From positions 248,001 to 312,000 of the forward strand of contig NZ_JAJPRF010000003.1 in the NCBI RefSeq assembly GCF_021206925.1: a stretch of 64,000 nt of DNA, read 5' to 3'. The DNA comes from Rhodoflexus caldus. Lineage in GTDB: Bacteria; Bacteroidota; Bacteroidia; Cytophagales; Thermoflexibacteraceae. The stretch's first letter is position 1. Each line of letters starts with the position of its first letter. Of this stretch, positions 1 through 64,000 are shown piece by piece. A program made the position numbers and the translations under genes. The notes below the pieces were generated by a model. The model was not told the origin of the DNA, did not search any database, and was given only the letters and a program-made list of their open reading frames with translations.

Positions 1-1
1 G

Positions 2-715
2 AGTAAGGCACATGGAGAAGTAGCTAAGTTAATCAGGGAAGGAATTACAACAAAAGAGCTCGATAAGCGTGCAGAGGAATACATCAGAGACCATGGGGCT
101 GTACCTTCTTTCTATAATTACAACGGCTTCCCCGCTTCTCTGTGTATTTCTGTCAATGAAACAGTTGTTCATGGTATTCCCGGTGAATATCGGTTAAAAT
201 CAGGTGACATTGTTTCTATTGACTGCGGTGTGTATATGAATGGCTACCATGCCGATTGTGCTTATACGTATCCGGTGGGCGAGGTAAGTGAAGAGGTAAT
301 GGAGTTGTTGCAAGTTACTCGCCAGTCTTTGTATGAAGGTATCGCACAGATGGCAGTAGGTAAGCGGATAGGTGATATAGGTTATGCCATTCAAAATTAT
401 GTACAGCCGCGCGGTTTTTCTGTGGTGCGCGAATTGGTTGGGCATGGCATAGGGAAAGACCTGCACGAAGAACCTCAGGTACCTAACTACGGAAAAAGAG
501 GTTCGGGTACAAAGATTCAAAACGGTATGGTGCTTGCCATAGAGCCTATGATTAATATGGGCAAGCGCGATGTGGTACATGAGGCAGACGGATGGACAAT
601 TCGCACAAGAGACAGAAAACCATCTGCCCATTATGAACATACGGTTGCTCTGTATAATGATAAGGTGGAAGTACTGACCAGTTTTGAATATATTGAACAA
701 GTGTTCAAATTTTAG
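2..715 (+). CDS. map: Type I methionine aminopeptidase, 5' truncated by window edge
   Basis: This cytosolic metalloenzyme removes the initiator methionine from new proteins. The reading frame is open from base 2, so the true start lies upstream of the window. All five metal ligands of the family are visible in order: Asp in SIDCG, Asp in HADCA, His in GHGIGKD, Glu in AIEPM and Glu in EHTVA. The substrate His is in HGIPG. Its stop is 8 bases before infA, and it sits in the usual place at the head of the infA-rpmJ-rpsM run, so it is probably co-transcribed with the ribosomal genes. Identity is seen directly from the motifs. Confidence 0.97.
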
Positions 716-723
716 CTGATAAT

Positions 724-942
724 ATGCCAAAACAAGCAAACATTGAGTTAGACGGAACAATCATAGAAGCATTGTCAAATGCCATGTTTCGTGTTGAACT
801 TGAAAATGGCCATCAGATTATTGCCCATATTTCCGGTAAAATGCGCATGAATTTTATTCGCATATTGCCGGGAGACAAAGTAAAGTTGGAGATGTCTCCA
901 TATGACCTGACCAAGGGAAGAATTGTTTACCGTTACAAGTAA
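724..942 (+). CDS. infA: Translation initiation factor IF-1
   Basis: This 72-residue S1/OB-fold protein binds the A site of the 30S subunit during initiation. The length and sequence are typical of the family: an N-terminal [11 protein letters not shown] strand, then [25 protein letters not shown] and a C-terminal [11 protein letters not shown]. It lies between map and rpmJ within the ribosomal operon, with spacings of 8 and 24 bases, and is expected to share their transcript. Confidence 0.98.
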
Positions 943-966
943 TAAAGGACTTTAATTCACACGACC

Positions 967-1083
967 ATGAAAGTCAAAGCATCCATTAAAAAGCGTAGTG
1001 CTGAATGTAAGGTGATCCGTCGCAAAGGCAAGCTGTACGTGATCAATAAAAAGAATCCCAAGTTCAAGCAAAGACAAGGTTAA
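967..1083 (+). CDS. rpmJ: 50S ribosomal protein L36, zinc-less (C-) form
   Basis: This 38-residue ribosomal protein runs from [10 protein letters not shown] to KQRQG, the standard length and ends of bacterial L36. The zinc ribbon of the common form uses three Cys and one His. Here only Cys14 remains; the other three positions read Ser11, Asn27 and Phe33. It is therefore a zinc-independent C- paralogue by sequence. No second rpmJ is seen in the window. The gene lies between infA and rpsM, as in many bacteria. Confidence 0.96.
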
Positions 1084-1110
1084 TTAAGATTTTATTCATC
1101 CTGAAGAATC

Positions 1111-1491
1111 ATGGCAAGAATTTCCGGAGTTGATATTCCAGACAACAAGCGCGGTGAGATTTCTCTTACCTACATTTACGGTATCGGCAGGTCTTCTGCA
1201 AAGAAGATTTTGGCCAAAGCCGGTGTAGATGCAAACCGCAAAGTTTCTACATGGAATGATGCAGAATCAAAAGCCATTCGTGATATCATCAATGGCGAGT
1301 TTAAGGTAGAGGGCGAGCTCAAGTCTGAAGTTCAGTTGAGCATTAAGCGCCTGATGGACATTGGTTGTTACCGCGGCTTGCGTCATCGCAAAGGTCTCCC
1401 TGTGAGAGGTCAGAAGACTAAGAACAATGCTCGCACGCGTAAAGGTAAGCGTAAGACCGTAGCTAACAAGAAAGTAGCATCTAAGAAATAA
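1111..1491 (+). CDS. rpsM: 30S ribosomal protein S13
   Basis: This 126-residue protein of the 30S head contacts the P-site tRNA and forms bridges to the 50S subunit. The sequence starts [10 protein letters not shown] and contains the helix-two-turn-helix [14 protein letters not shown]. The conserved [24 protein letters not shown] block lies in the C-terminal half, followed by a Lys-rich tail typical of rRNA binding. It is 27 bases after rpmJ and 16 bases before rpsK, in the standard operon order. Confidence 0.98.
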
Positions 1492-1507
1492 TTAGGCGTG
1501 TAATATT

Positions 1508-1906
1508 ATGGCAACTCAATCCAAAAGAAAAGACAAAGCCAAAAAGCGTGTAGTTCATGTTGAATCTACAGGCCAAGTGCATATCAAAGCGTCTTTCAAC
1601 AACATTATTATCTCTATTACCAATAATGCAGGGCAAGTTATCTCTTGGTCTTCTGCCGGTAAAATGGGATTTAAGGGTTCTAAAAAGAACACTCCTTATG
1701 CGGCACAAACCGCTGCTGCCGAGTGTGCGAAAGTAGCATTTGACTTGGGCTTGCGTAAAGCTGAGGTTTTTGTTAAAGGTCCCGGCGCAGGGCGCGAATC
1801 GGCTATCAGAACTATCCAAAGTTCAGGTATTGAGGTAACTACTATCAAAGACGTTACCCCTCTGCCACACAATGGCTGCCGTCCTCCTAAAAAGCGTCGT
1901 GTGTAA
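1508..1906 (+). CDS. rpsK: 30S ribosomal protein S11
   Basis: This 132-residue platform protein of the 30S subunit carries the family blocks [33 protein letters not shown] and the C-terminal [13 protein letters not shown]. The N-terminal 15 residues are rich in Lys and Arg, as usual. The GxGxGRES-like segment [12 protein letters not shown] is present. It follows rpsM by 16 bases. An 84-base gap separates it from rpsD, the largest gap inside this run so far; no terminator is visible in that gap. Confidence 0.98.
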
Positions 1907-1990
1907 TTTTCTATCGTTTAATAATGTTGAACTGCTGAATCTTCCGTTACCGAGAAGATGCAACATTGAAACACAAATTTTTACAATCCA

Positions 1991-2593
1991 ATGGCAAGAT
2001 ACACAGGTTCGAAATCGAAGATAGCAAGACGTTACGGTGAGCCTATCTTTGGTCCTTGCAAAGCACTGAAAAGCAAAAATTATCCTCCGGGTCAGCACGG
2101 CAGAGGAAAAAAACGCAAGTCTTCGGAATATGCTGTCCAGTTGATGGAAAAGCAGAAGGCAAAATACATCTATGGTGTATTGGAGCGTCAATTCCGCCGC
2201 ACATTTGAGCGCGCTTCCCGTATGGGTGGTGTTACAGGTACTAACTTATTGCGATTGTTGGAAGCTCGCTTAGATAACATTGTTTATCGCTTAGGCATTG
2301 CTCCTACACGCCGCGCAGCACGCCAGTTAGTATCGCACAAACATATTACCGTGAACGGCGAAGTAGTTAATATCCCTTCTTATTCTCTCCGTCCGGGTGA
2401 TGTAGTGGCTGTTCGTGAGAAATCTAAATCTCTGGAAGCTATCACAAAATCTGTTTCAGGTCGTGTGAACCGTTTCCCATGGCTGGAGTGGAATCCGGCA
2501 GAACTTTCAGGTAAATTTGTAAGTATGCCTGAACGTGAGGAAATTCAGGAAAACATTAAAGAGCAACTCATCGTTGAACTTTACTCAAAATAA
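1991..2593 (+). CDS. rpsD: 30S ribosomal protein S4
   Basis: This 200-residue primary rRNA-binding protein nucleates assembly of the 30S body and in many bacteria also represses its own operon by binding mRNA. The sequence begins [21 protein letters not shown]. The S4 RNA-binding domain is in the second half, with [24 protein letters not shown] and [12 protein letters not shown]. The zinc cysteines found in some S4 proteins are absent. It sits between rpsK and rpoA as usual. The gap on its 5' side could hold an S4-responsive leader, but I see no convincing pseudoknot by eye. Confidence 0.98.
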
Positions 2594-2648
2594 TATTACT
2601 TTCTTTGGTTATCAGGTTGCTTAACAAAAAACAAGTAAGGAGTAAACT

Positions 2649-3638
2649 ATGTCCATATTAGCATTTCAAATGCCCGATAAGGTGGTGATGGAGAAGGCAG
2701 ACGATTTTCACGGTCTGTTTGAATTCAAGCCTCTTGAAAAAGGTTATGGGGTTACTATTGGTAATGCTCTGCGTCGCATTCTCCTTTCTTCATTGGAAGG
2801 CTACGCAATTATCGGCATCAAGATACATGGGGTACTCCATGAGTTTTCAACCATTGAAGGTGTTGTTGAGGACGTATCTGAAATTGTGTTGAATTTGAAA
2901 ATGGTTCGCTTTAAGCGACTGGTAGATAATCCTGACTTGAAATTTACGGTTACCGTTAAAGGACAGTCTGTACTTACTGCCGGCGATTTCAATAATTTCA
3001 CCGACCAGTTTCAGGTACTTAATCCGGATCACGTCATTTGCAACTTGGATCCCTCTGTTTCACTGGAAATGGATATTCATTTGGACAAAGGACGTGGTTA
3101 TGTGCCTGCCGAAGAAAACAGGGTTGCGGATAGCAGTTTCGGCTATATTCCTATCGATGCTATTTTTACACCTATCCGAAACGTAAAATACAGCGTTGAA
3201 AATACACGCGTGGAACAGAAAACTGACTACGAGCGCTTATTGCTTGAAATTCAGACCGACGGTTCCATCCACCCTGAAGACGCTTTGAAAGGCGCTGCCA
3301 ATATTCTGATTAAACACTTCATGCTTTTTGCTGACCAAACCATGACTTTTGAGTCGCCTAAGCAAGAAGAAGAAGAAGCGGTTGATGAGGAATATTTGCA
3401 CATGCGTAAACTGTTGAAGACCTCACTGTCAGACTTGGATTTGTCGGTGCGTGCCTACAACTGTTTGAAAGCTGCTGATATCAAAACACTCGGCGATTTG
3501 GTACAGTTGGAAATTTCCGAAATGATGAAGTTCCGCAACTTCGGACGCAAATCATTAACAGAACTTGAACAACTGGTAGCTGAGAAGAATCTTGCTTTCG
3601 GCATGGACGTAACAAAATACAGATTGGACGAAGATTAA
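2649..3638 (+). CDS. rpoA: DNA-directed RNA polymerase alpha subunit
   Basis: This 329-residue subunit dimerises to seed RNA polymerase assembly, and its C-terminal domain contacts upstream DNA and activators. The N-terminal domain shows [26 protein letters not shown] (spanning about residues 27-52). An acidic linker rich in Glu lies near residue 240. The C-terminal domain contains [20 protein letters not shown] and [13 protein letters not shown], which form the helix-hairpin-helix-type DNA-contacting region. The length matches the family. It is followed after 8 bases by rplQ. Confidence 0.98.
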
Positions 3639-3646
3639 CTATTACC

Positions 3647-4132
3647 ATGAGACACGGAAGAAAAATCAATCATTTAGGTCGTACTGCTTCGCATCGCAAG
3701 GCGTTGCTGTCCAATATGGCCGCTTCACTGATTGTTCATAAAAGAATCAATACAACAGTGGCTAAAGCTAAGGCTCTCCGCAAGTTTATTGAGCCACTGA
3801 TTACAAAGTCAAAGACAGATACTACACACTCGCGTCGTATGGCTTTTGCTTACCTGCAAGACAAAGAGGCTGTACGTATTCTGTTTGATGAGGTAGCACG
3901 CAAAGTGGTAGACCGCCCGGGTGGATATACCCGCATCCTGAAAACCGATTTTCGTTTGGGCGACAATGCGGAAATGTGCATGATGGAACTGGTAGATTAC
4001 AACAGCGTGATGTTGGCCAATGAAAAAGCCGCTACAGCCAAGAAAACCCGTCGCGGACGCAAAAAATCAACAACTACTGCTACCGAATCAGCAGCTGCTG
4101 AGAATGTTGCCGAAACACCTGCAACTGAGTAG
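3647..4132 (+). CDS. rplQ: 50S ribosomal protein L17 with C-terminal extension
   Basis: This large-subunit protein lies near the exit tunnel. Residues 1-120 are a canonical L17: [17 protein letters not shown], then [19 protein letters not shown] and the C-terminal [15 protein letters not shown]. The family core is about 120 residues, but this protein has 161. The extra 35-40 residues are rich in Lys, Ala, Thr and Glu and look disordered. Tails of this kind are common in Bacteroidota L17. It is the last gene of the ribosomal run and is followed by a strong terminator. Confidence 0.97.
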
Positions 4133-4164
4133 TTTCAGAATGTTCAGCACTTGATAAGATATGG

Positions 4165-4200
4165 GAAGGATTTGGCGATATGTCAAATCCTTCTTATTTT
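4165..4200 (+). terminator. Rho-independent terminator of the ribosomal/rpoA operon
   Basis: A perfect 10-base stem (4165-4174 with 4184-4193) with a 9-base loop is followed by a T-rich tract. It lies 33 bases after the rplQ stop and 23 bases before the next gene. It marks the end of the operon. Confidence 0.85.
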
Positions 4201-4222
4201 AATAGGCTTATTCCACACACTT

Positions 4223-4636
4223 ATGAAAGTTTCCTCAAGGCTTTTATTGCTGACAGTGAGTTGCCTGTTAATGGCTGTTGTTTCTTCCTGCCGTTCTTTG
4301 AGTGTGAAAAAAGACTACCGGACACTTGCCGGCTCGTGGAAAGAAGAATGGGGGGCAGAAGATGTGAAATACAATGATATTTATCAGATTGCGCATCTGG
4401 GCGGCAACAAACTGGCGATTACTTGCAAAGGGAAAGCTAATTATATTATCAGTGGGGTAAGTTATGATAAGAAAATACTCCGCTTACAATTAGAAATTAG
4501 GGATAACAAATACAAAACCGGTTCAGCCACAGTGCAGTATGAACTGAAACTAAGCCAATCGCCTTCGGTGCTTGTCGGAACGGCTGTTAATCATGAGAAT
4601 AAGACAATTCCCGTTCGGTGGCTGAAACAAGAATAA
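4223..4636 (+). CDS. Small predicted lipoprotein of unknown function
   Basis: This 137-residue protein has a signal peptide, MKVSSRLLLL followed by a hydrophobic stretch, ending in a lipobox VSSC with the lipidated Cys at residue 23. The mature part resembles small Bacteroidota lipoproteins with a short beta-rich domain (LAGSWKEEWG, LGGNKLAITCKGKANYI). The ATG at 4223 is chosen because an upstream TTG in the same frame at 4151 would lie before and across the terminator hairpin. It ends 7 bases before mutY, suggesting co-transcription. The function is not recognised. Confidence 0.75.
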   Translation: MKVSSRLLLLTVSCLLMAVVSSCRSLSVKKDYRTLAGSWKEEWGAEDVKYNDIYQIAHLGGNKLAITCKGKANYIISGVSYDKKILRLQLEIRDNKYKTGSATVQYELKLSQSPSVLVGTAVNHENKTIPVRWLKQE

Positions 4637-4643
4637 CCGACTC

Positions 4644-5777
4644 ATGGCGGAAAGTATTTTGAATTTCGGGCAACAACTTGTCCGTTGGTATCATGCCCAT
4701 AAGCGCGACTTGCCTTGGCGCAATGTAGATAATCCTTACCTGATATGGCTTTCGGAGGTTATTTTGCAGCAAACACGGGTAGTACAAGGGCTGCCTTACT
4801 ATGAAAAATTTGCTGCTGCCTACCCTACAGTCGTTGATTTAGCGGCCGCTTCTGAACAAGAGGTGCTTAGGTTGTGGCAAGGGCTGGGCTATTACTCCCG
4901 TGCCAGAAATATGCACGCAACGGCACGCACAATAGCAGAACAGTATGGAGGGGAATTCCCCGATAATTACTCGGATTTACTGCAATTGAAAGGCATTGGC
5001 CCCTACACGGCTGCTGCGATAGCTTCTTTTGCTTACAATGAGCCTGTGGCAGTGGTAGATGGAAACGTATATCGTGTACTCGCACGGCTGTACGGCATCA
5101 CAGATGACATCTCCTCTCACAAAGGCAAGCAATTTTTTGCAAAATATGCACAGCAATTATTGCAGGAAAGTTTACCTTCGGTTGAGCCTTCGGTCTACAA
5201 TCAGGCAATTATGGAGTTTGGTGCCATTCACTGTACGCCTGCTGCTCCGGCCTGCAACACCTGTCCGTTTAAGCAATATTGCTATGCTTATACCAATGAA
5301 ATGCAGGCTCAATTGCCTGTGAAAGAAAAGAAGATAAAGACAAAGCAACGGAACTTTATCTATTTTCTGTTTGACTACGAAGGGCAAATTTTGGTAAAAG
5401 AGCGCATGCGTGGTGATATTTGGCAAGGTTTGTATGACTTCCCGATGGTTGAAGAAAAGGAAGGAGCGCCGATTGTGTCCTCTGAACTTATTCGTCAAAC
5501 GTATGAACAAATACTACCTTTGCTACCTTTGCAAAATCTTGCGGCAGGCACATTGGTCAATGGGCTGCCCTTACAAATTGCAGGGATTTCAGGCACATAC
5601 AAGCATCAACTGACGCATCAGTCGTTATTGGTGCAATTTGTACACCTGAAAGTTATTGCGGCAGAGTTTTGGCAACAGATATCCGGTGCAGGTTTTTTGT
5701 CGGTTTCACAGGCAGTACTTGAAGAACTGCCCAAGCCGGTTTTACTGGCAAATTACTTGCAGGAATATTTTTTTTAG
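4644..5777 (+). CDS. mutY: A/G-specific adenine DNA glycosylase MutY
   Basis: MutY removes adenine mispaired with 8-oxoguanine in base excision repair. The 377-residue protein has the catalytic Glu38 in WLSEVILQQT, a helix-hairpin-helix LKGIGPYTAAAI, and the catalytic Asp139 in VVDGNVYRVLAR. The iron-sulfur cluster ligands Cys197, Cys204, Cys207 and Cys213 have the exact C-x6-C-x2-C-x5-C spacing. Residues from about 230 form the NUDIX-like C-terminal domain that recognises 8-oxoG (FLFDYEGQILVKER, WQGLYDFPMVE). It precedes ssb by 22 bases. The mutY-ssb-gldE-gldD order is known from gliding Bacteroidota. Confidence 0.96.
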   Translation: MAESILNFGQQLVRWYHAHKRDLPWRNVDNPYLIWLSEVILQQTRVVQGLPYYEKFAAAYPTVVDLAAASEQEVLRLWQGLGYYSRARNMHATARTIAEQYGGEFPDNYSDLLQLKGIGPYTAAAIASFAYNEPVAVVDGNVYRVLARLYGITDDISSHKGKQFFAKYAQQLLQESLPSVEPSVYNQAIMEFGAIHCTPAAPACNTCPFKQYCYAYTNEMQAQLPVKEKKIKTKQRNFIYFLFDYEGQILVKERMRGDIWQGLYDFPMVEEKEGAPIVSSELIRQTYEQILPLLPLQNLAAGTLVNGLPLQIAGISGTYKHQLTHQSLLVQFVHLKVIAAEFWQQISGAGFLSVSQAVLEELPKPVLLANYLQEYFF

Positions 5778-5799
5778 TAAATTTATCCAAAAAAGAATC

Positions 5800-6270
5800 A
5801 TGGTTAATAAAGCTATTCTTGTGGGCAACTTGGGTAAAGACCCTGTTGTCAGGCATACTGCCAACGGGGTACCGATAGCTACTTTTTCCTTAGCAACTTC
5901 TGAGTCATACAAAGACGAGAGCGGCGAGCGCATAGAAAAAACCGAGTGGCACAATATTGTTTTATGGCGTGGCTTGGCCGAGGTGGCGGAGAAATACCTG
6001 AAAAAAGGAATGAAGGTATATATTGAAGGAAAAATTACAACCCGTGAATACGAACAGGACGGGGTAAAAAAATATATTACGGAGATTGTAGGTAACAACA
6101 TGCAGATTCTGACCAGCCGCAGCGAGTCGGGTGGAGGTGGCCGCGAGGCAATCCCAATGCCCGAAGAGCCGCCTGCTTATCAGAATCGCAGCACAGGAAG
6201 CCAAGGAAGCACTAAGCCAACTCCGCCTGTGGTACAAGAATCATCCGGCGACGACGAACTGCCTTTTTAA
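5800..6270 (+). CDS. ssb: Single-stranded DNA-binding protein
   Basis: SSB coats single-stranded DNA and recruits repair and replication partners. The start at 5800 gives the canonical MVNKAILVGNLGKDP and a 156-residue protein; an upstream in-frame start at 5656 would run through mutY and is rejected. The OB fold spans about residues 1-110, with TEWHNIVLWRGLAEVAEKYLKKG and VYIEGKI. A Gly/Ser/Pro-rich linker follows. The C-terminal tip DDELPF is the partner-binding peptide. It stands 22 bases after mutY and directly precedes gldE. Confidence 0.97.
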   Translation: MVNKAILVGNLGKDPVVRHTANGVPIATFSLATSESYKDESGERIEKTEWHNIVLWRGLAEVAEKYLKKGMKVYIEGKITTREYEQDGVKKYITEIVGNNMQILTSRSESGGGGREAIPMPEEPPAYQNRSTGSQGSTKPTPPVVQESSGDDELPF

Positions 6271-6294
6271 TGTTTTCAAACTGACCCCTCCGTT

Positions 6295-7644
6295 TTGGAA
6301 GCAATCCCCGACTTATTTGGGCAAATGCCACCGATTGTCATCAGTTCTGTTTGGCTTATGTATTCGGTAGAAGGCATTATATTATGTCTTCTGTTACTTT
6401 GTTCTGCATTGATATCCGGTTCGGAAGTGGCTTTCTTTTCACTGAAACCCCAGCAACTTGCTGAGTGTCGCCACAGCAGTTCGCAAACCGAACGCGATAT
6501 TGCCCTGTTGGTCAGCGACCCGCGCAAATTGCTGGCTACGGTGCTGATATTGAACAATTTAGTGAACATCAGCATTGTTACGCTTTCTACCTACATGGTG
6601 ATAGATATTATCGGGAAGAACAGCCCACAGGCAACGCTTGCCATGTCTGTTCTTACGCTGGTAGTAACTTTCATGATTGTTTTTTTCGGCGAAGTAATCC
6701 CCAAGGTTTATTCCAATCAGCGGGCGCTTAGTTTTGCCCGATTAACAGCTACTCCTATTCTATGGCTCAGCAAAATTCTGCATCCTGTTGCTTTTTTATT
6801 GTTACAGATGAGCCGCTTGGTGGAAAGTCGTATGCAAAAGAAGGGCTACAACGTGTCTATTGAGGAGTTGAATCAGGCATTGGAAATCACTACCACGTCT
6901 GAAAAAACCAGCGATGACCAAAAAGAAATCCTGAAAAGCATAGTTAATTTCAGCACCATCACCGTGCGCAAAATTATGCAGATGCGTATGGATATCTGTG
7001 CGGCCGACACCGAGTGGCGTTTCCATGAGCTATTGGCCTACGTAAATGAGATGGGGTACTCCCGTTTGCCTGTTTACCGGGAAACAATTGACAAAATTGA
7101 GGGAATTCTTTATGTGAAAGACATTCTCCCGCATTTGGAACAATCCGATGATTTTGAGTGGCAGCAGCTCATCAGGCGCGAGGTCTTTTTTGTACCTGAA
7201 AACAAACGGATAGACCAACTGATGAAAGACTTTCAGGCAAGGCGCGTACATATGGCGATTGTGGTAGATGAATACGGAGGTACGGCCGGGCTGATTACAT
7301 TGGAAGACATTATAGAGGAAATTATCGGCGATATCAACGATGAGTTTGATACACGCGATGTTACTTACAAGCGAGTAGATGAAAACACTTACTTTTTTGA
7401 AGGGAAAACCTTGTTAATAGATTTTTGCCGCATTTTAGATGTGGACATTGATATTTTTGATGAGGTGAGGGGCGATAGTGAATCGCTGGGCGGTTTGCTG
7501 CTCGAGTTGTTTGCCCGTATGCCGCGCGTAGGGGAAAAGAAAAGGTTTAAAAATTTCATTTTCACGGTTATGTCCGTGGATAAAAAACGCATAAAAAATG
7601 TCAGGGTATTTATCAGGAAAGATGCGCCTGTTATACATGATTAG
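6295..7644 (+). CDS. gldE: Gliding motility-associated CNNM/CBS protein GldE
   Basis: This is an inner-membrane protein of the CorC/HlyC family with a DUF21 transmembrane region. It has four hydrophobic segments in residues 20-165, two CBS domains at about 215-340 (TVRKIMQMRMDICA, GYSRLPVYRE, MAIVVDEYGGTAGLITLEDIIEEIIG), and a C-terminal CorC-type domain. In Flavobacterium johnsoniae GldE helps GldD in gliding. TTG at 6295 is the likely start because it gives the family's short acidic lead (EAIPD); ATG at 6325 is the alternative. Its 3' end overlaps gldD by 23 bases, consistent with translational coupling. Confidence 0.9.
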   Translation: MEAIPDLFGQMPPIVISSVWLMYSVEGIILCLLLLCSALISGSEVAFFSLKPQQLAECRHSSSQTERDIALLVSDPRKLLATVLILNNLVNISIVTLSTYMVIDIIGKNSPQATLAMSVLTLVVTFMIVFFGEVIPKVYSNQRALSFARLTATPILWLSKILHPVAFLLLQMSRLVESRMQKKGYNVSIEELNQALEITTTSEKTSDDQKEILKSIVNFSTITVRKIMQMRMDICAADTEWRFHELLAYVNEMGYSRLPVYRETIDKIEGILYVKDILPHLEQSDDFEWQQLIRREVFFVPENKRIDQLMKDFQARRVHMAIVVDEYGGTAGLITLEDIIEEIIGDINDEFDTRDVTYKRVDENTYFFEGKTLLIDFCRILDVDIDIFDEVRGDSESLGGLLLELFARMPRVGEKKRFKNFIFTVMSVDKKRIKNVRVFIRKDAPVIHD

Positions 7645-8218
7645 CGGGCTGCTTGCCCTGGTTGCCTGCCGGTCGGAACAGGACTTTAAACCAAAACCTA
7701 AGGGGTACCACCATATTGAGTTGCCTCCGCATCAATATGTGCTTACGCCCGATTCGCTGCCGTATATATTTGAGTATTCTACGCACGCAAAACTGATGAA
7801 CGACACATCTTTTGTGGCAGAGCGCTACTGGATGGAGTTATATTACCCTGAGTTCACTGCCAATATTGATGTGTCCTATAAGCGCATTCGCAGCCCCAAA
7901 GACCTACGCGACTACGTAAACGATTGCTATAAATTGGCGCAAAAGCACAATATCCGCGCAGAATCTATTGAGGAAATCATCACCAAAACACCTAACGGGA
8001 TGACTGCGGTGATGTATCAGTTAGAAGGGGACGTGCCTACGACCTTCCAGTTTTACGTAACCGATTCGGTGAAGCATTTTTTCCGAACATCGCTCTATTT
8101 CCCTACTTCACAGAAAAATGATTCGCTTGCACCCCTGATTCGCTATACTACGCAAGATATGGTGCACATTATCAACACTTTGCGCTGGAATCCCAAAGTA
8201 GCCGACCGATTGAAGTAG
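7622..8218 (+). CDS. gldD: Gliding motility lipoprotein GldD
   Basis: This 198-residue lipoprotein has a short signal peptide with lipobox ALVAC and Cys16. The mature sequence has the GldD hallmarks: GYHHIELPPHQY, then LPYIFEYSTHAK, a WMELYYPEFTA segment and QLEGDVPTTFQFYVTDSVKHFFRTSLYF. GldD is required for gliding and for type IX-linked surface protein movement in Flavobacterium. The ATG at 7622 fits the signal peptide better than the TTG or GTG positions just upstream. The gene overlaps the end of gldE. Together with gldE it suggests the cell glides or at least has a type IX system. Confidence 0.93.
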   Translation: MRLLYMISGLLALVACRSEQDFKPKPKGYHHIELPPHQYVLTPDSLPYIFEYSTHAKLMNDTSFVAERYWMELYYPEFTANIDVSYKRIRSPKDLRDYVNDCYKLAQKHNIRAESIEEIITKTPNGMTAVMYQLEGDVPTTFQFYVTDSVKHFFRTSLYFPTSQKNDSLAPLIRYTTQDMVHIINTLRWNPKVADRLK

Positions 8219-8234
8219 CAAAGGAAGCAAATCT

Positions 8235-8260
8235 AAACGCATCGCAGTTTAGCGTTTTTG
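8235..8260 (+). terminator. Weak terminator-like hairpin after gldD
   Basis: A 6-base stem (8235-8240 with 8252-8257) with an 11-base loop continues into a run of five T. It lies 17 bases after the gldD stop. The stem is short, so this is a tentative call. Confidence 0.4.
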
Positions 8261-8324
8261 AGAGGTTTTACGCAGAGGCAATGCACATTGCTCTCGGGGG
8301 GGGCACTAATGATTCCCGATAATG

Positions 8325-8355
8325 AAAAACCCCTGTACGCTTTCGGGTACAGGGG
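8325..8355 (-). terminator. Rho-independent terminator of the thiolase gene
   Basis: A 9-base perfect stem (8330-8338 with 8347-8355) is preceded on the plus strand by five A, which is a U-run on the minus strand. It lies 29 bases after the stop of the minus-strand thiolase gene. Confidence 0.85.
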
Positions 8356-8383
8356 CATGATAGAATGCGATAAGATTTTTCGG

Positions 8384-9559
8384 TTAGTTCAACAGCTCGT
8401 AGATGCCTGCCACGCCTTGTCCACCGCCTACGCAGGCCGTTACCATACCGTATTTCAGGTTGCGGCGACGCATTTCGTTGAACAGTTGGATGGATAACTT
8501 CGTACCTGTGCAACCCAGCGGATGGCCTAATGCCACAGCGCCGCCGTTTACGTTCGTAATTTCAGGGTTCATATCCAACTCTTGCATAACCGCCAATGCT
8601 TGCGCGGCGAAGGCCTCATTCAATTCAATTAATTGAATGTCATTCAGTTTTAAGCCTGCCTGCTTAAGCGCCTTAGGCACTGCCGCCACAGGGCCTATAC
8701 CCATAATGCGCGGGTTTACACCCTCTGCCGCATAGGCAATCATGCGGGCAATGGGTTTCAGTCCTAACTCATTCACCATGCGCTCCGACATTACCATTAC
8801 AAAAGCTGCACCGTCGGAAGTTTGCGATGAGTTGCCTGCGGTTACTTGGCCACCCATGGCAAAAGCAGGTTTCAGTTTGGCCAGCGCTTCCAGAGAGGTA
8901 TCGGCGCGAGGCCCTTCGTCGGTATCTACCACGAACTGACGCTGTTTTTTCTTGCCGCTTTCGTCTATGTAGTTTTCAACTACGGTTATAGGTACAATTT
9001 CATCTTTAAATTTACCTGCCTGAATGGCTGCAATGGCTTTCTGGTGAGAGTAGTATGAAAACTCATCCGCCTTTTCGCGGGTGATTTTAAAGTCTTGTGC
9101 AACCTGTTCGGCAGTAAGCCCCATGCCTAAATAGTATTCGGGGTGTTTTTCTGCAATTTTCCAGTTGAGGGCGGTTTTCCAGCCGGTAGTGGGTACAAGC
9201 GACATGGATTCTGTACCACCGGCAATGATGCAGTCGGCATGGCCGGCCTTGATTTTAGCGGTTGCCATAGCAATGGCTTCAACGCCCGAGCCACAGTAGC
9301 GGTTGATTGTAACGCCCGGCACATTGATAGGCAGCGACAGAAGAGAAATCATGCGTGCCATTTGCATACCTTGCTCTGCTTCGGGAACGGCATTGCCCAC
9401 AATAAGGTCATCTACGCGCGAAGCATCAAAATTGGGCACGGAGGTTACCAAATGTTTGATTACATCGGCTGCCAAATCGTCGGGGCGAGTGAAACGAAAA
9501 CCGCCACGGCTTGATTTTCCTACGGCTGTACGATAGCCTGCTACGATATATGCGTCCAT
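8384..9559 (-). CDS. Acetyl-CoA C-acyltransferase (thiolase)
   Basis: Thiolases cleave 3-ketoacyl-CoA (beta-oxidation) or condense acetyl-CoA. The 391-residue length is standard. The nucleophile Cys89 lies in NRYCGSGVEAI, His346 in GHPLGCTG, and the acid/base Cys376 in TACVGGGQG. The degradative FadA type is most likely from the overall sequence (ASRVDDLIVGNAVPEAEQGMQMAR), but no other fad gene is beside it, so the direction of the reaction is inferred. It has its own promoter and its own terminator, so it is probably a single-gene transcript. Confidence 0.93.
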   Translation of the reverse strand: MDAYIVAGYRTAVGKSSRGGFRFTRPDDLAADVIKHLVTSVPNFDASRVDDLIVGNAVPEAEQGMQMARMISLLSLPINVPGVTINRYCGSGVEAIAMATAKIKAGHADCIIAGGTESMSLVPTTGWKTALNWKIAEKHPEYYLGMGLTAEQVAQDFKITREKADEFSYYSHQKAIAAIQAGKFKDEIVPITVVENYIDESGKKKQRQFVVDTDEGPRADTSLEALAKLKPAFAMGGQVTAGNSSQTSDGAAFVMVMSERMVNELGLKPIARMIAYAAEGVNPRIMGIGPVAAVPKALKQAGLKLNDIQLIELNEAFAAQALAVMQELDMNPEITNVNGGAVALGHPLGCTGTKLSIQLFNEMRRRNLKYGMVTACVGGGQGVAGIYELLN

Positions 9560-9596
9560 AATTACCGGTTTGGGGTGTCTGAATTAGGTGTTTATG

Positions 9597-9626
9597 CAAA
9601 TCTAACGATATGCACCTATCCTGCAA
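9597..9626 (-). promoter_or_regulatory. Bacteroidota-type promoter of the thiolase gene
   Basis: Read on the minus strand, TTG (9626-9624), 19 bases, then TAGATTTG (9604-9597) match the -33 TTG and -7 TAnnTTTG consensus. The -7 element is 37 bases upstream of the start codon. Confidence 0.65.
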
Positions 9627-9665
9627 AGGATTTGACGAAAAATATTATGCAAGCCGAGTATTTTT

Positions 9666-11000
9666 TTAGGGCATGCTCAAAAAAGCAATGCTCCGAGGCG
9701 GCAGATTAATCTTAAACTTGTCTGACTTTACTTTAATGGTTTGGGTGTCAAAAGATGAAGTTGCGGCCGAGGAGAGTGTTGCATTGACTTCTTTGGCTTT
9801 CCAATTGTCTATTTCCACCTCTTTATGCCATTCGGAAACATTGAGCACTTGCATCATGAGTTTGCCTTTTGCATCTTTTCCGGCCAATACCCAAAGGTCG
9901 GGGTCGTTGGTTGTGGCATCAATAATGACCGTGCCGGGTTTGAATTGTTTAACTAAGCGTTCGGTATACTGAAAAATGGGGTATGTGGTGAGGGTATCTG
10001 TGGAAACCATGGGGAAATTGTCTTGAAAAGTCCAGTAGTGCGTAACTACCGCTCCGCTGTATCGCAGCACGCGGTGGTAGATTTTGGCAATTTCCCATGC
10101 ATTGAGCCAAGTAGAATGTGCCTCCGGGGTTTTCCAAAGAAAGGCATCGTAGCCAAGCTCGGCGCACCACACGGGCAGGTTGTGTTGTTTGCCCAAAGCG
10201 GCAATTTTTTCAAATTCCGTGTCGGAGAGTGTAGCAGACCACCAACTGTGAAAGGAAATTGGCCCCAAGTGCTTTCGGATACTTTCATCTGCCAGCAATT
10301 CGCTTACGTAAGGTACGGTAGCATCGGTTTTGTGTACGTCTCCCGTCAGAAACTTGACCGATACCCCCATTTTTTCGATGATAGGCACAGCTACTTTAAT
10401 AAAAGCAATCATCTCTTGTGCAGAGAGCAGCACCTGATAGCCGCCGTCTGCTTCGTTGAAAGAAATGTAGTTGATTTCAACGCCGTATTTGCCTTTGGCA
10501 TGGCGAAGGAATGTACCAATGCTTTCGGCTACTTCCGCATACATCTCCGGCTTGATGGTTCGCTGTTCTTTTGCTTTGGGGTTTGCCACCATCCAGTCGG
10601 GTAAGTCCCAGATGCTGCCGGTAAAAGTTTTTACGCTGTGCTGATTTTTCATGGCTTTGAGCATCCGAAACAGCGACTCGGTAACGCCGACATCTTTAAA
10701 GCCGGGCCAGTAAACTTCTGCGGCAGATTTGTTGTCATTTTGCGGCTCCCACTGCCTGATAGGAATGGCAAAGCGAATGTTGGTGGGTTTTAGGCGGTTG
10801 AGCATAAACTTGCCGACGGCATCTTCTGCCTTATCGGTATAATTGGCCTGACAATAATTGCCGCTGAGATTTTCAATGGTTTGAAAAGTTACCTGTGGCT
10901 GCGGGCTGATTTTTGCGTCCGCTTTCTTTGAAAATATTTGTGCAAATGCTCCCAAAGGGTATAGGATAAGCATGAACAGCGATAGGCAAATCGTTTTCAT
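9666..11000 (-). CDS. Secreted glycoside hydrolase, GH30-like
   Basis: The 444-residue protein has a signal peptide (MKTICLSLFMLILYPLGAFA, cleavage near residue 20) and a clan GH-A type TIM barrel. Candidate catalytic residues are acid/base Glu183 in ISFNEADGG and nucleophile Glu281 in WCAELGYD, the spacing expected for GH30. TGSIWDLPDWM and SFHSWW are further barrel-strand motifs. A beta-sandwich side domain follows from about residue 350, ending with PPRSIAFLSMP. No type IX sorting domain is present, so it is probably periplasmic. The substrate, a plant or bacterial polysaccharide, cannot be told from sequence. Confidence 0.8.
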   Translation of the reverse strand: MKTICLSLFMLILYPLGAFAQIFSKKADAKISPQPQVTFQTIENLSGNYCQANYTDKAEDAVGKFMLNRLKPTNIRFAIPIRQWEPQNDNKSAAEVYWPGFKDVGVTESLFRMLKAMKNQHSVKTFTGSIWDLPDWMVANPKAKEQRTIKPEMYAEVAESIGTFLRHAKGKYGVEINYISFNEADGGYQVLLSAQEMIAFIKVAVPIIEKMGVSVKFLTGDVHKTDATVPYVSELLADESIRKHLGPISFHSWWSATLSDTEFEKIAALGKQHNLPVWCAELGYDAFLWKTPEAHSTWLNAWEIAKIYHRVLRYSGAVVTHYWTFQDNFPMVSTDTLTTYPIFQYTERLVKQFKPGTVIIDATTNDPDLWVLAGKDAKGKLMMQVLNVSEWHKEVEIDNWKAKEVNATLSSAATSSFDTQTIKVKSDKFKINLPPRSIAFLSMP

Positions 11001-11162
11001 ATCAGGTGGTTTTTGCTTTCAATTTACGCCAATTCATCGTAACATATCCTTATTTTTGCCGCCCATTGTGCGCTATATTTAATGCTTATTCGCAAGCATA
11101 TCCGAGGCACACATCATGCGGATTTTGCGAAACGATTTTGACAAAAAACGGAATCACTATAC

Positions 11163-12482
<1,320 letters not shown>

Positions 12483-12484
12483 CC

Positions 12485-12521
12485 TTAGTGTAAAAAATAC
12501 GTTATGTATTGTAAACACTAA
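12485..12521. promoter_or_regulatory. 37-base interrupted palindrome between murA and the hydrolase gene
   Basis: Two nested inverted repeats share one centre at 12503: TTAGTGT (12485-12491) with ACACTAA (12515-12521), and AATAC (12496-12500) with GTATT (12506-12510). There is no T-run after it, so it is not a normal terminator. It ends 12 bases before the next start codon. An operator for a dimeric repressor is the simplest reading. Confidence 0.5.
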
Positions 12522-12533
12522 CTTGTTAGAGCC

Positions 12534-13316
12534 ATGAAAGCAAAAAATGCCCTGCTGATTATTGACCCGCAATACGATTTTTGCAACCCCCAAGGTGCGC
12601 TGTTTGTACCCGGTGCGGTAGAGGATATGCAAAGGCTGAGTCGGTTTATAGCCCGCAAAGGCGACGAATTGGCGCAGATTTTTGTAACCATAGACAGCCA
12701 CCCCGTCAATGATATTTCGCATCCGAATTTCTGGCGCGACAGTCAGGGCAATCCGCCGCCGCCTTTTACCCAAATTACCTTGGCAGAGGTGAAGCAAGGG
12801 CGCTGGATACCGCAATTTGAGGCTGAAAAAGCAACCCAATATCTGGCAGATTTGGAAGCGCAAGGGCAGTTTCCGCACTTTATATGGCCGGAACACTGTT
12901 TGACACATTCCAAAGGCGGTGCAATAGACGATACGCTGATGGAGGCACTTAGCCAATGGGCACGCAGCGGCAAGCAGTACATCACGGTTGAAAAAGGCAC
13001 TTACCCGCTAACGGAACATTTCGGCATTTTTCAGGCGCAGATTCCCGTAGCCGACCGTCCGGAAACGCAGTTGAATACTTCACTGATTGAGGCGCTGATG
13101 AACTATGACAACGTTTATTTGGCCGGTGAGGCAAAATCGCACTGTGTGGCTACCAGCCTGAAACAGGCAATGGATTACGCACCTGCATTGGCTCAAAAAA
13201 TGATTGTACTGACCGATTGTATGAGCGATGTAACCGGTTTGGGACATTTGGGCGAACCGATTTATGCAGAGGCAAAAGCCAAAGGTATCCGCTTTGCCGT
13301 GTCTTCAAATGCCTAA
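12534..13316 (+). CDS. Isochorismatase-fold cysteine hydrolase, nicotinamidase-like
   Basis: The 260-residue protein has the cysteine hydrolase triad Asp11 (IIDPQYDF), Lys154 (VEKGTYP) and Cys204 (AKSHCVATS). A metal site typical of nicotinamidases is present at Asp54, His56 and His63 (IDSHPVNDISHP). The segment WPEHCLTHSKGGAI matches WPxHC of nicotinamidase, where nicotinamide is converted to nicotinate for NAD salvage. It is longer than classic PncA (about 210 residues) because of an insert after residue 64, so related amide substrates are possible. A palindrome lies just upstream. Its 3' end overlaps the opposite-strand gene by 12 bases. Confidence 0.82.
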   Translation: MKAKNALLIIDPQYDFCNPQGALFVPGAVEDMQRLSRFIARKGDELAQIFVTIDSHPVNDISHPNFWRDSQGNPPPPFTQITLAEVKQGRWIPQFEAEKATQYLADLEAQGQFPHFIWPEHCLTHSKGGAIDDTLMEALSQWARSGKQYITVEKGTYPLTEHFGIFQAQIPVADRPETQLNTSLIEALMNYDNVYLAGEAKSHCVATSLKQAMDYAPALAQKMIVLTDCMSDVTGLGHLGEPIYAEAKAKGIRFAVSSNA

Positions 13317-13754
13317 TTGTTCGCGGATGTTGTTAATAACCCGTTCCTCCTCTTCTGAGGTGCTTTCAGAGGCATCTGCAAACAGGTAGAGTACGTCCAG
13401 CACTTCATCGGCAATATCGGGCAGTTCCTGCAAATACTTTTTAAGGGTTTGCAGGAACGGTTCTTTCCATGCCTGCATGTGCTCTGTCAAAAATTTCAGG
13501 TCGGCAAAAAAGTGCTCTTTGAGTTGCATTCTGGCATTGTAATCAGGCAATTCTTCGCGGAAGGTGTCTGCCATTGCCTTGGCGATGTGCTCCACAAAAA
13601 TCCACTCCTCATCGTCAATATTTTCATCGGCACCCACCACTAACAGGGTCGGGAAAAAAGTCAGCAACGTGATGAACTGTTCGCGGTTGAGCTTGGTTTC
13701 GCTTACTGCCTGATAGTCAATGAAAAATCGCGTGAGATAATTATCAGTATCCAT
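13305..13754 (-). CDS. Acidic helical protein, possibly TerB-like, function unknown
   Basis: The 149-residue protein is strongly acidic and predicted all-helical. It has no signal peptide or membrane segment. The pattern ADENIDDEEWIFVEHIAKAMAD resembles the acidic loop of TerB-fold proteins, but I cannot confirm this by eye. The ATG at 13754 is preferred over a GTG at 13763 three codons upstream. Its stop codon overlaps the end of the convergent hydrolase gene, leaving no room for a terminator between them. Confidence 0.6.
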   Translation of the reverse strand: MDTDNYLTRFFIDYQAVSETKLNREQFITLLTFFPTLLVVGADENIDDEEWIFVEHIAKAMADTFREELPDYNARMQLKEHFFADLKFLTEHMQAWKEPFLQTLKKYLQELPDIADEVLDVLYLFADASESTSEEEERVINNIREQLGI

Positions 13755-13818
13755 GTTTTGCACTTTATTTGCCTGATATTTGTTGCCTTAGAGGCAACAT
13801 TCTTTTGCCTAAAATTAG

Positions 13819-14226
13819 ATGAAAAAGTACATAAATCTACTGGTCGCGTTGTTTTTTAGTGCGATTGCCGTGGGACAGACTCCGCAAACTACTGCTGTCG
13901 CAACGGCCGAAAAGACGGCTCAACTCAGTTTCACCGTTCGCGAACACAACTTTGGAGATGTGAAAGCGGGTGCAATAGTGATGCATCCGTTTGAGTTTAC
14001 CAACACCGGCAGCACTCCGCTGATATTGGCGGATGTGCGCGTAACTTGTGGCTGTACGGTGATTAACTGGCCACGTCAGCCCATACCTCCGGGTGAAAAA
14101 GGGACAATCATTGTGCAGTTCAACTCTGCCGACCGCATGGGGCCGCAAAACAAAGTTGTTACCGTTTTGTCCAATGCCAAAAATGAAATAGAACGCCTGT
14201 TGATTCGGGCTAACGTGGTGCCGTAA
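13819..14226 (+). CDS. DUF1573 family exported protein
   Basis: The 135-residue protein has a signal peptide (MKKYINLLVALFFSAIAVGQ). One Ig-like DUF1573 domain follows, with the family pattern FGDVKAGAIVMHPFEFTNTG, then VRVTCGCTV, then PPGEKGTIIVQFNS. Such proteins are very common in Bacteroidota and are thought to act in the envelope, but no biochemical role is established. It is followed after 20 bases by a membrane M23-like gene on the same strand, so the two may form an operon. Confidence 0.85.
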   Translation: MKKYINLLVALFFSAIAVGQTPQTTAVATAEKTAQLSFTVREHNFGDVKAGAIVMHPFEFTNTGSTPLILADVRVTCGCTVINWPRQPIPPGEKGTIIVQFNSADRMGPQNKVVTVLSNAKNEIERLLIRANVVP

Positions 14227-14246
14227 GCAGAGTCTTTTGAGAACCT

Positions 14247-15164
14247 ATGTTTCCACTGACCGCCGCTATTGTTGTAATTTGGCAGGTTTTTGTGCCTGTT
14301 GCCCTTGTTGTTTGGGTGCTGCTCAAACGCTGCCGCTCAACTTTTGAGGCATTGCTGACCTTGGCGGTATCGTGGACGTGGTTTTTATACATTTTTTACG
14401 TCGGTCGTTGGGATTTTACCTCCCACTATTTGCGCTATGCACTGCTTATTGTCCTTGCTGCCGCATCCTTTGCGTGCCTGTATAAAGCGTACAAAACGCC
14501 CTTTTACGTACCCTTGCCGAAGGCTACCCTGTTTTCCCAACTGCTGATGTTGGCTGTTTTTGCATGGCTTACAGAAAGAGCTATTGCGGGATTTACACCT
14601 GATAGTCAGCCAATTGCATTGGATTTTCCGCTTAGGGAAGGTTTTATCAGCCACGGCGGGGCTTCTACTTTCATCAACTACCACTATTCGGACAAAGGCG
14701 CACAAAAATATGCCGTAGATATTGTCCGCCTCAACCGTGCAGGGATGCGCGCACGGGGATTTTTTCCCGAAAAGTTGGAGGATTACGCCGTTTTTGGCGA
14801 TACGGTTTTTTGCCCTTGCGACGGCACGGTTGCCAAACTGCAAGATGGGTTGCCCAACCAAGCCATCGGCGAATCGGACGCAAAAAATCCTGCAGGCAAC
14901 TACGTAGCCATTGCCTGTGACGGCGTGTTGGTGATGATGGCGCATTTCATGCCCGGCTCATTGACGGCGCAACTGTCGGACACGGTGCGCCGCGGGCAGC
15001 CGATAGCCCGCGTAGGCAATTCGGGCGATACGTCCAATCCGCATCTACACATACACGCCGTTCAGGGCAGCGACACAAGCCGCCTGCTTTCGGGCAAAAG
15101 TGTGCCGATGTTGTTCAACGGGCAATTTCCGATAAGAAACCAACTGTTTCAGCGGTCGGAATAA
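14247..15164 (+). CDS. Membrane-anchored M23-like (LytM) domain protein with altered metal site
   Basis: The N-terminal 115 residues hold about four hydrophobic segments. Residues 125-290 form a LytM/M23 domain with GDTVFCPCDGTV, the HFMPGSL strand (His233), and HLHIHAV with His266 and His268. Canonical M23 endopeptidases also need a His four residues before the metal-binding Asp (HxxxD). Here the segment is QKYAVDIVR, with Asp158 present but Lys154 in the His place. The domain may be inactive as a peptidase, or may use another ligand such as His146. It lies 20 bases after the DUF1573 gene. Confidence 0.75.
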   Translation: MFPLTAAIVVIWQVFVPVALVVWVLLKRCRSTFEALLTLAVSWTWFLYIFYVGRWDFTSHYLRYALLIVLAAASFACLYKAYKTPFYVPLPKATLFSQLLMLAVFAWLTERAIAGFTPDSQPIALDFPLREGFISHGGASTFINYHYSDKGAQKYAVDIVRLNRAGMRARGFFPEKLEDYAVFGDTVFCPCDGTVAKLQDGLPNQAIGESDAKNPAGNYVAIACDGVLVMMAHFMPGSLTAQLSDTVRRGQPIARVGNSGDTSNPHLHIHAVQGSDTSRLLSGKSVPMLFNGQFPIRNQLFQRSE

Positions 15165-15173
15165 TGCCGTGCT

Positions 15174-16712
15174 CTACAAATTCTTGTAGTAATGCCTGAT
15201 TTTTTCCACGCTCAACTCCAGCGCGTTCAGTGCGTTGAGGGTTTCGGTGTGGTTGGCTTCCACCAATTCGGCTAATCGCTTGTCCACAAACAAATTTTCG
15301 CGGCTGTGGCGCAGTTCGGCGGGGGTTTCGCGGTGCATTCGCTCTTTTTGGGCAGCAATGAACGCGCTTAGTTTCTCGGCGTGTTCGTCCCAATATTTTT
15401 CTACCAATGGGTGTGGTTTTTTATACAAGTAGGTGGTTTTTTCCACCTTGTGCGTTTTCAGCGGCAAAATAATCGCCTGCGAATTGTAGGTAAATTCTAC
15501 CTGATGTTCGCTCTTACCTTTGCGGGCTTTGACGCGGTAGGTCAGTTTCTCGTTTTCATCGTATACACCGATGGTTACAGGCTCGTCTATGCTGAGTTTT
15601 TCAAATTCCGCACTTTTGATGTACTTGCCCTCAAAGTGATTTTCAATGCCCAATACCTCAAAATATTGGCGGTCTATTAAGTAGAGTTCTTCGGAAAAAA
15701 CCGTGTTGGGGATTTTGGTTTCGGTTTTTACCTCGTCCTCAAATTGGTTGATTTCCTTGCGCAGTGCTGCCAGATTGACCACCAGCGTGTAGCCGTGCTT
15801 GCGAATGGTTTCCGCAACAATTTCCCGCGCTACGTCAATTTGTTCGGGATGCGACCAAAGGCAATAGGCAATCAGGAAACAGTCCATCAAATCCACTTTG
15901 TTGCGCCCGTTCAGAAATGCCGACGTGCGCAGCAGGCGAACAATTTTTTTCCATCGGCGGTCATAGATGCGGAACGGCGGGTCGTTTTTGGCATCATATT
16001 CTTCCAATTTCAGGCGGATTACCTGAATCACGTTTACGACTTCATCGGGAACGGTAACGGTTTCTATGGCTTCGTTCCATTGCTCAAACTCCTCGGCGGT
16101 AATTTTTTCCTCTTCGGTAAGCGTGTCTTTGTACACGTCTTCGGTGCTGAGAATCATGCTGATAAAGTTGCCGCTTTGGCGAATTTCGCCGATGACGGTG
16201 CGCAGCAGGAATCTGTCCCAAAGGGCTTCCAAACCCTCACCCACGGGCGGCAACTCGTTGGATGCGGCAAGAATGCCTTTCACATTGACTTTTACGTCGG
16301 TTTCGCCGTTGCGGTAGATGCGCTCGTTGAGTACGGTCAGCAGCGCGTTTTGGATAGAAGGCCCCGCTTTCCAGATTTCATCCAGAAAGACCACGTTTGC
16401 CCCGGGCAAATAGTTATCGGTGAGGCGTTCGTAGCGGTCTTCGTCTTTGAGTTTTTTGATGGATACGGGGCCGAAAATCTCATCGGGCGTGCTGAACTTA
16501 TTCATCAGGTACTCAAAAGATTTGCCGTCGCGGAAGGCAAACTTCAGCCTGCGGGCAATCAGGCTTTTGGCTACGCCCGGAGGGCCTAATAGGAACACAC
16601 TTTCCCCCGCGACCGCTGCCAGCAAGGACAGGCGGATAATTTCTTCTTTTTCGTAAATGCCTTTGGAAAGCTGCGCCAGCAGCCGTTGGGTTTTCTCTCT
16701 AACCGATTGCAT
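15174..16712 (-). CDS. MoxR-family AAA ATPase, RavA-like
   Basis: The 512-residue protein has a Walker A GPPGVAKS (43-50), a Walker B in VVFLDEIWKAG, and sensor ASNELPP, followed by an extended C-terminal region. That matches RavA (about 500 residues), a MoxR ATPase that acts as a chaperone with the VWA protein ViaA. No VWA gene is adjacent on either side. The ATG at 16712 is chosen over a TTG two codons upstream. It converges on the M23-like gene with only 9 bases between the two stops. Confidence 0.85.
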   Translation of the reverse strand: MQSVREKTQRLLAQLSKGIYEKEEIIRLSLLAAVAGESVFLLGPPGVAKSLIARRLKFAFRDGKSFEYLMNKFSTPDEIFGPVSIKKLKDEDRYERLTDNYLPGANVVFLDEIWKAGPSIQNALLTVLNERIYRNGETDVKVNVKGILAASNELPPVGEGLEALWDRFLLRTVIGEIRQSGNFISMILSTEDVYKDTLTEEEKITAEEFEQWNEAIETVTVPDEVVNVIQVIRLKLEEYDAKNDPPFRIYDRRWKKIVRLLRTSAFLNGRNKVDLMDCFLIAYCLWSHPEQIDVAREIVAETIRKHGYTLVVNLAALRKEINQFEDEVKTETKIPNTVFSEELYLIDRQYFEVLGIENHFEGKYIKSAEFEKLSIDEPVTIGVYDENEKLTYRVKARKGKSEHQVEFTYNSQAIILPLKTHKVEKTTYLYKKPHPLVEKYWDEHAEKLSAFIAAQKERMHRETPAELRHSRENLFVDKRLAELVEANHTETLNALNALELSVEKIRHYYKNL

Positions 16713-16825
16713 AAGCAATTAACAAGGCGGCGGCGGGGTTTGTTTTGATAAAATCCAATGCGTTCCAAATTATTCAACTGCGTTTTGGGGCAGCCTTGCA
16801 GCGGAAATGGTTGTTGCAGGCAAGC

Positions 16826-16857
16826 AAAAACGCCATCCCGTCGGTTACGAGATGGCG
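16826..16857 (-). terminator. Rho-independent terminator of the fatty acid hydroxylase gene
   Basis: A 7-base stem (16831-16837 with 16851-16857) with further inner pairing is preceded by five A on the plus strand. On the minus strand it follows the hydroxylase stop by 24 bases. Confidence 0.75.
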
Positions 16858-16881
16858 CTTGCATTACGGTTTTATTGGCAT

Positions 16882-17496
16882 CTACGGCAATGTGCGGAAT
16901 ACCCAGTCCCACAGCGGAGAAGATACGCCAAATGCTTTGTCGTGGTCTTTGTAGTGGTGAATACCGTGATTAATCCACAATACTTTCAGGAAGTTTTTAG
17001 GCGGTGCAAAGGCATGAACGGCATAGTGAACGAACAGATAGGCCGCATAGCCTGTTAAAAAGCCCGGTAAAAAACCGAACATGTAGTCGCCCATCAACCA
17101 ATAGAAAAGCACTCCCAGAACAGACGAAATGGTCAGGCTTAACAGGGGAGGCATTGCCAAACGGTCTTTGTCTTTGGGGTATTCATGGTGCACGCCGTGC
17201 ATGGTATATTGCAGTTTTGCTTTGCGGGGCGTATCAGGCTCCATGTGGAATACGCGGCGATGCACGGTGTACTCTACAAATGAAAAAACGAACAAACCGA
17301 CAAAAAACAGGGCGACAAATTGCCATGCTGCCAAGTTTGTCAGAATGGTGCCGTAGTAAATCAGACCGGCGGAAATACCGATAAAAAGACTGATGGGGAC
17401 GGCAATGTGTGTACGAGTCAGTTTTTCTAAAATCGGGTTTTGAAAAAGCTGTTTTGTCCCGTTGTTTTTGGGTTTTGTGTAAGTGGGAGCATTCAT
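16882..17496 (-). CDS. Fatty acid hydroxylase (FA2H-like, sterol desaturase superfamily)
   Basis: This 204-residue integral membrane di-iron enzyme has four histidine clusters: HRRVFH, HGVHHEYP, HYAVHAF and HGIHHYKDHDKAFGVSSPLWDWVF. At least four membrane segments are visible. The box pattern and size match fatty acid 2-hydroxylases, which add the alpha-hydroxyl to acyl chains of sphingolipids. Bacteroidota make sphingolipids, sulfonolipids and hydroxy fatty acids, so an envelope lipid role is likely but inferred. It is a single gene with its own terminator. Confidence 0.85.
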   Translation of the reverse strand: MNAPTYTKPKNNGTKQLFQNPILEKLTRTHIAVPISLFIGISAGLIYYGTILTNLAAWQFVALFFVGLFVFSFVEYTVHRRVFHMEPDTPRKAKLQYTMHGVHHEYPKDKDRLAMPPLLSLTISSVLGVLFYWLMGDYMFGFLPGFLTGYAAYLFVHYAVHAFAPPKNFLKVLWINHGIHHYKDHDKAFGVSSPLWDWVFRTLP

Positions 17497-17680
17497 AGTT
17501 AGTATAGGATAAAGTTTTTATCAGGGATTTAACGATTTGCAGACCGATTCGGTTGTCGGAGGTGTGCTGCAAAATTAGGAGTAAAGCCAACAAATTATCG
17601 CATTTTCCAAACCTTTACTTAAATTACGAAACTTGTTGTTGCCTTAAAGGCGCTTTTTGATTACCAATTCAGTTGAAATT

Positions 17681-18898
17681 ATGAATGAACATCAGCAACC
17701 GATAACAATTCTGTGTATTACGGGCTATTTTAAGGGAGGGCAATTTATGCGGGCTGCCAAAGCGTTGGGCTGCCGCGTGCTTCTGATAACAGCTAAAAAA
17801 TTAGAACATAAAGAGTGGCCTCGCGAAAGCATAGATGAGATTTTCTACGTGCCGCAGGATTCGGAACACTGGAACATGGAAGAAGTTATACGCGGCATTG
17901 CCTACATTTTCCGCACCCGAAAAATAGACAGGGTAGTAGCACTGGATGACTACGACGTGGAAAAAGCAGCCTATATCCGCGAGGAGTTTCGCATACCGGG
18001 CATGGGGCAAACCCGTGCGCGTTATTTCCGCGATAAACTCGCCATGCGTATGCAGGCTGCCGATGAGGGTATTCATGTACCGGCATTTTGCCCCACTTTT
18101 AACTACGACGAATTGCGGCACTTTGTGGCAACCACCCCCGGCCCGTGGGTGCTGAAACCCCGCTCCGCTGCTTCTGCCACGGGCATTAAAAAGATACATA
18201 CCATCAACGAGCTTTGGCCTGCCTTAGACAGCCTTGGCGATATGCAATACAGCTATCTGTTGGAGACATTTCTGCCCGGCGATGTGTATCACGTAGATTC
18301 ATTGGTGGATGGCGATGAGATAGTGTTTGCCCGTGCCAGCCGCTACATGAACCCGCCCATGGAAGTTGCCCACGAAGGGCGTGTTTTCCGTTCACATACA
18401 GTCGCTTTCGGCAGCAAAGACGAAAAAGAACTGCTCAAACAGAACAAAAAAGTACTCAAAGCGCTTGGTTTGAAGCGTGGCGCTTCGCATACGGAGTTTA
18501 TTAAATCGGCAGCCGATGGCAAATTTTATTTTCTGGAAACCTCTGCCCGTGTAGGAGGCGCTAATTTGGTGGAAATGGTAGAAGCCTCGGCAGGCATCAA
18601 TTTATGGACTGAGTGGGCAAAAATTGAAACCCGCCGCAAAGGCGAAAAGTACGAATTGCCCAAAATAGAAAACTTGTATGCGGGCATTATTGTATCGCTT
18701 GCCAAACAGGAGCATCCGGACACAAGCAGCTATAACGACCCTGAAATTGTTTGGCGAATGAATATGCCACAACATGCAGGGCTGATTGTGCAATCGGAAA
18801 AATTGGAGCGCGTTACCGAATTGCTGGAAAGCTATGCACAACGATTCTACAACGACTTTTTCATGGCATTGCCGCCATCGGATACTCCGACGCACTAA
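17681..18898 (+). CDS. ATP-grasp domain protein of unknown substrate
   Basis: The 405-residue protein has an N-terminal Rossmann-like domain (ILCITGYFKGG) and an ATP-grasp domain from about residue 110. Nucleotide and metal contacts are visible in WVLKPRSAASATGIKK, LLETFLPGDVYHVDSLV and YFLETSARVGGANLVEM. ATP-grasp enzymes join a carboxylate, via an acyl phosphate, to an amine or thiol. The sequence resembles carboxylate-amine ligases of the carbamoyl-phosphate synthase type, with no partner gene nearby to indicate substrate. ATG at 17681 is chosen over a TTG at 17657. It is monocistronic with its own terminator. Confidence 0.8.
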   Translation: MNEHQQPITILCITGYFKGGQFMRAAKALGCRVLLITAKKLEHKEWPRESIDEIFYVPQDSEHWNMEEVIRGIAYIFRTRKIDRVVALDDYDVEKAAYIREEFRIPGMGQTRARYFRDKLAMRMQAADEGIHVPAFCPTFNYDELRHFVATTPGPWVLKPRSAASATGIKKIHTINELWPALDSLGDMQYSYLLETFLPGDVYHVDSLVDGDEIVFARASRYMNPPMEVAHEGRVFRSHTVAFGSKDEKELLKQNKKVLKALGLKRGASHTEFIKSAADGKFYFLETSARVGGANLVEMVEASAGINLWTEWAKIETRRKGEKYELPKIENLYAGIIVSLAKQEHPDTSSYNDPEIVWRMNMPQHAGLIVQSEKLERVTELLESYAQRFYNDFFMALPPSDTPTH

Positions 18899-18924
18899 TT
18901 GCCGCCGACCGACAATCAATATTT

Positions 18925-18954
18925 GCCCTGCTTAGTTTTGGCAGGGCTTTTTTG
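18925..18954 (+). terminator. Rho-independent terminator of the ATP-grasp gene
   Basis: A 7-base GC-rich stem (18925-18931 with 18941-18947) with a 9-base loop is followed by six T. It is 26 bases downstream of the ATP-grasp stop. No gene is seen between it and 19065. Confidence 0.88.
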
Positions 18955-19064
18955 TTGCTGCTGCATCCACCGACGAATGCTTTACGTACAGTTATTCGCT
19001 GTGCCGCCCGTAGTTGAGCCGCCTGTTTATCGTATATTGCGCACAAATTGCCATATGTTTGCCT

Positions 19065-19601
19065 ATGAAAAAGTTTTTCCTCATTTTGGCAGCGGTTGCT
19101 TGGCTGCCATTGCTTTCGGCAAAAGCATCTGCCCCCCTTCCTGCAAAAGCATCAACACTGTTGAATTGGGCTGATACCATCAAGGCTATCAGAATAGAGC
19201 AGCCGACAGATATTGTTCTAGCGGGTAAAGAACAAATTATTACATGGACTTGCAACTTTACTGATACTGTGCGAATAGATTTGTATCGCAATGAGATACT
19301 CTATGCCACTGTTGAGTATCGCGTTGCCAGCCGTGCAGGGGTAAACAGTTTTGTCTGGAATGTACCTGCCAATTTTCCCAAAGGCGGAGGATATCGTTTA
19401 GTGATACAGCCGTTGAACAACGATGGTATCAGCGGAAAAAGTAACTTGCTGACAGTAAAGTCGGATAATAAAAACAGCAAGAAAATTCTTTTGGTTGCAG
19501 GCGGGCTGATAGTAGCCGCGGGGCTTACTTTTCTGGGCATTCAACTGACCAAGCCTCAAACCCGCTCGTTGCCCGAACCTCCTCTTCCCGATGGGCAATA
19601 A
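19065..19601 (+). CDS. Exported protein with one Kre9/KNH-like domain and a C-terminal membrane segment
   Basis: The 178-residue protein has a signal peptide (MKKFFLILAAVAWLPLLSAKA). One Ig-like domain spans about residues 40-135, with IRIEQPTDIVLAGKEQIITWTCNFTDTVRIDLY and FVWNVPANFPKGGGYRLVI. It is the same domain as in the ten-repeat protein that follows. A hydrophobic segment (ILLVAGGLIVAAGLTFLGI) near the C-terminus is a likely membrane anchor, followed by a short Pro-rich tail. ATG 19065 starts the signal peptide. The stop is 55 bases before the next gene, so the two may share a transcript. Function unknown; a surface or assembly partner of its neighbour is a guess. Confidence 0.75.
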   Translation: MKKFFLILAAVAWLPLLSAKASAPLPAKASTLLNWADTIKAIRIEQPTDIVLAGKEQIITWTCNFTDTVRIDLYRNEILYATVEYRVASRAGVNSFVWNVPANFPKGGGYRLVIQPLNNDGISGKSNLLTVKSDNKNSKKILLVAGGLIVAAGLTFLGIQLTKPQTRSLPEPPLPDGQ

Positions 19602-19656
19602 ATAAACCCGTCATCTCAATCCTTTCACGCATTTTCCAACTTTGCCACAGATACTT

Positions 19657-22600
19657 ATGATGACAAAGCAACTATTCCGAAAACTCATGCTATGGGCATG
19701 GCTGATAATGCCCTCATGGGTATTTTCCCAGAGCGTAACCGTTACTTCTCCCAATGGCGGTGAGACGATTGCCGCAGGCAGTACAGTGAATATCTCCTTT
19801 ACCTTTACTTCGGGCGGTGCGGCCAACGATGTTTTCGTGTTGGAACTGCTTGCCGGCGGCGAGTTATACCAAACACTAACCCCGACCAGCATCACAACAA
19901 GCCCCTTTGTGTGGAACGTACCCGCAACAATTGCCACCCGCAACGATTACCGCATCCGCATCCGTCGGGCGACTGCTTCGGCAGACACCGACCAAAGCGA
20001 TAACAATTTTGCTATCACCGGCGGCAGAAGCATCAGCATTACACAACCCAATGGCGGACAGGCTTTGCCCAAACCCACAGTCTATGCCATCACTTGGACA
20101 AGTACCAACTTGCCGCCTACGGAAAACGTGCGTATAGAATTACTGAGAGGCAATGCTGTACAGGCAACATTGTTTGCTTCTACGCCTAACGATGGCAACG
20201 AACTTTGGAACGTAGCAGCAGATTTGCCCGATGATTCGAACTATCGCATCCGTATCAGCAGCATTTCAGACCCTTTTGTAAGAGTGGTAAGTGCTTCGGA
20301 TTTTATCATTGGGCGTGTGTTGCGGCTGATTGCTCCCAATGGCGGCGAGCGCTGGCAGCGCGGCACTACGCAAAATATTCAATGGCTGACCAGTATTCCC
20401 GGTAATTTTCGCATTGATTTATTGAAGGCAGGGGTGGTAACGGCAAACATTAGCACAGGAACAGGTGCGAATCCCTTTGCATGGACAGTTCCTAATACGC
20501 TGCCCGATGGCGATGACTACCGCATCCGTTTAACCAATAACTCCGACAACAGCATTACCATCACCTCTGCCAATAATTTCACAATTGGCAATTTTCTGAT
20601 TTTAACAGCCCCAACCACAGGCGCAAGCATACTGAAAGGCGCCAATTTCAACATTACATGGGAAACCAACCTGACGGGCAATTTGCGGATTGAGTTGTTG
20701 AGAGGTAGTACTACGGAGGTGTTGGCGGCAACTGTGCCCGCAACGGGCGGTACTTTCACGTGGACGGTTGCCAACACGCTTGCCGATGGCAATGATTACC
20801 GCATCCGTTTGGTAAGCATCGGCACAACGCCCGAATATACGGCAACTTCCGGCAATTTCTCCATTACAGGGCCTTTCGGGCGCATTACGTCCCCTAACGG
20901 AGGCGAAACTTTCAACCGTACACGTACCTATCCCGTTACTTGGCAAAGCAACTTGGGTGGCACTGTTTCCATTGATTTGGTTCGCGCCGGTACTGTTGTA
21001 CAAAATTTAGCGACTAATATTCCCAACAACGGAACTTTTAACTGGTTGATAGCCCCATCGGTAACGCCTGCCAATAACTACCGACTGCGCATTATCTTCA
21101 ATGCCAACGCTTCTACGTCGGAAAGTGCGGCAAATTTTGAAATTTTGGATGACCCAAGAATCACCGTGCAAACCCCCAATGGCGGCGAAACTTTCTTCCG
21201 CACCCGTAATCACAATATCGTATGGACGGACAATATTCCCGAAAACGTTAATATTGACCTTTTCAGAGGCGGCAATTTTCTGCGTCCGATTGCAACCAAT
21301 GTGCCAAGCAACGGCAACTTTTCATGGACTGTTCCCGCCGATGTAGCCATAGGCAATAACTACCGCGTGCGGGTAAGAAGTACAGCCGATACTACTATCC
21401 ACGATTTGAGCGACAATGATTTTGCAATTGCCAACAATGACACCATTCGCGTTACAGCCCCTAACGGAGGCGAAGCCATTGTTCGCGGGACAACATTTAT
21501 CATCCGCTGGCAAACCAACATTACATCGGGCAATGTGGTTATTGAATTGCTGCAAAACAATAGTTTGGTGGGGGTGGTTAATCCCGCTGTTCCTGCCGTG
21601 CAAGGCAGCTTTACATGGATTGCCCCTGCTACGCTTGGCATTGGGCAGGAGGGCTACCGCATCCGCATTCGCACGGAAGACAACCGCGCGACAGATGTAA
21701 GCGATAATGACTTCCGCCTATTGACACAACAGTTTGCCATTACAAGCCCCATGGCCGGCCAAGAATTGTTTCTGGGCTACTCCTACGACATCACATGGGT
21801 GAGCAACCTGCCGGGCAACGTGCGTGTAGACCTTTTCAGAGGCAGCGTGTTGTTGCGCAATATTGCCAACAACGTTACGGGCAATATTTTGCGCTGGACT
21901 GTTCCAACCGATTTGCCACCTTCGGGCGACTATCGCATCCGCATCACCAACCTTGCCGATGAAACCGTATTTACGGAAAATACCTTCCCCTTTACGCTGA
22001 TTCGCCCTTCTATCACTGTTTTAACGCCTAACGGCGGCGAGGCTTGGTTCAGCAATAATTTCCGCTATACTATCACTTGGCAGGACAACCTGAACAACAA
22101 CCCTGTTCGGATTGACTTGCTGAAAGGCGGCCTTGTGCTGCAAAATATTACTACGGCTGCCACAGGCGGTTCTTTTACATGGACACTGCCCGATAACCTC
22201 GTAACAGGCACAGACTACCGCGTTCGCATCAGCGCGGCGGGGGCTGCATCATTCTTTGATGACAGCAATGCCGATTTTCGCATTACCCGTCCGCAGATTA
22301 CAGTTACGTCTCCTGCCGCGGGGGATGTGTGGTTCCGCACGCTTAGCTACAACATCGTATGGCAAAGCAATCTGGGAAGTTTGCTGCACCGCATAGAGTT
22401 GGTTACGGCCGACGGAACCGTGGTGCGCGAATTAGCCAGCAGTGTAGAAAACAGCGGCACTTTCAACCGCTTGATTACACCTGATTTCCCATTGGGCAGC
22501 AATTACCGCGTGCGTGTATCTGTGGCAACCAACAGTGCCGTATTCGGACTAAGCAACGGCACATTCAGCATTGCAGTAGATAATATCCCTCCGGTCATAA

Positions 22601-24228
22601 CCAATACCAACTTCCCTGCCCTGCTCGATTTGAGCCAAACCATTGAGTCGGTAGCGCCTACCATTACCGCCACCGACAACGTAGGTATCCAACGCGTAGT
22701 ATGCTTCTTTAAAGGCATCACACAGGACAATAACTCGTTCCGCCAACGCGATGCCGTGCTGGTTGATAATGTTTATCGTGCATTTATTGCAAGTACCGAT
22801 TTTGACGAGCTGGGTGCAGAGTATTACTTTGAAGTAACCGACCGCTCCGGCAATATGACCCGTTCGCAGCGCGGTTATACCTACATCCGTTATTCAAGTG
22901 CGCGCGGCCTTGCTATCCCCGATATTCGCTTTGGCGATTCGCAGCAGGCTTATCAGATTGTTTCTGTTCCGCTCAATTTGGATAACAAAGAAGCCTTGGC
23001 CGTTTTTGAAAATGAACTGGGCGCTTACGACGATAAACGCTGGCGATTATTCCGCTATGAAAACGGGCAGAACATAGAATACCAACAGGGTTTCCGAAAT
23101 ATAGAATTGGGCAAAGGCTACTGGCTGATTGTCCGCGAACCGTGGTCGGGTGCATCCAACAGTATAGACTCCGGCCCCGGCGATGGTGCACGCGCCAATC
23201 AGGCAACACCTTTCGTAATGAACCTGCAACAAGGCTGGAATCAGATTGCATCACCTTACAACTTCAATATTTCATGGACAGACGTGCGCACAGCCAACAA
23301 CAACCCTAACGGATTGGGCAGGCTGCGCACTTTTGACGGCAGCTTTAAGGATGAAGACGTACTGCGCCGCTTCCGTGGCGGATTTGTATTCGCAGACCGA
23401 GCGCTCAACATCAATATTCCGGTGCTGAAAAACCGCAACGTAAACAGCGGCAGAGTGGAAGAAAACGACCCTACGCTGCGCAATGCGCTCAGCAGCGGCG
23501 AGTGGGATGTACAACTCCGCGTACGCAACGGTGAGTTAGTGAACAATCTGGCAGGCTTTGGTATGCGCCCCGATGCAAGCGAGTTGAAAGATGATTATGA
23601 CGACATGACCCTGCCCCGCTTTGCCGACTATCTGGAAGTAAATTTCCTGCGCCCGGCCTATTTCTATCCGAAATTTGCCAAAGATGTAGTGCCGACCGCC
23701 TCCGAATATGTGTGGGAGTTTACCGTAGAAAGCAATCGGACAGGGGGCAATACTACCATTGAATGGGACAACAGCTATTTCGGCAGCGGCAGTATGCTCT
23801 TCCTCTACGACCGCGAAGCACAGCGCTATGTGGATATGAGCAAAACCAATCGCTATGTATTCCGCAGCGAGCAGGCCGCCAACCGATTCCGCATCATTTA
23901 CGGCAACTGGGACTTTGTCAAAAAACAAATGAATACCGAGCAGGTGTCTTTCCAAGTGTGGCCAAATCCTGCACGCAGCGAGGCTCATCTGGACTTTGCC
24001 CTGCCCGACAACCTGCAAGGTGCCGATGTTCGCCTCAGCATCATCAACAGCATGGGGCAGGAAATTTTTAGTGAAGGTAAAAACTATGGCGCAGGCTTTC
24101 ATGCCCGCACATGGGAGCGCAATGCTTCACAGGCACTTGCAGCAGGCGTATATCTGTGCCGCATAGAAGTAAGCCATGCTTCGCTGGAAAAACCGATTGT
24201 AATTACCCGCCGACTGGTAATTGAATAA
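19657..24228 (+). CDS. Large secreted protein with ten Kre9/KNH-like repeats and a type IX sorting domain
   Basis: The protein is about 1523 residues. It has a signal peptide (to about residue 25) and ten tandem Ig-like domains of about 95 residues to about residue 975. It then has a domain with DNVGIQRVVCFFKG, a large region rich in aromatic and acidic residues, and a C-terminal type IX sorting domain (VWPNPARSEAHLDFALPD, GVYLCRIEV) of about 85 residues. Each repeat follows the pattern PNGGE, W, RIDLL, FxWxxP and YRIR. Such repeats occur in fungal Kre9/KNH cell-wall proteins and many bacterial surface proteins. A role as a cell-surface adhesin or structural protein is inferred. The ATG at 19657 or the next ATG at 19660 starts the signal peptide. 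Confidence 0.85.
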   Translation: MMTKQLFRKLMLWAWLIMPSWVFSQSVTVTSPNGGETIAAGSTVNISFTFTSGGAANDVFVLELLAGGELYQTLTPTSITTSPFVWNVPATIATRNDYRIRIRRATASADTDQSDNNFAITGGRSISITQPNGGQALPKPTVYAITWTSTNLPPTENVRIELLRGNAVQATLFASTPNDGNELWNVAADLPDDSNYRIRISSISDPFVRVVSASDFIIGRVLRLIAPNGGERWQRGTTQNIQWLTSIPGNFRIDLLKAGVVTANISTGTGANPFAWTVPNTLPDGDDYRIRLTNNSDNSITITSANNFTIGNFLILTAPTTGASILKGANFNITWETNLTGNLRIELLRGSTTEVLAATVPATGGTFTWTVANTLADGNDYRIRLVSIGTTPEYTATSGNFSITGPFGRITSPNGGETFNRTRTYPVTWQSNLGGTVSIDLVRAGTVVQNLATNIPNNGTFNWLIAPSVTPANNYRLRIIFNANASTSESAANFEILDDPRITVQTPNGGETFFRTRNHNIVWTDNIPENVNIDLFRGGNFLRPIATNVPSNGNFSWTVPADVAIGNNYRVRVRSTADTTIHDLSDNDFAIANNDTIRVTAPNGGEAIVRGTTFIIRWQTNITSGNVVIELLQNNSLVGVVNPAVPAVQGSFTWIAPATLGIGQEGYRIRIRTEDNRATDVSDNDFRLLTQQFAITSPMAGQELFLGYSYDITWVSNLPGNVRVDLFRGSVLLRNIANNVTGNILRWTVPTDLPPSGDYRIRITNLADETVFTENTFPFTLIRPSITVLTPNGGEAWFSNNFRYTITWQDNLNNNPVRIDLLKGGLVLQNITTAATGGSFTWTLPDNLVTGTDYRVRISAAGAASFFDDSNADFRITRPQITVTSPAAGDVWFRTLSYNIVWQSNLGSLLHRIELVTADGTVVRELASSVENSGTFNRLITPDFPLGSNYRVRVSVATNSAVFGLSNGTFSIAVDNIPPVITNTNFPALLDLSQTIESVAPTITATDNVGIQRVVCFFKGITQDNNSFRQRDAVLVDNVYRAFIASTDFDELGAEYYFEVTDRSGNMTRSQRGYTYIRYSSARGLAIPDIRFGDSQQAYQIVSVPLNLDNKEALAVFENELGAYDDKRWRLFRYENGQNIEYQQGFRNIELGKGYWLIVREPWSGASNSIDSGPGDGARANQATPFVMNLQQGWNQIASPYNFNISWTDVRTANNNPNGLGRLRTFDGSFKDEDVLRRFRGGFVFADRALNINIPVLKNRNVNSGRVEENDPTLRNALSSGEWDVQLRVRNGELVNNLAGFGMRPDASELKDDYDDMTLPRFADYLEVNFLRPAYFYPKFAKDVVPTASEYVWEFTVESNRTGGNTTIEWDNSYFGSGSMLFLYDREAQRYVDMSKTNRYVFRSEQAANRFRIIYGNWDFVKKQMNTEQVSFQVWPNPARSEAHLDFALPDNLQGADVRLSIINSMGQEIFSEGKNYGAGFHARTWERNASQALAAGVYLCRIEVSHASLEKPIVITRRLVIE
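19732..22578 (+). repeat. Ten tandem coding repeats of about 285 bases
   Basis: Ten copies of an approximately 95-codon unit can be counted from the recurring protein motif PNGGE or a variant of it (for example TTGAS, MAGQE, AAGDV). Copies differ strongly at the DNA level, so they are old duplications rather than a recent expansion, with DNA similarity limited to short blocks such as the YRIR and PNGG codons. Confidence 0.85.
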
Positions 24229-24235
24229 GTAAAAT

Positions 24236-24267
24236 TTGCACCGTATTCATTTGTGTTTCTAAATTTG
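24236..24267 (+). promoter_or_regulatory. Promoter of rfbA
   Basis: TTG (24236-24238), 21 bases, then TAAATTTG (24260-24267) match the Bacteroidota consensus. Transcription should start near 24273, that is, inside the hairpin described next. Confidence 0.7.
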
Positions 24268-24299
24268 GCAGAGGGCTTCATCCTCTGCCATTTTTATTT
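24267..24299 (+). terminator. Terminator of the KNH-repeat gene, overlapping the rfbA promoter
   Basis: A perfect 8-base stem (24267-24274 with 24282-24289) with a 7-base loop is followed by a T-rich run. It begins at the last base of the rfbA -7 element. It would stop readthrough from upstream while transcripts started at the rfbA promoter lack most of its 5' arm. Confidence 0.8.
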
Positions 24300-24307
24300 C
24301 CATAATT

Positions 24308-25171
24308 ATGAAAGGAATCATATTAGCCGGCGGTTCCGGCACGCGCCTGTATCCTATCACAATGGCGGTCAGCAAGCAGTTAGTGCCTGTATATGACAAG
24401 CCGATGATATATTACCCGCTTTCTACGCTCATGTTGGCAGGTATTCGCGAAATACTGATTATTACCACTCCGGAAGACCAGCCGGCCTTCATGCGCCTGT
24501 TGGGCGATGGCAGCAAAATCGGCTGTCGGTTTGAGTATGCGGTACAGCACGTACCCAACGGGCTTGCACAGGCTTTCGTTATCGGAAGAGAGTTTGTAGG
24601 CAATGACAAGGTTGCTCTCATTTTGGGGGATAATATTTTCTATGGAGCAGGTATGTCGGCACTGTTGCAGGCCAACAACGACCCCGAGGGCGGCGTAGTA
24701 TTCGCCTATCACGTGTCTGACCCCGAACGCTACGGGGTTGTGGAGTTTGACAAAGACATGAACGTGCTTTCCATTGAAGAAAAACCCAAACAACCGAAGT
24801 CTAATTATGCCGTTCCGGGGCTTTATTTTTATGACAATTCGGTGCTGGACATTGCAGCCTCTATACAACCTTCGGCACGCGGCGAGTATGAAATCACCGA
24901 TGTAAACAAAGAATACCTGCGCATGGGTAAGCTGAAAGTAGGTGTATTGCAGCGCGGTACGGCTTGGTTAGATACAGGTACTTTTAACTCCCTGATGCAG
25001 GCCGGGCAATTTGTGCAGGTTATTGAAGAGCGGCAAGGCCTTAAAATCGGCTGCATTGAAGAAGTTGCCTATAACATGGGCTTTATAGGCAAAGAACAAT
25101 TGTTAAAAGCAGCAGAACCATTGCTCAAAAGCGGCTACGGGCAGTATTTGGTTAAGTTGGTGCAAGATTAA
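24308..25171 (+). CDS. rfbA: Glucose-1-phosphate thymidylyltransferase
   Basis: This enzyme makes dTDP-glucose from glucose-1-phosphate and dTTP, the first step toward dTDP-rhamnose and other deoxysugars for surface polysaccharides. The 287-residue protein starts [18 protein letters not shown], the nucleotide-binding signature. It contains [28 protein letters not shown] and the PGLYFYDN and [11 protein letters not shown] blocks typical of RmlA. The next step, rfbB, lies 2.2 kb downstream on the same strand; rfbC and rfbD are not in the window. Confidence 0.97.
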
Positions 25172-25206
25172 CACTCTCAAAATCTTGCTTCCTTCTTGTT
25201 GTGAAA

Positions 25207-25989
25207 TCAAAAAGACGGGAGGTATTGCCCCAAATCAAACAGTTGCCAAATGGAAGCAACTACTACCGCCACCAGCAATCGGTAAGTCCATATGGCGGCG
25301 TGTTGGCTTTTCAGTGCAAAACGCGCCGCTATTGCGGCTCCGATACTCTGCCCGATTGCCATAATTCCGCCGTAAACCCAATCTACTTGGTTGTAGTAGA
25401 TGAAAATCAGAAAAGAGGGGATGTTGATGAAAAACACCACACTGAGTTTCAGGATGGTAGATTCCTGCGTATTGAATCGTGCTACCAGCACCAGCGCAAT
25501 TATCAGGAAAATGCCGATGCCTGCCTGAATAAACCCGCCGTAGAACCCAATACCAAAAAATACTATCAGATTCAGCAGGTTGCGTTGGCCTTGGGCTTCG
25601 CTGTGTTCGCGTTGCCATTTTTTGGGTTTGTACAGAATAATAAACAGCATCATTACCATAATGATGCCCAGCCAGCGCTCAAATACTTCTCCCGAAGTTT
25701 GCGTAGCTAACCAAGCCCCTGCAATACCCCCCAATACGGCAGGTGTAATAAACCAAGCAGAACCTTGTACGTGTGCTTTCCCGTGTCGGGCGAAGGTCAG
25801 CATCCCCACAGAGGTTTGTACCATAACGCCGAGGCGATTAGTGCCGTTGGCAATATTGGCGGGCAATCCTGCAAAAATTAAGGCGGCAATAGTAACAACC
25901 GAGCCGCTTCCCGTAAGCGTGTTTACAAAACCGGCAAAACTCCCTGCCGCCAGCAGCAGCAGGTAGATACCCCAATCAGTCCAATTCAA
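25207..25989 (-). CDS. TSUP (TauE/SafE) family membrane permease
   Basis: The 260-residue protein has seven or eight hydrophobic segments and the family start GSFAGFVNTLTGSGSVVTIAALIFAG followed by ANGTNRLGV. A second repeat has FFGIGFYGGFIQAGIGIFLIIAL, as expected from the internal duplication of TSUP transporters, which move sulfite, sulfonates or other organic anions. The start is TTG at 25989, because a stop codon lies five codons upstream and no ATG is near. It begins 5 bases after the upstream gene's stop, so the two form an operon. The substrate cannot be told. Confidence 0.82.
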   Translation of the reverse strand: MNWTDWGIYLLLLAAGSFAGFVNTLTGSGSVVTIAALIFAGLPANIANGTNRLGVMVQTSVGMLTFARHGKAHVQGSAWFITPAVLGGIAGAWLATQTSGEVFERWLGIIMVMMLFIILYKPKKWQREHSEAQGQRNLLNLIVFFGIGFYGGFIQAGIGIFLIIALVLVARFNTQESTILKLSVVFFINIPSFLIFIYYNQVDWVYGGIMAIGQSIGAAIAARFALKSQHAAIWTYRLLVAVVVASIWQLFDLGQYLPSF

Positions 25990-25994
25990 TGCAA

Positions 25995-27242
25995 TCAGGA
26001 GTTACTGTTATTAGCTGTTTTATTGGAAAATGCGGCAATGAACCTGTCCATTGCCGAGAATACCAACTCAATGCTGTATCCCGACAGGAAAGATAGTGCA
26101 AACGGGCCTAAGTTGTATACGCTGAATATATCGTCGGCCGTACCGCCTGCCGGTGTGAGAAACCAGCCCACCACAAGCCCCGAAAGTGCGCCTAACTGAA
26201 TTCGCAGGTTGTAGTTTACCGCATCATCGTTGGAGTAGGTCATGCTTTGCACTTCTTTGGAAATTTCGCGCAGCACATAGGCACATGCCCCCATCATGCC
26301 GTAAAGTAGCGGCAGCAGGTACATATTCACTACTTGCAGCGGAAACCCTACCGAATAGGCCATGCGCGCCAACGGACGATAGCGGTTAAAGTTTTCATCG
26401 GGTGCAGCCCAGCCGATTTCTATAATTGCCGCAGTGTCGCGCTCAATGTTCGGGGTGTAAAATCCCAAAGTAACGGCACGTGTCCACCATTTATGCCAAT
26501 TAATCATGTAGTTAAAATTGGCTTCCAGCATGGTTTGCATCTTGCCGATGTTGTAGTTGAGTTGATAGGTTGTGCTTAGCATGGCGCTACTGTCCGCATT
26601 GGTGGGGACAGCCCCCGCCTGCATAGCCCAACTTTTGAAAAGCAGCGAGTCAAACTGTATCCGCAAGGCTTTATTTTCTTTGGTCAGTTCGCTGCCCGTA
26701 AACGAGTAAATCTGTGCAATAATGATAACCAGCAGGATGATAACAGCCACCGCCCGATAGCGCAAAACGGCAATGCGCGATTCAGCCATCGTCTGTTGCG
26801 ACCATCTGCCCGTCAGCAACTTAATCCATGTAGAGATTTTCTGGCCATAGAACCTTTTGCCGGCTTTGATGCTATTCACCGTTGCAGGGCGCACGGCAAT
26901 AGACATTTCGCGGTAGGCTTTCCAAAAAGCAGCTTCGCTTTCCGCATTCCAATCGGTAGTATATTTGGCGCGGGTAATCGTATTCAGGGTATCATCGCTG
27001 ATTTCAATGCCTTTCTGAATGGCGTATTCCAGCAAAATATTGGCTTCTTCCGTAGCCCATTGTATCTGTGCCTGAATGGCCTTGGGCAATTCCAAGCCGA
27101 TGGGCTCTATGTCGCCTTCTGCAATCGGCGCAGTGGTGGTCTCCTTTTCGGGTGTTGTGGTTGCCTCATCCGAAGCAACTGTATCTACAGTCTGGTTGTC
27201 GGGCTCTTCCGGTTTATCGGTTTCAGGTGGGGTGGTGTTCAT
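25995..27242 (-). CDS. Membrane protein of unknown function with acidic Thr-rich N-terminus
   Basis: The 415-residue protein starts with about 45 residues rich in Thr, Glu and Pro (likely cytoplasmic and disordered). A helical region to about residue 150 follows, then a membrane segment at about 162-180 (AVAVIILLVIIIAQIYS), a long extramembrane region, and three more hydrophobic segments in the last 110 residues (LLPLLYGMMGACAYV, LGALSGLVVGWF, LGPFALSFLSGYSIELVFSAMDRFI). I recognise no known family. It is 5 bases upstream of the TSUP permease gene on the same strand, so the two are likely co-expressed. Confidence 0.7.
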   Translation of the reverse strand: MNTTPPETDKPEEPDNQTVDTVASDEATTTPEKETTTAPIAEGDIEPIGLELPKAIQAQIQWATEEANILLEYAIQKGIEISDDTLNTITRAKYTTDWNAESEAAFWKAYREMSIAVRPATVNSIKAGKRFYGQKISTWIKLLTGRWSQQTMAESRIAVLRYRAVAVIILLVIIIAQIYSFTGSELTKENKALRIQFDSLLFKSWAMQAGAVPTNADSSAMLSTTYQLNYNIGKMQTMLEANFNYMINWHKWWTRAVTLGFYTPNIERDTAAIIEIGWAAPDENFNRYRPLARMAYSVGFPLQVVNMYLLPLLYGMMGACAYVLREISKEVQSMTYSNDDAVNYNLRIQLGALSGLVVGWFLTPAGGTADDIFSVYNLGPFALSFLSGYSIELVFSAMDRFIAAFSNKTANNSNS

Positions 27243-27283
27243 AAAAATAGAGGCTAACAGTCAAAAAGCTAATTTACAAAGCT

Positions 27284-27316
27284 TTGCATAAAAACAAGGC
27301 GCACCACTTATATTTG
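27284..27316 (+). promoter_or_regulatory. Promoter of rfbB
   Basis: TTG (27284-27286), 22 bases, then TATATTTG (27309-27316), 19 bases before the rfbB start codon. The leader would be short, about 14 bases. Confidence 0.6.
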
Positions 27317-27335
27317 TACGCTATTTCACTAACCT

Positions 27336-28352
27336 ATGCAAAACATTCTCGTAACAGGCGGCGCAGGTTTTATTGGCGCTAATTTCTTACCGTACTTTCT
27401 GGCTGAAAATCCTAACTACTTTGTCGTTAATCTGGACTTACTCACCTATGCCGGCAACCTTAATAACTTACAGGAATTGGCGGGGCATCCGCGCTATAAG
27501 TTCATCAAAGGCGATATCTGCAATCGTGAACTGGTGGAGTTTATTTTCCGCGAGTACGATATCCGCGGCGTGATACACTTTGCCGCCGAGAGCCACGTAG
27601 ATAACTCCATTGCAGGGCCGGAGGCATTTATCCGCACCAATGTAAACGGCACTTTTACCCTGATAGACGTTGCCCGTCGCTATTGGATGGATGCTCCTTT
27701 TCAGTACAAGGCAGATTATTTGAACTGCCGATTCCACCACGTTTCTACCGATGAAGTGTATGGAACGCTTGGAGCAACCGGTTTGTTTACGGAAACAACG
27801 CCGTATGCCCCCAACAGCCCGTACAGTGCTTCTAAGGCAGCCAGCGATATGATTGTGCGGAGCTATTTCCACACCTATGGCCTGAACTGCGTTACGACCA
27901 ACTGTTCCAATAACTACGGCCCAAAGCAGCATGACGAAAAGCTCATTCCTGTCATTATCCGCAAAGCATTGCAGCATCAGCCCATCCCTATCTACGGCGA
28001 CGGGCTAAATGTTCGCGACTGGCTGTATGTATTAGACCACTGCAAAGGGATTGCACTTGCCTACCACAAAGGCAGAGCAGGCGAAACCTACAACATCGGC
28101 GGCAGAAACGAGCGCACCAATTTGCAGGTTGTTCATACCATCTGCGAAATTTTAGACCGCATGAAACCGCTGGCCTCAGGCTCATACAAGCAGTTTATCT
28201 CCTTTGTGAAAGACCGCGCCGGACACGACCGCCGCTATGCCATAGATGCATCCAAGTTAGAAAATGAACTTGGTTGGCGTGCCGATGAAAACTTTGACAC
28301 AGGTATAGAAAAGACCGTAGCTTGGTACCTGAAAAAGTACACTGCATCGTAA
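27336..28352 (+). CDS. rfbB: dTDP-glucose 4,6-dehydratase
   Basis: This short-chain-type dehydratase converts dTDP-glucose to dTDP-4-keto-6-deoxyglucose. The 338-residue protein has the NAD motif GGAGFIGANF, the catalytic STDEVYG (Thr, Asp, Glu) and Tyr-Lys pair in NSPYSASKAASD. GDGLNVRDWLYVLDHCKGI and YNIGGRNERTNL are family blocks. Its stop codon overlaps the start of the next small ORF by one base (TAATG). It belongs with rfbA even though two unrelated membrane genes on the other strand separate them. Confidence 0.97.
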   Translation: MQNILVTGGAGFIGANFLPYFLAENPNYFVVNLDLLTYAGNLNNLQELAGHPRYKFIKGDICNRELVEFIFREYDIRGVIHFAAESHVDNSIAGPEAFIRTNVNGTFTLIDVARRYWMDAPFQYKADYLNCRFHHVSTDEVYGTLGATGLFTETTPYAPNSPYSASKAASDMIVRSYFHTYGLNCVTTNCSNNYGPKQHDEKLIPVIIRKALQHQPIPIYGDGLNVRDWLYVLDHCKGIALAYHKGRAGETYNIGGRNERTNLQVVHTICEILDRMKPLASGSYKQFISFVKDRAGHDRRYAIDASKLENELGWRADENFDTGIEKTVAWYLKKYTAS

Positions 28353-28546
28353 TGGAAGAACTCCGCAAAGAGTTTATTCGGTTTCTGGCAAGTAAGAATA
28401 TAGACGGCGAAGCACTGGCTCATGCCGAACAGCAACTTTTTGCCGAGTGGATGCAATTATTTGCACAGGTGCACCCCAAAAGTTTTGTTGCACAGAAGTT
28501 GTATCAAATCAATCAGGTGCGGCGGAAATACCAACTGAAAAAATAA
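28352..28546 (+). CDS. Small helical protein coupled to rfbB, function unknown
   Basis: The 64-residue protein begins MEELRKEFIRFLASKN and ends RRKYQLKK. It is hydrophilic and predicted mostly helical, with no signal peptide. The start ATG shares its A with the last base of the rfbB stop (TAATG), a strong sign of translational coupling and of a real gene. I recognise no family. Confidence 0.65.
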   Translation: MEELRKEFIRFLASKNIDGEALAHAEQQLFAEWMQLFAQVHPKSFVAQKLYQINQVRRKYQLKK

Positions 28547-28574
28547 GTTCATCATTTATCAGACCATACAACCT

Positions 28575-29327
28575 ATGAAAGTATTCCCGCATCTGCTCGG
28601 CGCTTGCTTGTTGCTGGCAAGTGTTGCCTGTGCTCCCAAAGAAAGCACGTCATCAGAGGCTGCAATATCGGAAGCTGCAACATCTGCATTAGCCGACTTT
28701 GTGCAGGCAAATTTGCCCTACACCGCCGATACGCTGTTGATGAACCGAACGGAAAAGCCTATCGCGGCCGAAACCGCCGCACTGCTGTTTCGCAACGTAA
28801 CCGAAGCGGTAGCGTATGAAGGTGGGGCTTATTATCTCAGCCGCTTTTTGTATTTGGATTCGCTGTACAAAGCCAATCCAAACCCGACTTTTGACATCGG
28901 CGAATTGGTAAAAGTGAAGGCCTATGCCCTCAATCAATGGAAAGTCAGCGAACAGGTCGTTGCCCTTACCGTACTGATTGATTTCCAAAGCTATGAGGCC
29001 GACCCTTACAGTGCCGGACAGGCAGTGGTGCTGCTTACCTGCACGCCCGAAGGGAAGCCTATTCAGTCTTTGCTGATTGCGGAACGCAGCAGCGGCGGCG
29101 ACCCTCCTGCTTTTGGCAGTACGCTCCAAACCGCTGTTATCAGTCCTGCACAAGCAATCAGCATCAGCGAACTCAATGAGTCGGGAGAGTACGGCGAAGA
29201 TGGCCATGCTGACATCACGCGCTCCGGCAAAGAAAAAATCTACCGCATCCAACCCGACGGAACCATTCGCAAGGAAGCCGAAAAAGAGTTGCCACAGCAA
29301 AATTTTCGCAAAAACATGCAGCAATAA
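28575..29327 (+). CDS. Predicted lipoprotein of unknown function
   Basis: The 250-residue protein has a lipoprotein signal peptide with lipobox ASVAC and Cys19. A Ser/Ala/Glu-rich linker follows, then a globular domain with no recognised family. It ends with a polar tail (EKELPQQNFRKNMQQ). It lies 28 bases after the small coupled ORF on the same strand and may be read from the rfbB promoter. Confidence 0.7.
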   Translation: MKVFPHLLGACLLLASVACAPKESTSSEAAISEAATSALADFVQANLPYTADTLLMNRTEKPIAAETAALLFRNVTEAVAYEGGAYYLSRFLYLDSLYKANPNPTFDIGELVKVKAYALNQWKVSEQVVALTVLIDFQSYEADPYSAGQAVVLLTCTPEGKPIQSLLIAERSSGGDPPAFGSTLQTAVISPAQAISISELNESGEYGEDGHADITRSGKEKIYRIQPDGTIRKEAEKELPQQNFRKNMQQ

Positions 29328-29374
29328 GCCGATGTTGTCCGTATCCGAATTGCAGGGTTTATTTGCCCGAATAT

Positions 29375-29404
29375 TTGGCAGCCACATATTTCGGCATAAC
29401 TTTG
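29375..29404 (+). promoter_or_regulatory. Promoter of the aldolase-CBS gene
   Basis: TTG (29375-29377), 19 bases, then TAACTTTG (29397-29404), an exact match to the consensus. The start codon is 43 bases downstream. Confidence 0.68.
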
Positions 29405-29447
29405 CAGCCGCATTTTTATATGACAATCAATTATTTAGCTTACCGGC

Positions 29448-30461
29448 ATGGAACTTTATTTAGATTCGGTTGATATCAAGGAAATTGAGCAGGCTATGAA
29501 GCTCGGTTTTGTGGCAGGTCTGACCACTACGCCTACCTTCATGCACCGCGAGGGCATTACCGATATTGACGGTACAATCCTGAAACTGGCGCAAATGGTG
29601 CCCGTTTTGCAAGTAGAAGCACTCGGTGAAACGGCAGACGCTATTTACAACGAAGCCAAACGACTGATTGGCATTGGTTTAGACCCTAAGAAAACAGTGT
29701 TTAAAATACCTGTGTCTTTGGAAGGTGTAACGGCTTGCAAACGCCTTTCAAACGAAGGTATTATGGTCAATATCCACTTGGTTTATACGTTGCAACAGGC
29801 CTATATGGCAATGGCTGCCGGCGCAACTTACGTTTGCCCGCTCGTAGGTCGCCTGCAAGACCAAGGACATGATGCGCTGGCGCTGGTAGAACAGTGCGTA
29901 GAGGCCGTCAATTATTACGGCTACGACTCTAAAATCATGTTCTCTTCCGTGCGCCATGCCGAGCACGTTCGCAATGCAATTAACTTAGGCGTACACACTT
30001 GCACCGTTCCATGGAAAGTGATGAAATCGCTCACCGAAAATAACTTCACAACCATTGGCACACAGCAGTTCATTGAACATACCAAACTGATGACCATGCG
30101 TGTGAAAGATGTGATGAGCAGCGAAAATCCGGTAGTACAGGCACATCATTCGGTGATGGAGGCCATTGTGGTGATGACCAAGGCCGGATTTGGAGCAGTA
30201 ACGGTTGTTGAGGCCGATGGCACCGTAAAAGGAGTGTTTACCGATGGCGACCTGCGCCGCAATCTGGAACACGGCGAGGCTATTTTGCACAAGAAAATGG
30301 GTGAACTGACCTTTAAACAACCCGTTACCATTCAGGCCGATGCCCTCCTGTTTGAGGCTTCCGAGCTTTTCAAGAAAAGCAAAGTAGATACCATCGTAGT
30401 AGCCAATGGCAACACGGCGGTCGGCATGATTGATGTTCAGGACATCGTAAAACTGAGCTAA
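29448..30461 (+). CDS. Transaldolase/F6P-aldolase-like domain fused to a KdsD-type CBS pair
   Basis: Residues 1-215 are a TalC/FSA-type transaldolase barrel (MELYLDSVDI, VAGLTTTPT, KIPVSLEG, GATYVCPLVGRLQDQG). The Schiff-base Lys is Lys86 and Asp6 is kept. Three positions conserved in E. coli fructose-6-phosphate aldolase differ: Asn28 is Thr28, Thr109 is His110 and Tyr131 is Leu132, so the reaction or substrate may differ. Residues 220-337 are two CBS domains (MRVKDVMSS, GVFTDGDLRRNLEHG, GMIDVQDIVKL) closely resembling those of arabinose-5-phosphate isomerase KdsD. Here the SIS domain of KdsD is absent. The CBS pair likely senses a nucleotide or sugar nucleotide and controls the barrel. Confidence 0.85.
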   Translation: MELYLDSVDIKEIEQAMKLGFVAGLTTTPTFMHREGITDIDGTILKLAQMVPVLQVEALGETADAIYNEAKRLIGIGLDPKKTVFKIPVSLEGVTACKRLSNEGIMVNIHLVYTLQQAYMAMAAGATYVCPLVGRLQDQGHDALALVEQCVEAVNYYGYDSKIMFSSVRHAEHVRNAINLGVHTCTVPWKVMKSLTENNFTTIGTQQFIEHTKLMTMRVKDVMSSENPVVQAHHSVMEAIVVMTKAGFGAVTVVEADGTVKGVFTDGDLRRNLEHGEAILHKKMGELTFKQPVTIQADALLFEASELFKKSKVDTIVVANGNTAVGMIDVQDIVKLS

Positions 30462-30490
30462 GCCGCGCAATAAGTAAAAAAATTGCATAA

Positions 30491-30525
30491 AAAATCCTGA
30501 CAGGCACAGCGCTCGTCAGGATTTT
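30491..30525. terminator. Bidirectional terminator between convergent genes
   Basis: A perfect 11-base stem (30491-30501 with 30515-30525) has a run of A before it and T after it, so it can work in both directions. It serves the aldolase-CBS gene on the plus strand and the patatin gene on the minus strand. Confidence 0.88.
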
Positions 30526-30542
30526 TTTATTGCCTCGGCAAT

Positions 30543-31418
30543 TTACTGCACAAACGCTCCGATGGCCTCAAAGGCAAGTTCTTTGCCGAGTTCAATGAGT
30601 TCAGTGGCTTTGAAAAACTCAAAAGTGCCTGCCGAATCTGCCGGCACATCAATCACAATATCGGGCTGGTGGCGCTCTATGGTCAGTTGTGCCATGCGCC
30701 GCACCATTGCCGAAGACGAGGCAGAAATCAGCGAATAGTAACCGATACTCTGCTTGTCGGCAGAAGAAGCCAGCCTTGAAAGCCTGCTGAACAAACCGTT
30801 CAAGCTGAAATTGTTTGTGCCTTCGTTTTCCGGGGGCTCGGGTAATAATTTTTTAGGCACTTTGGCCGTTGGCTCTCCGTACAGATTCACCACAACCAAC
30901 AGATCATCACCGGTTCGGTGAACAAAATCTATCGGAACGGGATTGAGCACACCGCCGTCAATCAAAAATGTATCATCGTGCCTGACGGGCGTAATTACCG
31001 CCGGAATGGCAATAGAAGCACGCGCGGCATCGTAAAAACTGCCCTTGTTAAAAACAACTTCCCGCTCGTTGAGGATATCTGTTGCTACGGCAGTATATGG
31101 AATCCGCATGTCTTCTATGAGCATATCGGGGATAAAAGTTTTCATCTTTTCAAAAACTTTTTCTCCCTTAATCAGGCCGTGCGGCGCAAGTGTAAAGTCC
31201 ATTAACCCCCAAATGTCGCGTTTGTTGAGTCTTTTAATCCATTCGGTGTAGGCATCCAGTTGCCCCATGGCATACAAGCCGCCAATAACAGCCCCAATGG
31301 AAGACCCTGCTACCGATGAGATATGAAAACCCTGCGCCTCGAGCGCCTGAATGACCCCTGCATGAGCCAGCCCGCGTGAGCCGCCACTGGACAATACTAA
31401 AGCTACATTTCTTTTCAT
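30543..31418 (-). CDS. Patatin-like phospholipase, RssA-type
   Basis: The 291-residue protein has the patatin oxyanion motif SSGGSRGLAHAG, the nucleophile Ser40 in GSSIG and Asp154 in IDGGVLNPVP, the two catalytic residues of this serine/Asp dyad lipase family. No signal peptide or porin domain is present, so it is likely cytoplasmic or loosely membrane bound, as with RssA. The natural substrate is not shown. It terminates at the bidirectional hairpin shared with the aldolase-CBS gene. Confidence 0.88.
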   Translation of the reverse strand: MKRNVALVLSSGGSRGLAHAGVIQALEAQGFHISSVAGSSIGAVIGGLYAMGQLDAYTEWIKRLNKRDIWGLMDFTLAPHGLIKGEKVFEKMKTFIPDMLIEDMRIPYTAVATDILNEREVVFNKGSFYDAARASIAIPAVITPVRHDDTFLIDGGVLNPVPIDFVHRTGDDLLVVVNLYGEPTAKVPKKLLPEPPENEGTNNFSLNGLFSRLSRLASSADKQSIGYYSLISASSSAMVRRMAQLTIERHQPDIVIDVPADSAGTFEFFKATELIELGKELAFEAIGAFVQ

Positions 31419-31491
31419 TCCTTATACGGCAGTTTATTAAATGCACAACCGAAATACATACGCAAACAGCCGTACAAAAGATGTACAAACA

Positions 31492-32265
31492 TTAGGCGTT
31501 GAACTGAATTTGTTTCAGGTCAAAAGTTTCTATGCTGTTTTGCGTGCGCACCAACAAGCGGCCTGCCGTATCAATATCTTCAATAATGCCTTCAAAAATA
31601 ACAGGCACATCATTCCGCAAATCGGTGTAAGCGGCGGGTTGCCCCCTGCGATATAGCCTGTTCAGGTAGGCCAGCCTGATGGGTACGTTGCCTTGTGTTT
31701 GCAACTGTAAATAACGCTTTTCTAATTGACGCATCAAAAAATCAAACACTTCGGGCAGCGATTGTTGCTGCCCCGAAACCAACTTCAAGGAAGTGGCAAC
31801 TATCCCGTTAAAATCAGTCTGGTTTACATTCAGGCCAATGCCAACAATGCTGTAACGAATTTGCGCACCTTGCAAAGTGTTTTCAATCAAAGTGCCGCAT
31901 ATTTTCTGCCCGTCCGCATAAATATCATTAGGCCACTTAACGGCTACTGCCGCATCGGGCAGAAAATGAGCAACTGTTTCGGCTATGGCAAGCGAAACAG
32001 CCATATTCAGCACAAAAGAATCGGCAGCACCGATAAACGAAGGCGACCATATGAGCGACAAAGTCAGATTTAACCCGGGAGCCGCCTGCCAACTGTTGCC
32101 GCGCTGCCCCCTGCCTTTGGTCTGACTGTCAGCAATAATTACCGTGCCGGCGATGGCACGGCCGGACTGTATAAACTCTGCCGCTGTGTCATTAGTAGAC
32201 TGACAAGTTGGCAGGTGAACGACTTTTTTACCCGTGAATAAGGTATCAGCAACAATTTTGTACAA
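31492..32265 (-). CDS. birA: Biotin--[acetyl-CoA-carboxylase] ligase
   Basis: This enzyme attaches biotin to carboxylase carrier proteins. The 257-residue protein is the short, catalytic form without an N-terminal DNA-binding domain, so it does not act as a biotin-operon repressor. Conserved blocks are STNDTA, TKGRGQRGNSW (biotinyl-AMP binding) and VKWPNDIYADGQKICG. The start is TTG at 32265, as no ATG lies in frame nearby and the protein begins at the family's usual point. It is divergent from rsfS, with 71 bases between start codons, as is common in Bacteroidota. Confidence 0.93.
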   Translation of the reverse strand: MYKIVADTLFTGKKVVHLPTCQSTNDTAAEFIQSGRAIAGTVIIADSQTKGRGQRGNSWQAAPGLNLTLSLIWSPSFIGAADSFVLNMAVSLAIAETVAHFLPDAAVAVKWPNDIYADGQKICGTLIENTLQGAQIRYSIVGIGLNVNQTDFNGIVATSLKLVSGQQQSLPEVFDFLMRQLEKRYLQLQTQGNVPIRLAYLNRLYRRGQPAAYTDLRNDVPVIFEGIIEDIDTAGRLLVRTQNSIETFDLKQIQFNA

Positions 32266-32336
32266 GAAAAAAATGTATTTTTGTATAAACGCAAAGTTAA
32301 ATCAACCGTAGTAACAAGTACCTCCTCAACTACTGC

Positions 32337-32744
32337 ATGACACAAGGAATCCAAGCAAAAAAGAAACAAGCCGATGCGGAAATGTTAAGCCGAATCATTG
32401 CTGAAGGCATGTTAGAAAAAAAAGGCATAGACGTAGTGATTATGGATCTGCGAAAAGCCAAAAATGCGGTAACTGATTTTTTTGTAATCTGTTCCGGTAA
32501 TTCCGACACACAGGTAGAAGCCCTGATGAACTCGGTGGAAGAACAGGTGCACAAACACTTAGGCGAATGGCCTTGGCAAAAAGAAGGCAAAGCCAATCGC
32601 GAGTGGATTTTGCTGGATTACGTGAATGTGGTAGCCCATATTTTTAAAAAAGACAGGAGACAGTTTTATGGTTTGGAAGAATTGTGGGGCGATGCTGAAA
32701 CCATCCACGTAGAAAATTCAGCGTTTTCCCCCTCACATTCCTAA
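32337..32744 (+). CDS. rsfS: Ribosome silencing factor RsfS
   Basis: RsfS binds ribosomal protein L14 and blocks subunit joining when nutrients are low. The 135-residue protein has the DUF143 blocks KKGIDVVIMDLRKAKNAVTDFFVICSG, NSDTQVEAL, and WILLDYVNVVAHIFKKDRRQFYGLEELWGDAE. It is located between birA and ftsH. The ftsH start is 70 bases downstream and there is no terminator between them, so they are probably co-transcribed. Confidence 0.94.
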   Translation: MTQGIQAKKKQADAEMLSRIIAEGMLEKKGIDVVIMDLRKAKNAVTDFFVICSGNSDTQVEALMNSVEEQVHKHLGEWPWQKEGKANREWILLDYVNVVAHIFKKDRRQFYGLEELWGDAETIHVENSAFSPSHS

Positions 32745-32813
32745 TTGAAACATTCACCTTTTTATGTTTGTTTATTCGGCATAACAGCCACACCTTTTGA
32801 GGCATTTGAGACA

Positions 32814-34832
32814 ATGGCAAATAATCAGGATAATAATCAGAAGAAACCCCCAATCATTCCAAGACCTACGCCGAAAAATAACTACCAAATATGGTTGCTT
32901 ATTCTCATTATTGGTGTAGTCTCTTCTTTGTACTATTTCAACAGGGCAGTTCCTACTATCAGCATTACGCAAAAGCGATTTGAGCAAATGCTCGCTGCGG
33001 GCGATGTTAAGAATATCATCATCGTTAATAAACGCTTTGTAGAAGTGTATCTGACCGTTGAGGCACTCAACAAGCCCGAATACAGGGAAGAGTTCGCCCA
33101 ACGCAGCCCTATGGCACTCATGCAAGGGCCTCATTACAAGTTCAACATCGCTTCCGATGAAAAATTTCTGAACGATTTGGACGAAATCCAAAAAGACATC
33201 CCGCGCGACAAGCGACTGGAATACTCCACCGATAACGACAGGCCGGATTTTACCAATCTGTTTTGGACATGGGGCTTCCTGTTTCTGCTCGTTTTCGGGT
33301 TTTACTTCCTCATGCGTCGTATGACAGGCGCAGGCCCCGGCGGACAGATTTTCAACATCGGCAAGTCGCGTGCAGCCCTGTTTGATGCGGAAAACAAAGT
33401 GAAAGTTACTTTCGCCGATGTAGCAGGTCTAGATGAAGCCAAACAGGAAGTAGAAGAAATTGTAGATTTTCTGAAAAACCCTGCCAAATACACCAACTTG
33501 GGAGGCAAAATACCCAAAGGGTGTTTGCTGGTAGGCCCTCCTGGAACAGGTAAAACCCTGCTTGCCAAAGCTGTGGCAGGAGAGGCAGGCGTTCCCTTCT
33601 TCAGCCTTTCCGGTTCCGACTTCGTAGAAATGTTTGTTGGTGTGGGTGCTGCCCGTGTACGCGACCTTTTCAAACAGGCCAAGGAAAAAGCCCCCTGCAT
33701 AGTATTCATCGACGAAATAGACGCCATCGGTCGCTCGCGCGGCAAGGGTGCCATGCCGGGGGCTAACGATGAACGCGAAAATACCTTAAACTCGCTGCTG
33801 GTTGAAATGGACGGTTTCGGAACAGACTCCGGTGTTATCATTTTGGCTGCTACTAACCGCCCCGACGTATTGGACAGTGCATTGCTGCGCCCCGGTCGCT
33901 TCGACCGTCAAATCAGCGTGGACAAGCCCGACATCATTGGCCGCGAAGCTATTTTCCGCGTACACATGAAACCGTTGAAACTTGGGGAAGATGTGGATAT
34001 CAAAAAACTTGCTGCGCAAACTCCGGGTTTTGCAGGTGCGGAAATTGCCAACGTTTGCAACGAAGCCGCTCTGATTGCTGCACGCCACGATAAGAAGAAA
34101 ATTGAAATGAAAGACTTCCAAGATGCCATTGACCGCGTGATTGGAGGCTTGGAGAAGAAAAACAAAATCATTTCACCCGAAGAAAAGAAAATTGTTGCCT
34201 ACCACGAAGCAGGGCACGCCATTGCCGGCTGGTTTTTGGAACATGCCGACCCGTTGGTAAAAGTAAGCATTGTGCCGCGTGGCGTAGCAGCACTGGGCTA
34301 TGCGCAATACCTGCCCAAAGAACAGTTCCTCTACACAACCGAGCAACTGATTGACGAAATGTGTATGACGCTGGGCGGAAGAGCTGCGGAAGATGTAGTG
34401 TTCGGTAAAATTTCTACAGGAGCACTCAGCGACTTGGAACGCGTAACCAAAATGGCTTACAGCATGGTTTCCGTTTATGGCATGAACGATAAAATCGGGA
34501 ATATATCGTTTTACGACTCTAAGCGCTCCGATTACATGTTTGAAAAGCCTTACTCCGAATCAACCGCAAAACTGATTGACGACGAGGTGAAAAAATTGGT
34601 GGATGGAGCGTATCAACGCACCAAAAACCTACTCATTAGTAAGCGCCACGAACTTGAAGTAATAGCCCAGGAACTCCTTTCCAAGGAAATTATTTTCCAG
34701 AATGACATTGAGCGGTTGATTGGCAAACGTCCTTTTGCACATCAAACAACCTACGAAGCCTATACGCAAAGCTCTCCACAAACGTCCGAATCTGCTACTA
34801 CCGGCAGTGCAAATGTGGAAAGCGAAGTTTAA
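32814..34832 (+). CDS. ftsH: ATP-dependent zinc metalloprotease FtsH
   Basis: FtsH degrades unneeded membrane and cytosolic proteins. The 672-residue protein has an N-terminal membrane segment at about 26-42, a periplasmic loop and a second membrane segment at about 148-167. The AAA domain has Walker A GPPGTGKT (241-248), Walker B IDEID (near 300) and [23 protein letters not shown]. The zinc protease motif is HEAGH (464-468). ATG 32814 is chosen; a TTG at 32745 would add 23 residues that do not fit the family. Confidence 0.97.
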
Positions 34833-34860
34833 TCGGATATACCTCGTCTGTTTACAGGTT

Positions 34861-34894
34861 AAAAAGGGAGCTTTATATGGCAGCTCCCTTTTTT
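34861..34894 (+). terminator. Rho-independent terminator of ftsH
   Basis: A 7-base stem (34866-34872 with 34882-34888) is extended by A/T pairs, followed by T-rich sequence. It lies about 30 bases after the ftsH stop. Confidence 0.82.
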
Positions 34895-34959
34895 GATGCT
34901 CATTGTTTTGCATATATTTGTCCGCTAAAATTTTGTATCACCTTAAATCTGCATTTCGC

Positions 34960-35583
34960 GTGAATAACAACTCTTTATCTCTTATACTCAATATCGTATT
35001 AGCTGTTGCAGTTGCATTTTTGTATTATCTGCATTTTTCCGGTAAAGAATCCGGCACTCATTCAACTCCTGTTGCAGGCGAAGGACAGGGTGGAGCCATG
35101 ATAGCCTATATCAATACCGACTCATTGCTGAGCAACTACAAGTTTTTTGAAGACATGCAAAATGAGTTGGCAGAAAAAAAAGGCAAAGCCGAACGGCAGT
35201 TAATCTCACGTGGTCAGTCTTTGCAGCAGGAAGCCAGCAGCGTAGAGAAGCGTATTCAGGCAGGTTTGATGACCAACAACCAAATCAAAGAAGCTCAGCA
35301 AACACTGGGTCAGAAAGAGCAGGAACTGATTGCCTACCGTGAAACTATCATGGCAGGCCTGATGGAGGAAGAAAAAGTGCTGAATAACCGCCTGTACGAC
35401 AGCTTGATGGCTTACCTGAAAGAATACAACAAGGATAAAAAATATCAGTATATCTTTGGTTATACCAAAGGCGGCGGTATTTTGCTGGCCAATGATAAAT
35501 TAGATGTTACCAACGATATTCTGAAAGGCCTGAACGAACGTTATGCAAAATCGGCTAAACCGGTAGAAAGCAACAAAAAGTAA
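34960..35583 (+). CDS. OmpH/Skp-like periplasmic protein with membrane anchor
   Basis: The 207-residue protein has one hydrophobic segment at the N-terminus (LILNIVLAVAVAFLYYLHF, signal anchor), then a helical OmpH-type domain. It contains IAYINTDSLLSNYKFFEDMQNEL, long coiled-coil arms (about residues 75-150) and YQYIFGYTKGGGILLANDKLDVT near the end, all typical of Skp-family outer-membrane chaperones. The start is GTG at 34960; no ATG is in frame nearby. It is followed by a very strong bidirectional terminator. Confidence 0.85.
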   Translation: MNNNSLSLILNIVLAVAVAFLYYLHFSGKESGTHSTPVAGEGQGGAMIAYINTDSLLSNYKFFEDMQNELAEKKGKAERQLISRGQSLQQEASSVEKRIQAGLMTNNQIKEAQQTLGQKEQELIAYRETIMAGLMEEEKVLNNRLYDSLMAYLKEYNKDKKYQYIFGYTKGGGILLANDKLDVTNDILKGLNERYAKSAKPVESNKK

Positions 35584-35600
35584 TTCAATAGCTTACATCA

Positions 35601-35645
35601 AATAAGAACGCCTGCTTTGGTGCTATCCAAGCAGGCGTTCTTATT
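35601..35645. terminator. Strong bidirectional terminator, 17-base perfect stem
   Basis: The stem is perfect for 17 bases (35601-35617 with 35629-35645) around an 11-base loop. A/T flanks let it act in both directions. It separates the Skp-like gene from the rnc gene, which converge here. Confidence 0.9.
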
Positions 35646-35676
35646 TCACACGGTAGTAGAAATCCGCAGATTTCTG

Positions 35677-36423
35677 TCAAATGGCAAATTGTTCACAGGC
35701 TTTGCGGGCGGCATCTTGCTCGGCTTTTTTCTTGCTGTAACCGTTGCCGCGTGAAACCTCTTCACCATCCAAAATTACCTGCACTTTGAACTGACGGTGT
35801 GAGCCGTGTGCACGCTCCGATAGCAATTCAAAACGCACTTGTTTATTATTGCGCTGTGCCCATTCTATCAGGCGGCTTTTGTAGTTGGTATCGGTTTCAA
35901 CCACCTCGTCCATATCAAAATGGTTGCCCAATAATTTTTCTATGATAAACCGCCTACAAAAATGAAAGCCTTTGTCTAAAAATACAGCCCCTACGAATGC
36001 CTCCATCGCATCTCCGTACAAATATTTAAACGATTGCGGAGAGGATTTGCTGCGCTTGGCATCGTACACAACCAAGTTGTCAAGGCCGATTTTGCGGGCA
36101 AGCAAATTCAGAGATTCGCGGCTGACAATTCGCGAGCGAATTTCGGTGAGAAACCCCTCATCCCTATACGGATATTTTTTAAACAGATACTCGGCAACTA
36201 CTGCCCCCAGTATGGCATCGCCTAAATACTCGAGGCGTTCGTTAGATTCGCGGTAGCCGTCGCGCATCTCCTTTGCCACCGAGCTGTGAATCAGGGCAAG
36301 TTTGTAGAGTTGCAGATTGGAGGGCTTATTGCCTGTAATCTGTTGAATGGCTTTCAACAGCACTTTATCTTCCGACGAGTAGGCCCTGAACCAGTTACTG
36401 ATATGCCTTAAAAAACTACTCAA
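35677..36423 (-). CDS. rnc: Ribonuclease III
   Basis: RNase III cuts double-stranded RNA in rRNA and mRNA processing. The 248-residue protein has the catalytic signature NERLEYLGDAILG (61-73) and, further on, the acidic residues of GDAMEAFVGAVFLD. The dsRNA-binding domain is in the last 70 residues (DTNYKSRLIEWAQ, GNGYSKKKAEQDAARKA). The only usable start is TTG at 36423, because a stop lies a few codons upstream and no ATG follows until residue 53. It starts 12 bases after the fabF stop. The order acpP-fabF-rnc is conserved in many bacteria. Confidence 0.95.
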   Translation of the reverse strand: MSSFLRHISNWFRAYSSEDKVLLKAIQQITGNKPSNLQLYKLALIHSSVAKEMRDGYRESNERLEYLGDAILGAVVAEYLFKKYPYRDEGFLTEIRSRIVSRESLNLLARKIGLDNLVVYDAKRSKSSPQSFKYLYGDAMEAFVGAVFLDKGFHFCRRFIIEKLLGNHFDMDEVVETDTNYKSRLIEWAQRNNKQVRFELLSERAHGSHRQFKVQVILDGEEVSRGNGYSKKKAEQDAARKACEQFAI

Positions 36424-36435
36424 ATGTATGCCTGA

Positions 36436-37692
36436 TTATGCCTGATAACGTTTAAGAATCAGCGAACAGTTGTGCCCGCCAAATCCAAAGGTGTTGCTGA
36501 GTGCAACATCTACTTTGCGCGCCTGTGCCTGATTGAATGTGAAGTTCAGACGAGGGTCAAACTGTTCGTCATCTGTAAAATGGTTAATGGTTGGTGGAAT
36601 GTTCTGGTGTTGAATGGCATAGATACACGCCAATGCTTCCACCGCACCGGCAGCCCCCAGCAGGTGGCCGGTCATAGATTTGGTAGAACTGATATTGAGT
36701 TTGTATGCATGTTCACCAAATACTTTTTGGATGGCCAGCGTTTCGCTAACGTCGCCCAATGGCGTAGAAGTGCCGTGAACGTTGATGTAGTCCACGTCTG
36801 TGGCGCTCAAACCCGCATCTTCCAGTGCATTGCGCATGACGGTTTCTGCGCCTAACCCTTCCGGATGCGGAGCGGTAATATGGTAGGCATCGGCCGTCAT
36901 GCCGCCTCCTACAATTTCGGCATATATTTTTGCTCCGCGGTTGAGGGCGTGTTCAAGTTCTTCCAGAATGAGGCAAGCACCGCCTTCTCCCATCACAAAA
37001 CCGTCGCGGTCTTTGTCAAATGGGCGGGAAGCAGTTTGCGGGGAGTCATTGCGTTCGGAAAGTGCTTTCATGGAATTAAAACCACCCATGCCGCACTCGT
37101 TGATAGCGGCTTCGGAGCCTCCCGTAACCATGATGTCAGCCTTATTCCAGCGGATATAGTTAAAAGCATCAACAATGGCGTTGGAGGCAGACGCACAAGC
37201 CGAAACCGTAGCAAAATTTGGCCCGCGCAGTCCGTATTTCATAGAAATATGCCCGGCGCATATGTCAATAATCATCCGAGTGATGAAGAACGGACTGAAT
37301 CGGGGAGTGCCTTGATACTCCAAAAAATAAGTGCGTAATTCTTCCTGAATGGCGTTGATTCCTCCTATACCTGAACCCCAGATAACACCGGCGCGATAAC
37401 GGTTTTCTTTTTCCATGTCTATACCGGCATCTGCCATTGCTTGGTCTGAAACAGCAGTGGCAAATTGCGCAAACAGGTCGTATTTGCGCACTTCCTTTTT
37501 ATCGAGGTATAATAACGGGTCAAAACCTTTTACCTCGCAGGCAAATTTGGTTTTAAACTTTTCCGTATCGAATCGGGTGATGGGGGCAGCGCCGCTGATA
37601 CCTTTGGCAAGGCCATCCCAATATTCGGCTACGGTATTACCAATAGGAGTAACAGCGCCAAGGCCGGTAACTACAACTCTTCTGGGTTTCAT
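36436..37692 (-). CDS. fabF: 3-oxoacyl-ACP synthase II
   Basis: FabF elongates acyl-ACP in type II fatty acid synthesis. The 418-residue protein has the Cys-His-His catalytic set: Cys166 (SACASASNAI), His306 (NVHGTSTPLGD) and His343 (MTGHLLGAAGA). ATG at 37692 is used; a TTG seven codons upstream would give an unusual extension. It lies between acpP and rnc on the same strand. A hairpin precedes it and may reduce its expression relative to acpP. Confidence 0.96.
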   Translation of the reverse strand: MKPRRVVVTGLGAVTPIGNTVAEYWDGLAKGISGAAPITRFDTEKFKTKFACEVKGFDPLLYLDKKEVRKYDLFAQFATAVSDQAMADAGIDMEKENRYRAGVIWGSGIGGINAIQEELRTYFLEYQGTPRFSPFFITRMIIDICAGHISMKYGLRGPNFATVSACASASNAIVDAFNYIRWNKADIMVTGGSEAAINECGMGGFNSMKALSERNDSPQTASRPFDKDRDGFVMGEGGACLILEELEHALNRGAKIYAEIVGGGMTADAYHITAPHPEGLGAETVMRNALEDAGLSATDVDYINVHGTSTPLGDVSETLAIQKVFGEHAYKLNISSTKSMTGHLLGAAGAVEALACIYAIQHQNIPPTINHFTDDEQFDPRLNFTFNQAQARKVDVALSNTFGFGGHNCSLILKRYQA

Positions 37693-37755
37693 GGGTAGTG
37701 AATTTTTGGACAAAATTACGCTCCTGACTTAAAACGCACATGTACGATACAAAAC

Positions 37756-37796
37756 AGGCAACAGGTCAGGGAAATTCAGCCCAAAACCTGTTGCCT
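37756..37796 (-). terminator. Hairpin between acpP and fabF, possible partial terminator
   Basis: A perfect 11-base stem (37756-37766 with 37786-37796) with a 19-base loop is followed on the minus strand by a T-rich but interrupted tract. It lies 26 bases after the acpP stop and 63 bases before the fabF start. It could let acpP be made in excess over fabF. Confidence 0.55.
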
Positions 37797-37822
37797 ATGA
37801 CCAATACTTTGTTCGGTAGAGG

Positions 37823-38062
37823 TTATTTTTTTGTATTCTGCTCCAAATAGGCAATGGCTTGACCTACGGTAGCGATGTTTTCAGCTTGATCGTCGGGGAT
37901 AGAAATGTTAAATTCTTTCTCAAATTCCATGATCAACTCTACGGTATCTAATGAGTCCGCACCCAAATCGTTAGTGAAGCTTGCTTCCGGCGTAACTTCT
38001 GACTCATCGACATTCAGCTTATCAACAATGATAGCTTTTACTTTTTGAGCAATTTCTGACAT
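37823..38062 (-). CDS. acpP: Acyl carrier protein
   Basis: The 79-residue ACP carries growing fatty acids on a 4'-phosphopantetheine attached to Ser37 in [12 protein letters not shown]. It has the usual acidic four-helix pattern, [19 protein letters not shown] at the start and [12 protein letters not shown] at the end. The ATG at 38062 is chosen; the frame extends upstream only through an unlikely leader. It is first of the acpP-fabF-rnc group. Confidence 0.97.
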
Positions 38063-38091
38063 GTTAGTATCTGATTTAGAGAAAATCTGCG

Positions 38092-38123
38092 CAAATAAAG
38101 TTATTTTGATTGTTAAAGTCAAA
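38092..38123 (-). promoter_or_regulatory. Probable acpP promoter
   Basis: On the minus strand, TTTG (38123-38120), 20 bases, then TTTATTTG (38099-38092). The -7 box differs from TAnnTTTG at one base. It lies 30 bases upstream of the acpP start codon. Confidence 0.42.
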
Positions 38124-38236
38124 CAAAACACAAAGAATATGCTTGCATCTTTTTCGGGGGCAGTGTTGCAGAATAATTAGCGGGCTTGTTTTTAAATTTG
38201 TACAGAAGTTTTTCACTCACTTAACTCACAAACAAA

Positions 38237-38503
38237 ATGGAAAAAATCCCGGGTGAACGCATTGAAAAGGCGTGCCGTGAAGCACATGCCAAGTTTCTCA
38301 AACTGGGTAAAGAACAGTATGAGGGTATCCTGAGCAAATTGGAATACCTGATTACCAGCTACAATGCCGATAAAAATCCTGTCGGTTTGTACGAGGTAGG
38401 GGCAGAGGCTTTAGAGATGCTCAAAGCAATCAAGGCCAAAAAGCCGAATGCCGTTGCCAAAAAATTGCTCGACGACTTGGAGGCCGCTTTGGCTGACAAG
38501 TAA
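38237..38503 (+). CDS. Small helical protein of unknown function
   Basis: The 88-residue protein is rich in Lys, Glu and Ala and predicted fully helical (MEKIPGERIEKACREAH, then LGKEQYEGILSKLEYLI and ending LLDDLEAALADK). No signal peptide or membrane segment is visible. It is a separate gene with its own terminator and divergent from acpP. An in-frame TAAATTTG lies upstream but its spacing to a TTG is 24 bases. I recognise no family. Confidence 0.65.
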   Translation: MEKIPGERIEKACREAHAKFLKLGKEQYEGILSKLEYLITSYNADKNPVGLYEVGAEALEMLKAIKAKKPNAVAKKLLDDLEAALADK

Positions 38504-38548
38504 TTACTGACCAATTATTAAGGAAGAATGTGAATAATGAAAACATAT

Positions 38549-38580
38549 GAAGGGCTGTTTGAGGCAGCCCTTCTCTTTTA
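38549..38580. terminator. Terminator after the small helical gene
   Basis: A 9-base stem (38549-38557 with 38565-38573) with a 7-base loop and a following T-rich run. The convergent dioxygenase gene on the minus strand ends at 38578, overlapping the tail. Confidence 0.8.
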
Positions 38581-39114
38581 TGATTCAACAGGTTGCGGTA
38601 TCGGGCGGTGCATAACGGTTCCGCACTTTTTGCAGGTGCAAAGCGCCTGTGAATCGTAAAACTTATTCATCAGTGGCGGCAATTGTTTTACAATATCGGT
38701 CAGTTCAAAATATTCTTCGTAGAGCAAATTGCCGCAGTTTTCGCAAAACCACAGAAACCCGTCTTTTTCTCCCGGGCGGCGGTAGCGCTCAATTACCAAC
38801 CCGATTGTATTGGGCTTTCGCTGTGGGCAATGTGGTACACGCGCCGGCAGCAGAAAAATCTCCCCCTCGCGAATGGGGATATCTACCGGTTTGCCGTCTT
38901 CTATCACGCGCAGGTTCATATCGCCTTCTAATTGGTAAAAGAACTCCTCACTTTCGTTGTAGTGAAAATCTTTGCGGGCGTTTGGGCCGCCTACTACCAT
39001 AACAATGTAGTCTTCATTGTCGGTAAAAACTTGCTGATTGCCCACAGGCGGTTTGAGCAGATGACGGTGCTCGTCTATCCATTGCTTGAGGTTGAAAGGT
39101 CTGGCAAGAGGCAT
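38578..39114 (-). CDS. nbaC: 3-hydroxyanthranilate 3,4-dioxygenase
   Basis: This cupin dioxygenase opens the ring of 3-hydroxyanthranilate in the kynurenine route to NAD or tryptophan breakdown. The 178-residue protein shows the iron ligands His51, Glu57 and His95 and the substrate Arg47 and Arg99. These are the same numbers as in the Cupriavidus enzyme. The rubredoxin-like extra iron site is present as two CxxC pairs (Cys123-Cys126 and Cys160-Cys163). No other kynurenine gene is in the window. Confidence 0.95.
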   Translation of the reverse strand: MPLARPFNLKQWIDEHRHLLKPPVGNQQVFTDNEDYIVMVVGGPNARKDFHYNESEEFFYQLEGDMNLRVIEDGKPVDIPIREGEIFLLPARVPHCPQRKPNTIGLVIERYRRPGEKDGFLWFCENCGNLLYEEYFELTDIVKQLPPLMNKFYDSQALCTCKKCGTVMHRPIPQPVES

Positions 39115-39197
39115 AACACATGATTTTAATGGTGTGCAAAATACACTATCCTTTTATAAAAGAAAAGAAAATCCGTTAATTTTGGGCAAAACAGACT

Positions 39198-40568
39198 GTG
39201 TTGAAACAAGACGAGCCTCACAATCGCGAACTTTCGTATGCGCACACCCTGCTGAAGCATACCGACCACCCGTTCTTTTTGACGGGCAAGGCCGGTACAG
39301 GCAAATCTACTTTCCTGCGCGATTCGGTCAGGCACATCAATAAAGAGTTTGTAGTAGCTGCACCTACGGGTATTGCGGCCATGAATGTGGGCGGTATGAC
39401 CCTCCACTCCTTATTCAAGTTGCCCACGCGCCCGCTGATGCCCGAAGACAAGGGCATTGTCAGGTTTCATGCCGACTCATGGCGCTACAAGGTGCTAAAG
39501 CGGATGCAAACCCTCATCATAGACGAGGTAAGCATGATTCGGGCGGATGTGATGGATGCGGTGGATGTGGCTTTGCGCCGAAATTTGGGCAACCCTTTGC
39601 CTTTTGGTGGCAAACAAGTGCTGCTCATTGGCGATTTGTTCCAGTTAGGCCCCGTTGTTTCTTCTGTTAAAAATGAAAGGGAACTGCTGGAGCGGTTTTA
39701 CGATTCGCCGTATTTTTTTGATGCACAGGTTTTTCGCCGGATGGCATCTTCCGGTATGGGGCTTCCTGCCATTGAATTGCAGCAGGTCTATCGGCAGCGC
39801 GATATGACTTTTATCCGTTTGTTGGACAGAATCAGGCAGGGCACGGTAGAATGGGACGACCTCGCCGAGCTTAACCTCCGCTATATCGGCAACCACTCGC
39901 CACTGGAACCACAGCACTTTCAAATTACCTTGTGCGCAACCAATGCACAGGCAGACCAAATCAATGCGAGGATGCTTGCCCGCTTGTCGGGGCAGTCCTT
40001 TGAATATGTGGCGACCACCGAGGGGGAGTTTGAGCAGAAATTATACCCGACCGACCAGCCCTTGGTGCTTAAAGTAGGTGCGCAGGTAATGTTTATTCGC
40101 AACGATTCGGAAGGCAGATGGGTAAACGGCACCATTGGTGAGGTATATGCCGTGGACAAAGACGTAATTCAGGTAGTACTGGAAGACGGGGAAGTGCATG
40201 AGGTTACGCGCGTTACTTGGGAAAATATCCGCTACACCTACGACAAAGAAAAAGATTGTATTGCAGCCGAGGTGCTCGGTAGCTTTACGCAATACCCCTT
40301 GCGGCTGGCTTGGGCAGTTACCATTCATAAAAGTCAGGGGCTTACTTTTGACAATGTGAATATCAATTTGGGTACGGGGGCTTTTGCGGCAGGGCAGTTG
40401 TATGTAGCCCTTAGCCGCTGCCGCACACTGGAAGGCATTACCCTCAGTCAGAAAGTAAGAATGCGCGATGTGATTGTCAGCCCCGATGTGCAGCGGTTTG
40501 CGCAAACTTTCAATGACGTGCATACTATTGAGCAATTAATCGCCCAAAAAAACATCAAGCCCGAATAG
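39198..40568 (+). CDS. PIF1-like SF1B DNA helicase
   Basis: The 456-residue protein has motif I LTGKAGTGKST, Ia APTGIAAMNVGGMTLHSLF, II IIDEVSMI, III LIGDLFQLGPV, and VI-type LAWAVTIHKSQGLTFD followed by GQLYVALSRCRTL. This is the core of PIF1/RecD-type 5'-3' helicases. The start is GTG at 39198 or the next TTG at 39201; no ATG lies upstream. A PIF1-like helicase of this size is common in Bacteroidota and often paired with no partner. It may act on structured DNA such as G-quadruplexes; this is family knowledge, not shown here. Confidence 0.9.
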   Translation: MLKQDEPHNRELSYAHTLLKHTDHPFFLTGKAGTGKSTFLRDSVRHINKEFVVAAPTGIAAMNVGGMTLHSLFKLPTRPLMPEDKGIVRFHADSWRYKVLKRMQTLIIDEVSMIRADVMDAVDVALRRNLGNPLPFGGKQVLLIGDLFQLGPVVSSVKNERELLERFYDSPYFFDAQVFRRMASSGMGLPAIELQQVYRQRDMTFIRLLDRIRQGTVEWDDLAELNLRYIGNHSPLEPQHFQITLCATNAQADQINARMLARLSGQSFEYVATTEGEFEQKLYPTDQPLVLKVGAQVMFIRNDSEGRWVNGTIGEVYAVDKDVIQVVLEDGEVHEVTRVTWENIRYTYDKEKDCIAAEVLGSFTQYPLRLAWAVTIHKSQGLTFDNVNINLGTGAFAAGQLYVALSRCRTLEGITLSQKVRMRDVIVSPDVQRFAQTFNDVHTIEQLIAQKNIKPE

Positions 40569-40614
40569 TGCATGGTTCTTGCGCTGTAACTGTTGGGTTT
40601 TTCTATCCTGTCGT

Positions 40615-42210
40615 ATGAAAAAATATTTGTATTGGCTGCTGTTGGTGCTGTTTGGTTACGGTCAGGCAGTGGCGCAAACTTTTATGCAATTTACTACCGA
40701 ATTGCCCTCCGTTAAGGTCAATGCCTTACTCAACGATACACAAGGCAGGCTTTGGGTAGGTACAGATGCGGGGCTTGTTGTGCGCAATGCCGCCGGCGAA
40801 TGGAAAAAGGTTTCACAGGAAGCAGCCCAATGGCTAACGACCATCAGCGCCATTCAGCAAGATGAACAAGGGCATTTTTGGATAGGCGTAAGTAAACCGG
40901 AAGTGCGACTGGTACATTTGGACGAACAAGGCAATTATATCCGCCATTTTGACGTACCTAATTTTCAAAATAAAAATCAGTACATCAACGGCATTGCCAT
41001 TGACCGCGTCGGGCGCAAGTGGCTTGCCACGGAAAACGGCGGCGTATGGATGATTGATACCAACGGCAAATGGTTTTGCTACGATACTTCCACCGAAGAA
41101 TATATGCCCAGCAATAAAATCAGGGCGATAGTGGTAGATGAGGAAGATATCAAATGGGTGGGCACCGACCAAGGACTCATCAGCACGATGGATGGCAAAC
41201 AATGGACGCTGTATGATGTGATTGATGATGTGAACGCCTTGACAGCCGATGGCAAAGGCAACGTTTGCGTGAGCGTGGTGGAGCGCAATAAAAAACAGCG
41301 CCTGTATTGCAACAACGAAGTATTCAAAATTATGGGCAAACAGCAGCGCGACAATCTGTTCCGCATCAAAAGCCTGTTGATTGACCCGGAGGATAAAATT
41401 GTATGGGCTGCCGGAACAGGACTTGCCCGCTATGCCAAATCCGAAAAGATGCTGTTTGACTGGGACAATTCCGCTTTCAGCAGCAACGCCGCCACTTGTA
41501 TGGCACTGGGCAGCGGCGAAAACGGGCGCGTATTGTGGATTGGAACTGCCGACCAAGGACTGTTTCAGTTGAGTTTTCCGCCGCAGGCAGTGGCTGCCGC
41601 TCAGCCGGAACCCGAACCAATTGTACCGAAGCCCGAGCCTGAACCGCAAAAAGTAGAAACTGCCCCCGTAGTATCGGCTAAGTTGCAGGAGGTTGCCGTA
41701 CAGCCAACCATCAAAGCTCCCGAAATGAAGAAGGCAGAAGAGGTAAAAATCGTGGCAGAGCTACCCAAAGACGAGGACGAGGTTAAACCTGCCAAAACAG
41801 CAGAGCCGGTAGAGGAGAAAACCGTCGTATTGCAAAATCAAACCATTAAGAAAGGCGATTTGGTCAAGTTGCAAAATATCAACTTTGCCAAAGGCAGTTT
41901 TAAACTGACCGACTATCGCGGCGCAGACTTGGTTCTGAATTTTCTGCGCGACAACCCCGGCGTAAACATTGCACTTATCGGGCACTCTGATAAAAACCCC
42001 GACCCTTCGCATCCGGAATATGAAAAAATTAAAAAAGCACACTACGAATTATCGCTCAATCGGGTGCAAATGGTTGCCGATTATCTGATTGGCATGGGAA
42101 TCGCCCCCGAAAGAATCACGCTGGAAGCCTACGGGGGCGAGAGACCATTGGTTAATAAAAGCTCCCCCGACAATATGCGGGTGGAGCTGAAAATTCTTTC
42201 TATAAAATAA
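40615..42210 (+). CDS. Beta-propeller plus OmpA-domain envelope protein
   Basis: The 531-residue protein has a signal peptide (MKKYLYWLLLVLFGYGQAVAQ). Residues 30-320 contain two-component-regulator-type propeller repeats (GRLWVGTDAGLV, GHFWIGVSKPE, GRKWLATENGGVWMI, IKWVGTDQGLI). A Pro/Glu/Lys-rich linker covers about 325-420. The C-terminal 110 residues form an OmpA-type peptidoglycan-binding domain (INFAKGSF, LIGHSDKNPD, LSLNRVQMVADYLIGMGI, NMRVELKI). The usual partner of such propellers is a histidine kinase; here it is fused to OmpA instead. The stop overlaps the convergent gene by 11 bases. Confidence 0.82.
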   Translation: MKKYLYWLLLVLFGYGQAVAQTFMQFTTELPSVKVNALLNDTQGRLWVGTDAGLVVRNAAGEWKKVSQEAAQWLTTISAIQQDEQGHFWIGVSKPEVRLVHLDEQGNYIRHFDVPNFQNKNQYINGIAIDRVGRKWLATENGGVWMIDTNGKWFCYDTSTEEYMPSNKIRAIVVDEEDIKWVGTDQGLISTMDGKQWTLYDVIDDVNALTADGKGNVCVSVVERNKKQRLYCNNEVFKIMGKQQRDNLFRIKSLLIDPEDKIVWAAGTGLARYAKSEKMLFDWDNSAFSSNAATCMALGSGENGRVLWIGTADQGLFQLSFPPQAVAAAQPEPEPIVPKPEPEPQKVETAPVVSAKLQEVAVQPTIKAPEMKKAEEVKIVAELPKDEDEVKPAKTAEPVEEKTVVLQNQTIKKGDLVKLQNINFAKGSFKLTDYRGADLVLNFLRDNPGVNIALIGHSDKNPDPSHPEYEKIKKAHYELSLNRVQMVADYLIGMGIAPERITLEAYGGERPLVNKSSPDNMRVELKILSIK

Positions 42211-43834
42211 AGCGGGTTGCCAAAAATTTAGATTTGTGTTCTTTCACAATCTCATTGATAATGTGCTTGTTTTCTTCGGTCAGTTTGGTGGCAACTAACG
42301 AGCGGATAGAGAAAGACCGCAGCGCATCGCTGACAGAGAGCGTTCCTTCGGCTGAGTCTTTTCTGCCCGTAAACGGAAAGGTATCGGGGCCGCGCTGGCA
42401 CTGGCTGTTGATATTTACGCGGCATACCTGATTTACCAAGGGGTCTATCAGGTGCGCAATCTGGTCGGTATCGGTGCCAAAAATGCTTACCTGCTGCCCG
42501 TGGTCAGACTCTTCCAGATAGCGGATTGGTTCTTCCACATCATCAAAAGGAATTACCGGAATCACAGGGCCGAATTGTTCTTCGCGGTACAATTTCATAG
42601 CACTGTTTACGGGATACACAACGGCAGGATAGAAGAGCGATTTGAAATGCGTACCGCCGTTAGGGTTAATCACTCTTGCTCCGTGTGCAATGGCATCATC
42701 TATACATTCCTGCAAATAGGCAGGTTTATGCGGTTCGGGGAGCGGAGTAAGCGTTACACCTTCTACCCAAGGCATTCCCATTTTCAGTTTGCCTACCTCT
42801 TCGGAAAAACGCTCGAGGAAACGGTCGGCAATTTTCCGATGGACGAATATAACTTTAATAGCTGTGCAACGCTGCCCGTTGAACGATAAAGACCCCAGTA
42901 TGCACTCTTTAACGGCAGACTCCAAGTCGGCATTTTCCAGTACGACCCCTGCATTTTTGGCATCCAACCCCAAAATGGCTTTCAGGCGGTTTACTTTCGG
43001 GTGCTGTTTTTTAAGCGAATCGGCTACGCGGCTCGAGCCAATCAGAGTCAGCACATTGATTTTGCCCGACTGCATTAAGGCCGGTACTACCGCATTGCCT
43101 CTGCCGTAAATTGTATTGACTACCCCTGGCGGAAAGGCTTCTTTAAATGCTTCCAGCAACGGAAAATGCAACAAAGTGCCGAATTTAGGCGGTTTGAAAA
43201 GTACGGCATTGCCCATAATGATGGCGGGCAACAACGTAGTAAAAGTTTCGTTCAGCGGATAGTTGAAAGGCCCCATGCAAAGCACCACGCCCAAGGGGGC
43301 GCGTCGTATCTGACCGACGATTCCTTGTTCAATAACAAATCGGGAGTTGGCGCGGTCGAGGTCTTTCAGAGCATCTATTGTATTGTAGATGTACTCTACG
43401 GTGCGGTCAAACTCTTTTACGGAGTCTGCATGTGATTTACCTATTTCCCACATCAGCAACTTAACCACCTCTGCTTTTCGGGCAATCATCAGGCGGGTAA
43501 AATGTTCTACGCATTGGATGCGCTCCTCTACCGACATGGTAGGCCAAAGTCCTCTGCCGTTGTTGTAGGCCGCACAGGCAGCTTCCAGCGCTTCCATGGC
43601 CTCTGTTTCACCTGTCAGCGGATAGCTGCCAATCAGTTGAGGCACCAACTCGCCGTCAGCCGTGCGAGTATGTACGGGCGAGTATACATCGTGCGTAGTG
43701 CCGTTCCATGGCTTCATTTGACCATTTACCAAAAAAGAACGTTGATGCAACGGTTCGATGCGGAACTGTTCGGGAATTTCTTCCGCATGGGGGAACAGCC
43801 TGCCAAGCTGTTCCACAAAGGGTTGAGTGTTCAT
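42200..43834 (-). CDS. Aldehyde dehydrogenase, GapN-like
   Basis: The 544-residue protein is of the ALDH superfamily and resembles non-phosphorylating NADP-dependent glyceraldehyde-3-phosphate dehydrogenases. The catalytic Cys is in FNGQRCTAIK, and the nucleotide Rossmann segment MGPFNYPLNETF and IGSSRVADSL are in place. The common ELGGK motif carrying the general-base Glu reads LGLDAKN, so that Glu is absent from its usual position. It is longer than a typical ALDH (about 480-500), with an N-terminal extension. Its stop overlaps the convergent propeller-OmpA gene. Confidence 0.82.
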   Translation of the reverse strand: MNTQPFVEQLGRLFPHAEEIPEQFRIEPLHQRSFLVNGQMKPWNGTTHDVYSPVHTRTADGELVPQLIGSYPLTGETEAMEALEAACAAYNNGRGLWPTMSVEERIQCVEHFTRLMIARKAEVVKLLMWEIGKSHADSVKEFDRTVEYIYNTIDALKDLDRANSRFVIEQGIVGQIRRAPLGVVLCMGPFNYPLNETFTTLLPAIIMGNAVLFKPPKFGTLLHFPLLEAFKEAFPPGVVNTIYGRGNAVVPALMQSGKINVLTLIGSSRVADSLKKQHPKVNRLKAILGLDAKNAGVVLENADLESAVKECILGSLSFNGQRCTAIKVIFVHRKIADRFLERFSEEVGKLKMGMPWVEGVTLTPLPEPHKPAYLQECIDDAIAHGARVINPNGGTHFKSLFYPAVVYPVNSAMKLYREEQFGPVIPVIPFDDVEEPIRYLEESDHGQQVSIFGTDTDQIAHLIDPLVNQVCRVNINSQCQRGPDTFPFTGRKDSAEGTLSVSDALRSFSIRSLVATKLTEENKHIINEIVKEHKSKFLATRFIL

Positions 43835-43927
43835 AGTAAAAATTTATAATATGGCAAAAGCAGAACGTTTTAGTTGGCTATATTACAAAAAATAGGCGTT
43901 TCGTTGCAAACTTTTCAATGAAATAAC

Positions 43928-44893
43928 TCAAATATCCCAACTGGGCGGTGCTTTGGGCGGAATCAGTTTTTGATTGATGGCACTCACTAACCTGACAGGG
44001 AAAGTAAACTTCATCGCCATTTCGTCAATGTAAGACAGGTCGGTGCAGGGCTTGCGCATGGAAAACCGAACAGGCGGGCAATTGTGCAGACCTATGTAAA
44101 TTTTTCGCCCGATAAATGACATGTAAATGTCTGCCCCTGTCGCTGCCTGAAAGTCTAAGAGTTGTTCCCGTAAATCTTCCGTGATGGTTTGCTGGGCATA
44201 GCGGGTGTTTTCACAATAAACGGAAAATTCATTTTCAAATGCTTCATCGAACAACTTGGCGGCAGTACCTCTGAACATGCTGTGCCGTCTGATTTGTTTG
44301 CCAATCAGCCCTAATTTTTTTTGCAGGCGGTTGGGTACTATCACAATCGGCGGGTTGTAGTCGCCAAAAGCGCTGAAAACATAGAACATACCGTCAAACA
44401 CGGCTATCTCCCCGACGGCATCACCTACGTAGGCCTCTATTTCCGAGTACAGGAAGGTGGATTCAAGCGTGCCGCCTTTAACGGCATTGGCACCACCAAA
44501 ACTGGAAGGAAAATGTAAAAACAACTTACTGTCCTGAAAATACTTAAAAGCGACATGCCGCGCAGGTTCGAACATGGGCGGCAGCGGCAGCATTACGGGT
44601 ACAAGCGATTTAAAGAGTTGGTCTTTTAATTCCAGTGCCAGCGCTTTGTCGGTAAAAAGTCTGTTGTACATCTGCGAGGCAACTATTGCTGCCAGTGCAG
44701 AGGAAATCACGATGTAATAAAATGGTTGTTTAAAAATGATGATAACGGACAAGTGCGTCGCCAGAAATACCACCAAAAAAATGAGCGTGTATTTGATGAA
44801 CGCAAAAGCACGCTTGCGCCTTTCCTCCAACGGTTCGAGCAAAGGCACAATCGTACCGGCGCGGCTTAGAATGTCTTCTTGGGAAGGAATCAA
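43928..44893 (-). CDS. DUF3137 family membrane protein
   Basis: The 321-residue protein has two hydrophobic segments near the N-terminus (YTLIFLVVFLATHLSVIII and YYIVISSALAAIV), then a soluble domain with SLVPVMLPLPP, ESTFLYSEIEAYVGDAVGEI and FENEFSVYCENTRYAQQTIT typical of the DUF3137 family. No function is established for the family. The start is TTG at 44893; no ATG lies near. It follows the SDR gene by 15 bases on the same strand, suggesting an operon. Confidence 0.78.
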   Translation of the reverse strand: MIPSQEDILSRAGTIVPLLEPLEERRKRAFAFIKYTLIFLVVFLATHLSVIIIFKQPFYYIVISSALAAIVASQMYNRLFTDKALALELKDQLFKSLVPVMLPLPPMFEPARHVAFKYFQDSKLFLHFPSSFGGANAVKGGTLESTFLYSEIEAYVGDAVGEIAVFDGMFYVFSAFGDYNPPIVIVPNRLQKKLGLIGKQIRRHSMFRGTAAKLFDEAFENEFSVYCENTRYAQQTITEDLREQLLDFQAATGADIYMSFIGRKIYIGLHNCPPVRFSMRKPCTDLSYIDEMAMKFTFPVRLVSAINQKLIPPKAPPSWDI

Positions 44894-44908
44894 AGTAATC
44901 CTGAAAAT

Positions 44909-45673
44909 TTAAACAGCTCTCATACCGCCGTCAATGCGGTGCTCTGTTCCTGTGATGTAGCGGCTGTCATCACTAAGCAAAAACATGGCTAAGCGAGCAA
45001 CTTCTTCTGCCGTTCCGTAGCGGCGCATGGGAATCGCATGTTCCAGCCGTTCTTTTCCTTTGGCTGCATCTTTGGGGCTGAGTGCCTGTTCCAGCATACG
45101 CACCATATCGGTTTCAATCGGGCCGGGGTGGATGGTGTTCACGCGCACACCATAGCGGGCTGCCTCTATGGCCGCTGATTTGGCAAGCCCGATAACAGCG
45201 TGCTTGCTTGCCGAATAGGCTGCGCCTTTGGGCATACCTGCCAAACCGGCTACCGAAGAAGTAATGACGATGCTGCCGCCTTGTTTCATGAGTGCCGGCA
45301 TGGCAACCTGCATGGTGTAAAGTACGCCCATAAGGTTGATGTCTATTACCGAAGCAAAATCTTGCGCCGGATACTCCCAGAAATTGTATGAATGGCCGCC
45401 AATACCCGCGTTACAGAAAACGCCGTCTATTTTGCCGAAAGTTTCCAGCACTTCATCGGCAATTGCTTGAATCTCATCTTTTTGGGTAACGTTGGCTTTG
45501 GCGTAAAGTGCGTTATCGGTGCCGAGGCGGTGCATGGCATCTCTGAGGTTGTCGGCATTAATATCGGTGAGAGCTACCTGCGCGCCTTCTGCCAGAAGAA
45601 GTTCGGCAGTTGCCAAACCTATGCCGCGCGCCGCACCTGTAATAAGGATGGTTTTATTTTTCATTCGGTCCAT
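44909..45673 (-). CDS. Short-chain dehydrogenase/reductase
   Basis: The 254-residue classical SDR has the NAD(P)-binding motif TGAARGIG (near residues 11-18), CNAG, and the catalytic Ser/Tyr/Lys in TSSVAGLAG and AYSASKHAV. Its C-terminal region RYITGTEHRIDGGM is typical of 3-ketoacyl reductase-like SDRs. The substrate cannot be assigned. Either ATG at 45673 or at 45664 could be the start. It lies between the secreted unknown protein gene and the DUF3137 gene on the minus strand. Confidence 0.88.
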   Translation of the reverse strand: MDRMKNKTILITGAARGIGLATAELLLAEGAQVALTDINADNLRDAMHRLGTDNALYAKANVTQKDEIQAIADEVLETFGKIDGVFCNAGIGGHSYNFWEYPAQDFASVIDINLMGVLYTMQVAMPALMKQGGSIVITSSVAGLAGMPKGAAYSASKHAVIGLAKSAAIEAARYGVRVNTIHPGPIETDMVRMLEQALSPKDAAKGKERLEHAIPMRRYGTAEEVARLAMFLLSDDSRYITGTEHRIDGGMRAV

Positions 45674-45730
45674 GTCCGTGTCCTGTTTTTTTATGGAAAT
45701 GAAAGATAGAACGGAATGGACAATTATAAG

Positions 45731-46399
45731 CTATTGCCCTCTGATTTTCTTTTTCAGTTCGGCAATTTTTTTGAGTTTGAGTTGTTTGAGGCGAAGTTCT
45801 TGCTCCTCTATCCAGCGTATTTCGTTGTACTTCCCGTCCGGATGTATGTCGCTGTAATATTGGTATTCAACACCAAAGTTGGCAAACTCGTCTTTGAGGG
45901 CATCTTCTATCAAAACAAAATTTTCAAATACGTTTCGTTTGAGTTCCGCGATATCGTTGCGTTCCTGCATTATCATGGCTTCTAATTGCGCCAGTTGCTT
46001 CATGTCCGACTCGCTGACGGTCTTTGCTTTGGCAAGACTTTTCGGAGAGGCGTAACCGACAAAAAGTGCCTCACCTTTGGCGCTGGCCGTTGGTTGGGCG
46101 GCCGTATTATCCAACTCACCAATAATAGATTCCTGTTCGGCAATCGATTGAATATAGAGTTCTTGCCGAATGCGTGCAATATTCTCTTTCTCCTTAGGGG
46201 TCATGGCCTTCCATGTTTTCCCTGTATATTTTACCCAAAGGGACGAGTCGTTAGGGTTAGCCTTGATTTTTTTCCATAAATCAGGCTTTTTGTAAGGGTC
46301 ATCTTTGGTAAAATCAACCTGAGGTTGTGCATAAACGCTGCCAATTGCTGCCAAAAGAAGCAACAGAGAGAGCAACAGCAACTTTTTGTACAGGTTCAT
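45731..46399 (-). CDS. Exported protein with C-terminal coiled coil, function unknown
   Basis: The 222-residue protein has a signal peptide (MNLYKKLLLLSLLLLLAAI then GSVYAQ). The mature part starts with a region VDFTKDDPYKKPDLWKKIKANPNDSS (split here as VDFTKDDPYKKPDLW and KKIKANPNDSS). It continues with a helical stretch and ends in a charged coiled coil (QELRLKQLKLKKIAELKKKI). ATG at 46399 is used; a GTG lies one codon upstream. No family recognised. Confidence 0.7.
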   Translation of the reverse strand: MNLYKKLLLLSLLLLLAAIGSVYAQPQVDFTKDDPYKKPDLWKKIKANPNDSSLWVKYTGKTWKAMTPKEKENIARIRQELYIQSIAEQESIIGELDNTAAQPTASAKGEALFVGYASPKSLAKAKTVSESDMKQLAQLEAMIMQERNDIAELKRNVFENFVLIEDALKDEFANFGVEYQYYSDIHPDGKYNEIRWIEEQELRLKQLKLKKIAELKKKIRGQ

Positions 46400-46761
46400 C
46401 ACAAATTCAAAAGTTTAAAATGCAATCGTTTGGGGCAAGTGTTACAAATCGAGCTAAACTAATCAGACTCAAATTTATTACCAAACTTATAACGGTGATT
46501 ATCAGGCAGGGAACAAATTTGAGAACGGCAGTTGAGTATCTGCTCTATTCTACGCTTAAAAACAGAAATGGGTGGCTAATTATTGTGTGAAAATGCCGAT
46601 TTAGACAAATTTTTTTCGTCCCTACGTTGTTAAGGGTTTGTTTCTTATATGGTTCGTATAATTTTTTGCACTTTTCCTTGATGAGCTTTCAATCCGCAGC
46701 GGAACGGCGTATCTTGTAACCCTATTCAACTACCTGCTGTTCACTATTAGCTACTACGGCT
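46400..46761. other. Intergenic region of about 360 bases between divergent genes
   Basis: This stretch separates the exported-protein gene (minus) from the CHASE2 gene (plus). I see no convincing ORF, tRNA or terminator in it. A TTTG at 46637-46640 and T-rich runs near 46660 resemble a promoter but do not meet the consensus spacing. Regulatory elements for the two divergent genes are likely here but not resolved. Confidence 0.4.
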
Positions 46762-47964
46762 ATGCGAAAGATTTTCAACTGGTTCAATATCGGAGGTACG
46801 GTATTTATCTTCCTTGTGATATGGCTGCTGCAACAAATTGCCGTCAGTTTGGACTTTTTGAACGTATTTGAGGAAGTGCTCAACGATTACAGCGTTACAG
46901 ACCTCGCCTTTTCCGACCTGAGAAACCCTCCGGAGGCCGATACAACCATAGTTGTAGTAAATATCGGCAATCTGAGCCGCGAGGGCATTGCCGAGGAACT
47001 TTCCATTATTAACCGCTATCAGCCACGGGTTGTAGGGATAGACGTAGAATTTACCAAAGCAAAAGAAGAACCTGTTGATTCTTTGTTGGAGGCTGTATTT
47101 GCACAAACAAAAAATTTGGTGCTTTGGAGCAAAGTAGAAGGCGGCCGACGGCAAGAAGATGGCACGGTTGTATGGGATACGCTTCGGAAAGTACTCCCCC
47201 GATTTGCACGCCATGCACACACGGGTTATACCAATGCGCTGACAGAGGGCGACAGCCAGTTTGAATCGTGGCGCGAGACCACTGCCGCCGAGAAAATAGC
47301 CGACGGCACTACCGAATACAGCTTTGCGACACAAATAGCAATGCTGTACGATTCGGCAAAGGCGCAAAAGTTCATCAATCGCCGCAACGAATATGAGATT
47401 ATCAATTATCGGGGCAATGTTCCCGATAAGTTTCATGCACTGGACGTAAGCGATGTTTTTGAAGAAAATTTTACTCCCGATTTGCTGAAAGATAAAATCG
47501 TGATTATGTGCTACATGGGCGGTGAATATACCAATACAACATGGGATGCCGATAAATATTACACGCCCTTGAACAGCAAGCAAATCGGTCGCAACCCTCC
47601 CGATATGTACGGAGGGGTAGCCCATGCCAACATCGTATCTATGATTCTACACGAAAACTACATTGACGAAGCCCCCGAATGGTTGGCCTATGTGCTGGCC
47701 GTAGCCCTTTGTTTGCTTAATGTTGCTGCTTTTGCTGCCATTAACGAACACTCTTTCTGGGGGCTGTGGTACGATATTGTTTCCAAGCTCATTCAGTTGC
47801 TGGAAGTTGTTCTGTTGGTTTATATCTTATTGTTGGTGTTCATCAATTACAGCCTCAAACTGGATTTTACGGCTACCATTGCGGTAGTGCTGCTTTCCGG
47901 CGACATCTTCGAAATCTACAACGCATTGATTGGAAATATTTTTGCTGCTAAAAAAGCTGAATGA
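46762..47964 (+). CDS. Stand-alone CHASE2 domain membrane protein
   Basis: The 400-residue protein has an N-terminal membrane segment (TVFIFLVIWLLQQIAVSL) and an extracytoplasmic CHASE2 sensor domain at about 40-310 (VVVNIGNLSREGIAEELSII, RVVGIDVEFTK, LLKDKIVIMCYMG, GGVAHANIVSMIL). Three C-terminal hydrophobic segments follow. CHASE2 usually precedes a kinase, cyclase or adenylate domain; here the protein ends with a short cytoplasmic tail, so no output domain is present. A FecR-like protein gene follows after 60 bases on the same strand and is its probable partner. Confidence 0.82.
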   Translation: MRKIFNWFNIGGTVFIFLVIWLLQQIAVSLDFLNVFEEVLNDYSVTDLAFSDLRNPPEADTTIVVVNIGNLSREGIAEELSIINRYQPRVVGIDVEFTKAKEEPVDSLLEAVFAQTKNLVLWSKVEGGRRQEDGTVVWDTLRKVLPRFARHAHTGYTNALTEGDSQFESWRETTAAEKIADGTTEYSFATQIAMLYDSAKAQKFINRRNEYEIINYRGNVPDKFHALDVSDVFEENFTPDLLKDKIVIMCYMGGEYTNTTWDADKYYTPLNSKQIGRNPPDMYGGVAHANIVSMILHENYIDEAPEWLAYVLAVALCLLNVAAFAAINEHSFWGLWYDIVSKLIQLLEVVLLVYILLLVFINYSLKLDFTATIAVVLLSGDIFEIYNALIGNIFAAKKAE

Positions 47965-48024
47965 TATCCTCAACTTTCCCGCACTAATTCCGTTAAATTT
48001 TTACAGCACAACTTTCAGATACAT

Positions 48025-48987
48025 ATGAACTATCGAAGTAGCATTAAGGCAGGTTTCTTTTTATTCTTCTTTTGCACATGCAGTGTGTTTGCGCAGGATT
48101 ATGCGTTTAAAGTATTGGCCAGCAAGGGCAATAATACCATAGACGGGCAGACTGTTAAAGTAGGTGCAAAAATTTCCGATAACCAGACCATTAAAGTTTC
48201 GGAAGGTGCTTATTTAAGTCTGGCGCATCATTCGGGTAAAGCCATAGAAGTTGCCGCCGGTTCGTACAAGGCAAAAGACCTGAGCAGCAAAATCGGGCAG
48301 AATACTTCCATGACAAGTAAGTATGCCAAGTTTGTAGTGAATGAGCTTACGCAGGATGAACAATCAGTAGCTGCCGCACGCAACCGATTTCAGCACATGA
48401 ATAAGACCGGTTCGGTAGAGCGCGATTTAAGCGTGTCATCGGTAAAAGTATGGTTGCCGCTTAACTCAATGATTATAGGAGAACAACTACTGCTTAAATG
48501 GTCTGATGCCAAAGCCGATGACCCAGCTACCGCCTATCAGGTGCAAATTTCCGATTTGAGCGACCAAGTTCTTTTCAGCAGCCAAACCAAAGAGCGGCAA
48601 CTGTTAGTGAACTTGACAGCGGAGCAACTGGTCGGTCAGCCTCACTTCATTGTAAAAGTATTGCCGATAGATGCGGCTTCAGGCAAGTTGAAAATTGCGC
48701 CCGAGCAGATAGACGGTAGCATACTGATTAAACCCGAAGGCACTGCCTTGACGGAACTTTCCAAAGAACTGGCAGACATACGCAAAGAGTTTGGCAATAC
48801 CTCCGCCATCGGTAAATTGGCCGAAGCTAATTTCTTTGAAGAAAAAGGATTGATTGCGGATGCAGTCGCTGCATATGAAACTGCCATTAAAATATCCGGC
48901 AATGCACCGCAGTATCAGGAACTCTACACGGCATTTTTGGTGCGCAATGCCTTTCAGGCCATTAATACGGCAAATTTGAATAAATAG
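48025..48987 (+). CDS. Secreted FecR-like periplasmic protein
   Basis: The 320-residue protein has a signal peptide (ending FAQ, near residue 24). A FecR-type domain lies at about residues 30-105 (GQTVKVGAKISDNQTIKVSEGAYLSL, quoted in parts: VKVGAKI and EGAYLSLAHHSGKAIEV). A second beta-rich region and a C-terminal TPR-like helical part (LAEANFFEEKGLIADAVAAYETAI, split: LAEANFFEEKG and ADAVAAYETAI) follow. In cyanobacteria and Bacteroidota, CHASE2 and FecR proteins recur as neighbours. No sigma factor is nearby, so the FecR role here is unclear. A terminator follows. Confidence 0.78.
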   Translation: MNYRSSIKAGFFLFFFCTCSVFAQDYAFKVLASKGNNTIDGQTVKVGAKISDNQTIKVSEGAYLSLAHHSGKAIEVAAGSYKAKDLSSKIGQNTSMTSKYAKFVVNELTQDEQSVAAARNRFQHMNKTGSVERDLSVSSVKVWLPLNSMIIGEQLLLKWSDAKADDPATAYQVQISDLSDQVLFSSQTKERQLLVNLTAEQLVGQPHFIVKVLPIDAASGKLKIAPEQIDGSILIKPEGTALTELSKELADIRKEFGNTSAIGKLAEANFFEEKGLIADAVAAYETAIKISGNAPQYQELYTAFLVRNAFQAINTANLNK

Positions 48988-49009
48988 CAACTATTTGAAA
49001 ATCAATAAC

Positions 49010-49047
49010 AAGGTGCATCCCCGCAAAAGGTGCACCTTATTTTTTTA
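49010..49047 (+). terminator. Rho-independent terminator after the FecR-like gene
   Basis: An 8-base stem (49010-49017 with 49031-49038) with a 13-base loop is followed by a long T-run. It ends the CHASE2-FecR unit, just before the tRNA promoter. Confidence 0.85.
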
Positions 49048-49067
49048 AAAAAATTTCAAGGAAGGTA

Positions 49068-49098
49068 TTGCATGATATTTTGCGGCATACTACTTTTG
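49068..49098 (+). promoter_or_regulatory. Promoter of tRNA-Thr
   Basis: TTG (49068-49070), exactly 20 bases, then TACTTTTG (49091-49098). Both boxes match the Bacteroidota consensus. The -7 box is 12 bases upstream of the tRNA 5' end. Confidence 0.8.
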
Positions 49099-49110
49099 CA
49101 TCACGATTAA

Positions 49111-49183
<73 letters not shown>

Positions 49184-49194
49184 CTTAATCAACG

Positions 49195-49230
49195 AAACCT
49201 GTTTAGAAATAATTCTAAGCAGGTTTTTTG
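49195..49230 (+). terminator. Rho-independent terminator of tRNA-Thr
   Basis: A 14-base stem with one G-U pair (49195-49208 with 49213-49226) around a 4-base loop is followed by T-rich sequence, 12 bases after the tRNA. Confidence 0.88.
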
Positions 49231-49255
49231 TTTTATTCGCCTCAACAACCAAAAT

Positions 49256-49296
49256 AAACCCTGACGGCATGATATTCGGTCAGGGTTTTATTTTTC
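49256..49296 (+). terminator. Second terminator-like hairpin downstream of tRNA-Thr
   Basis: A 10-base stem (49256-49265 with 49279-49288) with a 13-base loop is followed by a T-rich stretch. It lies 26 bases after the first terminator. It may back it up. Confidence 0.7.
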
Positions 49297-49367
49297 ATGC
49301 GCTTATACGGAAGCGCGCAAGATTCTGCAAAAAATGTTTTGTGTAAATTATTGAAAAACAAGTATTT

Positions 49368-49400
49368 AAACCTGACAAGCCTACAAGGCCTGTCAGGTTT
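49368..49400. repeat. 33-base interrupted palindrome beside asd
   Basis: Outer arms AAACCTGACA (49368-49377) and TGTCAGGTTT (49391-49400) enclose inner arms GCCT and AGGC. It lies 9 bases after the asd stop and could end asd transcription on the minus strand. Its core ACCTGA with its reverse complement recurs in the palindrome at 60657. Confidence 0.6.
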
Positions 49401-49408
49401 GCGTATAT

Positions 49409-50398
49409 CTATACTAAGTGATGCGCCAGCAAATATTCAGCGATTTGCACGGCATTTGTTGCTGCTCCTTTGCGTAAATTATCAGCTACAATCCACATAT
49501 TCAGCGTATTGGGCTGGCTTTCATCGCGGCGTATCCGACCTACGAAGGTGTCGTCTTTGCCGTGCGAAATAATCGGCATTGGATAAACATTGTTTTTGGG
49601 GTCATCCATTACGACTACACCCGGTGCATGGCTGAGGATTTGTCGTACTTCTTCCAAATCAAAATCATTGGCAAACTCAACATTGACCGATTCGGAGTGG
49701 CCGCCGATGGTAGGTACGCGCACGGTAGTAGCCGTTACGCGGATGCTGTCATCGCCCATAATTTTTTTGGTTTCATTGACCATTTTCATCTCCTCTTTGG
49801 TGTAGCCGTTATCCAGAAATACATCAATATGAGGCAGAATATTTAAATCTATCGGATGCGGATAGGCTTTGGGGCCGTCTATGCCGGCGCGCTCGTTCAT
49901 CAATTGGTCAACGGCTTTCTTGCCGGTGCCTGTAACGGACTGGTAGGTGCTCACTACTACGCGCTTTACACCGTAGCGCTTGTGCAGCGGGTTGAGCACT
50001 ACTACCATTTGAATGGTAGAGCAGTTGGGGTTAGCAATAATCTTATCGTCTTTGGTAAGCGTATGGGCGTTAATCTCAGGCACAATGAGCTTTTTGGAAG
50101 GATCCATACGCCAAGCAGAGGAATTATCAATCACGGTGATGCCTGCTTCGGCAAATCGGGGGGCATGTTGCAACGAAGTGCCGCCGCCTGCCGAAAAGAT
50201 GGCAATTTGAGGGCGCATGGCAATGGCATCGTCCATGCTGCGAACGGTATATGCCTTACCCTTAAAAGTAACTTCGGAACCTACGGATTTTTCGGAAGCT
50301 ACCGGGATGAGCTCATCTACCGGGAATTGGCGCTCTGCCAATACTTTTAGAATTTCGCCGCCAACCAGTCCGGTTGCGCCTACTACTGCAACTTTCAT
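49409..50398 (-). CDS. asd: Aspartate-semialdehyde dehydrogenase
   Basis: This enzyme makes aspartate semialdehyde for lysine, threonine, methionine and diaminopimelate. The 329-residue protein has the NADP motif GATGLVGG and the catalytic Cys126 in NPNCSTIQM. It also has FANDFDLEEVRQIL and the substrate-binding GGHSESV. It is the short, non-enterobacterial type. It faces the LysM gene divergently and ends near the 33-base palindrome. Confidence 0.96.
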   Translation of the reverse strand: MKVAVVGATGLVGGEILKVLAERQFPVDELIPVASEKSVGSEVTFKGKAYTVRSMDDAIAMRPQIAIFSAGGGTSLQHAPRFAEAGITVIDNSSAWRMDPSKKLIVPEINAHTLTKDDKIIANPNCSTIQMVVVLNPLHKRYGVKRVVVSTYQSVTGTGKKAVDQLMNERAGIDGPKAYPHPIDLNILPHIDVFLDNGYTKEEMKMVNETKKIMGDDSIRVTATTVRVPTIGGHSESVNVEFANDFDLEEVRQILSHAPGVVVMDDPKNNVYPMPIISHGKDDTFVGRIRRDESQPNTLNMWIVADNLRKGAATNAVQIAEYLLAHHLV

Positions 50399-50444
50399 TC
50401 GTTTTACGATTTTTTTATTACTACGTGCGCAAGTTACTATACCC

Positions 50445-50476
50445 TTGTGAAAACCCGTAACTTAGCCGTAACTTTA
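50445..50476 (+). promoter_or_regulatory. Probable promoter of the LysM gene
   Basis: TTG (50445-50447), 21 bases, then TAACTTTA (50469-50476), one base from the -7 consensus. It lies 25 bases before the start codon. Confidence 0.5.
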
Positions 50477-50500
50477 CACTGCTGCTAACAGGGTACTCTT

Positions 50501-50974
50501 ATGGATAATCGCAAAAAAATATTGTTGCTAATGTCGGCTGTTTTTATGGGTGTGCTGGTTTATTTTACCATAGATATTATGTCGCGAACAACCCCGCCGT
50601 GGATGCGGAAGAAAAAACAGGCAGATTCGCTGCTTTCTCCGACAGTAACGGACTCTGTGATTGTTTTTGTTGATACGCTTTACGGGGAGTATAAAGTGCC
50701 GGCGGGGCAGGCACTTAGTCAGATTGCCGAACTGTTCCATTTTTCAATGGACTCCATTATGTTGGTCAATGGTCTTACTTCCGACCGGATTCGGGAGGGG
50801 CAAAAGTTAAAAGTGCGTATCCGCGCCCGCCATCAGATTAAAGCCGGCGAAGTAGCAGGCAAGGTTGCTATTCGCTATGGCATCAGCGAACAGGCGTTGC
50901 TGAAAGCCAACAACATAACCAATCCGGCCAGAGAATTCAGGGAAGGGCGCGTTATTCTTATTCCAAGACCTTAG
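50501..50974 (+). CDS. Membrane-anchored protein with two LysM domains
   Basis: The 157-residue protein has a hydrophobic anchor at about residues 6-26 (ILLLMSAVFMGVLVYFTI). Two LysM peptidoglycan-binding domains follow at about 63-104 (YKVPAGQALSQIAELFHFSM, LKVRIRARH) and 110-157 (IKAGEVAGKVAIRYGISEQ, EGRVILIP). It is probably in the periplasm anchored to the inner membrane. The next gene, an exonuclease, starts 6 bases after its stop, so both could be read together. Confidence 0.85.
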   Translation: MDNRKKILLLMSAVFMGVLVYFTIDIMSRTTPPWMRKKKQADSLLSPTVTDSVIVFVDTLYGEYKVPAGQALSQIAELFHFSMDSIMLVNGLTSDRIREGQKLKVRIRARHQIKAGEVAGKVAIRYGISEQALLKANNITNPAREFREGRVILIPRP

Positions 50975-50979
50975 CAGGT

Positions 50980-51984
50980 ATGCCGCTGCTCGAGTTTTCG
51001 CCGAATGGCATCTACTGCCCGCAAGGGGATTTCTACATAGACCCGTGGAAACCCGTAAGAACGGCATTAATTACACATGCGCACTCCGACCATGCCCGAT
51101 GGGGCAGCAGTTTTTATTTGGCACACAAACGCTCCGAAGCAGTATTGCGCCTGCGGCTGGGGCAGGATATTTCGCTGACAACCGTTGAATTTGGCCAAAA
51201 ACTGACCAAAAACGGGGTGGAAGTATCTTTCCATCCGGCAGGGCATATCATAGGCTCTGCGCAGATTCGGGTGGCATATCGCGGAGAGGTTTGGGTAGTT
51301 TCAGGCGATTACAAAACCCGCGATGACGGCATTAGTGGCGCATTTGAGCCTGTGCGCTGCCACACCTTTATTACCGAATCTACTTTCGGCCTGCCTGTGT
51401 TTAAGTGGAAACCGCAGCAGGAAGTTTACGAAGCCATCAATCGGTGGTGGCAGCAAAACCGCAGCGAAGGTCGCGTAAGCGTGCTTTGCGGTTACGCTCT
51501 TGGCAAGGCACAGCGACTGATGCACGGGCTGGATGCTTCTATCGGGCGCATATATGCACATGGGGCGATTGCCAACACGAATGAGGTGCTGGAAAGTGCA
51601 GGGCTTAAACTGCCGCCATGGCAGCGCGTGGAAACTGTCGGCAACAAGAAGGATTTTGAAGGCAGTATTGTCATTGCGCCGCCTTCGGCTATTCATACGC
51701 CATGGATGCGTCGTTTTCAGCCTTACACCACGGCGGTAGCCTCCGGATGGATGCAACTGCGCGGCAATAAGCGCCGCGAAGCCATAGACCGCGGTTTTGT
51801 GCTTTCTGACCATGCCGACTGGGACGAGCTGCTCAGTGCAATAGAAGCCACCGGAGCCGAGCGGGTATTGGTTACGCACGGCTACACACACATTTTCAGC
51901 AGATACCTGCGCGAAGAAGGAATGGATGCGCAAGCTGTGGAAACCCTGTTTGAAGGGGAACAAATGACGGCAGAGGCAGAATAA
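50980..51984 (+). CDS. Ligase-associated MBL-fold DNA exonuclease
   Basis: The 334-residue protein is of the metallo-beta-lactamase/beta-CASP type. It has the metal motif THAHSDHARWG, GHIIGSAQI, SGDYKTRDDG, and the C-terminal SDHADWDELL and THGYTHIFS. This matches the ligase-associated DNA exonuclease family, which is usually encoded with an ATP-dependent ligase, an Lhr-like helicase and a phosphoesterase. Here the next gene is a PPIase on the other strand and none of the partners is present, so the system, if complete, is split in the genome. Confidence 0.85.
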   Translation: MPLLEFSPNGIYCPQGDFYIDPWKPVRTALITHAHSDHARWGSSFYLAHKRSEAVLRLRLGQDISLTTVEFGQKLTKNGVEVSFHPAGHIIGSAQIRVAYRGEVWVVSGDYKTRDDGISGAFEPVRCHTFITESTFGLPVFKWKPQQEVYEAINRWWQQNRSEGRVSVLCGYALGKAQRLMHGLDASIGRIYAHGAIANTNEVLESAGLKLPPWQRVETVGNKKDFEGSIVIAPPSAIHTPWMRRFQPYTTAVASGWMQLRGNKRREAIDRGFVLSDHADWDELLSAIEATGAERVLVTHGYTHIFSRYLREEGMDAQAVETLFEGEQMTAEAE

Positions 51985-51998
51985 ACCCTTGTTGCAGC

Positions 51999-53960
51999 CT
52001 ATTGCAAAACTACTTCCAGCATCTTATCCCCAACGCCCAGTTTGTGTACGGTTTCCATACCCGATTTTACTTCGGCAAAAATGGTATAGCGCCCGTCTAA
52101 GTGGGGTGTGGGAATATGGGAAATGAACCACTGGCAACTTTCGGTGTCTTTTCCGGCAGATGCCAGCCCGACTGCTCCGGCATGGTAGTGCAGCGGTGCA
52201 AATTCTGAGCGCAGCGTATAATCCATGCCGCCGTAGCCATCGCCGCGGGGGCAGCCTCCCTGCACGACAAAATCGGGCACTACCCGATGGAACGTTTTGC
52301 CGTTGTAGTAGCCTTGTTGCACTAATTTTATAAAACTCACCACCGAGCCGGGGGCTTGTTCGGGCAGCAATCGGAATACGATATCGCCTTGTGTGGTTTT
52401 AATGAGCACCTCTTGTCCTTGTTTAATGCTTGCAAGGGTTTTTCGGTCAATCGGATGATTCCAGCCTAATTGGGGTGCTTTGGGAGCAGGGCGGCCTGTA
52501 ATGTGGGCAATAGCTTTTTCTATCTCAATCAGCGTTTCTATATCGCGGGGCAGTGGCAAACCTTGCTTTGCCTGATATAGCAGGGTAGTATCGCCTTTGA
52601 GATATTGTGCGTAGCCGTTGGCAGGGTTTGCAATAGCACCCGCCGCAAGGGCAATCAGTGCTGCATCTTTGCTGCCAAGCGCTGCCGTAATTTGCTGCCT
52701 TACAAAATCTTTGTCGGGCAGCGTGGCAAAATCGGCACGGCTTTGTATTTGCAGCAGTCCTTCCAGCGCTGATGTGCGCACAAAAGGGTGGTTGCTGTCT
52801 GCCGAAAGATATTTTGCCAGCAGTTGATTGTTTTTGGTATCTTCTGCCAGTGCTTTGAGTAAAAATCCCTGCTCATAAGGGTCTGTGCTTTTTTTGAGCA
52901 GGTCTTCTACAAACGACTGTCCGCCGCTGGGGTGAAATTTCATCACTGTTCCCATGACCAAAGCCCTTGCACGCGGGTTGCGCACGCTGTCTATGATGCT
53001 GTAAAAGTATTTGATATTGACTTTGTCGGCTTTGTTGCGCACTGCTTCGGCGGCTGTAACGGCAATATTGGGTTGCGTGCTGCACAGCGACCGTCCGATA
53101 ATTTCTTGTATGGGTTCTAACGAAGCAGGATTTTTCTGCGAACCGATGGCACGGAGTGCCGCCACCCGTACTTCATAGGCTGCATCCTTTTGGATGATTT
53201 CCAGTAATTTTTGTTGTACTTCTGCCAAAGCTGAGTTGCCAAGTGCCAGTGCGATGTTCAGCCGCACGTGCGGATGATTGTCGCTAAGGGCTGATAAAAG
53301 CTCGCGAGTGATGGGGTCGTAGGCTTTGTCGGGGTTGCGGGCAAAATAGTTGGCAGCCATCACGCGCAGCGAATCGGGATAATTTGCCGCAAGAAAACTC
53401 AGTGCTTTGCTGTCTCCCGCCGGAAGGCGCAGGCGTTTCCACGTAAGCGCACGATAAAGCCCCGTCATCTGCCCGTAGCGCTGCGGTGCCTGTTCGGGTG
53501 CGTCGTAGCGCAGGGCTGCCAATACTTGCAAGGCTGCCGAATCTGCACATTTGCCCAATGCTTCCGCCGCCGCTGCCGTAACCTCCGCCGCTTTGTCTTT
53601 CTGAATGGCAAAAATCAGATGAGCGGCAGATTGTGTGCTGCCTGTTTGCCCGATAGCATACGCTGCCATTTTTCTGACGCGGGGTTCGGTATCGTTCAAC
53701 AGCCGATAGAGTGCGGAAAGTGCTGCCGTATCTTGCACCGAAGCCAGTGCCAATGCCACCGCCTCGCGGTAAGTTGCCGAAGGATGCTGATGGAGCGCGA
53801 CGAGCGAATCGGTTGCGCGGTGGTCTTGTAAATCGGTAATCAGCCACAGGGTATCATCGGCAGCCAAGCGATTGGCGGCCTGTTGCTGCACAGCCCCTGT
53901 ACCACAACCGATAACAGACAGAAAAAGGCAAAAAACAGCGAAAAGCAGTAAGGAGCGCAT
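51999..53960 (-). CDS. HEAT-repeat lipoprotein with C-terminal cyclophilin domain
   Basis: The 653-residue protein has a lipoprotein signal peptide with Cys19 (SVIGC). Residues 40-480 are HEAT-type helical repeats (RKMAAYAIGQTGSTQSA, VRLNIALALGNSAL, YEVRVAALRAIGSQKNP and others). Residues 515-653 are a cyclophilin peptidyl-prolyl isomerase with FHRVVPDFVVQGGCPRGDG, GAVGLASAGKDTESCQWFI and LDGRYTIFAEV. The fusion is known in Cytophagales and related groups and probably acts in the periplasm or on the outer membrane. ATG 53960 is chosen over a TTG two codons upstream. Confidence 0.88.
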   Translation of the reverse strand: MRSLLLFAVFCLFLSVIGCGTGAVQQQAANRLAADDTLWLITDLQDHRATDSLVALHQHPSATYREAVALALASVQDTAALSALYRLLNDTEPRVRKMAAYAIGQTGSTQSAAHLIFAIQKDKAAEVTAAAAEALGKCADSAALQVLAALRYDAPEQAPQRYGQMTGLYRALTWKRLRLPAGDSKALSFLAANYPDSLRVMAANYFARNPDKAYDPITRELLSALSDNHPHVRLNIALALGNSALAEVQQKLLEIIQKDAAYEVRVAALRAIGSQKNPASLEPIQEIIGRSLCSTQPNIAVTAAEAVRNKADKVNIKYFYSIIDSVRNPRARALVMGTVMKFHPSGGQSFVEDLLKKSTDPYEQGFLLKALAEDTKNNQLLAKYLSADSNHPFVRTSALEGLLQIQSRADFATLPDKDFVRQQITAALGSKDAALIALAAGAIANPANGYAQYLKGDTTLLYQAKQGLPLPRDIETLIEIEKAIAHITGRPAPKAPQLGWNHPIDRKTLASIKQGQEVLIKTTQGDIVFRLLPEQAPGSVVSFIKLVQQGYYNGKTFHRVVPDFVVQGGCPRGDGYGGMDYTLRSEFAPLHYHAGAVGLASAGKDTESCQWFISHIPTPHLDGRYTIFAEVKSGMETVHKLGVGDKMLEVVLQ

Positions 53961-54058
53961 AGGCAAAACGGGCTAAGGAACTGCACTAAGTTATCAAAAA
54001 ACTGCCGATTTAGGCTTTTGCAGTTTATATTTGCTTTTGTCCCCCAATTAATGAACGT

Positions 54059-55039
54059 ATGGAATTTGACTTTTTAACCGCTCAGGCTGCTATTGAAAAA
54101 GCGATACAACAATTCAATCCGGGCGAAAATCCGGCAGAGTTATATGCCCCGATTCGCTATATCATGTCGCTGGGTGGCAAGCGGATGCGCCCCATGCTGA
54201 TGCTGTTAGGCAAATATGCTGTTGCCAATGACTGGCAAAAAGAGGTGCAGGCTGCCATTGCGGTTGAAATGTTCCATAGTTTTACGTTGTTGCACGATGA
54301 TATCATGGACAAAGCGCCTCTGCGACGCGGTCAGCCTACGGTACACGAAAAGTGGAACGACAACATCGCGCTTCTTTCCGGTGATGCAATGCTGGTGAAA
54401 ACCTATGACCACCTGCTGGAACATACACCTCCTGCTCTTTTGCCGACAATCCTGCACCGATTTGGCAAAACCGCAGTAGAAGTATGCGAAGGCCAGCAAA
54501 TGGATATGAACTTTGAACAACGCAAACGGGTGGAAATGGAGGAGTATATAACCATGATTCGCCTCAAAACAGCTGTTCTTCTGGGTTTTAGCCTCGAGAT
54601 GGGCGCGCTGCTTGGCGGGGCATCTCCTGCAACAGTTGCTAATCTTTACGAATTTGGCCTCCAACTTGGCATAGGCTTCCAATTGAAAGATGATATTCTG
54701 GATGTGTACGGCGAACCCGATAAGTTCGGCAAGCAGGTAGGCGGCGATATCATTGCCAACAAGAAAACTTTCCTGTTGATTCGGGCATTGGAACTCGCCA
54801 ACCCCATGCAAACCCGCGAATTAGACTATTGGCTGAGCGTTGACGATTTTGACCCTCAAAACAAAGTAGATGCGGTAAAAGAAATTTATGACCAACTGCA
54901 TATACGCCAACAGGCAGAGGAAGCCATGAACAGCTATTTTGACAAGGGTTTTGCCGCATTGGCTGCTGCAAACTTAGCACCTGAACGCTTTGAAACGCTC
55001 CGTGCTTTTGCTCAATCTGTTATTGAACGCGAAAAATAA
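54059..55039 (+). CDS. Polyprenyl diphosphate synthase
   Basis: This trans-isoprenyl synthase builds a linear polyprenyl diphosphate from IPP and a short starter. The 326-residue protein has both aspartate-rich motifs: DDIMD (Asp80, Asp81, Asp84) and DDILD (Asp211, Asp212, Asp215). A bulky Phe75 lies five residues before the first motif, which tends to limit chain length to C15-C20, but octaprenyl synthases can also be of this length, so the product is open. It is followed 9 bases later by a rhomboid gene. Confidence 0.92.
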   Translation: MEFDFLTAQAAIEKAIQQFNPGENPAELYAPIRYIMSLGGKRMRPMLMLLGKYAVANDWQKEVQAAIAVEMFHSFTLLHDDIMDKAPLRRGQPTVHEKWNDNIALLSGDAMLVKTYDHLLEHTPPALLPTILHRFGKTAVEVCEGQQMDMNFEQRKRVEMEEYITMIRLKTAVLLGFSLEMGALLGGASPATVANLYEFGLQLGIGFQLKDDILDVYGEPDKFGKQVGGDIIANKKTFLLIRALELANPMQTRELDYWLSVDDFDPQNKVDAVKEIYDQLHIRQQAEEAMNSYFDKGFAALAAANLAPERFETLRAFAQSVIEREK

Positions 55040-55048
55040 TCGGCAACC

Positions 55049-55678
55049 ATGCAGCTTTCCCTGACGACCATTTTGCTGTTGATTACATGTGTGGTAAGTA
55101 TCTACGTTTTTACCCGCCCCGATTTGCAGGAGCGCCTGATGCTTAATCCTTACCGCGTAAACCGCAAAGGTGAATGGTATCGGTTTATCAGTTCGGGGCT
55201 GATTCATCAGGGATGGGTGCATTTGCTGTTCAATATGTTCACCTTCTACTTTTTCGGTCGGTGGATTGAGCGCTATTTTGTGATTATACACGGGCAGGAA
55301 TTGGGCTATTTCTATTTTCTGTTGTTGTACATCGGCGGCATCGTTGTTGCCGATATACCGACGTATTTGAAATACAAAGACAGCCCCTACTACAATTCGC
55401 TGGGTGCTTCCGGCGGTGTTTCGGCTATCATTTTTGCCGCTATTTTCTACAATCCTACCGAAGAAGTATGCCTGTATGCATTTTTATGCTTGCCCGGATT
55501 TATCTGGGGAGGTATCTATCTGGCATATTCCTACTTCTACGACCGTCAGGGCTCCGACAGTGTGAACCACTCAGCGCATTTCTATGGCGCACTTTATGGC
55601 TTTTTATTGGCCGTACTGATTCGCCCTTCGGCTATTGTGCATTTCTTTGATGCGGTTATACATTGGAGTATGTTTTAG
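55049..55678 (+). CDS. Rhomboid family intramembrane serine protease
   Basis: The 209-residue protein has six hydrophobic segments. The catalytic Ser121 is in GASGGVSAI and His177 in AHFYGALYG. The front motif HLLFNMFTFYFFG holds the Asn-Met-rich L1 region typical of rhomboids. It cuts membrane protein substrates within the bilayer; the target here is not known. It is 9 bases downstream of the prenyl synthase. Its stop overlaps the opposite pseudogene's stop by 4 bases. Confidence 0.93.
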   Translation: MQLSLTTILLLITCVVSIYVFTRPDLQERLMLNPYRVNRKGEWYRFISSGLIHQGWVHLLFNMFTFYFFGRWIERYFVIIHGQELGYFYFLLLYIGGIVVADIPTYLKYKDSPYYNSLGASGGVSAIIFAAIFYNPTEEVCLYAFLCLPGFIWGGIYLAYSYFYDRQGSDSVNHSAHFYGALYGFLLAVLIRPSAIVHFFDAVIHWSMF

Positions 55679-57227
55679 CTCAGCTTTTCGGTCTTCATCT
55701 CGGCAATGCTTTTGGTTGCCCCCGAAAAACTGATGCCTATTAGGTACACCTCTTTGCCCTGTCCTAAAAACTGCTTGTAATAACCGTGCTCGTGGATTTG
55801 CTGCATGGCAACATCTGCCGATTCGTTGAGTTTGAATTCAAAAATGTAAACCTTGTTATCTATCTGCAACAGCGCATCAATGCGCCCCGTTGAGGTAGAT
55901 ACTTCCGAAGTGATGTGATACCCGCAGAGTTTGAAGGTTAAAAAGAAAATGGCATGAAAATATTTTTCCTGATGCCGGTCAAATACTTGGTAAGGGATGA
56001 TGCAAACAGTGTATTGAAGATGTCCGGTATTGTATCCAAACTATTGGTTTTTAAGGCACGAAGCAGACTTGTTGGTACAGACATGCTCCTCGGGTTTTCC
56101 GAGAATCCCGATAAAATGTGCCTAAACATGGATTCGCGCACCTCTTTGTTGGGATAGTCCAGTATATAGTCGCCAAACTCATCTATTTTGCTTACAGTCA
56201 GGTAGCCGGTCTGAAAAAATAAAGGCACGAAGTTCACATGCTGAATATCCAGATTTTCGGCCTCTAAGGCACTTACCTCAATCCCCGAAAGGTCATAGAC
56301 TTCCTCTTTTTTCAACAATTCAATCAAAAACTTTGGCGTGCCGCTTTCAAACCAGAAGTTCTGAAATTCGCCTGCCGTTAAAAAACTCAGGATGGAGTAA
56401 GGGTTGTAGAGAGTATCTCTACCGTTCCATGAAAATCCGTTGTACCATTCTTTAACCTGCACAAGCAATTCTTCAAGGCTGATGTTTTTTTCTTGGGCAA
56501 TGAAATTCAGGTGTTCCGGAAAATATTGCAGCAATTCTTCTTGCGTATAGCCTAAAAAATTGTGGTAGTATTTGTTTTTGGACAAATCCGTCAGATTATT
56601 CAAATCTGAAAAAAGCGAAACTTTGGAGAAACGCGCGATGCCCGTCAGAAAGAACAAACGGATATGTGCGGAATTGCCTTTTACTACGCTGTAAAAAGTG
56701 CGCAAGATTTCCCGATGTTCGTATGCTTTTTTGTTTTCGCCCACTTCCAGCACATCGGTAATCGGCTTGTCGTATTCGTCTATCAAAATCACGACCTGCT
56801 TGCCTGTCTTTTCGTGCAGTTTTTGCATCAGGTCATTAAATTTACTGTCTATGCCGGCTTGCTTGAATTGTACATCATACGCAGCGGCTATTTCGTCTAA
56901 GCGGTTGCTGATTGCCTGTTCAAGCCCTTGTGTTCGGAATTGCATTTGGCTGAAGTCCAAATGAATGACGGGGTGCTTCTCCCACTCAATTTTGTCTTCA
57001 ATGTAAAGCCCTGTAAAGAGGTCTTGCCTGCCTGAAAACAATTCTTTCAAAGTGCTGACAAGCAGCGACTTACCAAAACGGCGCGGGCGGGGAAAAAAGA
57101 TGAATTTCTGCTGTTCAATAAACAGCAGGCGCTCAATGAAAGGTGTTTTATCTACATAAATGCAATTCTTTTTTCTCAGCTCCTCAAAAGACTGCTCGCC
57201 CGTAGAAAGTCGTGGCAGGTGATGCAT
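55675..57227 (-). pseudogene. Frameshifted AAA-ATPase / PD-(D/E)XK nuclease-like gene
   Basis: The first part (from ATG 57227) is an AAA-ATPase-like domain with IYVDKTPFIERLL, P-loop RPRRFGKSLLVSTL and Walker B ILIDEYDKPI. The frame ends in a stop at 55938. Near 55997-56000 it changes: in the other frame the protein continues PYQVFDRHQEKYFHAIFFLTFKL and runs to a PDDEXK-like end with GRIDALLQ and FEFKL. The break fits a one-base deletion. An earlier ATG at 57284 lies inside the terminator of the upstream gene and is rejected. Family function is unknown; many copies occur in Bacteroidota. Pseudogene, phase-variable gene and sequencing error cannot be told apart. Confidence 0.85.
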
Positions 57228-57251
57228 ATGCGCTTTGTTTTCCGTAAAGAT

Positions 57252-57296
57252 AAAAAATGCCTGCCCCAAACGTAATGTTTCCATGGGACAGGCATT
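57252..57296 (-). terminator. Rho-independent terminator of the Tricorn-like protease gene
   Basis: The arms 57256-57267 and 57285-57296 pair with one mismatch, and six A on the plus strand give a U-run on the minus strand. It lies between the protease stop and the frameshifted gene. Confidence 0.85.
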
Positions 57297-57356
57297 CTTA
57301 ATATTTCAGGCACTAATGTTCCTGAAGAACTGTTAGTGCCTAAGGTTAGAATCTGC

Positions 57357-60300
57357 TTACTTCAACTCTTTCAGCAAGGTTTCCACTGCTTTTTCCAATT
57401 GCTGGTCACGGCCTTGGGCAACTGTTCCGTATTCATTGGCAATTTCAATGTCGGGATATAGTTGCGTATTTTCTAACCAGTTGCCTCTGGGGTCAGCTAC
57501 GCCAAGGTTGGGGATACCAAACGTAATGGTAGGGTCTTGCATGTTTTCCCACCAGACAAAAGTACAAGTGCCCGGCACCGGCATACCTATCAACTTTCCG
57601 ATGCCTAATTCTTTGTAGGCAAAGGGGAAGCAGTGCGCATCGGAGTAATTGCTCTCTCCTGCCAGTACTACGCTCGGCTTTGTCCAGCGGCTGGAAGGCT
57701 CCAGACCAATGCTGCGTTCTTCGGTGGCATAGTCCATAAACTTGCGTCCGCTGAGGAAAGTAGCAAGGTCGCTTACTAAGTCGCCACCGCCGTTGAAGCG
57801 CGTATCAATAACAACCGCCTGTTTCGTAGCCAGTCTGCCCAGTACTTCTTCATATACGGTGCGATAGCTTGGGTCATTCATGCCGCGCACATGCACATAG
57901 CCGATTTTTCCGCCCGATAATTTCTCTACCTCATTGCGGTTATTGGTTACCCAGCGGCGATAGAGCAGTTCGTTCTCATCATTCATGGAAATGGGCTTAA
58001 CGGTTTCCTCATAGCGGGTGTTGGTGGCAGGGTCAAGCATGGAAAGCAGGGTGTATTTGCCTGCTTTGCGGTTGAGCAGTTGTGCATAGTCCATCTGCGG
58101 CGTAATTGCCACACCGTCTATCTGTTCAATGATATGGCCGACTTTTATTTTACTGCCTGCACTGATGAGCGGGCTTTTTTCCATGATTTCAACAATTTTC
58201 AAACCGTTGCCGTTGTAGCTTTGGTCATAAAAAGCCCCCAGAGAGGCTGTTGCATCGGCATTGGTCATAACGGCACCGCCATAGCGTGCGCCTGTGTGAG
58301 AGGCGTTCAGTTCGCCAAGTAACTCGCTGAACATTTCGCTCAGTTCATAATTATTGCTGATGTGCGGCAGATAGGCGGCATAATCCTTGCCCAACGATTC
58401 CCAATCTGCACCGTGTAAATCCGATTTGTAGAATTTTTTCTTCACTTGGCGGTGCAGGTGCTCAAACAGGTATTGGCGCTCGGCAGTCAGATTCAGATTC
58501 ATTTCACCATTGAACGAAATGCCTTCGCGCTTGCCTGCTTCAGGGTCAATTTTTGCCAACTTGCCGTCAGAGAGCAGGAACAGGTTTTTCTGTTCTTTGT
58601 CCCACTGCAACTGTCCGCCGTTGTTGGCATCCAATTTCAGCACCATTTTGGTTTCACGGGTGCGCAGGTTAGTACTCCAAAGGTCATAGCCTTTTTCAAA
58701 GCGGGTGATGTAGTACAGTTTTTCGCCGTCTTTGGAAAGCACCGCATCCGACAGGCGGGAAGAGTGAATCGTGAGTTTGGCTTTGCGTTCCTGTAAGCCG
58801 TCCCAGTCAAAGCGGAGTGGGGCAGTGGCCGCTGTTTCTTTGCTGTCTTTTTTGTCCTTCTCCTCCTTTTCTTTGAGCAGGGCAAATTCTTCTTTGCTCA
58901 AACGGAAGCGGTCGTATGCCTCTTGTGTAAAAAACATGCCGTACACATCGGCTTCCTGTGTGCCGCTGGTAGCATAGCTGCGCAAACCGTCGCGGTTAGA
59001 AAACCACAGCATCATTTTGCCGCCGTTTACCCACTTAGGACGGCTGTCGTCATAGCCGCTTTGGGTCAGGTTGATAACAGCGCCTTTGCCGTCGGCACTT
59101 ACCAGCCCTACTTCGCGAATCCAATAGCCCGGATTCAGGAAATTAACTAACAGCCACTTGCCATCGGGCGACCATTGGAAATACTGGTCGCCATCGGTGT
59201 GGGAATAGGTGTACGACGAAGGCAATACTACGCGGCTTGCTTTGGTGGCCGTGTTGTACACTTTCAGCGTGGTGCGTTCTTCCAAATAAGCAATTTCTTT
59301 GCCGTCGGGTGAATAGGCAGGCTGGAAGGTTTCTTTATCGGTAGCGATAATGGCTTCCTCTTTAATCAGTGTGGCATGGAAAAAATAGCTCTCTTCTTTG
59401 CGGGCAATGCTGCTCTGGTAAATTTTCCATGAGCCATCGCGCTCGGCGGCATAGAGGATGCTGCGCCCGTCGGGACTGAAACTGATGCTGCGCTCCTGCG
59501 TGGGAGTATTGGTAATGCGCTTAGTGATACCCCCATCTACGGACGTTACGAATACTTCGCCGCGCACCACAAAAGCAATCTCCTTGCCCGAAGGCGAAAC
59601 GGCAAATTCACGCGCACCGTCGGTAATGCTCAAGGTGTGCTCCGTATTGGCAGTTGCTTCGGTAATGATGCTGATATTGACTTTCTGAGGGTTGCCGCCC
59701 GGTTTCAGGGTATAAATTTCACCGTTGAAACCAAAGCACAGCGTGCCATCGTTGGCGGCGCTCAGGAAGCGCACAGGGTGTTTGCTAAACTGCGTAACCT
59801 TAGTGTTAGCACCCGGCGCGGCCAGACTCATGCGGTGTACGTTGAAGGTGCCGCTTTCTTCGCTCAAATAATACAATTCATTGCCCACAGGCACAGGGTT
59901 GCGGTCTTCACCTTTGAATGTAGTCAGTTTGGTGTGAGTGCCCGCTGCCATATCATACACCCAAATATCGCGGGTGATGCTGGATGTGTGATGTTTGCGC
60001 CATTGGTCTTCGCCACCTTTTTTGTCGTGGTAAAATAAACGACTGCCTACAATGCGCACATCTTCGGCAGGTGTGGTGAGCAGTTGGGTTATTTTACCGC
60101 CTGTTGCAGGTACGCTGTAGAGTTCGGTCAGCACGCGTGAAGGAAACTGACGGTTAGTAGCTGCATCCATCCGCGCTGCCCCAAAGACAACTTGTTTGCC
60201 GTCGGGAGTAAAGCAGTAAGGCAACTCATTGGCCGAATGAGCCGTCAGCCTTTTGGCTTCACCGCCTTGTGCAGGCATCAGGAAAACGTCAAAGTTGCCG

Positions 60301-60542
60301 AAACGGTCGGAAGCAAAGGCAATTTGCGAACCATCGGGCGACCACACGGGCATGTAGTCATGTGCTTCGTGGAAAGTGAGCGGCATCGCCTGCCCGCCTG
60401 ACGACGGTACTACATACAGATTGCCTTTGTAGGTAAATGCAATGCGGCTGCCATCGGGCGAAACCGAAGGATAGCGCATCCAACTTTGCGCCTGCACAGC
60501 CCAGCCGGACAGGCACAGCAAAAGGGTAGCAAGTATTCTCAT
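57357..60542 (-). CDS. Tricorn-type S41 peptidase with beta-propeller
   Basis: The 1061-residue protein has a signal peptide (to about residue 19). A WD/TolB-like propeller fills residues 20-560 (SPDGSRIAFTYKGNLYVVP and many similar SPDG repeats). A helical region, a PDZ domain (IVEIMEKSPLISAG, GHIIEQIDGVAI), and the S41 catalytic domain follow. His749 (NASHTGA), Ser967 and Asp968 (ESNYSDAH) lie close to the same numbers as in the archaeal Tricorn protease (His746, Ser965, Asp966). It is secreted here, unlike the cytosolic archaeal enzyme, so it acts in the periplasm, possibly on peptides. Confidence 0.92.
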   Translation of the reverse strand: MRILATLLLCLSGWAVQAQSWMRYPSVSPDGSRIAFTYKGNLYVVPSSGGQAMPLTFHEAHDYMPVWSPDGSQIAFASDRFGNFDVFLMPAQGGEAKRLTAHSANELPYCFTPDGKQVVFGAARMDAATNRQFPSRVLTELYSVPATGGKITQLLTTPAEDVRIVGSRLFYHDKKGGEDQWRKHHTSSITRDIWVYDMAAGTHTKLTTFKGEDRNPVPVGNELYYLSEESGTFNVHRMSLAAPGANTKVTQFSKHPVRFLSAANDGTLCFGFNGEIYTLKPGGNPQKVNISIITEATANTEHTLSITDGAREFAVSPSGKEIAFVVRGEVFVTSVDGGITKRITNTPTQERSISFSPDGRSILYAAERDGSWKIYQSSIARKEESYFFHATLIKEEAIIATDKETFQPAYSPDGKEIAYLEERTTLKVYNTATKASRVVLPSSYTYSHTDGDQYFQWSPDGKWLLVNFLNPGYWIREVGLVSADGKGAVINLTQSGYDDSRPKWVNGGKMMLWFSNRDGLRSYATSGTQEADVYGMFFTQEAYDRFRLSKEEFALLKEKEEKDKKDSKETAATAPLRFDWDGLQERKAKLTIHSSRLSDAVLSKDGEKLYYITRFEKGYDLWSTNLRTRETKMVLKLDANNGGQLQWDKEQKNLFLLSDGKLAKIDPEAGKREGISFNGEMNLNLTAERQYLFEHLHRQVKKKFYKSDLHGADWESLGKDYAAYLPHISNNYELSEMFSELLGELNASHTGARYGGAVMTNADATASLGAFYDQSYNGNGLKIVEIMEKSPLISAGSKIKVGHIIEQIDGVAITPQMDYAQLLNRKAGKYTLLSMLDPATNTRYEETVKPISMNDENELLYRRWVTNNRNEVEKLSGGKIGYVHVRGMNDPSYRTVYEEVLGRLATKQAVVIDTRFNGGGDLVSDLATFLSGRKFMDYATEERSIGLEPSSRWTKPSVVLAGESNYSDAHCFPFAYKELGIGKLIGMPVPGTCTFVWWENMQDPTITFGIPNLGVADPRGNWLENTQLYPDIEIANEYGTVAQGRDQQLEKAVETLLKELK

Positions 60543-60656
60543 GTAATTGGGAATAAATATTGGGATACAATAAAAATGTAAAGACAGGTTGATGCCGCAA
60601 TATCGCTATTCTCCGTTGCTTTGCAATCAGTATGGGCAGGCGGTTTTTATACACAC

Positions 60657-60685
60657 ACCTGAAAGGTTTCTAAGACCTTTCAGGT
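60657..60685. repeat. 29-base palindrome in the intergenic region
   Basis: Perfect arms ACCTGAAAGGT (60657-60667) and ACCTTTCAGGT (60675-60685) flank a 7-base loop. It lies between the divergent ends of two minus-strand genes and shares ACCTGA and TCAGGT ends with the palindrome at 49368. No T-run follows. Confidence 0.6.
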
Positions 60686-60773
60686 TTAAGTGCTTGTTCC
60701 TCAGCAATTTAAACAAAGCATTTTTCGCAAATCACTTGCACTTTTGTATACATGAGGAGGGACGCACATATAA

Positions 60774-60812
60774 TAAAAAAACAGCCTACCCATTACAGGC
60801 AGGCCGTTTTTT
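60774..60812 (-). terminator. Terminator of the persulfide dioxygenase gene
   Basis: An imperfect stem (60784-60790 with 60798-60804) is preceded on the plus strand by a run of seven A, a U-run on the minus strand. It follows the persulfide dioxygenase stop by about 25 bases. Confidence 0.6.
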
Positions 60813-60834
60813 CAACCTATCAATCAACTATCAA

Positions 60835-62193
60835 CTAAAACGTGTTAATCGCTTCGCTCAGGTCATAAACCGTAACGCCTTCTTTTGCCAGCAGGTTAGA
60901 AATGATACTTGCACCTGCCGCTGAACGATAGCCACCTGCACAGTGTACTACAACGGGCTTATTCTTAGGAATTTCAGCGATACGCTCGCGAAGTTCGGGC
61001 AGAGGCACTGCAAGGCTGCCGTCAAAAATTTTCTTCGTATTGATTTCTGACCAGTTGCGGATATCCACAATCGCATAGTCTGAAGGATGCTTGCGGAATG
61101 CTTCCACATCAATTTCAGGCGAAGTCAGTTCAGAGTATCCTTCCAATACGAACGCACCTTTGATAGCTTCTTCATAACCGATTTTAGCAGCTTTGGCAAT
61201 CAGTTCGTTGAGTGTTGCTTCATCGGCTGCCACCAAATAGTACGGCTCTTCCGGATTAACGATGCTACCCAACCATGTTTCAAACTTGCCGCCGTTCATC
61301 AGGTTGATTGAGTTGCGCAAATGTCCTTTACGGAAATCTACCTGCGGACGTGCGTCAATAATCAGTACGCTGCGGTCTAATTGCTCCGCATCGGCTGCGC
61401 TGCGAACAGGCTTCAAGCGAGGCACTTTGCTGATGTTAGTGCTGTAAGCAGGAGCGCCTTTTTTGTTCATGTTTACGTCAAAGCCGAAATATTTAGGAAT
61501 AAACGGCTGGTCGGCAATCAGTTCTTTCACAAATTCGTCTTCGCTCATCGGACGCAGGGCGTAGTTGCTCATTTTTTCGGCGCCGATGGTGCTGGAATTA
61601 GCACCGCTCAAAGCCTTACCGCAAAGTGAACCCGCGCCGTGTGCAGGGTATACCAGCACGTCATCATCTAACTTCATCAGTTTTTCGCGAGTGCTGTGAT
61701 ACATTTGACGGGCTAATTGTTCGCGCTGAGCAGTCAGGTTGCCTACGTTTTCGCGCAGGTCGGGGCGGCCTACGTCGCCGATAAACAATGTGTCGCCGGT
61801 GAATACTGCATGGTCTTTGCCGTTCACGCTCAACACGATGCTGATGCTGTCAGGCGAGTGACCGGGGGTGTTCATAGAACGCAGCGTGAAGTCGCCTAAG
61901 GTAATGGTTGCGCCTTCGTCAAATGCAACATGCTCATATTCAGCACCTAACAGTTTGCTTGCATACACCTTCGCACCTGTTTGCTGTGCAATTTCCAAGT
62001 GAGAACTTACAAAGTCGGCGTGTGGGTGGGTTTCAATAACGCCCACAATTTTAGCCCCGTGAGCTGCGGCAAAATCATAGTAAGGTTGAGGATTGCGAGC
62101 CGGGTCAATCAATACTACTGCTTTGTCCGATTCGCTCAAAATGGCATACGCATAGTGCGCAAGTCCTTTGTCTTCAAACTGTTCTATTTTCAT
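60835..62193 (-). CDS. Persulfide dioxygenase-rhodanese fusion
   Basis: The 452-residue protein has an ETHE1-type MBL domain (residues 1-240) with the mononuclear iron site His56/His58/Asp60 (ETHPHADF), His65, His112 (TPGHSPDS), Asp134 (FTGDTLF) and the YPAHGAGSLCG segment. Two rhodanese domains follow. The second has a catalytic Cys418 in VHCAGGYRS; the first has no Cys in the loop position (YLVAADEATL) and is likely inactive. Such enzymes oxidise glutathione persulfide or similar to sulfite and pass sulfane sulfur. It has a clear promoter with a palindrome over the -33 box. Confidence 0.93.
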   Translation of the reverse strand: MKIEQFEDKGLAHYAYAILSESDKAVVLIDPARNPQPYYDFAAAHGAKIVGVIETHPHADFVSSHLEIAQQTGAKVYASKLLGAEYEHVAFDEGATITLGDFTLRSMNTPGHSPDSISIVLSVNGKDHAVFTGDTLFIGDVGRPDLRENVGNLTAQREQLARQMYHSTREKLMKLDDDVLVYPAHGAGSLCGKALSGANSSTIGAEKMSNYALRPMSEDEFVKELIADQPFIPKYFGFDVNMNKKGAPAYSTNISKVPRLKPVRSAADAEQLDRSVLIIDARPQVDFRKGHLRNSINLMNGGKFETWLGSIVNPEEPYYLVAADEATLNELIAKAAKIGYEEAIKGAFVLEGYSELTSPEIDVEAFRKHPSDYAIVDIRNWSEINTKKIFDGSLAVPLPELRERIAEIPKNKPVVVHCAGGYRSAAGASIISNLLAKEGVTVYDLSEAINTF

Positions 62194-62237
62194 AACTTTA
62201 AAAGTGATTGTGTGTGGTTTTCGTTTTTTTGATGATG

Positions 62238-62268
62238 CAAAGGTAGAAAGTATTTTTTAATAAAACAA
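62238..62268 (-). promoter_or_regulatory. Promoter of the persulfide dioxygenase gene
   Basis: On the minus strand, TTG (62268-62266), 20 bases, then TACCTTTG (62245-62238), both exact matches to the Bacteroidota consensus. It is 44 bases upstream of the start codon. Confidence 0.75.
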
Positions 62269-62300
62269 CATATGTTCATATATATTTTTTTTCATATGTT
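62267..62300 (-). promoter_or_regulatory. Palindromic element over the -33 box, possible operator
   Basis: A perfect 10-base palindrome (AACATATGTT, 62267-62276) overlaps the -33 TTG of the promoter. A second copy of CATATG lies in 62293-62298 within an A/T-rich stretch. The arrangement is typical of a repressor operator, and ArsR-type persulfide sensors such as BigR bind A/T-rich repeats before genes for similar enzymes, but no such regulator is in the window. Confidence 0.45.
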
Positions 62301-62622
62301 TTTCTGCCGATTTACGCTTGCTGCTGAGCCGCGATTGGCATACTCCCTGCGCGTTGAACGGTGGGCAAATACATTGGCATCAAACCAACCGAAGCGGGTT
62401 TTCTATCGGTGCGATAGCTCATTCTCATATCCCGATATCAGACTTTTCAACGCAACACACGGCAAAAAACCGAGCATTAATTTACGAAATCCGCGAAAAA
62501 TCCGTATCCGCATCATCGGGAATAATTTACGGGCTATTTAAGTTCATGCGTTTTTACCTATTTTTGCCCGTAGTGTCGGGCTTTTGATGACTGCCTGATT
62601 TTCAACGGGAAACTTACGATTA
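62301..62622. other. Intergenic stretch of about 320 bases before pdhA
   Basis: No ORF with supporting features is seen. An exact TATTTTTG lies at 62559-62566, 57 bases before pdhA, but no TTG at the right distance. The short ORFs in this stretch have unusual composition and no homology I recognise, so they are left out. Confidence 0.4.
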
Positions 62623-63660
62623 ATGAATATGGAACTTGTTTTGACCCCACCTACCAACGTGGTTGATGCCGAAGGAAACTTCACTAAGGATACGTATATG
62701 TACTGGTACGAAAGCATGTATCTGATGCGGAAGTTTGAAGAAAAGGCAGGGCAACTCTACGGACAACAAAAAATCAGAGGCTTTTGCCACTTATATATCG
62801 GTCAGGAGGCCTGTGCAGCCGGCGCTATTACCGCCCTGACCAAAAACGACAAATGGATTACGGCTTACCGCGACCATGCCCACCCGCTGGGATTAGGTAC
62901 AAGTGCCCGAGCCGTCATGGCAGAACTCTACGGCAAGGCAACGGGCTGTTCCAAAGGCAAGGGCGGCTCTATGCACATGTTTGATAAAAACGTGAATTTC
63001 ATCGGTGGGCACGGCATTGTAGGTGCGCAAGTGCCTATGGGGGCAGGCATTGCCTTTGCCGAAAAGTACAACAAAACAGGTAACGTTTGCATTTGCTACA
63101 TGGGCGATGGTGCCGTGCGTCAGGGTGCATTCCACGAAGCCCTGAACATGGCGATGACTTGGAAACTGCCCGTCATTTTTGTGATTGAAAACAACGGCTA
63201 TGCTATGGGTACTTCCGTACAGCGCACTTCTAACGTTACCGATTTGTACATCTTGGGTGAGGCTTACGAAATGCCCTCTATGCCCGTAGACGGCATGGAC
63301 GTAGAAGCCGTGCATCATGCAGTAGCAAAAGCGGCAGAACGCGCCCGCGCCGGCGAAGGTCCCACGCTGTTGGAATTCCGCACCTATCGCTACCGCGGCC
63401 ACTCTATGTCTGACCCGCAGAAATATCGCACCAAAGAAGAGGTAGAAGAGTACAAAAAGTTAGACCCGGTAGAGCAAGTGCGCGCTACCATTTTGAGAAA
63501 AGGGCTGGCAACCGAAGAGGATTTGGCAGCTATTGATGCCCGTGTAAAAGCTATTGTGGAAGATTCGGTTCAGTTTGCCGAGGAGTCGCCCTTCCCTGAC
63601 CCTTCGGAGGCTTTTACCGATATATATTTGCAGCCGGACTATCCGTTTATCATGGACTAA
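62623..63660 (+). CDS. pdhA: Pyruvate dehydrogenase E1 component alpha subunit
   Basis: This is the alpha chain of the heterotetrameric alpha2beta2 E1, which decarboxylates pyruvate with thiamine diphosphate. The 345-residue protein has the thiamine motif GDGAVRQGAFHEALNMA to ENNGYAMGTS, KGKGGSMHMF and the RYRGHSMSDPQKYR loop. It is of the pyruvate type rather than branched-chain type by the HSMSDP loop, but this distinction is inferred. The beta and E2 genes are not seen in the window, though the region ends soon after. Confidence 0.94.
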   Translation: MNMELVLTPPTNVVDAEGNFTKDTYMYWYESMYLMRKFEEKAGQLYGQQKIRGFCHLYIGQEACAAGAITALTKNDKWITAYRDHAHPLGLGTSARAVMAELYGKATGCSKGKGGSMHMFDKNVNFIGGHGIVGAQVPMGAGIAFAEKYNKTGNVCICYMGDGAVRQGAFHEALNMAMTWKLPVIFVIENNGYAMGTSVQRTSNVTDLYILGEAYEMPSMPVDGMDVEAVHHAVAKAAERARAGEGPTLLEFRTYRYRGHSMSDPQKYRTKEEVEEYKKLDPVEQVRATILRKGLATEEDLAAIDARVKAIVEDSVQFAEESPFPDPSEAFTDIYLQPDYPFIMD

Positions 63661-63681
63661 TCAATTATACCACAGAAAACA

Positions 63682-63713
63682 ATAAAGCCTTCGCACTTAC
63701 CGAAGGCTTTATT
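63682..63713. terminator. Bidirectional terminator after pdhA
   Basis: A perfect stem (63682-63693 with 63701-63712) of at least 12 bases with a 7-base loop and A/T flanks. It separates the convergent pdhA and msrB. Confidence 0.88.
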
Positions 63714-63760
63714 TATTATCAAGACTTCATGCCGACAACCGTTTTGCTGCTTGTCGGCGA

Positions 63761-64000
63761 CTATTCCTCTTGCTTGCTTTTGGTATTATCTGCCTTTTTG
63801 AAATCAATGGAAACCGAATTTACGCAATAACGCAGCCCTGTCGGGTTAGGGCCGTCGTCAAAAACGTGCCCGAGGTGGCCATCGCAGCGGGCGCACATAA
63901 TTTCGGTGCGCACCATGCCGTGCGAAGTATCGGTTCTGTACTTGATTCTGCCCTTGCCTATTTCATCAAAAAAACTTGGCCATCCACAGCCCGAATCAAA
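63761..64000 (-). CDS. msrB: Peptide-methionine (R)-S-oxide reductase, 5' truncated
   Basis: MsrB repairs oxidised methionine in proteins. Only the last 79 residues are in the window; the start lies beyond the right edge. The visible part has SGCGWPSF, the zinc CxxC in [12 protein letters not shown], and the catalytic Cys in RYCVNSVSI. The stop is TAG at 63763-63761. It converges on pdhA. An 8-base hairpin at 63731-63758 follows but has no U-run. Confidence 0.95.

Follow-up and report, generated by a model that had tools for sequence, protein, structure and literature searches.

We found that a gene in the window (the whole 64-kb stretch of DNA analyzed here) encodes a transaldolase-type barrel fused to a CBS domain pair, and we consider it likely that this fusion is an alternative enzyme for making arabinose 5-phosphate (A5P) for Kdo synthesis, used in place of the unrelated KdsD. 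Kdo is an outer-membrane sugar whose synthesis begins with the formation of A5P, and to our knowledge the enzymes known to carry out this step are KdsD/KpsF/GutQ. We propose this role because of the Kdo-gene context of the fusion, its distribution across genomes, a natural swap involving genome G249, the type of CBS module, and the chemistry of E. coli FsaA and of a transaldolase structure (PDB 3upb). The original prediction of a CBS-regulated enzyme of aldolase fold that handles a sugar phosphate en route to cell-surface sugars is probably correct as far as it went; the Kdo pathway and the replacement of KdsD had been missed.

Architecture and conservation of the fusion

The fusion ORF is real, and the opposite strand of the same interval is interrupted by stops (Table 1). 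Pfam TAL_FSA covers residues 3-225 (121 bits, cut-off 27), and Pfam CBS matches two stretches from residue 219 (65 bits, cut-off 24). Together with the kpsF/KdsD profile and PDB matches described below, these results bear out the initial reading of a single ORF joining an aldolase-type barrel to a KdsD-like CBS pair. Structure modeling had also been suggested, and an AlphaFold2 model of the whole protein reached a mean pLDDT of 91.3 (pTM 0.71). Since the barrel dominated the fold list for the whole model, we modeled and fold-searched the CBS pair separately.

Table 1. Position of the fusion gene and its two parts in the window
Feature	Coordinates	Strand	Basis
Transaldolase-CBS fusion gene, 337 aa	29448..30461	+	ORF; Pfam TAL_FSA and CBS x2; AlphaFold2 model
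TalC/FSA-type barrel, residues 1-215	29448..30092	+	Columns of 77 fusions against 21 stand-alone transaldolases; PDB transaldolases, Z ~28
KdsD-type CBS pair, residues 217-335	30096..30452	+	Profile, sequence and fold matches; FTDGDLRR motif

The barrel passed the gathering cut-off of PF00923 (transaldolase/FSA superfamily) and is nearest to TalC-type transaldolases, with about 33% identity and Z of about 28 (PDB 1vpx, Z 28). It has its fold in common with the TalC/FSA family (TIGR00875; FsaA and the B. subtilis, T. maritima and Thermoplasma transaldolases) at 22-34% identity, with Z of ~28 over 212 residues to the TalC type and ~26 to FSA, and it also has Lys86 and the phosphate-site arginines in common with that family. 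Unlike TalC/FSA, the fusion adds a CBS pair, sits among Kdo genes, and scores 158.3 bits against the FSA/TalC equivalog TIGR00875, under the curated cut-off of 245.95 bits.

Lys86, which aligns with FSA Lys85 and which we take from its homologues to be the Schiff-base lysine, was present in 77/77 fusions, and Asp6, Glu57, Asn108, Arg135, Ser167 and Arg169 were likewise invariant across the 77 sequences. T28, H110 and L132 were also found in all 77, at positions where 21/21 stand-alone transaldolases have Asn, Thr and Phe, and Gln137 is a further family-specific residue that is invariant among the fusions. These sites would correspond to Asn28, Thr109 and Tyr131 of E. coli FsaA. Tyr at position 131 is found in FSA only, and the compared transaldolases have Phe there, so the fusion Leu departs from both. 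The early observation that Lys86 is retained while these three FSA residues become Thr, His and Leu therefore holds in every fusion member. Such invariant substitutions alongside kept catalytic residues indicate strong constraint and a changed active site, as in an enzyme family and not a decayed gene.

For the CBS part, kpsF/KdsD were the best NCBIfam models (76 bits), and the best PDB matches were CBS pairs of A5P isomerases (4o9k, 3fna, 3k2v), which were also the top folds when the pair was modeled alone (pLDDT 90.4). Only model positions 153-267 of TIGR00393 (KdsD/KpsF), its CBS region, align with the fusion, and the SIS half of the model, its catalytic domain, gave no match. In the motif FTDGDLRR (residues 264-271), the F, T, D, D, R and R are invariant. 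KdsD/KpsF/GutQ and the fusion are therefore alike in the type of their C-terminal CBS pair and, we propose, in their pathway slot before KdsA, whereas the catalytic domain is SIS in the former and a transaldolase TIM barrel bearing a Schiff-base lysine in the latter. One type of regulatory module would thus serve two enzymes that are unrelated but catalyze the same step. Separately, a stand-alone 127-aa CBS pair (L189, G272:C54:6110-6481) shares 36% identity with the fusion's pair; its genome has kdsA with no KdsD detected, and the pair is perhaps a split or truncated KdsD.

A single scan of genome contigs yielded 78 fusion loci (L004-L081), and we aligned 77 full-length fusions, including the window protein and those from a genome protein search. 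These are 55-98% identical to the window protein, and stand-alone transaldolases fall to about 36%. A barrel tree places the fusions on one side of a single, fully supported branch, and their host genomes belong to Bacteroidota, Desulfobacterota and a small number of further phyla. The comparison across transaldolase-family proteins that the original prediction had proposed thus shows both the domain order and the three substitutions recurring in all 77. A large, characterized family of this kind had been named as evidence against that prediction; the family is indeed large, and we found no curated model covering a transaldolase-CBS fusion. Literature searches on transaldolase with CBS, transaldolase with Kdo or KdsA, and A5P isomerase with CMP-Kdo gave no earlier description in open-access papers, and a subscription paper or database note is possible. 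The functional slot is already known; the family of proteins that occupies it appears to be new.

Kdo gene context and complementarity with KdsD

We clustered and counted the neighbors of the 78 fusion loci. In 41 of them kdsA precedes the fusion on the same strand at a distance of no more than 400 bp; 48 loci have a kdsC-like HAD gene, which in 39 lies within 400 bp. Other Kdo genes were kdsB (25 loci), waaA (9), kdnA (16) and kdnB (15); at least one Kdo gene was found in 60/78 loci, and several of the remaining 18 are short contigs. The typical order is kdsB-kdsA-[fusion]-kdsC-like. KdsA (351 bits, cut-off 242) and KdsB (210 bits, cut-off 155) passed their curated models, and WaaA matches the Kdo-transferase family of Pfam. 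The HAD protein beside the fusion (L019:9033-9731, L166:8011-8727 and others) scores about 50 bits against a KdsC cut-off of 208 and matches no Pfam family; it is probably a divergent Kdo-8-P phosphatase. The kdnA product matches the Kdo8N transaminase 5k8b (E 6.6e-128) and the kdnB product the Kdo 8-oxidase 5k8c (E 1.2e-127) in PDB sequence searches. KdnA and KdnB act after Kdo is formed, outside the A5P step, and since their homologues share operons with the fusion, the product of the pathway is most likely Kdo. Both in Bacteroidota and in other phyla, Kdo operons contain KdnA/KdnB homologues (L166:9763-12103, L169:10058-12374, about 15 loci).

No Kdo genes were found within the 64-kb window, whose fusion gene stands outside any Kdo operon; kdsA was confirmed elsewhere in the same genome, on contig C4 (C4:24519). 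The proximity of rfbA and rfbB had been taken as support for a cell-surface role, and this support proved weak, with rfbB near five and rfbA near two of the loci compared. We dropped the rfb neighborhood as a functional clue because it is conserved in few relatives.

To place the fusion in the class of A5P-forming Kdo enzymes, we examined its co-occurrence with kdsA and its complementarity with KdsD, and both were found across genomes. The window's genome has kdsA but no separate KdsD, and nothing in it matches kpsF better than the CBS pair of the fusion itself. Across 56 fusion genomes, kdsA was present in 55 and KdsD was missing from 54. Within the order and class of the window's genome, 97 genomes carried kdsA; of these, five had the fusion without KdsD and 92 had KdsD without the fusion, with none having both or neither (Fisher 1.6e-8; here and below, counts were crossed by genome from listings, and p values are nominal, the species being related and ancestry ignored). 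A phylum sample of 395 genomes, 288 of them with kdsA, contained six fusion genomes, with KdsD in 0/6, and KdsD was found in 277 of the 282 kdsA genomes lacking the fusion (nominal Fisher 6e-10). A larger sample of the window's order, Cytophagales, gave 97 kdsA genomes, of which 43 carry the fusion family (41 fusion only, 2 with both), 54 have KdsD only and none has neither (nominal Fisher 2e-25). With the fusion family in so many kdsA genomes, Kdo pathway annotation is incomplete for many Bacteroidota and Desulfobacterota, and inhibitors directed at KdsD would miss fusion-bearing genomes.

A gene-order comparison illustrates the exchange. Genome G249, a single contig of 7.03 Mb, has the order kdnA-kdnB-kdsA-kdsC-like-kdsB in which only some 90 bp separate kdsA from the HAD gene. 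We found no fusion in this genome, whose only transaldolase match is an ordinary one at 33%, and its KdsD lies at 5.70 Mb, 2 Mb from the Kdo operon. Genome G091 shares this gene order, except that the fusion sits between kdsA and the kdsC-like gene. This natural swap suggests that KdsD and the fusion occupy a common slot in this operon. Three genomes (G503, G528 and G416) have both enzymes. G503 and G528 each contain two kdsA types, with each type on the contig of its own partner. In G416 (L033, L118; Desulfobacterales), the single, fusion-type kdsA adjoins the fusion, and a full KdsD lies elsewhere. Three further genomes (G485, G470 and G469) had been candidates for fusion-type KdsA with neither enzyme and were rejected when a direct protein search found their fusion genes.

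The partner KdsA and competing readings

KdsA from fusion genomes is a distinct type with its own clade, 61-86% identical to the reference from locus L019, compared with 43-52% for KdsD-linked KdsA. Changes at A5P-site motifs, among them A61D, R120M, K139H and Q205R, are fixed in 44/44 fusion-type sequences; R120 is presumably a contact to the A5P phosphate. In Neisseria KdsA, the A5P pocket includes the Asn-Arg pair of KANRS, neighbors of the PAFLxR motif and loop L7 (PMC6650799). The fusion-type sequences retain the KxNRS phosphate motif. Their signature (KDNRS, CMQT, KHGQ, R205 and Y207) was seen in the KdsA of the window's own genome (L127:7409-8305, on C4) and in 43 related sequences. It is unlike that of the compared KdsD-linked KdsA, with the exception of one genus, g7, in which G249 and G494 have fusion-type KdsA together with KdsD and without the fusion.

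These altered motifs may mean either that the A5P site was rebuilt or that the substrate is different. The fusion might form another aldose phosphate, which the remodeled KdsA would join with PEP to give a Kdo-like sugar that KdsB would activate. We judge this improbable, although the separate KdsA clade with its fixed changes, the divergent kdsC-like HAD, and the correlation between fusion and KdsA distances (Mantel r 0.83) would all fit it. We favor A5P as the KdsA substrate because genus g7 runs the same KdsA type on KdsD, an A5P maker, and because the KdnA/KdnB homologues in the same operons are Kdo-specific; the retained KxNRS motif also argues against a different aldose. The altered KdsA, which could point to such an aldose, does count against A5P formation by the fusion, as do the three genomes with both enzymes, the score of the kdsC-like HAD far under the KdsC cut-off, and the position of the window gene outside a Kdo operon.

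A central-metabolic enzyme with an acquired CBS regulator, either a conventional transaldolase or a fructose-6-phosphate aldolase, is a very unlikely identity for the fusion. The fold and Lys86 are in common with such enzymes, but the window's genome already has a normal stand-alone transaldolase (L002), the departures T28, H110, L132 and Q137 are invariant, the score is 158 of the 246 bits needed for the FSA/TalC equivalog, and the neighbors are Kdo genes, not those of the pentose phosphate pathway. There is even less to recommend a regulatory pseudo-enzyme that senses CMP-Kdo for the operon while another enzyme makes A5P, since the altered neighbors of the catalytic site and the retained CBS pair that would fit it are set against seven invariant residues, Lys86 included, and the need for a second, unrecognized KdsD replacement.

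Possible chemistry and control

Ribose 5-phosphate and A5P differ solely at C2, and an imine at C1 acidifies the C2 proton. Under A5P formation by the fusion, there is close to an even chance that ribose 5-phosphate is epimerized at C2 by a Lys86 imine route, which we regard as the likeliest chemistry. Lys86 would form the imine at C1 of the aldose 5-phosphate, with the substrate held by Arg135, Arg169 and Ser167, and His110 and Glu57 would shift the C2 proton, whose loss and return on the other face would give A5P without cleavage of a carbon bond. His110 stands at what we take to be the place of the transaldolase proton-relay threonine. The changes at Asn28 and Phe/Tyr131 would alter contacts to the hydroxymethyl group of a ketose, which is missing in an aldose. 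KdsA would then use this A5P with PEP to form Kdo-8-phosphate.

According to its title, PDB 3upb, a match in the fold search, is a transaldolase to which A5P is covalently bound. This Francisella tularensis enzyme indicates that covalent A5P binding is possible on a transaldolase; it is larger and of the TalB type, unlike the fusion, and we know of no Kdo link for it. FsaA, for its part, produces A5P from glycolaldehyde and glyceraldehyde 3-phosphate (PMC9947464). Together, the complex and the FsaA reaction make a lysine imine at an aldose C1 plausible on this scaffold. A doubtful alternative for the fusion is an aldol reaction of which E. coli FSA is capable, in which glycolaldehyde adds to glyceraldehyde 3-phosphate; this route needs free glycolaldehyde, for which we saw no source. 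Isomerization of Ru5P as in KdsD is somewhat less likely still, and would have to be non-covalent because a C2 imine of Ru5P cannot tautomerize simply to A5P.

The ligand of 4o9k is presumably CMP-Kdo. The CBS pair of the fusion would probably provide end-product control through a CMP-sugar, either CMP-Kdo or CMP-Kdo8N. More tentatively, we suggest a second, non-homologous carbon entry to Kdo, in which lysine-imine chemistry (such as a ribose 5-phosphate 2-epimerase) is combined with a KdsD-type allosteric module and KdsA has co-evolved. The fusion is in any case a concrete new candidate activity in the transaldolase superfamily.

Elsewhere in the window, at 19642-24228, we observed a surface-type protein of 1528 aa, with many repeats starting "SPNGGE" and an apparent C-terminal sorting domain.
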